DNA of 64,000 bases from Acholoe squamosa (taxonomy: Eukaryota > Annelida > Polychaeta > Phyllodocida > Polynoidae). Position 1 is the stretch's first letter, and each line of letters opens with the position of its first letter. Where the stretch lies: the NCBI GenBank assembly GCA_949317995.1, contig OX439039.1, forward strand, positions 18,219,282 through 18,283,281, read 5' to 3'. The position numbers and the translations under genes are program-made. Below the pieces are notes generated by a model, which saw nothing but the letters and a program-made list of their open reading frames with translations, did not search any database and was not told the origin of the DNA. This document shows, piece after piece, positions 1 through 64,000 of the stretch.

Positions 1-424
1 ATTGATGACGAATCATGGCGACAGATGACGACAATTTGCTGGGCAATGACGTTACTATCGTTAGTCACATCTATCACCATAATCATGGCTTATCTCTGCT
101 TATACCACAATTTCTGGGTTGCTCAGACAGGTTTAGCAGCCACAACGTAGAAAATAAAACGCAGACGTGCAGCATACCTACAGCATTGATACGTCTGCGT
201 TAAATGAGCTACGGGTGACGTACGTCGTGCTTGCTAAACCTCCCTATTCCCATGCACATACCTGTTGATATTGCACACCCTGTAGGCTGTAACCTCAATT
301 TTGTAAGGCGTGCGGTTATCCATGGATATCCTGCACGCCATGCGGTTATCCATGGATAACCCGCATGCCTCTCATGTCCTTCCATGTCATATGTTACATG
401 TTAAAACCCACGAAATATTCAAGG

Positions 425-494
425 CCAGGGTAGGGATTGAACCTGCAGTCTCACATCCCAAATCCAACTCCCTATGCACTGCGCCACAGGGACT
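425..494 (-). repeat. tRNA-derived unit (SINE head), minus strand
   Basis: Read on the minus strand, an A-box-like TGGCGCAGTGCATAGGG (471-486) is followed after a normal spacing by a B box GGTTCAATCCC (433-443). These are the internal RNA polymerase III promoter elements of tRNA genes. I found no convincing acceptor-stem pairing or clean anticodon arm, and the unit recurs in copy 2, so it is a tRNA-derived repeat and not a working tRNA gene. Confidence 0.7.
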
Positions 495-573
495 GACGAG
501 AGAAGCTTGGTTAGAACCGTGTCTCTATGATATAAAGCCACCCAGCAGTAGTGACGGCTGCGGGGCACCGAAA

Positions 574-653
574 TGGGAGACACGGTGGTCTAGTGGTTAG
601 CGCATTGTGCTCAGCCGTCAGAGGTACGTGGCTCGAGTCCTGGTCCGGGCGCA
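574..653 (+). repeat. tRNA-derived unit (SINE head), plus strand
   Basis: A perfect A box TGGTCTAGTGG (586-596) and a near-consensus B box GGCTCGAGTCC (630-640) lie 33 bases apart, as in tRNA genes. The 5' end faces the 5' end of the minus-strand unit about 80 bases away, so the two are head to head. A T-run follows at 655-661. It is repeated in copy 2 at 14921-14997. Confidence 0.75.
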
Positions 654-654
654 T

Positions 655-960
655 CTTTTTTCGCCATGTGCGCTGTATTATACACAAACATAACCGTGAG
701 ACGCATTCAAAGCTTTAGCTGTCTGCTGCTGGGCGACGAGGTGTATTATACACAAACATAACCACGAGACGCATCTGTTTTTCGCCGTGTGAGCTGTAGC
801 TGTCCGCTGCTGGGCGACAAGGTGTGTGTACACTATTTTTTGCCATGTGCCACTGCCAAGCCTAGCCGAGACGGGTGCTGTCGCTGTCCGCTGCCAGGCG
901 TCGAGGTGTATGTACCTGTGTACACACACTATGGCTGGCTTCGAATCCCGGGGAGGGGGA
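655..960 (+). repeat. Tandem ~85-95 bp GC-rich units inside repeat copy 1
   Basis: Three to four degenerate units, each with TTTTTCGCCRTGTG, then CTGTCCGCTGCTGGGCGAC, then GAGGTGTATTATACACAAAC and a GAGACGCATC end. Copy 2 of the composite carries the same units on both sides of its plus-strand tRNA-like unit. Open frames here are by-products of the repeat. Confidence 0.7.
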
Positions 961-1030
961 ATAATTTTTGTTTTTAACTTGAATTTATTGGTATTCTATT
1001 GATTATTTATTGGTTTCGTGGTATAAAATA

Positions 1031-1100
1031 AGTAGTCAATGGATAATTCATGACTCGTGTGTGTTAGCAAAGGCTCGTCATGAATTATCCATTGATTACT
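1031..1100. repeat. Terminal hairpin of composite repeat, short form
   Basis: Inverted arms at 1031-1054 and 1077-1100 pair over 24 bases with one mismatch (core ATGGATAATTCATGAC), with a 22-base loop. The second copy (15201-15321) has the same arms plus about 50 more bases of inner stem and loop, so copy 1 looks like an internally deleted form. Confidence 0.85.
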
Positions 1101-1210
1101 TGTTCAATACATGTATTTCAACCTGAAGGTAAGTGCAAATCCTATATCAGTCGTTTATGCATATAAGTAGAATTTTAATGGTTAATCCTTTCTCTCCTGT
1201 CTGCCTACAG

Positions 1211-1347
1211 GTACGTGGCTGCTCCAACAGGCGCTCAGTGACAATATTGGTCTGATCAACAACGCTGCCAGGCAAACATCCGTAAAACCCCAACGCACGG
1301 CAATCATAAACGTCACCACTGATGACGTAGCCGCCAGCGTCTGCTGA
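1211..1347 (+). CDS. Candidate terminal exon, unknown protein (plus strand)
   Basis: A strong acceptor (TTTCTCTCCTGTCTGCCTACAG without its last step would still be pyrimidine-rich) ends at 1210. From there the frame stays open for 44 codons to TGA at 1345-1347; it starts TWLLQQALSDNIGLINNAAR and ends INVTTDDVAASVC. No family is recognised. Against this reading, an ETS-site cluster begins 25 bases after the stop, which fits better with a minus-strand promoter. The opposite-strand alternative at 1215-1307 covers the same bases, so at most one of the two is likely to be real. No upstream exon is visible in the repeat block to the left. Confidence 0.25.
1215..1307 (-). CDS. Candidate first coding exon, signal-peptide-like (minus strand)
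   Basis: On the minus strand an ATG at 1307 opens 31 codons to a donor AGCCAC/GTACCT at 1215-1214, phase 0. The peptide begins MIAVRWGFTDVCLAALLIRP and continues ILSLSACWSSH, with a hydrophobic stretch from about residue 10 to 25 that resembles a signal peptide. Three ETS sites lie 65-115 bases upstream, and TGACGTTT sits just before the ATG, so the order promoter then start codon is right for this strand. Downstream on this strand lies the repeat block, and I found no second exon inside the window. Confidence 0.25.
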
Positions 1348-1371
1348 CAACGTAACTTATCACGGCCTCCC

Positions 1372-1423
1372 CTTCCGGTGGGGCTGCGCGCACACCGGAA
1401 GCAATATGATCACTACCGGAAGT
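1372..1423 (-). promoter_or_regulatory. Cluster of three ETS-type sites, CpG-rich
   Basis: CTTCCGGT (1372-1379), ACCGGAAG (1394-1401) and ACCGGAAGT (1415-1423) match the ETS/GABP core CCGGAAGT within 52 bases. The surroundings are rich in CpG (GCTGCGCGCACACCGG) while most of the window is CpG-poor. Clusters like this mark TATA-less animal promoters. Strand was chosen because a start codon follows on the minus side. Confidence 0.45.
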
Positions 1424-4385
1424 AGAAGAAGACGCAGGAGGGATGCAGGGCGGTTGATGAATGGCAGATGACAAAAGGCGGGAGATTTCAATGCGGGACG
1501 CTGGCAGCAAACGTCATTCTGTATATGCAGACGACATCTGCAGAGAATGGGGCAGAATGGAAGCCAGTGTCGTCTGCTGAGCTGTCTGCGGTGGGAGAGG
1601 CAATCTAGTTGTAGTTCACCGTGTATCTATCACAGTCCTTTGCAGTCTGGCAAGCAATGTACATGTATCTATAGCAGACATCAGCTCCTATTAATAATGG
1701 AAAATATCAGCCTATTGCCAGGCAAATTTTCTATGTTATATAGATGTAGATGCATCACCACTTACATTGTATACACCGGGGATAGTGTATTTTCTCCTTT
1801 TGGTATTAGGAGCAAAATGGTCGTGGTCTAATCATCTGGACCCTCACATATTAGCCGAAGGAGCTGAACAGGATCCAATAGGCAATGACGGCAGAATGAG
1901 GTCGCCGCCTGTTGCCGGCTGCCCCAGTTTCCATCGGACATGATTGAAGGGTACCAGTGAAAAAGAGAAGCACATAAACATTAATAACAGAGAGATAGGC
2001 CTAAAACCTGGGATGAATTGAGATCTGCTCCTCTCCATCTGTGGCACTCTGACCCTGGATATTGGAGTGATAGCCATAATAATGTCTGTGTTGAAGTAGA
2101 ATGGAAGGATCATCATTTCTATTTACAGCTGACTCCATCCAATATGGCACTGTCTGTCTTTGTATGTCATTGATGTGCCGTATGAAATAGTGAATAACCG
2201 CCGCCCCTACTAAAAACTAATAATGAAAATGCATGAATAAAACGACGAAAATAAAGATTGCCAAAAACCAACAGTAACAAAATGGCACTGTCTGTTTTCC
2301 TTAAATTCGCATGTTGCCTGCCACCCGGCCCATATACACGCTGTGACTCTGTACCAAAACGACGGAAATGGATCGATTGCATACTCACATTTTGTATACT
2401 ACTTCGTATATGGACGATGACCTATTTCAGGTACTATAAATGCACTGTCACATATTCAATTTTCTAAAAATCAAGTTTAATCCACAAAACTGATGTGAGG
2501 CATGACTCTCCCCCATTGCATGTAGTAATACAATAAGGACTGTACATATAAGCTTCACTTTATTAGGTCATGGCTTATACATAATTTATATACCTGAATA
2601 TCTATAGATTGAAAAGATACTATTATAAATTCAGATTGCACCAGAAAGACGTGCCTTGATGATGCATCATGGCACCAAAGAGGGCACATTTCATCAGTAC
2701 AGCATGTAAGGGGTTAAGGGTAACATACATTTACATCATTGATAGTCTGAATATTGTGTGCTGCTCTGTTGCACTGCTACGCTGCAAGTTCTCCCAAAAT
2801 CAATGGGATCCAACATTCCTCGGCATTGCAATCAATAATCTACCTGTCATCAATGACACACGCTGTCGTTTGAAATGTATACCTTGCGTCATAGATCATT
2901 TCACCTCTACATGTATTATGGCAAGGTTGACAGAGCTAGTTGTTAGTGCATCATGGGTTAAGTAAACTCAGGTACAGGAAACATATATCAAATACTCTAG
3001 CTACACATAAATCAGATATATGTGGAAACACTCATACGTCATTATTTATAAAAATGATACGCATAAAAAGGAAGAAATATATCTGTCAGACACATCATTA
3101 GGAAGAAGACTTAAGATGGCTACGCCCACCTTAACCATAGACGTCAACAGGTAGAACCATCCCCTCCCCACTCAGGTGCACATTGAGAAATAGAAGTGCA
3201 CTTCACATTGTATATATAGAGATACACAGTCAGTTCATCATGGCATGCACCATAACAATACTCCCAGGTCATGCTATTTCTGCCTCTCTGAGAACAGACT
3301 TGGGCGTGTCCCCTCTGTGTCTCTCCATGTATAAATGCTCGCATTGTTATTTCTGAGATGATTTGTGAGAATGGAGCTGTTTCTACCTTTATCTCATCTC
3401 AACTGTCATTTCCAATTTCCTCCAGGAATTACATCTTCAAAGATAACAGGAGAGGGCTGGTATTGTCTTAAATAAGGCACCTCCCTAATCCATTAAAGGC
3501 AACATTATGGTTTGATATTTTATATCTTCTCTTTTTCAGTTTTGATGCCTGATGGCATGATGTAAAGATGAACTTCGCCAGTGCTGCATCAAGAGCCATA
3601 CATTCCCGAGGAGCTGCATGATGCAGCAATGAAGCACTCCTCTCTGCATCATCAGCACATACAAATTGCATCATGCTGCTACTAAAGAGCTAAGGATTTG
3701 TGAAGTTGGTACATCTATAGTCCATCATAGGTAAAAGGGGGAAGTGGTTATGGAGATAGCTCAAAGGGCCACGCACCTTCATATGTAAGGTCTAGTCTTG
3801 TTATAGAGATCTTGGCACAAATTGGAATGTCTTCTCATGCAATGTACATGTTATCTACCCGACCCACATCCATATCAAAGGACTGTTCTGAGACCTTGTG
3901 GCGCCCGGAGATATTGTCATACTAGTAATTGGCATGATCAAGTTGTCATATGAGAAATATCATAAGACTAGTGGTATATAGTGTAATTATCTCAAGGCTC
4001 TTATAAATAGTGTTATTTCCAGTTATCACTGGTTTATTCAGCTTTAGGCAACATGTAAGAAATATCAATCATACAGTAGTTAGTATGTAGGTAGTTTGTA
4101 CATACAGCAAACATACAGTAATTTATAAAGTACAATGTTTAGTTCCACTCCACCTGTGAGGTAATAATAATACAATGTCCAGCATAGTTCTAGGTGGGTT
4201 CCCACACCTAGCTCCTGACCTGCTGTTTAGAGGAATAATGTAATAATGAATAACTTTACCCTCTGGTGGAAGTCTTGAAGAAGATAGCCCCTGGCCACTA
4301 ATGATAGAAAACCAATGCCTGTCTAGCATAGTTTCACCATAGTGCAGTGGTATAGCAGGTAGCAGGAGATGACTGGAGATGTTAC
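1424..4385. other. Gene-poor stretch
   Basis: No supportable exon or RNA. AT-rich tracts with AATAAA-like words occur near 2236-2256. Four copies of the word GCATCATG or its complement lie at 2664, 2948, 3617 and 3668. Short frames here have no coding character. Confidence 0.5.
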
Positions 4386-4574
4386 CTCTAGAGCGGTTCT
4401 TGGTGATCTGCCTTCCTGGAGGTGCAGACAGGCTATTTGTAGCAAATCTTGGAAAAGCACCTCCAGACTGACTGGAGCCAGCAGCATCTGCCTAACTCTA
4501 CAATTGTTTGAGGGGTGTCTTTCATGTGTCACAGGGGGACAAAGGACCCCCATGGACGCCGCTATGCCCCCCAT
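4386..4574 (-). CDS. Candidate first coding exon, unknown protein (minus strand)
   Basis: From ATG at 4574 (a second in-frame ATG with context GCGTCCATGG lies at 4553) the frame is open for 63 codons to a donor CTAGAG/GTAACA at 4386/4385, phase 0. It starts MGGIAASMGVLCPPVTHERH and later includes the leucine-rich run LLAPVSLEVLFQDLLQIACL, which could form a helix. A YY1 site and an NRF1-like site lie 60-80 bases upstream in the order expected for this strand. I could not place a second exon convincingly. A start after 3331 with residues RGHAQVCSQRG is compatible in phase but weak. Family unknown. Confidence 0.3.
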
Positions 4575-4633
4575 TGTCTTGGTCGGTTCTGCATCTTCAA
4601 ACCCTCATAACTCTGTTGTTTATGCGTGTATAA

Positions 4634-4654
4634 CCGCCATTTTGGGCATGCGCG
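4634..4654 (-). promoter_or_regulatory. YY1 + NRF1-like core promoter signature
   Basis: On the minus strand CGCGCATGC (4654-4646, half of the NRF1 site GCGCATGCGC) is followed directly by AAAATGGCGG (4643-4634), the YY1 consensus. In animal TATA-less promoters YY1 sits at or just after the start site with ATGGCGG reading along the transcribed strand, as here. Confidence 0.4.
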
Positions 4655-7401
4655 GAGCTGAATGTGCCAAAATTATAATGCCCACTGGATAGGCGCGTAA
4701 CTCCCGCCGGTTTGTCTGTAGGGAACTCGGAGCTCCTTTCAGTCTCCATGGCATAACTTCCTTAATAATGGGAGTTCCGCCTTGATCTTGGGCTCATTTT
4801 GACCGTCTAATTATGGGCTTTCCATAAATGCTTTGATATTTGACCTAGCTTGCTCAGGAGCGACGCTAGAGCGACCGGACGGTTATGGCGTCGTGCTTAT
4901 GTAACCCATTGTTCAGTTATTAGAGTGCTCAGACACTCATGACGGCGTCAGCGGTGCTCAGGCACCCGTGACGGCTGGTTGCATTCACTTACAAGTTATT
5001 AATTTGTGCATTGAACCATGAGGTCGCACACTGAGACCCTTATTCTTATTATATTGTGCAGTGAACCATTAGGTCGGAGCCTTTGATGTCATAAACTCTG
5101 TCTAACTGACTGTGGCTGGTGTGCAGTGGGGCATGAACGCTCTTATACAAAGTTTGAGCGCTCTTATAGCTCTTAGAACCAACCTATGTATTAATTTCAT
5201 AGATATTCTTTGATTAATACAATAATATGTTAGAATTTATGGAATAATAAAATGGTATATCATAATATCATTCATTTTGTTTCTTAATTTACATGAACAA
5301 TCAATGACTATCTCCCTTTAGATCTGTCTGAACAAGGCGAATTGAGCGAAATTCAAAGTGTGCACTTTCAGAATCATGTGAGAAATCGAAATGTGGACTC
5401 GAAGGGATACTGCAGCTAAATCATTTGATATGGACCCAATGTTAACCATGAAAAGGAATAATTCTGCTACCATTTAGAACAGGTTCCGTGCATGGTACAT
5501 GGTAATACATGGCGTGTTGGCAGCCTGATGCATCGTCTCTACCCCCCTTATGCTATTTTCATCAATTGACATTATGCAGGGTGGGGATTATTAACAGGTG
5601 TTACTGTGTTATCATTTGTAGTTCTGCATCCATATATAACAATTTTGTATAGAGATAACGTCTGAAGTGTAGCAGCTGACACGCAGCCTAACATGACTCC
5701 TCTATTTTCTAGATACCTAAGAGATTAAAAGCGTATCCTAGTTATTCTTGTACGGACCTGTCTAACGGCCCTTCTTTCCCTCTCCTTCTTTCTCCCGGGC
5801 CTCCCTAGCCCACTTAAAAGGGTCTATTTCTCCTCTTTCCTATCCCCTCAGGATGTGTGTGGTGGACATATGCATGGGCACTGACACATTCCTCTGTGAA
5901 ATTTTGTAATGTAGTTCTCGCCATGAATATGACCTTAGCTGTCGAAATGGCGTTAAACCTCTATTACTCACTCACTCACTCACTCACTCACTCACTCACT
6001 CCTTCTTTCTCCTCCTTATTTCACATAGTTCCACATCATCTCGTTTCTCTTTCTATCCCATCCCCGTTCTCATTTCATATCTCAACTCCCCCCCCTCTAT
6101 TCCTACCATCGTTTTCTTTCTTATATATTACCACATATCATACCCGCCTGGATCAGTCAGTATACGTCCACGAAGGGTGGGGTCAGCGGAGGATTAAAGG
6201 GTGCCAAATGTACAGATCTTTCCCTAACACCTGAAGATCAACCACACCTACCCTGCAGCTCTGCCTTACACCCCACGTTGGATCCCTGTACATCAACACC
6301 TTGGACCCATCCCAGACACCTGATACCTAGCCTTAATACCACCATCCCACACCTATATCCCTACTACCTTACCCCTATAACCTACACCTACACCTCATGT
6401 TAGCATTGCAAATTGTCCTACAGCCCTCTGTGTGTAATGATAATGTAGGGGCTACAATGGGATCTGTATGGCTAAGGGTACAATGTGGGAGGGAAGGTAG
6501 ACAGTAGGGGTAGGGGGTTACATGTCAAATATTTATAAAATGTCAGGTAGGTTAAAGCACACACCTGAGATGAACCCTCCATTGTACATTTAATTACAGG
6601 TATGTTGTATGACCATAGAACAGGGTCCCACCTCCAGGTAGCCATAGAAAAGTCAGGTGTTTGTACAACAAATGGTGAAAGAGTGCATATTTACACAATC
6701 ACTATCACACCACTCACGCCATTTTGACTTCTGATTTCAGGCAAAGATCTTTCTAAAATCAATCTTCACTTGCTGCTTTCCCAATTAAATGTTTTTCTTT
6801 TTTAAATATTATATCAGAATGAGGATAACATCTCTAAGATAATCCAAAATAACCGGTACTATAACAGCTGACAAGGTTCTTTTTCGAACTGTGCAATGTT
6901 TACAGTTCTACTACATTGAGTTGACCTGAACCCATCAACTGTATTTATTTTCTTTCTCCATCAGCCTCCTTGTCCTTTTCAGCCTCACCTGTAGATGACA
7001 TTTTTCTGATGACAGCTTCCACACCTGGCCTCCCCCTCCCCTTACCATCACCCAGGCCGCCCCAGGAGGTAGCCTCCTGCTGCAGATCACATTGCCTCAT
7101 TAGGAGCTCCTCCATTGTCAGCTATACCTGGGTGTCAGGGTATGAGGGAGAGGCAGACAGCAGGCAGACAGAAACCTGTAATCTGCTACATAAACTGATA
7201 TATAGGGAGGCATAAAGTGAATCCCACAAAACAGAAAAAAAAAAAATCTAAAACATAGTGCAACCTTTACTATTTGAAATGTTTTGTGTGCTGTTATGAT
7301 TACTGATATGAACTATGCACCCTCAGCCCCGATTGTCAATATGCAGTAGATTGCCCTGTACTGGGTACCCGGCAATTTACTGTAGAGTCATTAGATTTCT
7401 A
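4655..7401. other. Gene-poor stretch with small direct repeats
   Basis: No supportable gene. GTGCTCAGRCACYCRTGACGG occurs at 4925 and again at 4954, and TTGTGCATTGAACCATGAGG and its near-copy occur at 5004 and 5054. A pyrimidine-rich region 5765-6130 gives serine/proline frames that look like chance. A15-like run at 7231-7247. Confidence 0.55.
5966..6000 (+). repeat. (CTCA)n microsatellite
   Basis: About nine perfect CTCA units. The serine/leucine/threonine frame crossing it is a by-product. Confidence 0.95.
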
Positions 7402-8307
7402 CACTGCAAAAATGGTGTTTAGATTTTAACCATGTTTAGGTCTAAACACGTTTAAAACCTAAACCTATAGGTCAGTTAGGTGTCTCATCGACTACACATT
7501 TAGGAAAGGAACAGTTTTATTCTAACTACATAAACATTTACGCTAAACATATTTAGATGTTTAGAGTTGAAACAGTTGAATAATAAGTGTTGAGATTTAA
7601 ACATCAATATGACTGTTTAGATACTTGGATGATGAATCCACACTAGGTAGCAGCAATACCTTTGAATGGACTATCTGCACACTGTTATAATCAATTGTTG
7701 TGACAAATGTCCCCAAATCCCATGTTTATCAGGGTTTCATACCTAGAATGTCATGTGAATAGAAAGGGCATTAGAAAATTGACTAGATTCACCTTATGCC
7801 ACCATCATTAGCATAAAATAATCAATAAGCTCCATGACTGACACCTATTTAATGTTATTCTGGAATAGATAAGGCAATGTCCTCCCTGCCAAGCTGTTGT
7901 ACTTTCTCAAGTCTCTCATTCTGATGCAGTGTGTAATACATGTACACGTATATAGCTGTGGCTGACATCTTTGGAGACTTTGACAAGTAAATATCTGCTG
8001 ATGCCCCCCCCCCAGTAAATGAGAAAACAAACAAAATATATCTCTATTTTTTTAATGCATACATGTCTGCAAACCTTAACTCTCCATCAAATCATTTAAA
8101 CATCTAAACACAAAAATTCATAAACACCTAAACACAAAAATTCATAGAATCTAAACACACGCTTTTAACCTAAACACCTACATTTCTAAACACTTGAGCT
8201 AAGCACATTGTTTGGCTAAACATGTTTAGGAAATTAATGTGATTACAAAAATGTTGCAAGAATATGTTTAGAATTGTGTTTAGGATCTAAACACCATTTT
8301 TGCAGTG
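7402..8307. mobile_element. Non-autonomous DNA transposon, ~906 bp, TA-flanked, copy 1
   Basis: Ends are inverted: CACTGCAAAAATGGTGTTTA at the left and its exact complement at 8288-8307. TA lies directly outside both ends (7400-7401, 8308-8309), consistent with TA target duplication. Many TAAACA / TGTTTAG words sit in both subterminal regions, in both orientations, like transposase binding arrays. A second copy at 33906-34803 is about 95% identical by eye and has TA on both sides too. No transposase frame is present. Family unassigned; CACTG ends also occur in CACTA/Chapaev groups, but those make 3-4 bp duplications, which I do not see. Confidence 0.9.
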
Positions 8308-11128
8308 TACTAACAGCAACTCTTACTGTTTTCTAAAAATACAGTAGAATGTCATGTAAATAGCTTGGCGCAGTATGACAGTGTGGGCAATATGATGAGA
8401 TTTTGTTCTTTTCTGACAAACCGAGGTTCATTTCTTAGTTTTGCGTTTATCTATTATCTTAACCCATCTGAAAGATTGTGACATATACAGGTTATTACGC
8501 CATAGCTGAGCAATTTAATCAATAATATTCCATAATATCTGCAAGTTTTAACGGCGTGAAGTTTTTTTTTTAAATATGTCTGCATGGATGAGGATTCTAC
8601 GAGTAGAGGAAAGAGGGCTAATACATTGAGTGTAGATCCCAGTGCCACATTACTCCAGTCTTTAAGAGGAGGTGCCATGGGAATCCACAGGTGCCTCCCT
8701 ACCCTTCCTCCAGGCTGATTTGATGTGGAGGAATGCTAATAAAATGACAATCCACGATTGATCCATCCCCCACATCACTACACATTTGATTGTCATAATT
8801 AGGGGAATGCTCACATCACACAAACCCCGATCCTGGTCTGGCACAGCAGAGGCTGCCAGACATTCAGCAGAGCCAGGTACGGTGGGAGAGGACAGGTGGT
8901 GCCTCCCGTCACTCCTCCTCCTCCTGGACGGTTCTACGAGTAGAGGAAAGACAGTGTGCCTTGGCAGGGGGAGACGAGCATAGGGACTACCTCGAAGAAA
9001 GAGACATGTGTAGAAATGATGCAATGCATTGAGTCATCAATTGATACCTGTATATTAGGTAAAAGTTGTTGCTTCCATTTGGGAGTTTCATTGTCAATAA
9101 TAGCCATTATTTGTATATGTCTATGGGAAGTAGAGATACCTTAAACCATTTACACAAAAGTGTTTATAAATATTTCTTAAAATAATTCCTAAATTAATCA
9201 TATCAACCCCCATCCAACATAGTTTCTCACATCATGTATAGCAGAGCGTCACATCATTTTAATATCAGCCATGCTCTCAGTCAAGAACAGCAGTTCTCCA
9301 GTGTTAACGGGTGTGGTGGGAATACACAGGTGGCCTCCTTTCCTCCAGCAGTCCTCCAGGGCTGTAGGTGTGTGTGTGTGTGGGGGGGGTATGAGGTGCA
9401 GGAGGAGAGACGATTAGTGCCGTGTGAAGATCATCAGGCGGTGCCACACCCACCTGTTGGACCTCAACGTCTGTAGCCTTCACACCGCCACACCTCCTCT
9501 ACAGAGCAAAGCAGTAGGTCCTAATACATAGGGAAAAGTCTACTGTTTTAGCCATTTATCGCATTTTGTATTGCATAATGATAAAGCAGGGCTCTTGACA
9601 CTCTGTCACTTACCTATACTAGATAACATTATGGATTTTCCTTTTCTTTCAGTCAGAACATTTTTGGATGGAATTAAAAGCTAAATTGTCCACCCTATTG
9701 TAGGACTCATGTTCAGAGTAACAATACTTTAGTTGAACATTTTACCTGTATTTTTACATGATTACAGCTCTATGTGAGTAACTTCTCCCTTTCTTCTTCA
9801 AAAGTGGGGGCCGAACACGGGAGCTTTTATTTTTCCTTACAATATACACAGGATGGCCATGCATGATGTATACAGGTAGAGGACGGTCTTCCAGGTTCTC
9901 ACCTTATCAGACATATCTCACCTGACGTGTACAGCGAGGTGTGAAGGTGTGTGATTCTCCCACACCTACACAGCCAGCACCCACTCACCCAGCTCAGGTG
10001 TACAACACCTTACCCGGTGTCACCAGGCTGCATGGAGGATTCCTTAAGCCTTATTAAAGGGTAGCATACATATGGTAGGGGTTAAGGCAAAAAGAGTCAT
10101 TTTTACTGATATAGTGGAGGTAGCTCTTGTGAGTAGATACACTGTTAAAAATGGAATCAAAATAGAGATGATTTTCCAAAAACATTGGGACATCACTTTT
10201 AATGTCATTCTCACAGCGATTCCTCGTAACATAGAGTTTCACTTTATTGTTTTCTAGGGCTTCATTTTAAAAGTTGCACAAACGATTTGAAAAGATAATG
10301 ATTTACAATACAGTTTACATGAATGCCTAATAGATTCATCAGTCATTTCTTAGAGTGTAACAATATTACATGTGTGCACCATTAAGACACTGTGTGAAAT
10401 ACACATTTTTATCTACTATGAACATAGATTTGAAACTGCGCTCGGCCACTTTTCACCTGGTCTTGCTTCCCCTTATTTACCAAAACCCACCTGTTCTGAA
10501 CCCCTGACACCAGAGGAGAAAGGGAAAGTTTCATTGGGAGGGGTCGGGGGTATGACCGCCCCTCTGGCGTTCAGGTAGCAGTAACCCGATATGTCACCTT
10601 TGATCCTAGTTATAGGGCGGAGGAGTCTGAGACTGATCTGGTCAGACAGGCGGACACAGGGACGGGGGCCTTGACAGCGGGTAGGAGTAGGGGGTCTTTT
10701 ATAACTTCATCTCTTTGTGTATACCTCAGGTTAACCATTTATTTATGTTTAGATGTCTCGTCTTGAGGCACCTAGTGATGTCAACGAGCAATTTCCCCAT
10801 GTGCCATATTGCCCCATTTATGAAGGCTTTTGTGGGGTGTATTATCCCTATGCGATCACATGATGCATGGTTTATTACACGGCAATCTAGTGGGCAAAGT
10901 GCATTAAACCACGTTGTGACCTGTAAAGAGTTATGTAAAGGCCAGTGGCTTTGGACATTGATAGGGGACAGAGAGAAATGCCGACAAAGGTGGGAAGGAA
11001 GAAATGTAGACATTTTCTTAAAAACAGTTCAAGTTATGTTTTGGTGACATATCTATACGGAGAGGCAACATTTCAAACATTTCAATGGAAAGAACTTCAT
11101 GTTATTCATAATTACAAATACGCACCAG

Positions 11129-11172
11129 ACATTCTTATACCCCCGATACGTATATCGGGGGTATAAGAATGT
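11129..11172. repeat. Perfect 20-bp inverted repeat with 4-base spacer
   Basis: The arm 11129-11148 (core CTTATACCCCCGATA) is matched exactly by its complement at 11153-11172; the spacer is CGTA. This can form a near loopless hairpin or cruciform. No flanking duplication was seen. Confidence 0.95.
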
Positions 11173-12548
11173 ATAAAATCCTCCACGTGGCTTACAGGTC
11201 CCATAGCCTGCAGTCATGGACATGGCCTTGCACCATTAAACCACATCAAAGCACCATAGGTGTGAGTTTGCATGCTTACCCCATTGTAACTACCCCTACT
11301 ACACCCCAGCCACCAGCACCAGTGGCCTCCAATAACAATAGTGGCTAATTTGTCTCCATCCTTAATTGGAGCTGCCACCAGCGGTGCAGGATACGCATGT
11401 AAATAATAACTAATTTTCTCTAAGTATTTAATTGGGTGGGATTTTACATTTAGCATTGAATGCCCCCAAATTGTATGTTAATGCACTGCATTGTACAGCA
11501 TGGAGTACCCCGCCCATTGTACATAATACCATGTGATGGCACTCCAGGGACACACAGGCAGACAATAGCCAATTAATGTACCATTGAGGAAGACACAGTG
11601 GACATATTTAATTGAATGTTTAAAAGGCCTTTACACCATTCTAAGGGTATATTGCGTCACTGGTAGTTGGGGTGTTTTCAACGGCTCCTGCAGTTTTGTT
11701 TTCCTTCCCTTTATCCATAACTGTCTCTAATTGATCTCCAAGAAGTCATTCCGTTGCTCTGCTTGTATTAGATCTATCCTTTATCATGCTGTCTTCTTTC
11801 TATTTTGTATCTATATATAATACTCAAGATGGCATCTACTCTGTCCCTCATAATTAAGGTAAGACCAGTAAGGCAAAATTGGTATAATTGCTCTGAGGAT
11901 GATAACATCAATCTCTGAGCCATTGTGTACTTGATTAGATCTAGGTAACAGGTTATTTTATTTTGCCAAACCTTTGGTTTATTAAATCTTAGTTACACTA
12001 TATGAAGAGGAGAAACTAGTTTTAAGTCTATAATGAAGAAACACATGTACTGATGTAAGGAAGTAGGTGGGATCATGTCAAGTCCCATGTCAGGTGCAGA
12101 CCTAGGGATTCTGTGAGGGTGTCACCACCTACAGGTACATCCCTACACCATGTTTTCCTAACTAAACGCTCCTCTTGACACCTGCCCCACTTTTCCCTAA
12201 CCCTGTTTGAATCCCCTCTATCTGTCCCATTGTGCACCTCCTTCCCGGTGACTACTGTGGACCAACATTGGCAGAGCACACACCAATCCTCTAACAAAAT
12301 AACACCTACAGTACTGTGTCTATTTACAAAGTAGGCCTCAGTCAGGGGACAATGTTATGATACGATGTTGTCACAATAGAGGTGAATCCTCACTCACATT
12401 GTGTGTTTTCATGTGTCACATTGGTTCTGTCAGCATATAGGGGTTAAAGTTTTGCTTTGTGAACTGCCCCCTTTCAGGAAGAGAAGCTACTATTTAGTTG
12501 AAGTGGAGGGGGCGCAGAGAGAAAGATAGCACCTGAAGAGGATGTAGG

Positions 12549-12720
12549 AAAGAGAGGAGAGACAGAGACAGAGACAGACAGAGACAGACAGACAGACAGA
12601 GAGACAGACAGAGACAGAGACAGACATACAGAGACAGAGAAAGATATAGCAAGTCAGACAGACAGACAGACAGACATAAAAGAGACAGGTAGAAAAAGAC
12701 AGACAGACAGACAGAAACAA
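12549..12720 (+). repeat. (GACA/CAGA)n compound microsatellite
   Basis: GACA and GAGACA units interrupted around 12627-12655 and 12676-12690. The cysteine/serine/leucine-rich frames on the minus strand are by-products of this tract. Confidence 0.95.
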
Positions 12721-14198
12721 TGAGAGGCACTAACATTGGAACAAGGGAACACTGAGAGAGTCAAACACGATAACAAAAAAACAGATGAGCAACAACCAAA
12801 CCCAGTTGCAACACTCCTGGGTCACAATATAATCCTCTCCCTCTGTATCATTCACATGTATGGGTATACATGTACAACATTTTCACAATATTTGTGTCCC
12901 TTGCTTCAGACTTTGCTCTGCCTAGTATAGAGTGTGTAGGCCTACTAAGTCATGGTCCTACTCCTCACCAGAATACAGAATATGACATTATTCTACTCAA
13001 CATGAATTCATGCAAATGCCTTATCAAAGTCGAAGAACATAGGGGTAGTATTATTGTCATAATATGTGTTACTATATGCAGACTCACACACCCTCCATCA
13101 CGTCTGACAGCTGTCCATCGAGCTACAGTAATGACAAGGTATAGGGGTTCACCTTTCCCTGATAGTAAGGGCATTATTTTATCATTCTAGCATTTGAACA
13201 ATCAGTTTTGGTTAAACTTATACAGGTCTATATATCGTGTTCCCGGATCGTGTTCAGCTCCTTTGTGCGTTCGAAGAGAGCATGATATACCCATTTTAAT
13301 CTGATTTTGTATTCTAATGTCACCTTATTTGTCGTATGGATGTCATTCGACACAGCCTTGGACATACTTCAAGCAGGATTATTTATCTTATGCTTGGCCA
13401 CAATTTCTCATCAATGCTGGCTGACTCAATCTTTCAATGATGATGCAGTTCTGAATTGAGCAGGTTCAATGTTAAAATAATGTGTCCTCTTTTCGACCTT
13501 GAATTAACGTTAATATTCTAAAAGTGTACTCTGTGTGTGGCAGGGTGACCCACCCCTATGTACCCACAGACACTGAGTGACAAGATCACACGACAACCTG
13601 GTAAATCACCCTCTTCTTATCGCCTTGTAAAACACCGCATGCAAAACTGCTGTTTCCGCCTCTATCCTCTATACTGGTCTAGCACCCTTAACCATTTAAA
13701 GATAGTATAGTGATTGTATTGTGCTTGACTATAGCAAGAACCAGGGCTGTATTCATGCATTTTGTAAGCACTGTGACCTTGCCAGGCTCCTGAAAATTGG
13801 GGATGATGGTCTTGAGTTCCAGCTGATCTTGCAGTTTTGCAAAATATAATGGAAAACAAAAAACATTTATGTATATCATGGTCCAAGGGTTAACCCACAG
13901 AAAATGATTTGATCATGACAGGACCACAGGAGAGATTCGTGTGTGCATGTGTATGTAGACATATAGGGGCCCCCAATCCAGGCGACATTTTTATACATAA
14001 AACATATGAGGGCACACATACATGTATTTATCTCACGATTCAGGGCCATCAGCATGCTTTTTTGGTCATAACCCCGTTCCGTTATCGGGGTTTAACCGAA
14101 CTCTAAAATTTCATATTTTTTTCTAAGACCATGTTGGTAAGACATGGATATGTTAATAAATTGGAATAGAATACAAAGTCACCCTCGCCATACATAGG

Positions 14199-14233
14199 TA
14201 GGTTAAAAGGTTAAATAGGTTAAAAGGTTAATA
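14199..14233 (+). repeat. Short tandem repeat, AGGTTAAA words
   Basis: AGGTTAAAAGGTTAAAT is followed immediately by a second copy that ends in AATAT. The word GGTTAAAAGGTTAA appears twice. Confidence 0.85.
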
Positions 14234-14268
14234 TCATAACATTTCAACGTAAGAAATTGATTATCCAC

Positions 14269-14411
14269 ATGGCGGGGCCCTGCGGCGAAGCGGCCCGGGA
14301 ATATGGACAAGAAAGATCAGGATGACTTCCACTGACAACATGGCGAGGATTATTCTTCTACCGCTTGGCCTAACAAAATGTCTTCTCTTGGATTAATTCT
14401 GGGGTTATCAG
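14269..14411 (+). CDS. Candidate promoter and first coding exon (plus strand)
   Basis: ATGGCGGGGCC (14269) and AACATGGCGAGG (14337) are YY1-like words in a GC-rich patch. From ATG at 14378 (context ACAAAATGT, A at -3) 11 codons plus one base, MSSLGLILGLS, run into a strong donor TCAG/GTAAGA at 14411/14412. The peptide is hydrophobic and could start a signal peptide. An upstream frame MARIILLPLGLTKCLLLD from 14340 ends in a stop at once, so it would be an upstream ORF. The repeat copy that follows would then lie in intron 1. The only phase-matched follower I noticed (after 15434) has a poor acceptor. Confidence 0.35.
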
Positions 14412-14725
14412 GTAAGAAATTGATACAAAATGGAGGAATAAGTGCGATAAAGGCATTAATGCATTGATAAGGTAGGACTAGGTGAGGTTAGCTGGAATTA
14501 TACCACGATTTCTGGCTTACACAGTGCTTTTTGGGGTCTATTCCCATCCACATATCTGTCGATATTGCACACCCTATAGGCTGTAACATCAATTTTGGAA
14601 GGCGTGCGGTTATCAAGGGAAGGCATGCGGTTATCCAGGTAAGGCGTGCGGTTATCCAGGATAACCGCATGCCTCTCATGTCCTTCCATGTCATATGTTA
14701 CATGTTAAAACCCATGATAGGCTAG

Positions 14726-14792
14726 ACCAGGGCAGGGCTCGAACCTGCAGCCTTAGATCCCTAGTCCAACCCCCTATGCATTGCGCCACAGC
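14726..14792 (-). repeat. tRNA-derived unit, minus strand, copy 2
   Basis: Minus-strand B box GGTTCGAGCCC (14735-14745) and A-box-like TGGCGCAATGCATAGGG (14771-14788). Closer to the B-box consensus than copy 1. Confidence 0.7.
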
Positions 14793-14920
14793 GACTGACG
14801 AGATACGCTCGGTTAGAACCAAGTCTGGATATGATACAAAGCCGTGTGCGCTGTTGCTGTCCGCTGCTGGGTGAGGAGGTGTATTGTACACAAACATAAC
14901 CGCGAGGCGCAGTGAACGGA

Positions 14921-14997
14921 GAAGGCGCGGTGGCCTAGCGGTTAGCGCTTTGCGCTCAGCCGCATGAGGTACACGGCTCGAGTCCCGGTCTGGGTGC
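14921..14997 (+). repeat. tRNA-derived unit, plus strand, copy 2
   Basis: A box TGGCCTAGCGG (14931-14941) and B box GGCTCGAGTCC (14975-14985), followed by a T-run from 15001. Same unit as 574-653. Confidence 0.75.
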
Positions 14998-15200
14998 ATC
15001 TTTTTTCGCCGTGTGCGCTGTAGCTGTCCGCTGCCGGGCGACGAGGTGTATTATACACAAACATAACAGCGAGACGCGTCTTTTTTTCGCCGTGTGCGCT
15101 GCCGCTGTCATCGAGTCCCTGGGAGGGGGAATAATTTTTGTTTTTAACTTGAATTTATTGGTATAATATTGATTATTTATTGGTTTTGTGGTATAAAATA

Positions 15201-15321
15201 AGTAGTCAATGGATAACTCAAGACTTGTGTGGGTTAGCAAAGGCTAATAACACTTGGCTTACGGCCTCGTGTCATTATCCTTCACTAACCCACACGCGTC
15301 ATGAGTTATCCATTGGTTACT
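15201..15321. repeat. Terminal hairpin of composite repeat, full form
   Basis: Outer arms AGTAGTCAATGGATAACTCA and its near complement at 15302-15321, continued by TGTGTGGGTTAG pairing with CTAACCCACAC (15284-15294). A CACTTGGCTTACGGCCTCGTG loop region separates them. Copy 1 keeps only the outer arms. Confidence 0.85.
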
Positions 15322-15326
15322 TGTTC

Positions 15327-15363
15327 AATATTCGCCCGACCGCACAGCGGTCGGGCGAATATT
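15327..15363. repeat. Perfect 16-bp GC-rich hairpin, 5-base loop
   Basis: AATATTCGCCCGACCG, loop CACAG, then the exact complement. It begins six bases after the end of the composite repeat hairpin. It looks like a bacterial terminator, but nothing else here is bacterial. Confidence 0.95.
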
Positions 15364-16833
15364 TCCAGCAAACCTCACCTCGTCCTACCTTATCAATACA
15401 TTAATAGCTTAATAAATCTACAAGTATGTCATATTTCCACTGACGAGGGGAGAATGATAGAGATGCACCACCGGCAAAGGCGGAAACAAACGGAAGAAAC
15501 AAACAGCCTTGCCGTGATTTCTTTTAAACTAAAGTTTGATACCGTATATGATTCTTATGCTTAAAATTGCGCATTCGGTTGACAAAATAAAAAAAAGAGT
15601 ATATTTTATAACAATGAACATCTGTTTGTGCACATTCCTATACACCATGTAATACATCACTCAGACCAGTCGTGTTTTGTCACAAAAAGAGATAAGGTCA
15701 GGCATAGCAGATATGTATCACAGACTACATTCCAGCTCTAACGACTAGGGCTTCACCCCCCCCCCCCTGCACCCTCCCTGTTGACCAGTGTGTAGCTGCC
15801 AGTGCTATCTATAAGGGACATGAATCATCACCCCCCCTCCTCTAGACATCCATCAGATGGTGTCATTAGTAACAATGTAAATTACACGTTATGCTAATTA
15901 CACCTTACACCATTATGCACCTAGCGGCACGCATTGGTCCCAGAGACCATTCAGACTGACTCAGCTGCTATTGCTAAGCCTTCCTACCATTTCTGGAACA
16001 TACAATGTGCAATAGGCGGTGGCTGAGGAGGCAGGCAATGGGGGAGTGGTTGGCGTATGCATTATCATTAACCTCTATGGTATTATATACTCCATATCAG
16101 GTAGGACTTCACCAGGTAGCTCCATAGTTCCTGTATGTAGGTGCATAGACTGCCCCAGACTCTATGTGCTACATAAAAGGGCACCCTGACAGCAGCTGAT
16201 TGCCGCCTGGCTCCCTAGCCAATGCCTCCCACAGGGAAAATGACAGAGTGACCCAGGCCCCATTGTACCCTTCTCCCAGGACCCAAGAGAGACCTTTTAG
16301 GGCTTGGGCCCCACTATTTACTGGACAGATGCATCGTTTTGGTTAAATTTAGAGGAAATGGGGATGGGGAGGTCTGTCTGCGTGACTGGATGGAGGGGGT
16401 GGGGGTCGGTGTCATTTGTATGGCGGTAAGTATGTCCGACTTGTTGGAGGAGGCATAGCGATCATTGCTGCTTTTGTCTAGCAGCAAGTGACCCCAGCAG
16501 TATAAATACCTGGACCTCTGTGTACAGGTAAATAGACTGACGATGAAGATGAGACGTCAAGGGGAGGAGGGGCAGTGGACCACAAACTAATCCTACATCT
16601 TAGATACCGACAAAGTATTGGGTAAAGATACACACAGACACCGTCTGGGACAGCACAAAGACTTAAAGGCAGTGGTCTTTAAATATTGAAGCAATGAGAA
16701 GGAAATCAGGAGTGTATAAACTAGGAAGGAACATAGATGAGGGTTGAAGGACATAGAGAAGAAAGAACTAGAAGTTTGTATTGGACAAAGATGGAAATCT
16801 ATAAACAAAATAAACCTGTTGAAGCTCAGTAAT

Positions 16834-16834
16834 C

Positions 16835-16917
<83 letters not shown>

Positions 16918-16918
16918 A
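16834..16918 (+). repeat. (GA)n followed by (GACA)n microsatellite
   Basis: About 28 GA units with a GATAGATA break at 16860-16867, then six GACA units from 16894. The charged repeat in the frame 16744-17088 comes from this. Confidence 0.95.
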
Positions 16919-18833
16919 AGACAACAGAGACAGAGAACCAGAGACATTATCGGCACCGCTGGCTTATAGGCCTTCAGAGGCAGAAAAATATACAGCGACC
17001 AATTAGAGAAGGAAAACAGCCCAAACAGACACAGCTCGAAATTCAGGATTTGAAAGAGGGAAAACATAATAGAGGAAAAGCGGTTTAGTGAACAAAATAC
17101 TGACAGATGTAGAAATCAGAGAGGCAGTAGGAGAAACAGGCGGTTATCTAGCTGACCTTGACCCTGACCCGTGCAGTTCTAACCTCCGCCATTTAAACCA
17201 GAAACAAACATGAAACCTCACCAACCATCATAACCACCACAATGGGCATATAGACATGGTACTAAAAACAGGACTAAAAAGAAAGGGTAAAATACAGGGC
17301 AGCATGGCATGCAGAAAGAGCATGGTGGCGTTTTTAATGTTGGAACCCAATCTGTGAGCATGGTGTGGGAGTGTGGGGCGGTGTGCTTTGAACACTGTGG
17401 TGTGTGAGGTACACGGGTATGACCACCTGGACAGCAGGTTGGAGGGACAGGGGGACAAATGGACCCCCAGCAGTAGTAAAGGGCTAACCCTGTAAGGGTT
17501 CTAACAGGTTTTAATGCATTATGGAGCTTAGCTATCATGATGCAGTGCTTCAGACATGCATCATCATACAGAAAGTTATTGCATGGTGCATTTGCATCAT
17601 GGCTGTACCATAATGTTACTCAACGATGCAGCATTGGTGTATCAGGAAAGCAAATGTCCACGAGGCCTACATGCATCAGCTGGCCTTCAGGAATTATAAG
17701 CTAAGCTACAAAGGTAATCAGACTATATTCTGGGTCATTTCTGCTCCAAAACAAAGAAAATCTATGCCCTGTATTTATTCCTATCCTAGTTTTAAATCAG
17801 TTGTGTCTGATTTCATATAGAGGGAGCCTGTGTGCTGTGAATGAATATCCAGCCCTAATCCTCAAGGTGTACTAAACACTACATAAAGCCTGTAAGAATA
17901 GCCAAAAGGTGGTGCTGTGGTGAGCAGCAATGTCAAGGGCCATCAAGTGAAGTGAGGTATGTTTTGATTAGACACTTCATGTTGAGGCACTAGGGGGCCA
18001 GTAGTGATTGGAACAATATATGCACAGCAAAAGAGATGAGCATTTACAAAATATTTAGATGTGTTTTCACTAATTTTCAAATCTGTCTTTTTAGTGGATA
18101 TACCAACTTTAACATTCCATTTAAAGTGGTTTCTGTCTCCATTGAGCTGTTTTGTTGTCTTGTCTGATACAAATACTTATAGAATGAAGAAGTTTATGTC
18201 TAAGGTGAATTGGTGACTCAACAGTTATTCTGTGACATTCAGATCCCAGAGTGGTGATCACAATCTACTTGTATATGTCATTTTGGTGACATATGGTTGT
18301 TGTAGGGGGTCGCCACATGACATCAAATACTTGGTATGTCATTAAGGACTCTTAATGTCAGCCACAATCATACCTTATCAGCTCTCATCTTTCAAAAAGT
18401 ACTGATAAGATCAGCAGCAGATTTACTAACCGTTGATCACATAGGAGAGGGGAGGGTTTATCTAGATTCTAATGGTACAAAACGGTTATAAGGGCCACTT
18501 AGTTCAGCACTAAGCCTATACTTGGTATAGCACCATGATAAAATCATCATCCATCAAACTGTTCTTGATTAAAAGTAATCATTATGAACATAAAGATAAT
18601 TGTTTTGTATAACAAGAACATAATATGCCATTTCCAGGGAACTATTGTGAATTATGATAATGTTCAAGTACATCATCTCGACATCATCTTAGCCTGTATA
18701 CGCTTATCACGAGTCTGAGATAAAAAAGACTAATAATTATTGTGCTTATTCATGACTGCGGCTAGATATAATTATTGACCTAATATATTAGATATGTTGA
18801 TGTAATATATCATTCATATCACGAATTAACCAA

Positions 18834-18869
18834 TATAATATATATAATAATATATATAATAATATATAT

Positions 18870-18932
<63 letters not shown>
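18834..18932 (+). repeat. (AT)n tract
   Basis: Interrupted TATAATA units, then about 27 uninterrupted AT units. Likely unstable in length. Confidence 0.95.
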
Positions 18933-18934
<2 letters not shown>

Positions 18935-18980
18935 TTTTCTTTTGTCATTACAATCAAGTGACCTAGAAGTCAACCCTACA

Positions 18981-19005
18981 CTGTACAACAAATTTTGTTG
19001 TACAG
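18981..19005. repeat. 25-base perfect palindrome around one base
   Basis: CTGTACAACAAA, T, then its exact complement. It lies 50 bases after the AT tract. Confidence 0.9.
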
Positions 19006-19641
19006 TTATGATAATAGCAGTCAAACTATGATAGGTGTGCAGTCTTGAGGGAAAATACCATTCTTAAGCTCTCAACTGTTAAATTCCTGAAATTAAGGTA
19101 CATAGGGCTGTAGAGGGAAACATTATATGGTACGCTGCCGATAATGACTACCAAAAGGCCCTCTATATACCCGTCATAGAAAGAGAACTATCCGCACCCC
19201 CTCTCCCTCCCACCACCCTACAGTACCAAGCCTCCCCTTTTCTTGGCCCCTTTATGATCAGAATGGTGCTTTATCTTGCTTCGTTTGCACCGATGCAACT
19301 CAACTGAGTAATTGGTGCATTACGCCCACTTTTGATGGACATCACCCCACATTATCCGAGTTATGCATTGGGTGATGCATTTTGACGACAAATGAAAATA
19401 TTACTTTAAGGTACTATGCAGCTCGTCAAGAGCTAACCACTGGCACGTTCCTCTGATAATGACTGCAAATAAGCTGTCTATATACCTCCATAAAAAGGGT
19501 CCTATAGAAACCCCAACTTTACCCCCACATCACAGTACCCCTCAGTGTGCCTCTACCCAGCACCACAGAGACAGAGATCATAGCTAGTGCCTCCTGTGTC
19601 CCCCTGCATGCCTCTGATGTCTGCTCCAGGGTTTAACTGGT

Positions 19642-19712
19642 TTAAGAAGCAATCAGTGGCGGATCAGCCACCACACTGCCGACCTGCACTGCTCTCACAT
19701 GTGGAGCCCACT
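19642..19712 (-). CDS. Candidate terminal exon, minus strand, unknown protein
   Basis: Acceptor CAGTTGGTAGCAG ends at 19713. Two bases complete a codon with the last base of the exon at 20660-20789 (G+AG = Glu), then 22 codons run to TAA at 19644-19642: WAPHVRAVQVGSVVADPPLI AS. The phase match supports linkage but the exon is short enough to be open by chance. Confidence 0.22.
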
Positions 19713-19885
19713 CTGCTACCAACTGTGTACAGATAGGGACATGTCCAGTGGATGTCCCCATTACAAACAGTAGATAGTGCCAAAATATCGAGGGATAATG
19801 GGGGTCATAAACACCCCTCAATGGCAGAATTCACAAGTTGCAGCTTATGATTAGATTTCAGGAAAGGACCCAATGCCTTTCACCC

Positions 19886-19943
19886 AAGATGGCGGTGATA
19901 GCTTCCAGACTAAACATCCCAGCAGTGTGGCATATGGGTGTGG
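19886..19943 (+). CDS. Candidate YY1-start first exon, plus strand
   Basis: AAGATGGCGGT (19886-19896) is a full YY1 site whose ATG opens MAVIASRLNIPAVWHMGV, 18 codons plus one base, to a donor GTGG/GTAGAG at 19943/19944. A 97-base intron with a branch-like TGACTAAC (20007-20014) and a pyrimidine-rich acceptor would end at 20040. Splicing in this phase meets a TAG at 20079, giving only a 31-codon product, so the first ATG may instead be a 5' leader for the ORF at 20140. Confidence 0.3.
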
Positions 19944-20040
19944 GTAGAGCTTCTATAGGGCATTAGCACATTAGGCTATGGAGGCCGCCATTAGACCCCG
20001 ACTGCACTATGACTAACACCTTCAGCCCCCGTCTCCGCAG

Positions 20041-20334
20041 TAAATGCCAGGGATGCTTCCCATTGGTCAATAATACAATAGCCATGTGCCGTATAGACTG
20101 GATATAAGAACAGACGGAGGTAGGGGGAGAGAGGGGAGTATGAACGACAGAGATCTTCTGGTTAGGCCTCTTGATGCTATCATTTACAACCTACTAAAAC
20201 ACGGGCATCTACGACCGTCACATGCACTAAAACTGTTACTAGCTGGTCCATTATATAGACTGTCATCAGGCTTTTACATGGAGCTTCTTCCAATTTTAGA
20301 GAATACATGGGACCAACACTGCTACATTGTATGA
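20041..20334 (+). CDS. Candidate exon with 64-codon ORF (ORF 20140-20334), unknown small protein
   Basis: The acceptor CCCCCGTCTCCGCAG ending at 20040, with TGACTAAC 26 bases before it, is the best 3' splice site I saw in the window. Within the exon an ATG at 20140 (context GGGAGTATGA, A at -3) starts MNDRDLLVRPLDAIIYNLLK, continues with GHLRPSHALKLLLAGPLYRL and ends at TGA 20332-20334. The composition (leucine-rich, mixed charge, two tryptophan/tyrosine-bearing ends, varied third codon positions) looks more like protein than any other single frame here. Two short upstream frames lie in the same exon. No polyadenylation signal was found nearby. No family recognised. Confidence 0.35.
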
Positions 20335-20659
20335 TATTGCTTAGAAAGAAGGGCATCTATAATAACATGATTTCTTTTTTCATATGACATCGAAGATGCG
20401 ATCTTCAGGTATCCAGAGATCACTCCAACTGTCAATCAATACTATATTGACAGTCTTATCCTTAGGCAAAATACCATTCCCGAGCCTGGCTATGAAGATT
20501 CTAAAGCCCGACTAAAGCCTTCTCCTACATATTAGGATTACTGTCCCCAAGAGTGGGATACTACTAATTAATCACCACCTTGACTCCTATAGACTGGCCA
20601 CTGCTCCTTCTCCAGGGTCCCCTTTCCACTACTCCAGGTAGGGCAGGGACTGGCCCCAC

Positions 20660-20789
20660 CTTGTGTGCTGTTTGAAGTGGGTGCCAGGTCCTCCAGGGAT
20701 GTCAGTGGCTTCAGGTCAGTGCGGCCATCCCGTCCATCAGCATATCCCATCCTGCTGGCTGCTGCAGGGCTAGCTACTCCCTTCCACTC
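20660..20789 (-). CDS. Candidate internal exon, minus strand, unknown protein
   Basis: On the minus strand an acceptor CACCTTCTGCTGCAG ends at 20790 and a donor CACAAG/GTGGGG follows 20660. The frame starting EWKGVASPAAASRMGYADGR is open for 43 codons plus one base and ends LEDLAPTSNSTQ. Mixed polar composition and good splice sites on both sides make this the best minus-strand exon. A phase-compatible terminal exon lies at 19642-19712. Possible upstream exons at 22108-22156, 23275-23316 and 28818-28983 are much weaker. The plus-strand candidate at 19886-20334 would then be nested in an intron, or one of the two models is wrong. Confidence 0.35.
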
Positions 20790-22586
20790 CTGCAGCAGAA
20801 GGTGTACTCCCACCCAATACACTTAACATGCACTATTTGAACTCATCCCACCACCAAATGGATGTCAATTGAGCAAAAAGTGAGTTGCCACTTTCAGTCT
20901 ATGTATATATATGTGATATTTTCCCAGAGGACACTAGCTGAATCTGAAGACTCCTTTTATAGTTTTGTATCTTTGTATAATGAGCTATTTGTATGTGCTT
21001 AGACCCATCGTATTGATCTGTCTGTCGGTTCTGAACTGCTCCCTCTAATGCTTTACATTGAGCTGCTCTGCCAGCCCATGAACTGCTTCCTTCAGCCCGT
21101 CAGGTTCTCTCTCAGTTCCTGAACATTCTGCCTCCTTTCCCTGAGCTATACTCCCCCATCATGAGCTACTCTCAGCCCCTTTACTGCCCACCCCTTCACC
21201 TTGAGCTTGTCTAGTTTTCCCTAGTTTTCTCCTGGCCCTGTGATGTAGCTGCCCTGTGATGTATGAAGCGGACAGAATATGAGTGTCAGCCCCGGACAGC
21301 TGCCTCCCAATGGTGGGGAACTGGTTGGTGGGTCATTCTCCACACTGAGCTGCTCCCACCTGAGCTACTTACGCTGAGGTATATAGAGAATATATACGTG
21401 TTTCAGCTAACAGGAGAAATTGTAGGTGATTGGTTGTTTATGCAACAAAGGTCCAAAGGTCTGTCTTACAATTTACCTGAATATGCCTACACATGTTGAT
21501 CAATGCATTTATAACAATGCCATAATATAGAGGTTACAATGAATATCTAAACCTTCTCCTTTCTTGCATTAACAACCCCTTCCAATCAGCAGGGGTCAGA
21601 CGGTTTGTGCTCAGTCTCTTGTGAAAACCAACATCATGGGTATGGTGTATGGGTAATAATTCAGTATTGGATTTCTCTGTGTTATGTAGGCCTTGACTTA
21701 CACCTGGAAGAGGACATTTCAGTCATGCATAAGGTCCCTCTGACTTATGTTAGAGACTGGGGAGCTCCAGGGCTATTTTGCGGGAAGGTCACAATATCTA
21801 CTACCAATCCCATGCAAACTCAAGTGAAGAAGTCTGTTTTAAACCAACAGTACAAAGTCTACATAGATGTATTTTGATGTATGTGTACGTGAAAATGCTC
21901 ACATTAGGTTGTAACATCAGGGCCCTTGCCTACTTGTGGAAGGAGTCATAACATTGCATTACTCACTCTACCCAACTACATGTAGGTAATTGGTTTAGAA
22001 ACAGTAGGCTAATCAATAAGTGAGGATAACAAAGGTGGTATTTTGTCAGCTGAGGAGTTATGATGATATATGTGAGGTGGTTATCAGATCCACTTTCTGC
22101 ACCCTACCAGAGGCTGCTGACCCTGGGCGGCCACACACAGGTGTCTATTACACCTGCTGTAATGACTTCTACATAACCCTTCAACATTATACTACCTTAC
22201 TGAGACCTTGGTGAGCAACTCACGGGTGCTGCATCTATGCAACATGATCAACATAAGTTATACAGTTTGAAGGGAGTCAGTATGATGTAACAGGTCAGTG
22301 CTGCTACACCATACTCATTGGTGAGTTACTCACCACCCTTTTGTAGCTACGCTAAAGGGATATTTTGAATATCGGGACTCAAAGGGTTAAGAACATGACA
22401 GGGGGTCTTTGTCTATTTGTCTGTCAATGATATATGCTTCTGTCATATCCATTATCAATTGGTTAGTTATAAACATTGTTCTAGGGCAATTGGGAGATCT
22501 ATTTCAAGCAATACCCCTTGCAAGGCAGTTGATATTTCATCAGTAAAACTTAGGAGATGGACAGATTGAATAGTCTGTAATCATTC

Positions 22587-22671
22587 TTTGTCTATCTATC
22601 TCTGCCTCTCTGTTTCTTTCTGTCTCTGTATCTATCGGTGTCTCTCTGTCTCTATCTGTCTCTCCCTCCCA
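22587..22671 (+). repeat. Degenerate CTAT/CTGT pyrimidine repeat
   Basis: TCTATCTATC followed by interrupted TCTCTGT units. Low complexity only. Confidence 0.85.
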
Positions 22672-23539
22672 TCATACTTCCATTTCACCACATAATGCTA
22701 CTTGGTGAAGGAGGAAGACGCAATGTGCCACCTGGTGAGGGTCTGACCGGAAGTCGTCCTTGTGCCCCCTATTACCGCCCATCTACCTCAAGGGTGTGTT
22801 TGCCGCCCTGTCGGTCCTCCTGACGGATAGACACGGCCTACCTTACCTGACATGGAAGGACCAACACCTGGAGGAAGAGACTGAACATACTGGGAAAGGA
22901 TGGGTAGCTACTGGGAAGGGGCACTTCTCCTCCGGTTAGTTACTAGATAATGCCTTCCCTTATCCCCTTAGTTTTATAAATACATTTTGAATCGTTCACC
23001 ATTCAGATACCATGATCTGCTGCTGACATATGAAAAATAATGTATACTTTGAACAGTACACCTGATCTTTCATAAGCTCACGTTATTAGGTTTATATTGC
23101 TAATGTTGTTCTATACATGTAATGTACTGAATCTATCGTTACTATAAGTTTCGGTCAATGGTCCAGTAGCATTCCATATATCCCCTGTATGGTAGGCTAT
23201 ATCATAGTGACAGTGGTAGTACTCCAGTACACTACTAGTAGTGTTTGGAACCTGTGTAATGGCTTGGAGTCTACCTGTCAGCACCCACTTTGCTGCTCTC
23301 CTCTGGAGGTAGCAAACTGTGCGAATAAAACCATCCTCCTTTCCCACACTACTAGTCTGGCTATCTACCTGATACCCTCATATCCCAAACATGGCTAATT
23401 GTTAGACGACATATATAGAGGGGTTGGGTTGTCGGAGATGCCTTGAGCACTCAAACGTTCTGTCCATTGACCTATAAATTATGGTTTGACGTAACATCTA
23501 AATGTAGCAAGTCACATTACATATGACTTCTAAGGGACG

Positions 23540-23910
23540 GACCTAGTTGAATGTGGCTTCTGACAAAGGATGCCGAAAAAATAGGCCCTATGGCTTCTAA
23601 TGAAGGAAGCCACATTCATACCGCATTAGATATTGCTCCTAATGAAGATACACTGGGTGTGGCCTCAATTGAGGGACTACATAGTATGTGGCTTTAAGGG
23701 GGCCATATCGTATGTGCCTTTATAATGGCGGAAGCCACATCTAATGTGGCTTCTGATGCAGGAAGGTAATTCTAAGCTGTCCTCTACTGAGGGAGGTCAT
23801 GCTATCTGTGGCTTTTTATAAAGGGTGTATTCTACTGAAGGAGTCACACCCCAGCAAAGAAAGCCAGGTTAAATGTGGCTTCTTATAACTTAAGCCACAT
23901 TGAAATTAAA
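23540..23910. repeat. Cluster of ATGTGGCTTC / GAAGCCACAT words
   Basis: About a dozen degenerate copies of ATGTGGCTTCTRATGAAGG and its complement, often paired as short inverted repeats (GAAGCCACATCTAATGTGGC at 23731-23750). The same word forms a 21-base palindrome at 45614-45634. It reads like a degenerate minisatellite built from small hairpins. Confidence 0.75.
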
Positions 23911-25303
23911 TTCTACCAAAGGAGGTTCTTTGTAGGAAAAGCCAAAATGACTGAAAGTGCTTATCAGTTAGAAAACAAAACTTTGCCCTAGCTGTGGGTG
24001 TATGGCCTATAGCATGTTGTAGATATAGTTTAGGCTGGTGGAGAGAGGTGTGGACGGCTCAGAGTGTCTGTGATGGTATCCCATTTAGATAGCAGTGTGG
24101 TGGGGTGGTTGGCTATCCAGGCTGGTGGAGGAATGTGTGGGAATGACAGGCTGGTGTGGAATCGTCCTGAGATAGCCGTGATAAGCGATAGGGAGGTGTT
24201 GGGAGGTAAGTAGCCTCTGACATGTCTATTGGAGTAGAGTTGGATGGATGGGTGCCAGACCCTGTTCATAGTATGATTCGAAAGTGCAGCACTTCCATCT
24301 AGTGGTAAAGTATAATACCTCTGACTAGAAGGTCCCATCTCTGGTACATTCATAGCCCCTTAAATTCCTAAGTGCTGATACTGGGCCAGCAGCTCAGGAA
24401 CAGACTTGGTGATATGCAGGATGAGAAATCTGAAAGTAAACTGTTGCTGTAGGCTGCTGGTGTTACTGCTCTAGTGTTAGGGCGGGGAGTGGGACCTGGA
24501 TGCTGATGGAATAGTGACTACAGGGGTGATAACTGGGGTTATAAATAGGCAAATGTATACAAAGCATGTGACGTTACGTCCAGGGCAATTTCAGATATGT
24601 ACCACCCAAGAGCTGCTGAGTTCCTATGGCCCAATTCAGTGAGAGGTGTCTGTATTTATGTATAGATGGGGGACACAGTAGATATAAGTCTGAAGTGGCA
24701 TTCGGCAGGCCCTAACCGTGGCGAGAAGTCCTCCTTGTGTTAGGCATAGAGACAGGCCTCAATATTCAAAATATACAATAGTTACAATCAGTGCTTGATA
24801 TGCAATGAAGGGATAGTCTTGAGAAATGACTCATGTTTAAGTACTGACTCGGAGGGTAGTAGGTTTATTATGCTTTGGATGTGACCAATGCACTAGGCAG
24901 TACATGTGTTACTTACAAGTGAGATAAGGGCTTGCCTATGGCTAGCCTCTAGCAGCCTAATGGCAGGGGTCGGTATTTTGTGGAAATAAAACCGAAGGGT
25001 CACAGAGAAAGGAACTCTATGCTGTGTTTCAAATATCTATATCAAGCCTATCACCCATGTCCTGTATGTGGCATCAAACAAATGAGGCATTTCAGAGCGT
25101 CGCACCCTCATGAAAAGTTAAGCACATGACCCCATCCTCTCTATAACTCCCATGTTATAGTACTTCTCTCCCCTCACCTATCCCGTCAGCTGGTGACTAT
25201 ATGAATCCCCAGCAGCCACATATGATTTTCATATCTACCTTCCTCATTTATCTTCGCAGATAAAACGCCGCCTGACCTGGGGTGGAGGCTGCTCCGGCGT
25301 CGA

Positions 25304-25341
25304 GTGAGCAGCTCACGGTTATAGTGAGCTGCTCACTATAA
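25304..25341. repeat. Two adjacent palindromes built on GAGCWGCTC
   Basis: GTGAGCAGCTCAC at 25304-25316 and, three bases on, the 23-base palindrome TTATAGTGAGC-T-GCTCACTATAA at 25319-25341. Confidence 0.95.
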
Positions 25342-28300
25342 CATGTATCTGTCTTACATTGAACTGAACTTCCATGATTATGGCAAGACTAACAAAGCCA
25401 TTGTGTATAGATCAGCTTCCTTTCAAGCACATTAGGGCAGTGGCCAAAACAAAATGTTTCTTTCCCTATAGGCTTTCAAAGAGGAACAAAATATCATAAT
25501 GCAATGTTATACTTCCACTTCGTGGGATGGAATGGAAAGGACGATTGAAGCAAGAACAAGGTTCATTATTACATAAATGAAAAGTGAATTGTATATTCAG
25601 AGTATACATGATAATGTCCAGTATATCAATAGCCGCCCAAAGAGGGCTCTATGAATCCTAAAACCGATTGCATGAATGCAGAGAATTCGCATCACACATG
25701 TATAATGGTGCACGCATGCCTCAGCGGTATACTATAGGGTGTAGGCGGACATGGAGGAGGATGACCCCAGCTTGTGTATAGGTTATGGTGTACAGGAGGT
25801 AACCCTTACCCCCCAACCCCTCCATGATTTATGACATCACGTGTGGTTAGGGGTAGCCGTGGTAAAAAGGGGGTTAATCGCACATTTCGCCCTGGTTTTA
25901 ACAAGAAGGGGTTAAAAACAGTAGCTCTGCTGCCAACACAGCTACTTTGAACAATACTAGATTTATGGATTTACCCTTCCCTTGAAACAAATTGTGTGTA
26001 GGTACTTTATGGCCCTTGTGATGTTCCGTATGTGGCCTACCATAATGTTTGCCCCAATTGACATTGGGCTACAGAAGGGCCCACCCACAGGTGAGCGTTG
26101 ATTGGTTGGGTGTGTATCACGTGGCATTATGCGGAATGCTGGTTGGACAGGAGTAGATCACATGGTTACTGTTGTATGTCCCCTAAAGTGGATGTTGATT
26201 AGCAGATCATAAAGTACTTAGTGGTATCTTTATATACCTACAGCGGCAGGTGTAGTAGGACAGTAGGTGAGCAGATTTAGGGACATTGATCTGCAGGTGC
26301 GCAGGTGGGAAAGGGGGTAGGTAAGGGGCATAGTAGTTAGGATCACCCAGATCTAAAATGGAGTATTTCTTATGGTATATTATTAATGACATTAAAATCA
26401 CAATCTTCCATCAAAAAGATAATCAGATTATGGACCTTTTCCTTCTATCCTTAAAGTTGTCTACAGAATCAGGAAAGTTACAAATTCATCTGAGCTCTTC
26501 AAGCAATCCAGCACATACTTCTGTATGTTTGGTATGTCAATTGCTTGAAAATTAATGAAGGCTAATATGATTAATTGATGCACTAGTCTAGACCGGTATT
26601 GAATGAAAGCTGGTTTTCTATGAGCATTAGGAGTAATATGAGACTAAAGTTATTAGGCGCTCAAAAGCTTAAACACAGGCCAATATTGTATACAGTCTGG
26701 GGGTGTGGGAGAGATGTGAGGGTTAAGGTGTAGGGCGTGCTATACAGGTGTGGTAATTGGACAGGGGGTGGTGAGTGGTTATGTACCATGCATGGCTCAC
26801 ACCATCATACACCATGTGTGCTACATATATACTCTCAGTGGTCAGCTACAGACATGGGCATGATGCTGGTACAGGTGGTGCCCTAAAGGGTTAAATAAAA
26901 ATAAAGAAATAAAACACTGAGATATGTAGTGAACTGAATCGAATTAGGAAAATATGCGGAAAATAGACAATAGCAGAAAGAAAAGACTAAGAGTCATAAT
27001 TCCTAAGAGAATCTGAGGCTTATGGAAACATGTCGTGAAATGCATGTTGCCATACTGTCCAAAGAATGCAGTTATTCCATGTTTGTCATGATACGCTTTG
27101 CTGTTCCTGTCTATCTTACCTGGCTATACCATTGTCTCGGATACTCAGCATCATACATGATACATAGTCATTCAAAATACTCCATACACACTGAGGCTTT
27201 GGTGAGAGCCAGAAGACGTACAAATTGCTGAAGGATGTGCAAGTTTTATCAAGTAATCTAATAGCCTGGGGAAATACTATTCTGTCTTTCGAATCAGTTT
27301 ACTTTCATGATGTTGCACATACAATATTTCATAATCTCTGTTTACGAACTCTTGCTACTAAAGGTAAAAGCTGTTTCAAACTTAGTCATTTTTCTTTCTG
27401 CTGAAACTTAAAATGGACCACACAGCATCTGCATTCCATTTCAAGGCATTTCCTTTGTATATTATGTGTTTGTCCAAAGACATCTTCATCAAATAGAAGG
27501 CAGTGCATTCTATACTGCTTTATGACAATGATATTCACAAGACAGTCTCTACATTGGCGCCAAACCATTATACAACACATTTTGCTGGCAAAGAACACTT
27601 CTATACATGTACTCTGAATCCCTGAGTACAGACCCTCTTTGTGTGTCCTCAGTATCCTCTGTCCCATCCCAAAACCTACCACGATTTAACCATGTGCAGG
27701 CAGCATAGAATAATATGCACGATGCTTATAAATCCTCAAGGTGCATGAATGAAGGACTGGCATGTAAATCATGTAGAAGTGCTGGATTTCTGTATCATGC
27801 CAAGCCTACATTCCTAAAAGGTTTACATAAAGCACTGAAGCAGTAAGAGTGTACTTCATTGGTCTGTCATGATGACCAAAGAACATGAAGCTTGGGGGAC
27901 TGTGCTGTACATAGAGGGTAAAGAGAGGTCTATATGACATGACTCTGACTTCATCTACTGTCTGAGAGGAACCCCCAGGATGTCCTGGTGGCGCCAGTAC
28001 AACGGGAAGTTCTAATCCCATACAGACCTATGGTTGGGGGTAAAATGTACTCTAGTACACTCACCCAACAGGTGATACCAAGGGCATGTACAAGGTCTAG
28101 ACCTGGGGGTAGCCATAGTCAGAGAGTATCTTTAAATATAACGTTCGGTCTGCTGTGCTACATTCATTAATGTCCATATTTTGTAGCCATGGACTAGCAC
28201 GATATTGCCGCAGCATGATGCTGAATGGCAGTATCCATGGGGCTTAGCATGTTAGAAGTTAACAAATGTGTTTGATCCTCGGTGGCGGTGGAGACTTGTG

Positions 28301-28817
28301 CTGTGTACTGTGCATCGTATGCTCTTTTTGAATTGGACCTTTACGTATGGGTGGTGGGTGTCTAGACTAGGGCCGGGAGCCAGAACTCTGAGTGAAGGAG
28401 ATAATGTTCCTGTTGAGCTGCTGCTACCTGCCTCTTATCCTTTAATGACGGCATAACAGCTTAGTGCACTCTACAATGTAGGCTACATGATACACATATC
28501 TTACTGCAACCAGAGTAAAGAGTAGCTCTCTGGTTCTGCTTCATTTTTCATGCAAACCTACGACCATATGGGCTTCATGAATTCCCAAATGGCAGTACGG
28601 GTGCAAAGGACAATGCTAATTACTCAATGTCACAATACAATTCAGCACCATGCTGTCAGGAGCAACATTGAGGCGGGATGCACCCTTCAAAGCGCCAACT
28701 GCTCACAGCTGCTCATGAAACAGACTCTTAGAGATATTGGCGGCGACAGGGGACGGTGAGCAGACCACAAGGACAACAAACAGAGTTATGTAGAGGCAGT
28801 GTGCAGCAAACAAACAC

Positions 28818-28983
28818 CAGGTGGGTAGTGACAGGAGGGGCAGCCATAGTGGGGCCGGGTACAGGTTCCTGTACAAGCTCAGGTAGCCAGGTAAATAAAC
28901 ACAACACCATCCACACCCAGCCCAACCACCATATATAGGAGGCTGCTCATATTGTCTATAGTCCTGCTGTGGATCTCTGCCTA
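28818..28983 (-). CDS. Two weak candidate exons with a 61-base intron, minus strand
   Basis: Minus-strand exon 28983-28930 reads GRDPQQDYRQYEQPPIY between an acceptor CGACTATAG and a donor TATG/GTGGTT. Exon 28868-28818 follows after 61 bases in matching phase, reading TCTRPHYGCPSCHYPP, with acceptor CTTGTACAG and donor CACCTG/GTGTTT. Both are about 50 bases, so an open frame is expected by chance. They are listed because of phase agreement and because DPQQDYRQYEQPPIY looks protein-like. They lie close to plus-strand candidates, which weakens both. Confidence 0.18.
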
Positions 28984-29358
28984 CTATAGTCGGAAGGGTT
29001 CCGCACAGCATCAGTGTTATTGTTTTAGCTGTTTAGTATCTCTGATAGAGTTTTGGAGACCTAATCAGTAATGCCTACGACATTATATTGATCAATGTGA
29101 TGGGAAAAGGGTAATTATGCAAGTGCCCCTTGCCCTTTTCCCACCGAGGGTCCAGGCCATGAAAAATAGCATCATTTGCATGGTGCATTATGTTTTAGGG
29201 TTTTGAAAACAATGCAGAGAAGGCGATAACCCTAGAGTAAGGTCTCACCTGAGGACCTACCGCCGACATTACACCTTAAATCTAGCATCCGAGTGGATCT
29301 GAGTGGCTCGGTGAGTAACTCATGTAGTGAACACCTTGGACACATCCTATCTCTGCAG

Positions 29359-29544
29359 CCCACCCCTCAACTCACCACTCTGCCACCCACTACCCATCTC
29401 CTCACTCCAGTACCCCCCTCCCATCCCACCCCGAATTTTCCTAACCAGCCAGGGGGCAGGCATGCGAGGAAACAGTCCACATGGAACATCATTTATCAAA
29501 CTGTCCTGTGTGTATCAGGAGCTATCAGTGGGAGGAGGCACAAG
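29359..29544 (+). CDS. Candidate exon 1 of plus-strand proline-rich model (doubtful link)
   Basis: Acceptor CTATCTCTGCAG ends at 29358. One base then 61 open codons, starting PPLNSPLCHPLPISSLQYPP and ending KLSCVYQELSVGGGT, to a donor CACAAG/GTGGTG after 29544. It ends in phase 2, which does not match the next candidate at 30557, so an intervening exon would be needed or this block is not part of the model. A second frame is open over the same DNA. Confidence 0.25.
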
Positions 29545-30556
29545 GTGGTGGTCGTGTCCTTGTAGTGTTGTTGTATACCAAGGGCAGCAACTTTGTACAT
29601 TTGTAAATGCTACTTGCCCATTATGCCACTCATAAAACAATTGCGTAGGTGCACATTACACAAGAAATGGCTTTCACATTCTATCTTAGTAGAAAGTTGG
29701 GAACGTGGCATATTTTGCCATGTATTATATAGAGAGAATTTTAGAGTGATGAAATGATATGGTTTGCCTAACGCTTTTGATTGAATTATTGCTATTTTCA
29801 TAGCATAAAATATTTCTTGTCGCATTGGACAATAGAAGAGTTATTTCCTCTACAGGAAGGTCGGTGTAGATGTGTCATATAGGGCGTGTTTGAGGAATGC
29901 AGTTGGTCCTCTCAGTTTTCTGTAGAGGATATTGTTTCTGCGGCGTTCCTGTGATATAATCTCATACACAAGTCCATGTCTGGGTCCGTGTTTTTCTAGG
30001 GACCAAGATGCTTTTCCTAACACAAAACAAGGCACATTGATTGTTGATGTATAGTCTGTTGGTTCTTTATGCATAATATGTGAATTCAACAAGTCAACCT
30101 TCCCTGAATATCCACAATACCACCTTATTGACACTCCCTTCTTGTAACAATGATAATGATTTATTAAAAGTCGACAGCTAAGAAGTAATTCACTAGTTAT
30201 CCAGGCCATATTCCAGCAGACTTTGTAGGGTTAACCTTTTCCCTTTTGTCTCTTTTTGTCCGATTAGTCAGATTTCAGCAAATGGAATAGGGCAATAGGG
30301 CACCATGCTGTTCTCGTAGGGTTAACAGTTCCCTCTTGTCACATTTATTTCTTTTTGTTATACTTTATGGTTTATTGTCACATGGATCCAGTTGTAGCAG
30401 CGACTTCCTCTTCTCTCATTTCTCTTTGCTACCAGGCCATGCTATGATATAGTGCTCCTAGAGGCGTGTAAAATCAAAGGAACACGGCCCTGTGTGTGCA
30501 CGTGTCACTGTACGTGTGTTCATGCATCATGGTGTTTTATCTGTGTCCTATCCCAG

Positions 30557-30691
30557 GATGCACCACCGTGTCTGACGTGTCATCCGTCATTGTGCGACTA
30601 CAAAGGACGCCGTCACGTCACGCGGTACGTCACGTGGTATCTTCACACCCACCCTGGGAGCAGCTCTCCCGGCAGCTCTCGCCTACCAGGG
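30557..30691 (+). CDS. Candidate exon 2 of plus-strand proline-rich model
   Basis: Acceptor GTGTCCTATCCCAG ends at 30556 and a consensus donor AGGG/GTGAGC follows 30691. In the chosen frame 44 codons are open: CTTVSDVSSVIVRLQRTPSR then HAVRHVVSSHPPWEQLSRQL and SPTR. It starts with two bases and ends with one, joining exactly to 31862 (G+TT = Val). The DNA is CpG-rich compared with its surroundings (CGCCGTCACGTCACGCGG). Another frame is also open, so the assignment rests on the phase chain. Confidence 0.35.
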
Positions 30692-31861
30692 GTGAGCATC
30701 TTACACGTGTGGATGTATACATCTGATGTATATTAAGGAGTAGTCCAGAGGTAATGTACAAGGCAATTCATAGGGCTTGGCCTATAACCATAATTGCTAC
30801 AACCATTAAACATAGAATCCTCTTATGTCTTGGATTCTATATCTAGTGTAGATTGTTTGGCCTCACTTCTATATTCTAGTAGTGAGACCCCTCCCCCTTC
30901 TCCCTGTGAAGGAAAACGAGCTCCATTTGTCCACGTGTATTTATGATATAGTATATATGTATATGAAAGTGTCTATGCATTTCCTTACTTTTTTTAACCT
31001 TTGTTCTTTCAGAATGCAGGCATGATCTATAACTATAAGACTGCAAAGGTTCAACATAGCACAACCACTACTCTAGGTAGTTCTTATTGCCTATGGATAG
31101 CACACGTTATAGAGTACAAGTATGAAATGTTTTGGATATCACAATGTACATTTTTCATGGTACGAATTTAATCTACGCATACCCACATACTGCATGGGGT
31201 AAACCTGATGTTGCATCTGGTTATCACAACTAAACACTGTTGTGGAGGAACGAGGCGAGTAATCCCAACACTACACTCTGAATGACCCAGGAAAGTCGTT
31301 TTTACCGCCTCTTGAGGTTATGACAGGTCACATGACACCTTTAGGCAATCTGATTGGTTGTTGTTGTTTATCAGGTCAGTGATAAAGAACAGGAAATGGT
31401 CCTTAGATGCAAAAAGTTTAACCTTTTTTTCCCACACTCACTCAGAGTTAAGATACAGAAGGCCGGTCAATGTACCGGTACACAATGTATCCTTTTAATT
31501 CTCAGTCCATGTAGGATCGAGTTGGAAAGAAAAAATCACAACTAAACACTGTATCATACGACAGGCCCGACGACAGGCTAGTTTTGTGCATGTGTTCAAA
31601 GCAGAATTATCTGCTAAAGATAAAATTTTTAACTATGATCGTTATCGATATTGGTTTTAAGTTCTAACATCTTAATTGCTGTTATCAGTAGAGAGATTCT
31701 TTAATTACCCTAATGAATAAGGTAAAAGGTGCCTGTCGAGCTTTCGCTGCAGGAGATGCTATCTGTATGGTGTATGTTATCACCAAGACGCCGCCATCAT
31801 GAGTTAAAAGTGAATTTACATCTCAACAAAAGGGTCTGGAGGAATGCCATGCTCTTCACAG

Positions 31862-31996
31862 TTTGTGAGCGTCAAACAAGCCGCCAACAGCTGGAACAGA
31901 GACACAGACGCATTTTTACACCGACAGGAAAGCCTCCAGGGCCGTCTCCACGGTCCTCTCCCTCACTGTCTGCCCCCCACACACCCAGGGGGCAGG
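31862..31996 (+). CDS. Candidate exon 3 of plus-strand proline-rich model
   Basis: Acceptor CATGCTCTTCACAG ends at 31861; donor GCAGG/GTGCGC follows 31996. Frame: CERQTSRQQLEQRHRRIFTP then TGKPPGPSPRSSPSLSAPHT PRGQ, 44 codons plus two leading and one trailing base. A basic, glutamine-rich start passes into a Pro/Ser-rich part, typical of disordered regulatory proteins. The phase joins both neighbours. The same frame is open upstream to 31729. Confidence 0.38.
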
Positions 31997-32243
31997 GTGC
32001 GCGCTGTGCACTGTCACGGACCGCGGCCCGACACATGTTAGTTAATGTTTCACTAATTTAAGGGGGTTTCAATAGCTGCAGGCTAGGGGTGCTTTGAAGT
32101 TGAATGTGTATGGGAAGAGAGTCTGTGGGTTAGGGGTGTGTTGGGATGACACATTGTACAGCAGGGGGAGGAGTCAGGGTTGATCCTTTATGGGCTGATA
32201 CAGCATTACTGCATCTTGTACATTGGTTGTCATGTGCATGAGT

Positions 32244-32283
32244 GCAGCCCTGGAGAGTAACTCGCAGCCCTGGAGAGTAAATC
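32244..32283 (+). repeat. 20-bp tandem duplication
   Basis: GCAGCCCTGGAGAGTAACTC is followed at once by a copy with one difference (AAATC at its end). Confidence 0.95.
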
Positions 32284-32321
32284 ACCATGCCAACCCTAAG
32301 AGGGCTATACATACACCGCAG

Positions 32322-32381
32322 GGTCAGCATGATGCACCAATGAGGTGCTCGCCAGCAATTCATTGGTGCATCATGCTGACC
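32322..32381. repeat. Perfect 22-bp stem, 16-base loop hairpin
   Basis: Arm 32322-32343 (core CAGCATGATGCACCAATGA) pairs without mismatch with 32360-32381. Each arm carries the over-represented word CATGATGC/GCATCATG. It lies between candidate exons 3 and 4. It could be a minimal inverted-repeat element or a small RNA foldback; a perfect stem of 22 bp is short for a typical animal pre-miRNA. Confidence 0.95.
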
Positions 32382-32500
32382 AATGGGTATGACACCCTCC
32401 TGCATTAGAAACCCTTAAGGGGTTAGTACCTCCAGTACCATAAGGGTACAGGAGGCACGTCCGGCACGCGTCCTACAGACTCCTACCACGGGGTCCTCAG

Positions 32501-32629
32501 AGGGACAATTAGGGAGTATGGTGGCGGCACCCTTGTACCCCTTGTACCCCTCCCCAGGGGTGGTACAGATGAACGCCCCATACCCCGTTATTCAACCCTC
32601 CAAGGACAACATACCTATAATACCTGAAG
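32501..32629 (+). CDS. Candidate exon 4 of plus-strand proline-rich model
   Basis: Acceptor CGGGGTCCTCAG ends at 32500; consensus donor TGAAG/GTGAGC follows 32629. Frame: GQLGSMVAAPLYPLYPSPGV then VQMNAPYPVIQPSKDNIPII PE. The joining codon from exon 3 is G+AG = Glu and the exon ends with one base that pairs with exon 5 as G+AT = Asp. Proline/tyrosine-rich with no repeats that would force the frame. Confidence 0.42.
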
Positions 32630-33209
32630 GTGAGCTATGTCCTATGTCCTTTGATGGAATATGAACATTTTGTTAACATGACGCATGATTCTATTTCCAA
32701 TGACCTTTAACTATTAATTATACATTTATTTGGTAGGAAATTCTGAAATCAATATTGTTCTCAATTTCCACGCCAACACACATTCAGTTTACATCCTGTC
32801 ATTGTCTTATACATTTCACCAGAAACCCTTAAAAATGAGCTGTTTTAGCTGGTTTTCCTTCGATAGGGCTCCTTAGGTATTGCCACATTCAAGAAACGCC
32901 ACAAACCTTATGACCTATAATTCTACAACGATCATCATAAATGCACAAAAATTCAGCACTCAGTCCAGTCCTTAAAGGGTTAATACCCATGCACATCACC
33001 TTTAACCCCTGCCGCTCTACATGTATAACGGACCCCATATGGTTCATCACCCAAACCATTCTTAAATTACCTTTTAGACATTATCCCTCAGATTTGAAAA
33101 TGTAATTCAACCTGACAACACCATCATGTCTTCACTTATGTCTCCATCCCACCACATGTGTCCTACACTTTTTATACCGTCACATAATATCCCTGTCTGG
33201 TACTTGCAG

Positions 33210-33408
33210 ATCCTTTCCCAATTTCCAAAATGGAGCTTGGCCCCTCCTACCCAATCCCCCATCACCTACCAGTCCCACGTGAGGTGTACATTAGGACCGT
33301 GTGTGGACCCTCCCCTGCTCATCAGCGTGTCTGGCACGGGGAGACATGGTCATTTCTGGGGGAGCCCCGCTGGGCAGGGGGCCAGGAAGTCACCCCGACC
33401 CCTCCAAG
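33210..33408 (+). CDS. Candidate exon 5 of plus-strand proline-rich model
   Basis: Acceptor TGTCTGGTACTTGCAG ends at 33209; donor TCCAAG/GTAAAA follows 33408. Frame: PFPISKMELGPSYPIPHHLP, VPREVYIRTVCGPSPAHQRV, WHGETWSFLGEPRWAGGQEV, TPTPP; 65 codons with no stop. Tryptophans and charged residues break up the proline-rich part, which argues for real coding. Ends in phase 2 and joins 33537 as AG+A = Arg. Confidence 0.42.
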
Positions 33409-33536
33409 GTAAAAACTTCCTGGAACCAGACCCCTGGAGGCCTGTAGGTTGTAGGAAGGGGTGATGAGTACGGTATGGTCGGGGACGTCACCCCCTGGAG
33501 GTCCCCATCACATGCCTCCTACCTACCAGCCTACAG

Positions 33537-33619
33537 ACAGTCGTCTAGGATGACCCTCAGGGGCCTGCCGTCCACCCAGACCCCTGAGACCATCCAATTT
33601 CTGGGAACTTCCTGCACAC
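33537..33619 (+). CDS. Candidate exon 6 of plus-strand proline-rich model
   Basis: Acceptor CCTACCAGCCTACAG ends at 33536; donor CACAC/GTGGGT follows 33619. Frame QSSRMTLRGLPSTQTPETIQ FLGTSCT, 27 codons. Intron of 128 bases from exon 5. Ends with C, joining exon 7 as C+GT = Arg. Short, so support comes mainly from the phase. Confidence 0.35.
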
Positions 33620-33905
33620 GTGGGTGCCACAGTCGTGGTGTATTGGATCTGTAACTCCATGTATCAGTGCCTCAGTCCCTCATGTTATACATGTGGACAC
33701 CTGGGGTGGATCACATGGCGTGGGGTGGGCATATTACTACTTCTACATGTATATTGGGAGATGATTGAGGTATTTGGTTGGTTGGTATATGGATGGAATG
33801 TTATCATGTATCATTGAAGATGTAGCAGCGATAATAAAACATACTATAGGGTTCCGGTGCACAAATGCAACTTAAGAGAGAGAGAGGGGAGACACTTAGT
33901 GAGTA

Positions 33906-34803
33906 CACTGCAAAAATGGTGTTTAGATTTTAAACATGTTTAGGTCTAAACACGTTTAAAACCTAAACATATAGGTCAGTTAGGTGTCTCATAGACTACA
34001 CATTTAGGAAATGAACACTTTTATTCTAACTACATAAACATTTATGCTAAACATGTTTAGATGTTTAGAGTTGAGACAGTTGAATAAAGGGTGTTTAGAT
34101 TTAAACATCAATATGTTTAGATACTTGGATGTTGAATCAACACTAGGTAGCAGCACTACCTTTGAATGGACTATCTGCACAGAGTTATAATCAATTGTTG
34201 TGACAAATGTCCCCAAATCCCATGTATATCATGGTTTCATTTCATAGAATGTCATGTGAACAGAAAGGGCAATAGAAAATTGACTAGATTCACCTCATGC
34301 CACCATCATTACCATAAAATAATCAATAAACTCCATGACTGACACCTATTTGATGTTATTCTGGAATAGATAAGGCAATTTCCTTCCTGCCAAGCTGTTG
34401 TACTTTCTCAAGTCTCTCATTCTGATGCAGTGTGTAATATATGTGCACGTATATAGCTGTGGCTGACCTCTTTGGAGACTTTGACAAGTAAATACCTGCT
34501 GATGTCCCCCCCCCAGTAAATGAGAAAAAAAATATATCTCTGTTTTTTAATGCATACATGTCCGCAAACCTTAAATCTCCATCAAATCATTTAAACATCT
34601 CAACACAAAAATTGATAAACACCTAAACACAAAAAATTCATATATCTAAACACAAAGCTTTTAACCTAAACACCTACATTTCTAAACACTTGAGCTAAGC
34701 ACATTGTTTGGCTAAACATGTTTAGGAAATTAATGTGATTACAAAAACGTTGCAAGAATATGTTTAGAATTGTGCTTATGATCTAAACACCATTTTTGCA
34801 GTG
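33906..34803. mobile_element. Non-autonomous DNA transposon, ~898 bp, TA-flanked, copy 2
   Basis: Same ends and orientation as 7402-8307, including CACTGCAAAAATGGTGTTTA at the left, the complement at the right and TA outside both. Differences are scattered substitutions and small indels (for example around 34508-34560), so both copies are similarly aged. It would lie in the intron between candidate exons 6 and 7. Confidence 0.9.
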
Positions 34804-35542
34804 TATGTAGAGGGGGTATAGCTCTCTAGTGATATATCGGGTGTGATGGCTTACCCGGGGAATCTATCATTATCATTGACATTATCAACACAGAACAAAG
34901 GGACTCACAAAGTGCTCCCAGTCACGACTAGGCTACCACTGCACTACTATTACACCTCATCCAGCAGAAATGAGTAGTATAAAAAATGACTGACCCACAT
35001 ACCCACCCAGAGTACATCACATGTGCAATCAGTGCCCTGGGATTAAACCATTAAGAGTTACATTATGTCTCCAGGCTCATGATTCTTTGTGATTATGTTG
35101 CATCAATGGACTTTACACAGATGCATAAGTGCATCATGCCTATTTGTCGGGTGCATCAACCCAAAAGAGTCAGCATGATGCATGAATGCAGCCCTTTTTT
35201 CGAGACCCACCAGCCTGCATTTCGGTATCATGGTCATGAGGACACATTTATGAGAAGCATGCTTTAATACATTATGCAGCCAGAGATAGCAGAGTGGCAT
35301 CCAATCTGGATCATGTGTGGTGATTTTCTCATAAATGTGTGATTCTCTGCTTGGCTGGTTGGTGAGAGATGATGGCGGTATTTGGGAACACGGGACCTCC
35401 ACATGCTGTAGATGCATCATTAGCTGACAGAGGGAAGGACAACCAATCCCATATGTTCCCATGTGGGAGGGATGAGTCCTACTCCTCCCCATCATTCCAC
35501 TTTGAGTAACTAGGCTTTTCCTGGTAGCCCCCCCCCCCCATC

Positions 35543-35543
<1 letters not shown>

Positions 35544-35586
<43 letters not shown>
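35544..35586 (+). repeat. (CA)n microsatellite
   Basis: About 21 uninterrupted CA units directly after a C12 run. Confidence 0.95.
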
Positions 35587-35587
<1 letters not shown>

Positions 35588-36567
35588 TTTCCTGTATTCT
35601 ACATCATTTCTCTCTGATAGGCAATCCCGTGAAAATGTTCCTATACACCTTTCCCTGATCCCTTCCTGCTAATCTATCCTTAATACTTAACTAGTCGTCA
35701 AAGATTTACAGCTATTTCCAACACAGCTATACTCAAATTGTGCCTCTGCCTCTGCAGTAGAGCAACTAAAAGTCTCTGGCGTATACATGACATATGGTCA
35801 ATTCCAGGAAATGGTCGTCATGGCTTCATTCATGCCCCAAACTCAAATTTTTAAGTTCAGCCATTAGTTATTGCATTCATTTACTTAATATAAATCAGAG
35901 CTGTAAGGGGAATCATATTTTTACAGGTCTATCACCAGAATTTAGGGAACTAGTGGCTAAAATGTAATGTTTTAGAGCCATTTCTCTACCAAAATCAATC
36001 ACGTTTTATAATTATGGCTTTTAAAAGAAATGCATCTCTGTAGTAATACCATTGTTTGCGTGTGATTTTACATTCTGTGCACAGTATGGATTAAATCCTA
36101 ACAAAATCTTACAATAATATGCTTAATTTAGGGGAATATAGACTGATATTGTCTGGGTGAATTTAGGTTGTAAGCGACCATGGGCAGCATTTGGTCCACC
36201 CCATTGGCAAGAAACTCTGTTCAACAGATATTATGTGATATGTACACGGAGTATTGATGTTAAGCTATAATATGAAAGTATTACTTTAACCAATTCCACC
36301 TCAGTGATTGTGTGGCATTGGATAATGTGATGTTGTGTAGTTTTTACATGTAAGCATCCGTGGGTTGAAGCCATATTATGGAAAATGGTACCGACTAAAC
36401 AAGATTATTTAACATTTAATATGAAGTAGTCATTACATAACTATTTAGAACGTGACTTTAATTTGTAACATCATTTCAGGGTTATTCAGGAGGAATCAAT
36501 GGCCTTGTGTCTATGATTTTGTATGTATTTTTGACTTAATTAAGGGGCTCTGTGCTGGAACATAAGT

Positions 36568-36777
36568 CATGTAAGCGACCATGGGCATGTAAAATGCCAT
36601 TCTCAGAGTCTAAATGTCGCAGAAAATAACATATATCTATTGAGCCTCTTGATAAATGCCTTACACAGCCATGTACATTACCCCTCCAACGTGACATAGA
36701 CATATAAAAGATGGTCATCCTTACATTTTGATACACATATTGTTCATTTATCCAAGCTGCCCACGGTTGCTTACATG
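36568..36777. mobile_element. Small inverted-repeat element, ~210 bp
   Basis: CATGTAAGCGACCATGGGCA at 36568-36587 faces its near-exact complement at 36758-36777 (two differences). The same word occurs again at 36170-36186 and, degenerate, at 36348-36364, in direct orientation. No clear target duplication. Probably a MITE with related ends nearby. Confidence 0.6.
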
Positions 36778-37661
36778 GCTAAATGCCTTAAAATGCTTGA
36801 ACCCATGTAGCATGAGTAATATTCAGAATTAAGCCACCCCCCAATTTCGTCCATGGATGACTCTCCACCATACACTGCTATGTATAAAAAGACCATAAGC
36901 ATATAAGCATCTTAATTGTTTGGGTCATTCCAAGGGCTATGACGAGCATTTTCACCCCCCCCCCCCTTCCACCCCCCTTCCCCACTTCTCACCTCCAAGT
37001 TATCATCTCATACTCCAGGTTATTAGCCTGTAGCAAATGACTCACAGCTTCTAATGTAAAACACATAGCCATAACTAACCCCCACCCCGGGCCATCTACC
37101 ATCACCATCATCATCATCAGCACCAAAGGGTTAGTGTGGAGTGTGGCAGAGGATCCTATCGTCCATTACCACCAGTGGGGGTGGTGGTAGGCGCTCTTTG
37201 AACCTAATCAATGCAAGCCTTACACAGGAGGGGTGAGGCTGTAATCTCAGCTCAGTAGATGTTGATCCTCCTTTGGTGTTTGTAATCTACTATCTGCTAT
37301 CTTCTATGGGTGGACCCCCTGCTTTGAGGACGTTTTCATTCCCTTTTTTCAACTTGCCTCAGCGCCTATGTTCTCAGACCATCTAAGGGAGACATCAGAT
37401 ATCAGGCAAGATAGGGATTAATGTCATAAAGCTGTTTTCACACACATAATACTTGTCAATATGAGTATAAGACTTGACCATATGGGGCTCAGATATCTCC
37501 CCGATACTACATACCCATCATCAGAGGTGGTCAACCCTGCCTAAACAAACATAAAATAATAAAGATCCCGGCCTGTCTAATGTACCAAGAAGGCATCAGT
37601 GGTTTAGTAGTAAAAGTCTATCTAACTGGGGCATCGGTTCTATCTGTCTGCCCCCGCTCAG

Positions 37662-37831
37662 GTTCCATCGTTAGGCCGCCCCCAGGGGCAGCACTGCATG
37701 CTCCAGTACCTGGCAAGACGTGGAGGACGGCGGCCACAGATATGATTAATTATACCAAGGTGGGAGCTGACCAGCCAGAGTATACCCTAGCCTCAAACAT
37801 GAACCATGTCCCTTACCTACATAATCTCCAG
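37662..37831 (+). CDS. Candidate exon 7 of plus-strand proline-rich model
   Basis: Acceptor TGCCCCCGCTCAG ends at 37661. Frame: SIVRPPPGAALHAPVPGKTW, RTAATDMINYTKVGADQPEY, TLASNMNHVPYLHNLQ, 56 codons to a donor CTCCAG/GTAGCC; an earlier in-phase donor ACCAAG/GTGGGA lies after 37765. The ~4 kb intron before it contains transposon copy 2. Caution: the 60 bases before the acceptor (37597-37650) look like a degenerate tRNA-derived unit. Confidence 0.33.
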
Positions 37832-38104
37832 GTAGCCTGTCCAGGGGAACATGGAACGGGTCCTGAATATATGATTACCTGAAAGATAGTGTTGGGGATT
37901 TTCCCTATATAAATTAGTAAAGCTTGTAAATGATTGTCTTAGGTTTTGAAAGATCCATGATGGCTCAATATTGTTTTTTTTTAAATTCATCATCACTGAT
38001 AATGTGATTTACAAATTTCTACAATGCTGACGAGTTGTATGCCCGGCTCCTGCACCTCTCAGCCATGAGTGACATCCACCTGCGTTCCCAAGTACAAGAT
38101 CCCT

Positions 38105-38181
38105 GTGAAGCAGTGCACGACTTGTTTGGAAAAAAGGGCAATACTCACAGCTCTTTTTACAATAGGAGCAACACCCTCCTG
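38105..38181 (+). repeat. ~78 bp dispersed repeat, copy 1
   Basis: GTGAAGCAGTGCACGACTTG through AGGAGCAACACCCTCCT, repeated at 41630-41707 in the same orientation with few differences. Confidence 0.85.
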
Positions 38182-39367
38182 AACTGACTCTGTACATCAA
38201 CGTCCATAAAATGTTATTTAGTTGCATATTTGGTGATTTAGTTACAGATACAAGATGCCACTGGTGCCCCTAGTCCTTTCATCAAGCAGCATCACTTGAA
38301 TTATATGCCCTCTTGTGCAGTAGTCTTCTTGCCACGTGCCAATGCCTGGTGGGGTTTACTAACACCCCCAGCCTGTGGGCATACAGTGGTCAAGTGGTCA
38401 AGTATGGATATGAGCTGACCTCTGAGTGTTACCAGGCCCCCCACAGAGATATGACCTGTCTGTGGTGTGTGGTCATGTCATGAGCAGGTCAGAGACAAGA
38501 TGAGCAGCTCATCAACTTCATAAACTGAGCAGGCTGTACAGGTGTAAGGTGTGTTAACATAGGGTGCTAAATGGCTAATGCTAAGTTGATTATACATAAT
38601 GTCACTGAGATTAGAGATAAGCTATTTCCGTAAAGGAACCCGGATACCATGGCTAGTCGTTTCAATATCACGGCCTGAATGAAATATTACCTTGGCCTCA
38701 CCTTCTCACCTTGGTCGTTACGAGACCACCACCCCTCCCCTTCCGACTCACAGAGGTGCGATTTATCTAGAAGTATCATAATGCGGAACTGTATTTGTAT
38801 TGTCTTCATGGAGACAAAGCATGATGGGATTAATGTAATTAAAAGACCATCATGCTGGAAGGGGTCAAAGTGATCGGCGACTGTCACCCATCACAATATT
38901 ACACTACTTTACAATATACCCATTACTAAGGATATCTGTCAAGACATTTTCAAAAACCTCAGTGGCTTGCTCCTGAGTAATTGGCTGCCAAAAGTATACA
39001 TGTATGTACTAACTTAATCGTGTTTTGCTGGCACAATATGTGTGTCTGTGAAGACAAACCAAATATCATACCAACGTAAAATGGTTTCAAGAGCATGTCC
39101 AATGTCTAGAAGGTGGGTGTCAGCTGTTAGGTACAGAGTCAGACATGGTGATCCTCCACACCCCACACCCCACACCTCACACCTGCTACCTCAGCTCACA
39201 CTTAACTCCACCTAACATGTCCTGTACTACTCACCTATGTCTTTTACCTGAACCATACACGGACAGCCTAATGCTATGAAATACAATGACGTCGTTTTGC
39301 CCTGATGTGATGATGTAATGTTAACAACTTATGCAATTCTCCAGGTTTACATTAATGCATTGTGCTA

Positions 39368-39859
39368 CCCACTGGGCACATCAATGTTGATTCAGCGTTG
39401 AAACAACATTTGCAATGTTTGCATATCAACATTGATTTAGGGTTGAAATAGAGTTGAAATTGAAAGTTGAAACAACATACTCAAAATCAACTGTGATTCA
39501 ACATCTAACCATCAGTGCTGATTCAATGTTTGTGTTTCTATGTTGACTCAACATTGTTTCAACAATGTTGAAACAACATTGACAGTTGTTTTGTTGACAT
39601 ATCAACATTGAATCAACATTGTATCAACATTGAAATCAATATTGTTGATTCAACATTGACAAATCAATGTTGAATCAACATTGAGTTGACAACAATATTT
39701 CAACATTGATATGTCAACTGTTGACTGGATGTTGAAATGGTGATGGTTGACAACGTTGAAATACAAATATTGAAAAAGTGTTGAAAACAGGTTGATCAAC
39801 ACCATCAGCATAACATCAACTGGTTGTCAATGTTGATGCAACATTGAGTGCCCACTGGG
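39368..39859. mobile_element. Inverted-repeat element with internal ATGTTGAWWCAACAT repeats, ~492 bp
   Basis: Left end CCCACTGGGCACATCAATGT; right end, on the other strand, CCCAGTGGGCACTCAATGTT. The interior is filled with TTGATTCAACATTG and TTGAAACAACATTG words in both orientations. Elements with CCCAGTGGGCAC ends and AACGTTGAATCAAC-like interiors are, from general knowledge, widespread in fish and invertebrates. No transposase. The flanks (CTA / ATA) give no clear target duplication. Confidence 0.8.
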
Positions 39860-40431
39860 ATATGTGTGTCAGAGCCATAGGGTAGATAAAATCTACAGCA
39901 ACAAATGGAAAATATGAGACATTGAGACCCTAAGGGGTTAATGTTACTTAGAACACGGTAGACAAACTCCATGCCCAAACTTTTCAAAGTCCCACTGTGA
40001 ATTGTTGTGACAGTAAAGGGCACAGAACGTTTGCCCCAGACTACATTTTGTTAGTGTATAGAGTAAAATAGGAAGGTAACCTGCAGATCACTAACTGCCT
40101 TTACTACTGATATACTGTACCATTATAATGCCCAATGGCCAAAGCTTTGTATTAGCTATAAATAATTGTGACATAATGCATTTTGTGAAGCAACAATACA
40201 GTACCGACCATTGATCGCCACTCAACCCCCCCCCCTTCTCCCCTCCAAGGTCCATGAAACACATTGAATAAACTCAAATATAGTCTCCTAGGGAGGCAAA
40301 ACCCCTGCATGCACTATACCTCATTCTGTATAGACCTAGTATACAGATTATAACCTCCTAGAGTGCACTGCGTTATCAATAGGCCTATATGTCTAAGTCC
40401 CCCCCTCCCACCATTCAGTCTCGGTACCTGT

Positions 40432-40453
40432 GAGTAACCCCTGGGGGTTACTC
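40432..40453. repeat. 22-base palindrome with 2-base centre
   Basis: GAGTAACCCC, TG, GGGGTTACTC. Its ends resemble the GAGTAACTC word described in the findings. Confidence 0.9.
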
Positions 40454-41629
40454 CTGTAGACGTTTTATCAGTACGGCACGTGACCTGGTGCACCTGCCTG
40501 TCCCTGGCGGACGGACAGGCAACTGTCAGAATGCCCTCAGCATGTCTGAACCACAGAACTTCATTATCTGTGTGTGAGTAACGAGATGTATGTCTGCATC
40601 CTGTCTATGATAAGTATATGGAAAATAGGGCTGCTTCAAGATGGAGTGACCACTGACTAGTTTGCTTTTTTTTTCGAAATAAGGAAACCCTCTTTCCATT
40701 CCTGCTATGTCAATTCAATGTACAGATATCACAACCAGGATCATTATATCCGTATATAATAGGAGAAGCCGGATGTCCCTGTGCCAATTTCAAAACTGAT
40801 AATATAATACATTAGATTATACCAGCGTTGGGGGCGTAAATTTACATGTTGCTTTTAGGATTGGTCAGAATAGAAAGGTACAGAGTAGAGTTAAGTAAAC
40901 CAGTTTAAATACTATATTTGTATATGTTGGTAGGATGACAAGGCTTTGTGCCAGGAGCAACTCCCTACCTGAAGTTCACTGCTCTCACCTGCTCACAGAT
41001 ATCAACTCAACCAACTCAAAGTTAAATGGGGACGTAGGTGTAGTTCTTTGTTTGACCTTAGGCTGTTTTCACACAAGCCAGTATGGCATCCTTATCTAAA
41101 TGGCTTCATTTGAACTTGGCTATTACAATCTGAAGTAGAATTTCGAAAATAGGTAGACTAGACTAGTGTCTGTCGTGTTGTAGTGGACAAATACGACAGA
41201 AAAGGAAAGACTTGAGAAGAGATCCCCTGACTGAAAAAAATTTCTCATTCTAGAAATATAGGCAGCTAGAGGGATGATTTGTCAATTAACCAACGGGATA
41301 ATTGCCTGCATTCACCGAAAGATTCCTAGGTTTCAACTGAACTGGAGGGTGTTGCTCCTATAGTAAAAGGAAGACCTGGCTAAAAATGTCCTTGTTTCCA
41401 GTCCTTTCTTTTCATTTAGCTATAACTTGTCCCTTTTGTTGCTCACAAGTGGTCATTCAAGTACGGTGCTAAAAAAGGGGGATTTAAGTAGGTACCTAGT
41501 TGGGAGAAGTCAGTCAGTATAATAAACAATAGAGTGTGTGACATGTTTAGGTACCTGGTAGTGCAGCTCTCTCTATTTTAAACAAGGCAGGTGACTTTTC
41601 AGACTAATGTGTTGAGTGCAAGTACTTAG

Positions 41630-41707
41630 GTGAAGCAGTGCACGACTTGTTTAGAAAAGAGGGCACATACTCATAGCTCTTTTTGCAATAGGAGCAACAC
41701 CCTCCTG
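41630..41707 (+). repeat. ~78 bp dispersed repeat, copy 2
   Basis: Near-identical to 38105-38181; the similarity starts slightly upstream (AAGTAC...GTGAAGC) and stops sharply after CACCCTCCT in both copies. Confidence 0.85.
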
Positions 41708-42358
41708 GTGCCCATCTGCTGTTCTCAGTGAATCTTCGCTGGTAAAGAGCCCAGGAATGCCTGATGGCTGGGCCACAAAAAAATAATGTTGTGTTTCCAG
41801 TTACATGCCTCTAATATCTAGGGTCGGTAGGTCGGATTTTTTTTTAAATTTTGTTTTTATTATGTATAGAAATGTATGGGTAGATATTCGTCAACTTTTG
41901 GTAGAACTATAAAAAGAACATGAGAAAGGTGTAAAAGGATATGCATGTTAAGCTATTGACTCGAGACCCATAGAAAGATTGATGAAAATTGATGAAAAAT
42001 TGGAAAGGAAATACGAAAATTGATGAAAAATATGAAAAATTTCAAAAAAGTTTAAAATTAAAAAGAAAAGAAGTTTGGGTCGGCCCTATTTCGGTAGGGT
42101 CGATCGGGTAACGTGAACACAGCTTCGCCTTCATTTTAGCCCTGTGCCCATTGGGTCACACACACCATCGGTATGCCTATAGACACCCCGCCCCTCCTGG
42201 ATCAGAATCAATACATTTTGTGAGAGGTATCACTAATTATTATCAGAGACCTATTCGGCTCAAGGAAAATGTCTAAGGACCTCTATGTAGGAATAGAGTT
42301 ACTCTTCTTAACACCAGGAAGGACAACCATATCTTTAGGACTAGGGGTATGTCCTCAG

Positions 42359-42508
42359 ATGGCCCTAGTGTCTCCCCTGCCCTGTTATCACCGGGTCCTG
42401 AACACACCTGAACATAGGGCGGGACAGGTGGGCAGCAGGGGGGGGGGCACCATAAGTCACACCGGTACCATTAATATCAGACCACGCCAACTCCAGGGGG
42501 TGGCCGAG
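42359..42508 (+). CDS. Candidate exon 8 of plus-strand proline-rich model
   Basis: Acceptor GGGGTATGTCCTCAG ends at 42358 and a good donor GCCGAG/GTAAGG follows 42508. Exactly 50 codons, phase 0 at both ends: MALVSPLPCYHRVLNTPEHR, AGQVGSRGGGTISHTGTINI, RPRQLQGVAE. A G10 run inside gives the Gly-Gly-Gly. The acceptor pyrimidine tract is weak, and the intron before it would be 4.5 kb, with several repeats. Confidence 0.33.
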
Positions 42509-42824
42509 GTAAGGGGTGGGGTGTGTTGCAATGAAGTGGGCAGGGCTGTGGACATCCATCATGGCAGGCCACAACAGCCCCGTCTGAGGACTCGAATTCT
42601 TATATTCATTATCTTTGTAAGAAGTAGCACTGATTGAAATGAGGATATATGAATATTTCATGTTCATAGCCATTGTAACGAGGGCGACACGATTTTGGGG
42701 TTTTGGTTGGAATACCTAGTGTATCGACTCAGAGATCCAGATCAATTCCACCACTTATATTCATACTCTTATTGTCAAGGATATTTAGAATCACCCTAGT
42801 ATATATTTTCTTTTACCTGCTCAG

Positions 42825-42969
42825 TGCCCCCCTCTATACTGTTGGCTAAGATAGTGATCCTCAGGATGTCATGCTACAGTCCATATACCAATACCTACCT
42901 GTGGTTTAGGGTGACTGTAGAAGCCCCACCACCCATGGTTAGGGATCCTGGAGGTGTCACATCAAAGGG
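42825..42969 (+). CDS. Alternative candidate exon, plus strand
   Basis: Strong acceptor TTTCTTTTACCTGCTCAG ends at 42824; donor CATTG/GTAAGA follows about 42969. Frame: PPSILLAKIVILRMSCYSPY, TNTYLWFRVTVEAPPPMVRD, PGGVTSKGI. Its phase does not fit between 42508 and 43364, so it would be an alternative exon, or belongs to another transcript. A nested shorter version begins after 42909. Confidence 0.25.
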
Positions 42970-43363
42970 CATTGGTAAGAGACCCCCCATGGTCAAACCC
43001 CTACCCAGCACGACCCTGATCTACTGGCCGCCCTCCAGCCTCCTGACAGCCGATCCACCCCTCTGCCTACATACCTTAGCGTCAGCTGACTGGGAGTTCT
43101 TCTACCTTTACGTTTTGTTTTACCAGAAGGTCTGCAGGAAATGTACCTGGGCAAATTCTAATTATATTTCCAAACCTATTCTAGTAATAATATGTCGATG
43201 GAAACTTTGAGCGGTGGTGATAGGCAGGGAAAGGGTGAGATCATACCTTTTAGTAACTACCAACTCGATTCTGTGTGCGTTTTCGAATGCTATGCATGTT
43301 TACCTTTTTGGAAAGACCCTACTGGCTGTCTTCCCTATACCCGTCTCCCATCTCACTGCAAAG

Positions 43364-43492
43364 GTGGCACCTGGCTTCCCTGTTCCCTGTCTTCCTACCC
43401 TTCCAGTCACATACTCCTTCATCCCTGCCTACCCCTCCCATCAGCCTCCCCATGCTGGTGTCCCTTTGGCTGGTATGGGGAGACCTGGGAGG
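43364..43492 (+). CDS. Candidate exon 9 of plus-strand proline-rich model
   Basis: A long pyrimidine tract (43326-43358) leads to acceptor CACTGCAAAG ending at 43363. 43 codons, phase 0 to 0: VAPGFPVPCLPTLPVTYSFI, PAYPSHQPPHAGVPLAGMGR, PGR, with donor GGGAGG/GTGTGT. Second codon positions are dominated by C, and third positions alternate C and T, as in real proline/tyrosine-rich exons. The other two frames are open as well, so the frame is chosen by phase and composition. Confidence 0.38.
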
Positions 43493-44182
43493 GTGTGTGT
43501 CGGCGTGGTGCTTTGATCCCAGTCTCCGTGTCCCTGGCCGTGCGTTACGTGTCATTGAGGGTTAACGGCAGTTGCTGGTCATGAATCGTCACCTCTTGTT
43601 GTCGGTGCACCCCGGGTCAGTGCTAGTGGGGGATGCTGGAGATGCTCAGGGTGAATTGATGGTTTCTGAGAATATAGTGGGCAATAAAAAGAGAGAGAGA
43701 GCTGGACACTGGAGTAGCATTAAAAAGAGAACAACCTCTCATATATATGTCGGCATCATACACGCATGAGTTACGAGCTCGAATTTGATTATTGTATGGT
43801 ATCAACCCTTCTGTCCTTTAGTGTTACTCTTCATGGTATGGGCAATGCTTTCCAAAGATCTTTCTGTTTACCAGAGTCCATTTACATTCAATGTAGGACT
43901 CCTGTGAGTAGACTTGCTCAAGTCCATAGATTTTGATATGAGAGAGTTGAAATAAGGTGGGAAAATGAAAATGAAAAACAATTTCTAGTGAACCTGAACC
44001 CAACAGCCAGAGGAGGAGAGGCGGGGGGGGGGGGTATAGTAATGTTTGGAGGAGAGCTCAGGGACTGCAGCCAGTCTATCCTGTGAGCAGCCCACCCACA
44101 AACACCACAACATGAACTCAGACTTCAACATGGCGTCTAGATCTGACCTCACCTTTGACCTGATCCGTGACATTTGACCTAG

Positions 44183-44369
44183 TTGTGGTCATGCTTCAAA
44201 GCTTCTCCTCCTGATGCAAGCATCGACCTTACTCCTGCCATTCACCCATCCGGTGTAGAGCAGCTAGTCCAAGTCAAGAGTAAATTCCTCCCAGCTGGAG
44301 GAGAGGATGGAGGAGGATTTTCTCATCCATCTTTACACAATAAAAATGGACAAACCCCACCAGGACATG
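44183..44369 (+). CDS. Candidate exon 10 of plus-strand proline-rich model
   Basis: Consensus donor GACATG/GTATGT follows 44369. In frame: KASPPDASIDLTPAIHPSGV, EQLVQVKSKFLPAGGEDGGG, FSHPSLHNKNGQTPPGH. The phase-0 acceptor TTTGACCTAG (ends 44182) is weak; a second possible acceptor GCTTCAAAG ends at 44199. Codon usage is varied and the peptide is not simple-sequence, so I regard this as one of the better candidates. No following exon (two-base start) was found with confidence, so the gene end is unknown. Confidence 0.38.
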
Positions 44370-45229
44370 GTATGTAGACACCTTCAGTCATGTATTTCTT
44401 TGTCTATTTCTGGTTTACATCATCCTATATACTCCCCGAAGGAAAAAAAAAACAGGATGAAAAGAAAAAAAAGGTTGATTCCAATAAAACACAATAAAGG
44501 TGTGTTCTAACAGCAGTTTTGCCAACGATTAATGTACCTTTAGTACATTGTACTGGATCTACACAGTCTCAAATGTGTTATAAGATATTTCAACATATAA
44601 ATGATGAGTTAGGGGTTGACAGGGTCGGCCCTGTCTTGCAAGGTTTGGTCTGGAAACCTAATACATAGAACAACCTTTATGTGAGCTTTGCCCATCCATC
44701 TTTCCAAATAGAAAAATGGGCCGAACTCCCACACATGCCATGAAAGTATCCTGAGATGATAAAAGGTCAAAAAGGTCAAGGCGTGAATAATTATCAGATA
44801 ATCAACATTTTTATTTTATAGCTGCAAAGATATTAAGTTCTGAAACTTTTCAATCATTTTTTTAAAAAGCAACATGCACATGTGTAATTACTCAACACAA
44901 TGCAATGCATAGAAGTATTGACCATAAGTACAGTTGGAAGGGGATCTGTGTTTTTAAGTTGTTTTCCCTTGTTTGCTGTGCTGGATAGGGTTATATGAGG
45001 TACACATTCTTCTTGTATAGGCTACATCCATCTCTTTTCATCAACAAAAAGCCGACCACCAGGACATGGCATTGCAGCGCCTTAGTTATGTATAATTATG
45101 TCTACACCTTGGCAGGCTTGGTTTTATCACAGGACCCTGAGGGAACATGAGTTTTATTAATGACCAGGTCAGAGGGCACTGGGGCGACACATACAGGTGA
45201 CTTCCAACAACAAGGTGGCAACAAAAACA

Positions 45230-45326
45230 GCGCATGCGCAGGGGAAGTGCTGAGTGTAGCCCGATCAGGGGGGTTGATAATGGCGGGCCGTCAACACATT
45301 AACAAATCAACCTCCGATGTTACCAG
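45230..45326 (+). promoter_or_regulatory. NRF1 site + YY1-like start with possible first exon
   Basis: A perfect NRF1 palindrome GCGCATGCGC (45230-45239) lies 41 bases before ATAATGGCGGG. The ATG at 45280 opens MAGRQHINKSTSDVT to a possible donor ACCAG/GTTGCT at 45326/45327, which is a poor donor. A frame through the promoter itself is open from 45160 and must be chance if the promoter is real. Confidence 0.35.
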
Positions 45327-46590
45327 GTTGCTAGTCTGGGGGTGTATAGGACTAGAGTATATCAATAGTATACCTGTATAGACTCTGACTATGGAGACTC
45401 TAAACATGGAGAATAGACAATAATAATTAAATTGTTTGTTCACCGAATTAAGGATCTCCTTTTACTCCTGATCATATCACGGCCAACCACAATTGCCTTT
45501 TTGCAAAAGGGCAAAAATATCCCGGAACCCTTGCTGCAAATTCTACCGTTTTGTGTGGGTTGTTCTGCTATAGGGGGTTCTTCTTGAATAGCAACAGGGA
45601 TGAAGCCATCGCTGAAGCCACATCATGTGGCTTCCACACAAGTACATAACTGTTACAATACACTTCTGAGGTACGTCCAGTATAGGCCATCTCTATTCAA
45701 ATGTATGTAGCTCTCTGGTTATGAATAGTCCAGATTGCATATTTTGTAAACCCGCATACACGGATCACAACCTTAGTCACATTGTTGTTTATGTTGTTGT
45801 TGTCACTGACACAGAATTAGATACAAATTCATATATCATTCTGGGTCTGTGTTCTTGTTGATGACCACAATGAATATGGCATGTTTTTGATAATTGTGAA
45901 GTTCACCTTCTATTGTTACTTGGGATATTTATCTCAGGAGGGCATTTCTCAATGATTATCGTAATATTGATCAGCATTATGGAGAAATGCACTCCAACAA
46001 AACTATTGCTGCTACTGCATACAATATCTTCAGTGAATGAAATCATTCATTCTGATTCTCACAAATATTCGTGTCCAACGGTGGCTGCGGCCACACCCAT
46101 AGAAAAGCGTTAGTCACTTAACACCGTCACCAGTGTATTTGTTGATATGGATCTGAATGCATTAGGTTATTTATGTACTGATATAAAAGCATCATACTCC
46201 ATACAGATTTTGACTCAAGTGAGAGAGTACTGAAAATTGAATCGGAATAAGCCATGGATATTACTAATAGCAGATAATTTCAAACTGAAATATTATGTTA
46301 GGGCCTCATCATAAATGTGAAGTGAACGGGTCAAAACCTATTTTCTAAGTTTACAGATATATCTCCTGTCACTACTAGCTGATTTAATGCGATTTGAGTT
46401 AGACTGAATGTTACTACGTCTGCAAGAGGGTAGGAAGGAGGAGGACGAGGAGGAAAATGGTGAAAAAAAAAGACTGCAATATGATTCATGAGGACACTAC
46501 GACACAATGGTTCTAATCTGCACACTGATATTGAGGGCACTTGTGCGAAGCCAGAGAGAAAGGGTACCCCAGTTAGACTCTTCAGATCAC

Positions 46591-46662
46591 CTTGGCTGGC
46601 GACTCCATCCTGATGTGTAACCTCAGTGTGTAACCCTCTTGATTCCATTGTGGGGATTCAAA
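46591..46662 (-). CDS. Candidate internal exon, minus strand, 24 codons
   Basis: Minus-strand acceptor AAATTATCTTTGCAG ends at 46663; donor GCCAAG/GTGATC follows 46591. Phase 0 at both ends: FESPQWNQEGYTLRLHIRME SPAK. The splice sites are good and the peptide is protein-like, but 72 bases can be open by chance. It lies 1.4 kb downstream of the minus-strand promoter signature at 48011-48072. Confidence 0.25.
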
Positions 46663-47215
46663 CTGCAAAGATAATTTGGGCTCATATGATGCACCCTTTC
46701 TCAGTGACTACTCAGGCTTTATCTGACTGGACTACTTATATAATTCAACTCAAGTGGGGAGTCTGGGAAACCTTACTGGCAGTCAAATCCTGATGGCTGC
46801 ATATACTACATAGTGTTATTTACCAAGAGAATATACAATGATTAATGTGTTTTGGAGAGTCAGAGGGGGTTGTAGTGGTTTGATTTGGTAGTTTTTATTG
46901 GAGGATGACAACGATGGTGATCAGTCCAGGATGGATATTGTCAGTGAGCCCAGCAAAAAAACACACAGAGAATGATACTAGATTGCCTGTCTATGTTATT
47001 GGCGTTGTTTTTAAATGGATTGTACCAAGGCGATTTACGAGATTTATCAATGTGTCTATGGAAGGAGTGGGGGATCATTTGATCATCAGAAAGCGATCTG
47101 AAAATGCAAAATAATAAAAACAAAATACCCTTTCATCCGGTGATCATTGTTATTTTTGTTCTTGTCGGTTTTTGTCATGGACCCTGGCGGCCTGATTGGA
47201 GCTCGTTAGGGTGTA

Positions 47216-47280
47216 ATGGCGGAGGTAGAAAAGAGCTGACTTCCGGTAGAGGCTGCTTCCTGTTAAAAAGGATCACCATG
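47216..47280 (+). promoter_or_regulatory. YY1-like + ETS site before a Kozak ATG
   Basis: TAATGGCGGAGG (47214) is followed by ACTTCCGGT (47239-47247) and, 30 bases on, by ATCACCATGG, a near-ideal initiation context at 47278. The frame from 47278 (MVKLAITPVCSNEANSTWFI) is open for 117 codons to 47631, but its later part is AT-rich and not clearly coding. The 47216 ATG gives only a 7-codon frame. Confidence 0.35.
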
Positions 47281-47756
47281 GTGAAGCTGGCTATCACACC
47301 TGTCTGTAGTAATGAGGCAAACTCTACATGGTTTATACTGTCATTCCGAGCAATCCTTTATAGCACATGGAGTGATATATCTAGCAGATACACAGCTAGA
47401 CGTCTTATAAAGAACAACAAGCTCACTGATTTTATATTCAATATTCATCATAAAATTGCATTGGTATTCGCCGGCACGATATCAGGGCAGCACACTCCCG
47501 AGCACACTAACCTTTGTAACCATACTGCTTTGTATATAATTATTTTAGTAAGAACTAGCAAGCATACTGAGAGGATGGCTCATGAGAGCGTACATGGGCT
47601 ATCGATTCTGCTTGTCTGGAAACATAGTTAGTTAATCAACATGATGCACAAATTCAGCACTGGCAGGTTACAAGCTTAGATTCAGCACAATGACAAATAA
47701 TCCTGGGCCAATAGTGTATGAGGACACTACACGGTTCAGTCGTCAGAGAGAAGTAA

Positions 47757-47914
47757 AATGGTAAAGGTGAACGATGATCAGTTTGAGCTGACCATTTCTT
47801 CACGAGCGTGTCCGGCCCATTCCACACGAGGCCGGTAGGCCGAGTGCAGAGTGGGCCGGACACGCGAGTGAAGAAACAGGAAGCTCAAACTGGTCAGAGT
47901 TCATCTTTACATTT
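47757..47914. repeat. ~155-base foldback hairpin
   Basis: Arms 47761-47822 and 47853-47910 pair at about 52 of 60 positions; the best block is CGTGTCCGGCCCA against TGGGCCGGACACG. The loop holds GGCCGGTAGGCC. It is CpG-rich. The right arm abuts the inverted repeat at 47912. Confidence 0.85.
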
Positions 47915-48166
47915 ATGTCAAGGTGTTTGGGTTGATAATTAATCGATATTTCATCAATATAATCCATAATTAACTCTTATTTACCCATCATCTTCGTGAA
48001 ATCCTGACCGCCGCCATTTTGAATGTTTACATTTCAAAAATGCTGCGCATGCGTGATACACCTATGACGTCATCGTGCGGATTTGGCGCTGGTTATTCAA
48101 CGCAGGGGTGCAATACGGGGGTTCAGTGCTTTCTCTATGGAACTACGATATTCACCTTGACATAAA
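47912..48166. repeat. 255-base segment bounded by perfect 14-bp inverted repeats
   Basis: TTTATGTCAAGGTG at 47912-47925 and its exact complement at 48153-48166. The segment contains the promoter signature at 48011-48072. No target duplication is visible. Confidence 0.7.
48011..48072 (-). promoter_or_regulatory. CRE + NRF1 + YY1 core promoter signature
   Basis: Read on the minus strand: the full CRE palindrome TGACGTCA (48072-48065), an NRF1 site CGCATGCGCA (48053-48044), then AAAATGGCGG (48020-48011). This is the order seen in TATA-less animal housekeeping promoters, with transcription leftward. The ATG in the YY1 site gives MAAVRISRR then a stop; a second start CGAAGATGATGG runs straight into a donor GTAAAT at 47984-47989. 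Confidence 0.5.
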
Positions 48167-51100
48167 GTATAGACTCATCCTGTATACAGGTATACATACC
48201 AAAGTGTACTAGTCAGTATCAATAATTGAAGGATTTCTTTATAACATTACAAAAAAAAAACATTCTACCTGTAAATTCCTCACTAAGGGTAATCTAGCTA
48301 CTTAAGATATAGTAGTTTCTGTAAATGAATGAAACAACAAGCTTAAGTAGAGCTCTTCAGGGTGCTGTCAAATGAGGAAATAGCATGTGCTACAGTGCCC
48401 AGTTTGGTAGCCAACATTAGAGAGTTGATGCCCCCCCCATCACACAGGATCAGCAGACACCCTAGCACCCACTCCAGCACCCCTGGACCTACTTTCTGCT
48501 GTCTATCCATATCTTATCTCATTAATTAACACCACACATCAGCCTCCCGCCAGCTGGACACCCTAAGTTCTGGAACACGTCTTAGATCATGGAGGCTTAG
48601 AGCCTCCATGGGGAGAGCCTACCATAGACAGTTACCACTATAACCCTGTCTATAGCGTTATGAATTTTGTTCGCAGAGGAATGATTTCTCTTTGACCTCA
48701 GCAGAGATGATCCAAATGAACATTAAATCTCATCCTCATGAATTTATTTTGCTTTCTTCAAATTAAACGAATTGTATGTCGTCAATCACCCGGTTCACAA
48801 TCTTTTTCAAGTTTCTTATTTCTCTCTTAACTGGCTAAGTGGCCCGGTTGCGTGTTATATCAATTTGTTATTCAAAAAGGAACTGGCTATAATCCGCTAT
48901 GCAGGATATCTAGGTCAGCATTCAAAAAGTGGGTACTAGTAGTCTGTCTGTGATGTAGGATGGGGGATTAGATCATAGAAGATAAAACCATGAGTAGGGG
49001 TAATACACCTCAACCATTTATCTACCTATTCTCCTTTCCTTCTTTTTTAAACTGGTTGACTTATTACTTTAGCATACTTAAGAGGTGTTACCTACAGAGG
49101 TATCTATAATCCATGCTGAAAAAGAGATGTTTGAAGCAGTGGGTGTGATGAATGATTGTCTATCAGAATATGTGATAACCAACAACACTGTAATGTATAT
49201 ATATTCATGTGGCATGGTGGGCTGTAGACCAGAGAGCAGGATTCCCATTTAGCCCTTTAGGGGCGGCATGGTGCTTCTAGTTTGTTGGTTTGTTTTTATT
49301 TCATTATTAAGCAGTGCAGGGTTGATAAGAATTTCTCCCTCAATGCCTCAATGTCCAGTTCGATAGTTTCCTGCCATGAACTGGCCTGCCTCCCCCCTCC
49401 CCCATTAGGGTCATGTATACATTGGTTACAGCACCCATGTGTATGTTATCTCTATCTTGGCTCATCCCTGCTAGTTTATACAGCCAATAGTCCTGTATAA
49501 TCTCCTTCACATCGTGTTAAGAGCTGCTCTGAGTTGGCCCCAGCTGCTCAGAGCAGCTCTGTGTACCTAAGGATGAGTAACTCTAGAGTAGGGTAATGAG
49601 GCAGGCTAGATGTGACGACCAGGTAATCACCTGTAGTGTTTATCTGAGTACCTGGATTAGGAACACTCCCCTCCCTACCACTCCCTACACTGACCCTTAA
49701 TACTTAATCCACCCCCAGGATTCACTCGACCCCACCCCCTTATGGTAGCCCCTTATACCTAATCCACCAACTCCGCCTCCCCAATGTACCTAAGCAATAC
49801 CCTGAAATAGTTACATCTGCCTTGTTTCCCTGCCGCAGGGTACTTGAGTAAGTATACGCCATGTTAGAGCTGTGAGCATTCAGTGCGAGGGCTGTATTGA
49901 AAGAGTCTCCAGACTTTGGTTCATCAGATCGTCGCCTTACTGCAAGAAGGTTGTTTTGACAAAATTAAGATCTCTTCTGTTTCAACATCTATTTTCCTTT
50001 ATCTACCCAATGTGAAAGTACTGAAGCTATGTCTAAGATATGTTGTATCCACTTTGTGTTATCGGAACACTAAGGCACGAGCGTCATGATTCTGCCTGGT
50101 TATTCAAAGAATGATTAATACATATCAGGTATGATGAGTTACCAAGAAGGTGTTCGCCCAATCGCTAGGAATGAAGTTAACTTTTGATCAGTTGCTGTAT
50201 CCATGGCAGGGACCACACACCTTACTATCTATAGACACCTCAAGTAGGCCTTCTATTATAGAAGACGGTAATAACATTTGACGTTGGTTATTCATTCATT
50301 TACCTTACTTACAAAACATTTATTGAATCTTAATATAAAGATTGCCTTCTCTATGACCATCTTGTCTCACATTATTAACCGAAGTGAAAATAGTATCATG
50401 TAGTTAAAAGGTAAAGGCCTTTGTAACGATGTGATTCTCGGATGTCCACATAATCCATGTTCATCGTTTATGTAGGGTGTGTATAAATGTGTGTAAAGCA
50501 GAGAAAGCCAAGGTCAGATGATTTAAGGAGCCCAGGTTAGGCAACATTTCCCTCTCAGGACAGCCACAACTCAATTTAGTGTAAAATAGATAAATAAATA
50601 AAAATGTATGAATAGTATGTTAAGACAATTATAACATGGCGATGGAAAACAAACTTGGATCTATACACAGCATTGCCCATTTCACGATAATAACATATTT
50701 TTATCTTGAACCTTTTTAAGAAGCTACTTCAAGTTCTAAACAAGGACAGGCTTGCAGAGCAATGCACTTGAGATAGAGAACAGGGTGATCCCTGATCGTC
50801 CATATCCTAGTAGAAAGAGGTTGATATGATACTTCAACGCAGACATCTCCAGTCGATGGATACCAGCATGAAGTGTACCTATACACCATTACGTCTACTC
50901 TGGTAATCTCAACTATCAGTAATATACTCAGGTAACCGCACAAATGGAAACACAAAATGTTGAATAAAACACTCTTATCTATGAATCTGGATCCTATCTA
51001 GCCATACTTGTTTAACAGTTGTGCATTGGTAATGAAGGTATCACACAGTGATCCAGTGTACCTGGCGCCAGGCAGGTTACACTTTAGACTAGAGTAGTTG

Positions 51101-51895
51101 GAGTGAGGTAGGTAGATGAGGCAGGCGTGCCTCGTGCCAGGACTTTATATCACATCATCATTAGATATCCATCCCAAGTGTGTTTTTAACCTGTCATATA
51201 TGTGTCTAGTCTACGAGCCACTCCGACTAACTCACATCAAGCACTGAGCTACTCTTATCTAATGTTATACATGGTAGACCTACACAGGAAGATGGGCTTA
51301 GTGGCAGTGTTTTTCACAGTTGGCAGTCCATATTGCAGATTGGGCATTTGACAGGACCTACAGTATAGGGAAACGACCTCTGGAATAATAGTCTCCCAAG
51401 CTATGTCGTCCGATTGGGCCATGAATATGGGTATCGATTTTCAACCATTTCAATGTCTCCTCGAACACGCCTCAAATAAAGATTGTTCCCATTTCCACCA
51501 CAAAAATAACTGTCTAATCTCTGTTTAAGATTATTAACGGTAATTCCTATACTTACAGCCTTTGATAGGTCCCTTATCATGGTGGTTTCTTTCTCTTTTC
51601 TCATTGGCGTAGGAAAATGAGGAGGGCAGGGGGAGGTCCCCTATATAAGCTGATATAAAGGTATAGCGGGTCCCACAACCAAGACCCCTGGGCCCCCAAT
51701 AAAAAATTGCTTCCCACGCCTCTGTTTCTAGATTAGAGACAAACTATCCCCAATCTACCACCACACCTCTGCCTGTGTGTGAGGGGCGAGAGCTGCTCGC
51801 CTTTGATTCCTTCATAATAGTTTACGACTTCTCCAAGAAGCTTCAATAGATAGGAGGTGAAACTCAGAGCTTTACCTATGGACACAGTGTAACAG
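48167..51895. other. Gene-poor stretch
   Basis: No supportable gene. The short frames at 49282-49500, 50716-50955 and 51401-51604 lack splice support or coding character. Five GAGYWRCTC words lie in 49521-51798. Confidence 0.5.
49520..49560. repeat. 14-bp perfect stem hairpin
   Basis: AGAGCTGCTCTGAG (49520-49533) and its exact complement (49547-49560) around a 13-base loop TTGGCCCCAGCTG. Confidence 0.95.
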
Positions 51896-52855
51896 ACCCC
51901 CCCTCTACCCCCCTTCAAAGTAGGCTCCCTTTTGTGTTCAGTATTGAGTCCTATGTAGGATAAGGGGGTTTATAGAGATGTCAGGAATCTTTATCAGAAT
52001 GATATCAAATGGAAACAAGGGGCCACCTATACCAAAAACTCCTGCTGAATCCAAAATTTGTGATCTTGATTCTCAAAATTTGACCAAAAGTACCTAAAAA
52101 TGAGGTTTGATGATGAGAATATTTTAAAAATGTACAAAAGTTATATTGAAAATGATTTGAAATTTTCATAGATGCAACATGCTAATCAAAGTCAATACCT
52201 CAATCTACAAATCCCAATGTCTGCCTATCTCAACCTGACAAGTACTCTACCTGTGTATGGCTCTGCCTCTCCAACATACTGCCTATCCCTTAGTCTACCT
52301 ATCACTCATACTACATGTACCTATCCCTTGAAACATCTAGAGTTTAATTAGGTTTTCCCTCAAATGGCTTAAAGGATTAAAGTATACCCCTCACCTTTGT
52401 ACCTAATTTTCTCTGTACATTCTTACCATTAGTCTACCTATCCTCAATCTGCCTATCATTCACTTTACCTATCCCTCATGGTGACTATCCCCCAACTCTT
52501 CACATCCCTCATGTTTGACTGGCACATCTGTGATATTACCTAGCACCAATGTACCTTTTGAATATGCTCACTTTACAAGGTACTCTCTATGCCTATCTCT
52601 TAAACTGTTTATTACACATGCTACCTATCCTCATTGCTACCCATCCTCTTCAATACCTATCCCTCATGTTCAGCTGGGATAGCTCACAACCAACCTTCAT
52701 TTTGATCTCTTAGTCAACCTCTCCCCTAAGGAACAAATTTAACATTCTACCTCACGCATACATCTACCTATCACTCATGCTATATATCCTTCAGGCTACC
52801 TATCCTTCAGGCTACCTATCCTTCATGGTATAGAGCCCTCAGTTTATTACCTTAA
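51896..52855 (+). repeat. Left arm of foldback
   Basis: Outer ~300 bases are unique sequence; from about 52200 it consists of CTACCTATCC-type units in loose tandem. Confidence 0.85.
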
Positions 52856-53159
52856 AAATGTTTTGTTGTCAAGTGGGATAGCATGAATGATATGCAGCAT
52901 GGAGGATAGGAAGAGGGGAATAAACAACAGACATGTAGGATAGGAAGTTAGCTAGTCTAATGATAGCCATGGTGAGGCATTTAAGAAAAGCATGATAATT
53001 CAATGGGCTGAGGGATATGTAAGGTAAACATGAGTGATATGCAGACTTGAGGATAGGTACAATGAGCGATAGGTATATTTCACAAGGCATAGACTATAAG
53101 AGCTATTATAAAGGTAGAAAGAATAGAATACAAGGTGAGAGATACATAGATAGCTGGTT

Positions 53160-54133
53160 AGGTAGACTGAAGGCTATATACCATAAAGGATAGGCACCCT
53201 GAAGGATAGGTAACCTCAAGGATATATAACATGAGTGATCAGTAGATGTATGCTTGAGGTAGGCTGTTGGATTTGTTCTTTAGGGGATAGGTTGACTAAG
53301 AGATCATAATAAAGGTTGGATGTGAGCTATCCCAGCTGATCAAGCTGTGATAGGTATGAAAGCTATAAAGTGAGCTTGAGGGATAGGTATTGAAGAGGAT
53401 GGGTAGCAAGGAGGATAGATAATAAACAGTTTAAGAGATAGGCACAGAGGGTACCTTGTAAGGTGAGCATATTCAAAAGATACATTGGTGCTAGGTAATA
53501 TCACAGATGTGCCAGTCAAATATGAGGGATGTGCAGAGTTGGGGGATAGCCACCATGAGGGATAGGTAAAGTGAATGATAGGCAGATTGAGGATAGGTAG
53601 ACTAATGGTAAGAATGTACAGAGAAAATTAGGTACAAAGGTGAGGGGTAAACTTTAATCCTTTAAGCCATTTGAGGGAAAACCTAATTAAACTCTAGATG
53701 TTTCAAGGGATAGGTAGTATGAGTGATAGGCAGACTAAGGGATAGGCAGTATGTTGGAGAGGCAGAGCCATATGCAGGCAGAGTACTTGTCAGGTTGGGA
53801 TAGGTAAACATTGGGATATGTAGATTGAGGTACTGACTTTGATTAGCATGTTGCATCTATAAAAAGTTCAAATCATTTTCAATATAACTTTTGTACATTT
53901 TTAAAATATTCTCATCATCAAATCTCATTTTTAGGTACCTTTGGCCAAATTTTGAGAATCAATACCACAAATTTTGGATTCAGCAGGAGTTTCTGGTATA
54001 GGTGGCCCCTTGTTTCCATTTGATATCACTCTGATAAAGATTCCTGACATCTCCATAAACCCCCTTATCTTACATAGGACTCAGTACTGAACACGAAAGG
54101 TAGCCTACTTTTAAGGGGGGGTAGAGGGGGGTG
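53160..54133 (-). repeat. Right arm of foldback
   Basis: Inverse of the left arm; GGATAGGTAG-type units up to about 53840, then the unique outer part ending GGGGGGTAGAGGGGGGTGG. Confidence 0.85.
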
Positions 54134-54702
54134 GCTTGCACTATAGGACTCTATGGAGTAACATATCCTAGGGAACCTATACTATTTTTGACTTCTCTAT
54201 GACAGACTGCATACCTGCATGGACTGTTGGTGGTTGTTACTGTGTATAGTAGACGATAGGCTGACCCGGATCAGGATACACACTTTGAAGCCTAGAACCA
54301 CTGTAATAATAACTATATTCAGGTAGGTTGCCTTTGTCGAATACTCATGGCACAATTCTAATATTTCTAAATCCAGACAGAACACTTTTTTATAATTGGG
54401 CAGTAGAGAACGTACTTACTGAGATCATTGAGCTTTCTACAGCAAATTACTAAACCTGATAAATTATAATGATGACTGACTTGACCTTTTAAAATCATAA
54501 GTACCGTTATACCAGGAATAAATGGACACAATTTATAGACGATTCAATGAGGGATGAGGAGATGTAGTCGTACCTATAAATGCTTTAATACAAAATCTAT
54601 CTACATATTACATATTGCAATCTCTGAGCCTAATTGATAAAGGGTCTGTTCAAAATATTGTTCCTTGGCCGTTATTTTGAAATAGCCTTCAGATCTGTAG
54701 TC

Positions 54703-55204
54703 CTGGAGGTTAATTCAAAAGGTCCTGGGATTTCTACCCATGTGATCTTAGCATAGGCACATATCATAGGACCTAGCCAGTCTACCCTATCTAATGCCAT
54801 GGTTGCAGGCGAGTCAGGCAGAGCAAGTCCTGAGATCCCTTCACTATTCCTTTTCCAGCCGTAAGATCAATGGGGAGGGAGGACGTTTGCTGAGAGTCCT
54901 TGAGGGCTCTTCAGGCTACTCAGGCATGAAGTGCACTTGAATACTGTACGAGGTCAACTGCACCCTATACTCTATGAGTAGTTCGTATATATGCTATCCT
55001 TTCACTATTGGCCTCTTGCCCCTGTGCACAGTGTGTTCTATTTGGAATGGTGTAGGAGGGCTGAGGCTAAGATCACTGCGATCTTAGTGCTGGCTGTGAA
55101 AAGGCAAGACAGTCTAATCTTAAGATCGCTTAATTGGATAAGGCAGAATAATTCTGAAGATCGCTGAGGTAGCGATCCCAGGACCTTTTGAATCAACCTC
55201 CCAG
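54703..55204 (+). mobile_element. Inverted-repeat element with intact empty site, ~500 bp
   Basis: Ends GGAGGTTAATTCAAAAGGTC and, on the other strand, GGAGGTTGATTCAAAAGGTC. The interior has short AAGATC / GATCTT inverted motifs. It is the inverted relative of 57177-58325. It carries TATACT once at 54966-54971, exactly where the other copy has a 500 bp insertion. It lacks about 85 bases found in the other copy (58056-58140), replaced by a simple junction near 54860. Confidence 0.88.
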
Positions 55205-57176
55205 ATCACCAAGCAGTTTAGAGAGCAGCAAATACCTGATGAGTGCAAGAAGTTGGTAGCTGTATAGGTATGTGTGGATCCCTGTAGTTGACTCAGGCAC
55301 CATGCCTGCAGTGTTGTAGCATGGCATGTTGAATGTGGCACGGGATGGGTATACAGCACCACGTCTATACACCTGATAGGGCCGCTATCTGCTGTATAAA
55401 CCCCCTGACATGGCAGGGACCTGATATATGCCTGTAGACCAGGTGTCCTACACGTCCTACACAAACACCATGAGCTGCTCAAACCTGCTCACAGCTCTAC
55501 TCATACCACACTTGAGTTGCTCTGAGACTTTGTATCTTTATACAAGGGCTATAGAGGCCAGATTAGACTGAAAGGTGCACTCAAAGTTAAAAGTATACCC
55601 ACTGGCAGCGACCTCTTTTCTCTCATCTAGCTTCAGGCGTATTAGATATAGAGACCTAGCCATGATTTCCATCATGGTAGACTGTGAATTATCCAAGGGG
55701 ATGCAGCTACCCAGGACACAATGCATAATAAATATTCTAAAGGTGTCATCACCTGCACAATAACCATTTTCATTATCTAAAACATAAATTGACGAATGGT
55801 AGTTAATGCACTCTATGTTCTCCAAGCATGACGTTTGAGGCAAATGGTTAGCATGGGCTCAAGAATATGTCTTTTATATGCACCAGAAGCTACTAACAAA
55901 GTCTACCTGAGTTGCTCAGAGGATTTTATGTCTTTATAGACGGGTGAAGATGTTACTGAAGGGTGTAACCATTCATGAAAGGGCACCCTTAGGCAGATGA
56001 TACTTACCCTCCTCCTTGCTTCAGGGTTATTGAATGACCTAGGGCTATGTTATATCATCTAGGACTCTGAGATCTTCATCCATCAGGAAGCTATCCAGGA
56101 CCAGCCATAAGTTTTTACCACTCACAGATACTAAAAGATACCAAAAGTCTTAATCTTTGAATGGTACCATTATACATATTTATCCTAGTAACTTGAAAAG
56201 TGAAAGGTATATCAGAACCACGATGTTTAATTGAGGTTGATTTTTCTCAATAATTATTTATGACCTGAATTCATTATACTCACTTTTACTTTTACATAGA
56301 GTATGAATTGAATAGTGATCAAGCGTCGACGGCCATCACTAACCATTCTACAATTCTGTTACATGTACATGCATGTTCCTTCATTGTTATAATACTAGGA
56401 ACACTAGCAGTTTGTGGCAGTGATAATTATTATCGTATTATCATGTATGAAGATGACCACGTCTTGAGTATGTATTAGGCTTATGGTAGAGCAGTATAGA
56501 CCAGCTCAAAGAGCAGTTCTCTATGTAAATACCTATACCTGTCTATGCCGACCACCCCCTATAGGTTACAGTCTAGACCCCTCCCCAAACATTATGGTAT
56601 CTCTTCACAGGGGGTATATATAATAGGGGTCTGAGAGGCTGCTTGTAGCTCCATTGTAGTAGATATGCCAATTAACATGTTGATCGTAACATTGTTTATC
56701 AGGTTTCAATCAAATTAAACCTCAACCTAATTGTACATGTATACAAACTTTGGAGGAAAATACAACTTTAGATTATGTTTAAATTGTCTTGGTCGTATGA
56801 AACATATATATGAAACAACCTGTGGGCAATGTTGGGAATACTGAACTTGATTCATTCTTTTCTCTTGTTAGGCATAGGCCTTAGAGATATACACATTCAT
56901 TTCTAAAAGGGCAAGATGGCGGCTTTTATGACATAGAACAGTGAGAGTGGTACAACACCCCATACCACCCCTCGCCATGCCATCATACCACCCAGGGGTG
57001 GGCTCTACATTTATGATTGATCATGTTTATAGCAGAGGAGTTATACAAAAACCGACGTCCTATGAGGAGAAATAAACCCCCTCCTAGAACCTGACAGCTT
57101 ATACTAGAGGGACATAATTTAATGGGATAAACAGGCAGGAAAAAAGTCAAGGAGGATTATAAATCTACAGGATCCT
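55205..57176. other. Gene-poor stretch with one YY1-type start
   Basis: AAGATGGCGGC (56913-56923) is a full YY1 site on the plus strand. Its ATG gives MAAFMT then a stop, so the true start would be elsewhere. Two GAGTTGCTC words at 55514 and 55909 lie in similar TGAGTTGCTCWGAG contexts. No supportable exon. Confidence 0.45.
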
Positions 57177-58325
57177 CAGGAGGTTAATTCAAAAGGTCCT
57201 GGGATCGCTACCTCAGTGATCTTAGGAACTATTCTGCCTTATCCAATTAAGATTAGACTGTCTTGCCTTTTCACAGCCAGCACTAAGATCACAGTGATCT
57301 TAGCCTCAGCCCTCCTACACCATTCCAAGTAGAACACACTATGCACAGGGGCAACAGGCCCATAGTGAAAGAGTAGCAGTGGAAACACTCCTTCTCACAA
57401 GAATGATTACACAAGCGTCCCCCCCCCTTATATGCTACTTACATAGTATAGCCCGACCCCTGCACTTTCTATGGTAGAGGTACACCACCTGCGTTCCCCA
57501 AAGCAGGGGAAAAGGGTGATTTTCCATCTCATTCCAATGTCCCTGGAATCAAGAAAAAGGGGTGTTTTTTTCGCAAATAATCTCCATGGTTTAGAGAAAA
57601 AAGGGGTGTTTTTATGGGCTGACTCCATGGAATTTGAAGTACATGGATGCTTTTTGTAGTTTAGGGGATTTCCCTCCTTTATTTTGCCAATAAATATTCA
57701 CACACAGGTATAAAATTTATGCTGTTTATTTGAGACAATATCTCAAATTATTTTCAATGTGGGAAAATGGGGTGCTAAAAATAATGTCAGCATTTTGTGA
57801 GAAAAAGGGGTGTTTTTCTACCTTGAAAAGTCAACGTTTTCCCACAAAAAGGGGTCTTTTTTGCATAAAATTCCATGGAAATGGGGTACTTTTTTTGAAG
57901 GAGGGAACGCAGGTGGTGTTCATACTACATATAGAATGCAGGGGCCGGGGAGTATAGGGTGCAGTTGACCTCTTACAGTATTCAAGTGCCCTTCATGCCT
58001 GAGTAGCCTGAAGAGCCCTCAAGGACTCTCAACAAACATCCTCCCTCCCCTCTATATGTATACAGCAGGGACATTCACTGTTGGGAGCAGGAGTGTTCCC
58101 TGTGACTGCTCTTGTACTCCGGTGAAACCACTATGCAAATTATTTCACTAAGATTGCACTGATCTTACGACTGGAAAAGGAATAGTGAATGAATCTCAGG
58201 ACTTGCTGTGCCTGACTGGCCTGCAACCACTGCATTAGATAGAGTATACTGGCTAGGTCTTATGATATGTGCCTACGCTAAGATCGCAGGGGTAGAAATC
58301 CCAGGACCTTTTGAATTAACCCCCT
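57177..58325 (-). mobile_element. Inverted-repeat element, second copy, carrying a nested insertion
   Basis: Begins CAGGAGGTTAATTCAAAAGG and ends with its complement before CCCCCTG at 58325. It is inverted relative to 54703-55204. Without the 500 bp insert plus its 6 bp duplication it is about 640 bases; it is longer than copy 1 because it keeps sequence at about 57375-57444 and 58056-58140. Confidence 0.88.
57451..57950. mobile_element. Nested 500-bp inverted-repeat element with 6-bp target duplication
   Basis: Exactly 500 bases, flanked by AGTATA at 57445-57450 and again at 57951-57956. Its ends GCCCGACCCCTGCA and (other strand) CCCCGGCCCCTGCA continue as imperfect ~55-bp inverted repeats that include CACCACCTGCGTTCCC. 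The interior repeats AAAAGGGGTGTTTTT. The frames at 57428-57659 and 57730-57957 lie within it and show no transposase similarity that I recognise. Confidence 0.92.
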
Positions 58326-59559
58326 GATATGTTATTGACGCACTGACGGATTTGGGGAGAGCGAGGGGGTTGGCATGCCTTGTCCTAGGAGCATGTTATA
58401 TCTTTTTTTTTGTACAGCCTAAGTGTCTGGGATACTTGCCCTGTTCAAACATTATCATTGTTAAACCTTTAAATGCAGTGCGTAGCTTTGCTGTACTCTA
58501 CAATTGTCTTTTTTTCATCATACAGTAATGTAGGGTACAAGCCGAGATACAAGTTACCAATGCTTTTATGCATCATGCAAGCTTTATAGCGTAATCGATT
58601 ACTATCTTTACACATTCAGGGTTAAGATGTTGCACCTGTGAATCACAAGAATGCCGGTATATGAAAATGAATCCTTGTTTAACCAGAGCAAGATTTATAA
58701 AGTTTTAAGATGGCAAAAGAGGGGGCTAAGGGATCGTGGAGAAGCTTTAAGTGTGCTAGAGTTGAAAGAGCGCGATCCTTCAGATCTAGCAGGGGCTTAT
58801 TGATAAATATATGCTTATCCTTTGGCTTATTGAAAATGTCAAGGGAGCAACCTCTGGATTTACAGCAGCAGGTCATTGTTGAGTTCTAGGTTACATGCTT
58901 CACATATTATAGTACACTTTTGGGCATAAGACAAAGCTCAATGTTTAATCAACTTTGATAATTTGTTGATTAGCGTTGATCAACCAGTTGTCAACATTCA
59001 TTCTAGGTTCTCTAACCATTGAGTAGTTCTGAGGCTATTGCAATGGTATTGAATGTAGGATGATGCTGAATCTTCTAATAATGAGATTTTAAATCAACTT
59101 TCATGATGATGTTCCATGCTTTGCGGCTGAGGTTTGGATATTGAGACACATTAAATATCAATACTTTTGATATTGAGGAAAGTATTTAGAATAATTTAGC
59201 CAGAACCTCTAGGTCATTACAAGTTTGTGACTAGATAGCAAAATGCAACTGAATGTTGCGAACTTATGACTAATGTCATTACCATGAGACAGGCCTCTCT
59301 GTAATGTGCTTCCTCCATATATAACTCCGTATGTGTACCTCACACACATGACTAAAATATAACACAGGACTTAACAAGTCAGCACCAATACACGTCATAC
59401 CACTGTGTATAGCTATAACACTATTAGCTCCAGTAGGCTGCAGTGCACAGAATGTGCACCAGTCATAACTGATTTAGGGAACCCTCAAGGGGAACCACCA
59501 GGGAAGAGGCTGGCCATATGCCCCATCTCATCTTCTTTGCAGCCTCAAAGACTGAAGCC

Positions 59560-59990
59560 GATGAGAAAAGGGAACAAATGAAGGGACAGGGGAAAGGCTC
59601 TGTGAGGAGGGTTCAAGGAAGGAACAAAACGTAAGAGGTATGTAGAGAAAGAGAATAGGGGTGGGGGAGTATAGGGAAGGGGCAGGATGGAAAGAGGTTG
59701 AGTCGGGGAATGGTATAAAAGATGGACTGGAGAAAATTGTATAAGTAAGGCTCTGGGTACAGAAGTGCAGCTGTAAGGACGGAAAGGAGGGACAGGGCAG
59801 TGAGGACAGGGAGGGAGAAAATGGAAGGTTCATATATGAGGCAGTGAACTGCAGGAAAACAGAGACGACCTCTGGAAAGGAATTAAACTTGTGGATAGAG
59901 GAAAAGAGGAAGAACGGCAGGAGAAACAAGGGGGAAGTAAGGAGGAAAGGATGGAGGATGAGAGGCAGTGAAGGACTGGACAGGAGAATC
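59560..59990 (+). repeat. Purine-rich strand-asymmetric block
   Basis: Mostly A and G on the plus strand for over 400 bases, e.g. GGAGGGACAGGGCAGTGAGG. The 158-codon minus-strand frame here is made almost only of Ser, Leu, Pro and Phe because of this bias. Confidence 0.8.
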
Positions 59991-60348
59991 AGCAGTAAAG
60001 ACAATAGACAATTCCTTTTATTAGTGACGTCGATGGATTAGATTGACTAGAACAGTAAGGGTAAGTCCCCACTACATGTTGAGTGGTTTATGACAGAACA
60101 CAGACCCCTACTTGTCATGCTGCCCAGGGAGCCGCTCTGGGACTAAATCCTTGCACTAAGCAGCCCCTTCTGTTCTCATGATGCTGTGCAACTGATTGTG
60201 AGTCATATCTTTAATGTACATGGATGTGGTTATGGGCATCAGCACTTTACTTCCCTAAGATACAAATTTCAACCAGTAAAATCAACCAGGAATTAACCAT
60301 ACCTCTCATGTTCCAACGTCTAGGTTTTTGCATATACATGTAATCATG

Positions 60349-60398
60349 TTTTTTTTTGTTTTTTTCTATTTTTTTTCTTTTTTTTTTGGGGGGGGGAG
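60349..60398 (+). repeat. T-rich run followed by G-run
   Basis: Interrupted poly-T ending in G8. Confidence 0.95.
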
Positions 60399-62068
60399 GG
60401 TTGAAGAAAAACATACTACCAATTGTACATTCATTTAGCTGAGAGTCTACCATAATATTATATGCCCCTATTTCCTGTACTCGTTGGTAGAACAAATCTG
60501 ATTATGAAGCATCGCCGGGACCTGAGGAGAAAGTTTTGGTCTTGGTCTAGAGCTCTACATGTCTTCTCCCACTGTACAAATGAATAGTGAGTGTTGATGA
60601 TTTATGGCCATGCGTTGTCTCCATGTCCACTGTGTCGTGGTATACACCAGCTGACATGACACGGCTTCTCCAGGGTGTCTGTACCGCCTCAGGCTATACC
60701 TTTAACCCTTTATACTCAGCCCAGTGTTTAAAGGTTTCACGACCATTTGTCATCATGTACAGGTAGCCAGCAATGCTTGCATGCACGACTTTGAGGTGGG
60801 GTTGATGAATCCAGTGAGTATGCATACACATGAATGTTGCCTACACATAAATGTAGCCCCGGGAATATAGTACTACCCAGTTGTAGATTCCTCAGAATTA
60901 TTCAACAATTTATAAAAACGGTTTGCCATCAGTAAATGGTTATTGTCCCTCTATGTTGCTAGGCATGTCCATGGAGGAGGCAGAGTGGATGAGAATCTCC
61001 AGACACAGACAGACATAAGGATCACACAAGGTGGTGGTCTGTGTCAGTTCTCGCTGCTACAGTGTCTAGCTACATGTCAATCTCTCCAAGTCACTAGCAT
61101 CCTCAGTTTGTCCTTATTGATTTGTCTTTCTCCTATCACTCATTTCCGGTGGAGCATTTCCAAGATCTGTGAGAAAAGATGAAATGGTCTTGATATTGTT
61201 ATAGAGTCAATTCCAATGGCTAGCTACCTATTCATGGGAGATCTGTACTCAGAACAACCTGTGACCTTGGGGTTGAAATGGTTCATGTGGTCTACAGCTT
61301 ACATGGTGGTCCCAGAGCTACCACAGTGTGTGAGATATGGGACATGGCCGAGCTGCTCACCGGCCATGTAATGTGTAATACACCATCTACCCAGTGTCTG
61401 TGTGGGGGATACGGGTGAAGCTAATATCAAGGACTCACAATTTGGGTTTTGTGTTCAGATTTTGCAATTTATGCCTTTTAAGTGCATGGCTAAGATAACG
61501 TCAAATGCAATCTTTCTTCTTTCATTTTACTCCATTTTGAGCAATTGGCCATACCATAACTTCAAGTATAGTCATGGACATGTAATGATAGGAAAGGGTA
61601 ACACCCATCAAAAAGCCAATATGCTCGTGTTGGATTAAGATGCCATAGCTTGCCAGCACAGAAGGCACATAGCACTACATATGATAGGCGTCCCCATACC
61701 TATCTCCATAACCCACAGATAAATCTTCTATCGATTAAAGGCATCATTGCAAACCAAACACATTAAATGCTCGTATGTTGGAGAATCCCTGACCTCACAA
61801 ACACCCTAACACTGCAGGGACCACGGCCTGTGTTTATTTTCTGTTTTCTGTCTGTTGATGCTGGAGCCTACCATAAACACATTGAGGGAGTGGAGGAGCA
61901 GGGCTAATCTCCTTCAGGTGTGGCAGGTATAGGCAGCTCCAGGTGTGAGGGAAATAGTCAGACACAGTGCCATTCTCAGCCATAAAGATTACCTCTGTGC
62001 GCAATGTGGGGGGGGGTGGACTTTGAGTCCCAGTGAACTCAATACAGCCATTTCACATACATAGATAC

Positions 62069-62070
<2 letters not shown>

Positions 62071-62142
<72 letters not shown>
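62071..62142 (+). repeat. (GA)n microsatellite
   Basis: About 36 uninterrupted GA units. Confidence 0.97.
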
Positions 62143-62147
<5 letters not shown>

Positions 62148-64000
62148 AGAGGGAGGAATGAGAGATAGTAGACAATGCCTCCGACGGAAAAGAGATCCAC
62201 CTTGGCTCTTCAGCCTTCAATTAGAACTAATGACGTTAGGCCTTTTTTATATACTTCATTAAAAAGCCTTTTCATATACTTCACTTAATTCATAAACTGT
62301 CATGGTCTCACATAATTCAATACTTCAGTATCTCATCCTCAAGTGTCCATTTCACAGACATGTTAGCCTACTTGTGCCCTGGTGTCAGACGTAAAGAACT
62401 AAGCCATGTATCAGATCTTTGGACTTGTATATAGTGTTGTATTGTGGATCACTGTAACTGTACCTTATTTACCTACATGGGTAACAAGTGTTCTGGGGCT
62501 CCTTCCTCACCACCCTGCCTAACCTTACTGATAAGGACTGAGAACTGAGCTACCACCTTGAGATAAACCCTGGGTACAATGTTACATGAGATCCACTGGG
62601 GGCATGCTATAATATACTCTACGCCTGCCTTTCCTCAGTACTACGACATCATACTAGGTCTACTATAACTGTTATTGGAGTTTTGGGACAGGGATCATGA
62701 CAACAGATGACTATGAATTCCTCTTGGGGTGTAATGTTCAACTAAAAGGGCCAAGGGATGACATTCTAAGTGTTTACAATGTGTATAAAAGGCACAGGAA
62801 TCCCTGGAGAGGAGGCATTTATAGAGTTACAATCAGTGGGTAAACAGTGCGCAACGAGGGATTAAGTCTCTTTACAAAGCTCAGAAAGACTCAATCCGCC
62901 CCTGTCCACACCCCTCTTGGAATTTCATTTTCAATTCATCCCAGAATCAATTGCTCTGTGGGGGCGGGGTGGCAGTGGTCATGGGGGTGGAGGGGGGGGG
63001 GGGGTGGGGTGATTGCGACCACTTGTTCGCCACATGTCTCTTCCCCCTCCCCCTTCTTTCCCTTGTTGTGAACTAACCCCTTCAGGGTGACATCATGCCG
63101 CAATATTGCCTATCAATCAACCATCATGATGCATTGATCAATGCAGCACCAGCTATTGTTGCTTTACCCATGTGTCCACTGACGTTATGAGGTTGGTTCA
63201 CTCCTAATCAATGATACACCAGTGCAGTTGCGGCGAGTAACGCGATAAAATCGGTGCATCGTGAAGCTTCATCCTCTAGACATCCATAATGCTACACTTA
63301 TAGGGTTAATGTTGATACAAAATGGACTACTCCCAATGACTCATAACGTCAGGGCAGTGTGTGAGCAGCCCATGGAGCAGCTCGAATATGTATGACCTGC
63401 TCATGGGGAAATGGAAAGAACCGGGGTGTGGAGGGACAAATATTAAAACACGGGGATGAATTTTAATTGACACGGGGCGATATGAAAGTGGGGGCTGGAT
63501 CAGGAGGGCGACAGGGGTGAAGCTGCATGTGAGGGCTAGGGGTGTGGATGCTTGTTATTGGAGGGGGTGGGCTTGAGGGAGTGAAGAAGGGAGTTGGAAG
63601 GAAAGGAACTAGAGTCAGGAGAAGGAGGAGCCAGGGAGGGAAGTGCAATTAGAGAAAGGAAATCAATTAGGCCTATAATGTAGGAATGATTCTATAAAAT
63701 AATGATAGGAGCTGAGAAAAGAAGGCATTCAAGAAGATATGGGCGGATAGAGTGAGTCAGTGGGACATGGATAAATATAATAGGAATTATGGTAAATAAT
63801 GGGGGGGATGGTAAGGAAATTAATGAAGAGGCCAAGGACAATGCCACAAAGAGAGAGAGAGAGGCAGAGAAAAAGGTGACGGAGGGAGGGCGTGAGGCGA
63901 TGAAGACATAAGTATAAGTAAGAAAATGAAGAAAAGAGAGAAGTATAGGAGAGATATAGAAGATAGGGGGAGTTCGGATGATTGGGAGTAGGGGATGGGT

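Follow-up and report, generated by a model that had tools for sequence, protein, structure and literature searches.

A short inverted-repeat element nested in one of two neighboring copies of a host repeat in Acholoe squamosa DNA, and its empty site in the sister copy

A stretch of 64,000 nucleotides of Acholoe squamosa DNA (hereafter the window) contains two related copies of a repeat, one of which carries a segment of about 500 bp that the other lacks. This arrangement raises the questions of whether the segment is a transposon that entered one host copy, where its ends lie, and to which kind of element it might belong. The original prediction had described a nested transposon whose empty site is preserved in a paralogous copy, and our analysis upholds that description, as one host copy contains roughly 500 bp that are missing from an inverted sister in which the site is intact.

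In keeping with a eukaryotic origin, the window has a GC content of 42%, a longest stop-to-stop open reading frame (ORF) of 182 aa, and 15 repeat pairs of at least 60 nt. Rfam and tRNA searches of the window returned nothing, and no Pfam match was obtained either for 10 selected ORFs among the 71 of at least 85 aa (E up to 0.05) or for 10 of the 44 ORFs of at least 62 aa that start at or after position 49000 (E up to 0.1). Several repetitive units occur elsewhere in this sequence. A foldback-like unit at 51898-54131 is built from inverted arms of about 950 bp (51898-52846 and 53163-54131, 89%), has C-rich ends, and encloses 16-bp tandem repeats of the TACCTATCC type; no duplication was found flanking it. 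The 929-bp segment at 14466-15394, with GATAAGGTAGG ends and flanks AATGCATT and AATACATT, was the sole match of a scan for exact 11-nt inverted ends accompanied by a near-perfect 8-bp duplication, and it spans a repeat family in common with 244-1075. Two direct repeats, each 93.6% identical, measure about 900 bp (7400-8309 and 33904-34805; flanking duplication not found) and 78 bp (38105-38181 and 41630-41707).

The host of the insert is a repeat of ~0.6 kb, found as two copies in opposite orientation when positions 54500-58700 were read and 54000-60000 were scanned for repeats. Both copies were delimited by repeat scan and alignment:

57179-58324, plus strand: host repeat, interrupted copy
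54705-55201, minus strand: host repeat, uninterrupted copy

Aligning these two copies, a check that had been proposed with the original prediction, yielded blocks matching at 91-96% and located the uninterrupted site in the copy at 54705-55201. The individual blocks are 54705-54872/58157-58324 (91%), 54872-54972/57950-58050 (96%), 54992-55123/57247-57378 (95%), and 55129-55201/57179-57251 (93%). In the joined alignment there are 35 substitutions over 483 columns (7.2%), 23 of them transitions. Indels add further differences between the copies: one of 10 bp lies near 57247, another of about 50 bp at about 57379-57430, a third of about 4 bp beside the insertion point, and a fourth of 106 bp at 58051-58156.

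The host repeat is itself full of inverted sequence, including ends of 45-50 bp, CTAAGATCACTGCGATCTTAG-like palindromes, and a 26-nt inverted pair (57381-57406/58075-58100) that falls largely within segments missing from the shorter copy. Neither copy has a convincing target duplication of its own: the 6-bp sequence CAGATC is repeated at one copy but lies nine bases outside its left end, and the other copy is flanked by 4 bp at best. A composite unit of 3.6 kb, with the inverted host copies as its ends, was considered and rejected, as the longest outer duplication was 4 bp and its positions were shifted.

At the insertion point, the following features were assigned:

57452-57949, no strand assigned: nested element, 498 bp (57451 and/or 57950 also possible), absent from the sister copy and bearing inverted-repeat ends
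57444-57451, plus strand: target duplication, left copy TAGTATAG in the 8-bp reading (AGTATA in the 6-bp reading), 7/8 against the right copy
57950-57957, plus strand: target duplication, right copy GAGTATAG, identical to the empty site
54965-54972, minus strand: empty target site, a single exact GAGTATAG within the uninterrupted host copy

The insert measures 498-500 bp, the best ends being 57452-57949. On re-reading the sequence, we found the two AGTATA copies that bound 500 bp just where they had originally been placed, at 57445-57450 and 57951-57956. The intact site, CATAGAGTATAGGGTGCAG, lies on the minus strand in the uninterrupted copy, whose sequence is CTACTCATA GAGTATAG GGTGCAGTTGACC when taken in the orientation of its interrupted sister. 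In the interrupted copy the corresponding sequence is CTACTTACA TAGTATAG to the left of the insert and GAGTATAG GGTGCAGTTGACC to its right. In register, 14 of 19 positions agree between the left flanks of the two host copies, compared with at most 7 of 19 when the flanks are displaced by up to 4 bp, at any of eight other offsets. Owing to the indels by which the host copies also differ, the match is cleaner on the right flank than on the left.

As only one site is present in the sister, the element most likely arrived after the two host copies had separated, in the lineage of 57179-58324. This order of events had been proposed originally, and the single clean site in the sister speaks for it, with precise loss from the sister being a formal alternative. 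Under that alternative, the segment would be ancestral to the host repeat and would have disappeared from 54705-55201 through precise excision or deletion. The copy at 54705-55201 does lack other segments, of about 50 bp and 106 bp, which could reflect either deletion there or gain by the other copy. Loss of the insert, however, would have required removal of the element together with exactly one flank copy, and the uninterrupted copy has one exact GAGTATAG where the interrupted copy has two; we therefore consider an ancestral segment improbable.

The length of the target duplication is less sharply defined. It had been claimed that the ends, the length, and a 6-bp duplication were all fixed by the comparison; AGTATA does match at 6 of 6 positions, but that claim was too strong, as readings of 6, 7, and 8 bp receive equal alignment scores against the empty site at each of three gap costs. 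The duplication is 6-8 bp long, with 8 bp (TAGTATAG/GAGTATAG) the best reading. Two considerations favor 8 bp. Placing the ends at 57452 and 57949 makes the termini an exact inverted repeat (CCCG...CGGG), whereas under the 6-bp reading the outermost base would be mismatched; moreover, the empty site is matched by both G 57451 and G 57950, a coincidence under the 6-bp reading that we estimate at roughly 1 in 16. Counting against 8 bp is the single mismatch in the left 8-mer. If no duplication is assumed (cut at 57446/57951), the alignment scores slightly better than with the 6-8 bp readings, by 5 to 8.5 units depending on gap cost. We nonetheless rejected it because it would leave to chance the repeated flanks beside inverted ends: in 200,000 random draws, the probability of a 7/8 flanking match was 0.0006 with the ends fixed, and that of a 7/8 or 6/6 match was 0.014 when 2 bp of freedom were allowed at both ends.

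The terminal and internal parts of the insert are as follows:

57452-57498, plus strand: left terminal inverted repeat, 47 bp, 37/47 against the right end; outer part CCCGACCCCTGCA, inner part ACACCACCTGCGTTCCC
57903-57949, minus strand: right terminal inverted repeat, 47 bp, from repeat scan and end comparison
57554-57569, plus strand: internal motif AAAAAGGGGTGTTTTT, copy 1, no mismatches
57598-57613, plus strand: internal motif AAAAAGGGGTGTTTTT, copy 2, no mismatches
57802-57817, plus strand: internal motif AAAAAGGGGTGTTTTT, copy 3, no mismatches
57846-57861, plus strand: internal motif AAAAAGGGGTGTTTTT, copy 4, one mismatch

The terminal inverted repeats are imperfect, pairing over the 47 positions without gaps, and they have a two-block structure in which an outer CCCGRCCCCTGCA (12/13) and an inner ACACCACCTGCGTTCCC (17/17) are separated by a variable middle. 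The element begins and ends with CCCGACCCC and CCCGGCCCC, respectively. When folded as single-stranded DNA, it reaches -88 kcal/mol, compared with a mean of -53.95 kcal/mol for 100 shuffles (z = -8.75), none of which was as stable. Exact CCCGRCCCCTGCA occurs in the window at the two element ends only. With up to 3 mismatches the window contains 34 matches to this sequence, against 15.4 expected and with none of 100 shuffles containing as many; the other near-matches are probably C-rich sequence.

Allowing up to 3 mismatches, the four listed copies of AAAAAGGGGTGTTTTT, all on one strand, are the only matches in the window, where about 1 is expected. Four matches were reached in 3 of 100 window shuffles, and the count by itself is thus weak. 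Stronger evidence comes from a direct repeat of 18 nt, exact, within the interior: none of 1000 first-order resamples reached this length, the longest repeat among them being 16 nt. The four motif copies are real, but a regular tandem arrangement of the interior was rejected, as the autocorrelation of the whole interior was reached by 109 of 500 resamples. Three ORFs of at least 62 aa overlap the element and gave no Pfam match at E up to 0.1; comparison of one ORF of the element with PDB sequences produced three matches with E values of 0.54 to 0.92, which amount to nothing.

Searches for relatives of the element were uniformly negative. Its own internal repeats aside, no second copy exists in the 64-kb window, and blastn against phages found none. 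Viral contigs carrying CACCACCTGCGTTCCC supplied 13 stretches, but when the element and pieces of the host repeat were compared with all 13 by blastn, the only matches were 16-23 nt long (best E 2.7e-4), and we took them as chance. The bipartite end pattern was absent from the viral contigs and genome contigs searched, and the uninterrupted host copy had no match in a plasmid collection. Such negatives say little, because the collections are viral, plasmid, and prokaryotic and the window is eukaryotic. The element ends had not been recognized when first described, and they are likewise unfamiliar to us; a literature search on the end words yielded no transposon paper, as judged by titles and the openings of abstracts.

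Taken together, the inverted ends, the agreement of the flanks, the intact site in the sister copy, and the lack of recognized coding sequence make it very probable that the insert is a non-autonomous, MITE-like DNA transposon. Of the features of MITEs, the locus displays terminal inverted repeats (37/47), a target duplication with its empty site (7/8 or 6/6, 6-8 bp in length), and a short body of 498-500 bp without coding capacity, no Pfam match having been found in the three ORFs. A hallmark of MITEs is repetitiveness, with many similar copies in a genome. Weighing against a MITE-like identity are the single copy known (within the window), the 14/19 agreement of the left flank, and the better-scoring alignment without a duplication.

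By analogy with the general biology of such elements, a transposase encoded elsewhere would bind the two-block inverted ends, perhaps along with the AAAAAGGGGTGTTTTT repeats of the interior, and would excise the element by a cut-and-paste mode. Insertion at a staggered break in the older host repeat would then have created the duplication, most probably of 8 bp (GAGTATAG).

Duplication length and termini were compared with those of known superfamilies. The chances seem to us evenly balanced that the element is a non-autonomous member of Zisupton/KDZ, Merlin, IS3EU, Mutator-like, or Novosib, superfamilies with 6-9 bp duplications; Mutator-like and Novosib duplication lengths lie within this range. 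Duplications are 8 bp in Zisupton and 6 bp in IS3EU (PMC12730594) and 8-9 bp in Merlin (PMC8101967). The likeness to Zisupton/KDZ consists of inverted repeats and, in the preferred reading, 8-bp duplications (PMC12730594), and the element differs in having no transposase, in contrast to the KDZ transposase of that group. For Merlin, the inverted-repeat range of 24-462 bp takes in the 47 bp seen here, but Merlin termini are 5′-GG, whereas those of the element are CCCG or GCCCG (PMC8101967). IS3EU elements resemble it in having inverted repeats of more than 30 bp and would have a 6-bp duplication in common with it if the 6-bp reading is right; the termini of fungal IS3EU families, however, are TAYGG..CCRTA (PMC12730594), which CCCG or GCCCG does not fit.

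We regard as possible, but rather unlikely, a hAT-type non-autonomous element with a Buster-like target preference. The preferred reading has an 8-bp duplication, the usual hAT length (PMC3517528), with hAT families having duplications of 5, 6, and 7 bp also described (PMC12730594), and GAGTATAG fits the Buster consensus nnnTAnnn (PMC3517528); yet a central TA in an 8-mer arises by chance about 1 time in 16, and this is a single insertion. One close comparison is with the Drosophila element Mar, a hAT MITE of the Buster group that is likewise short, at 610 bp, and non-coding; its duplications are 8 bp long and follow nnnTAnnn (PMC3517528). Mar is known from many copies, as opposed to one for the element, and has ends of 11 bp, CAG(G/A)GGTAGGC, unlike the imperfect 47-bp ends that start from CCCG here (PMC3517528). 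Mar (CAGRGGTAGGC) is the one hAT family compared, and inverted repeats of 47 bp also exceed the 5-27 bp given for hAT elements in the same source (PMC3517528). The CCCG ends thus fit none of the three terminal signatures compared (hAT Mar, Merlin, and IS3EU). It is very unlikely that the element represents an undescribed inverted-repeat superfamily defined by CCCGRCCCCTGCA ends, an inner inverted block, same-strand AAAAAGGGGTGTTTTT repeats, and 6-8 bp duplications.

The nested insertion is real and ordinary in kind; eukaryotic genomes commonly contain short DNA transposons that are nested within other repeats and have paralogous empty sites. It is of value as a clean insertion with an internal control, one that locates the ends of the element to within one base on each side and thereby aids annotation of its family. 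If it is true that these ends belong to no known superfamily, they would provide a search handle for the autonomous partner.
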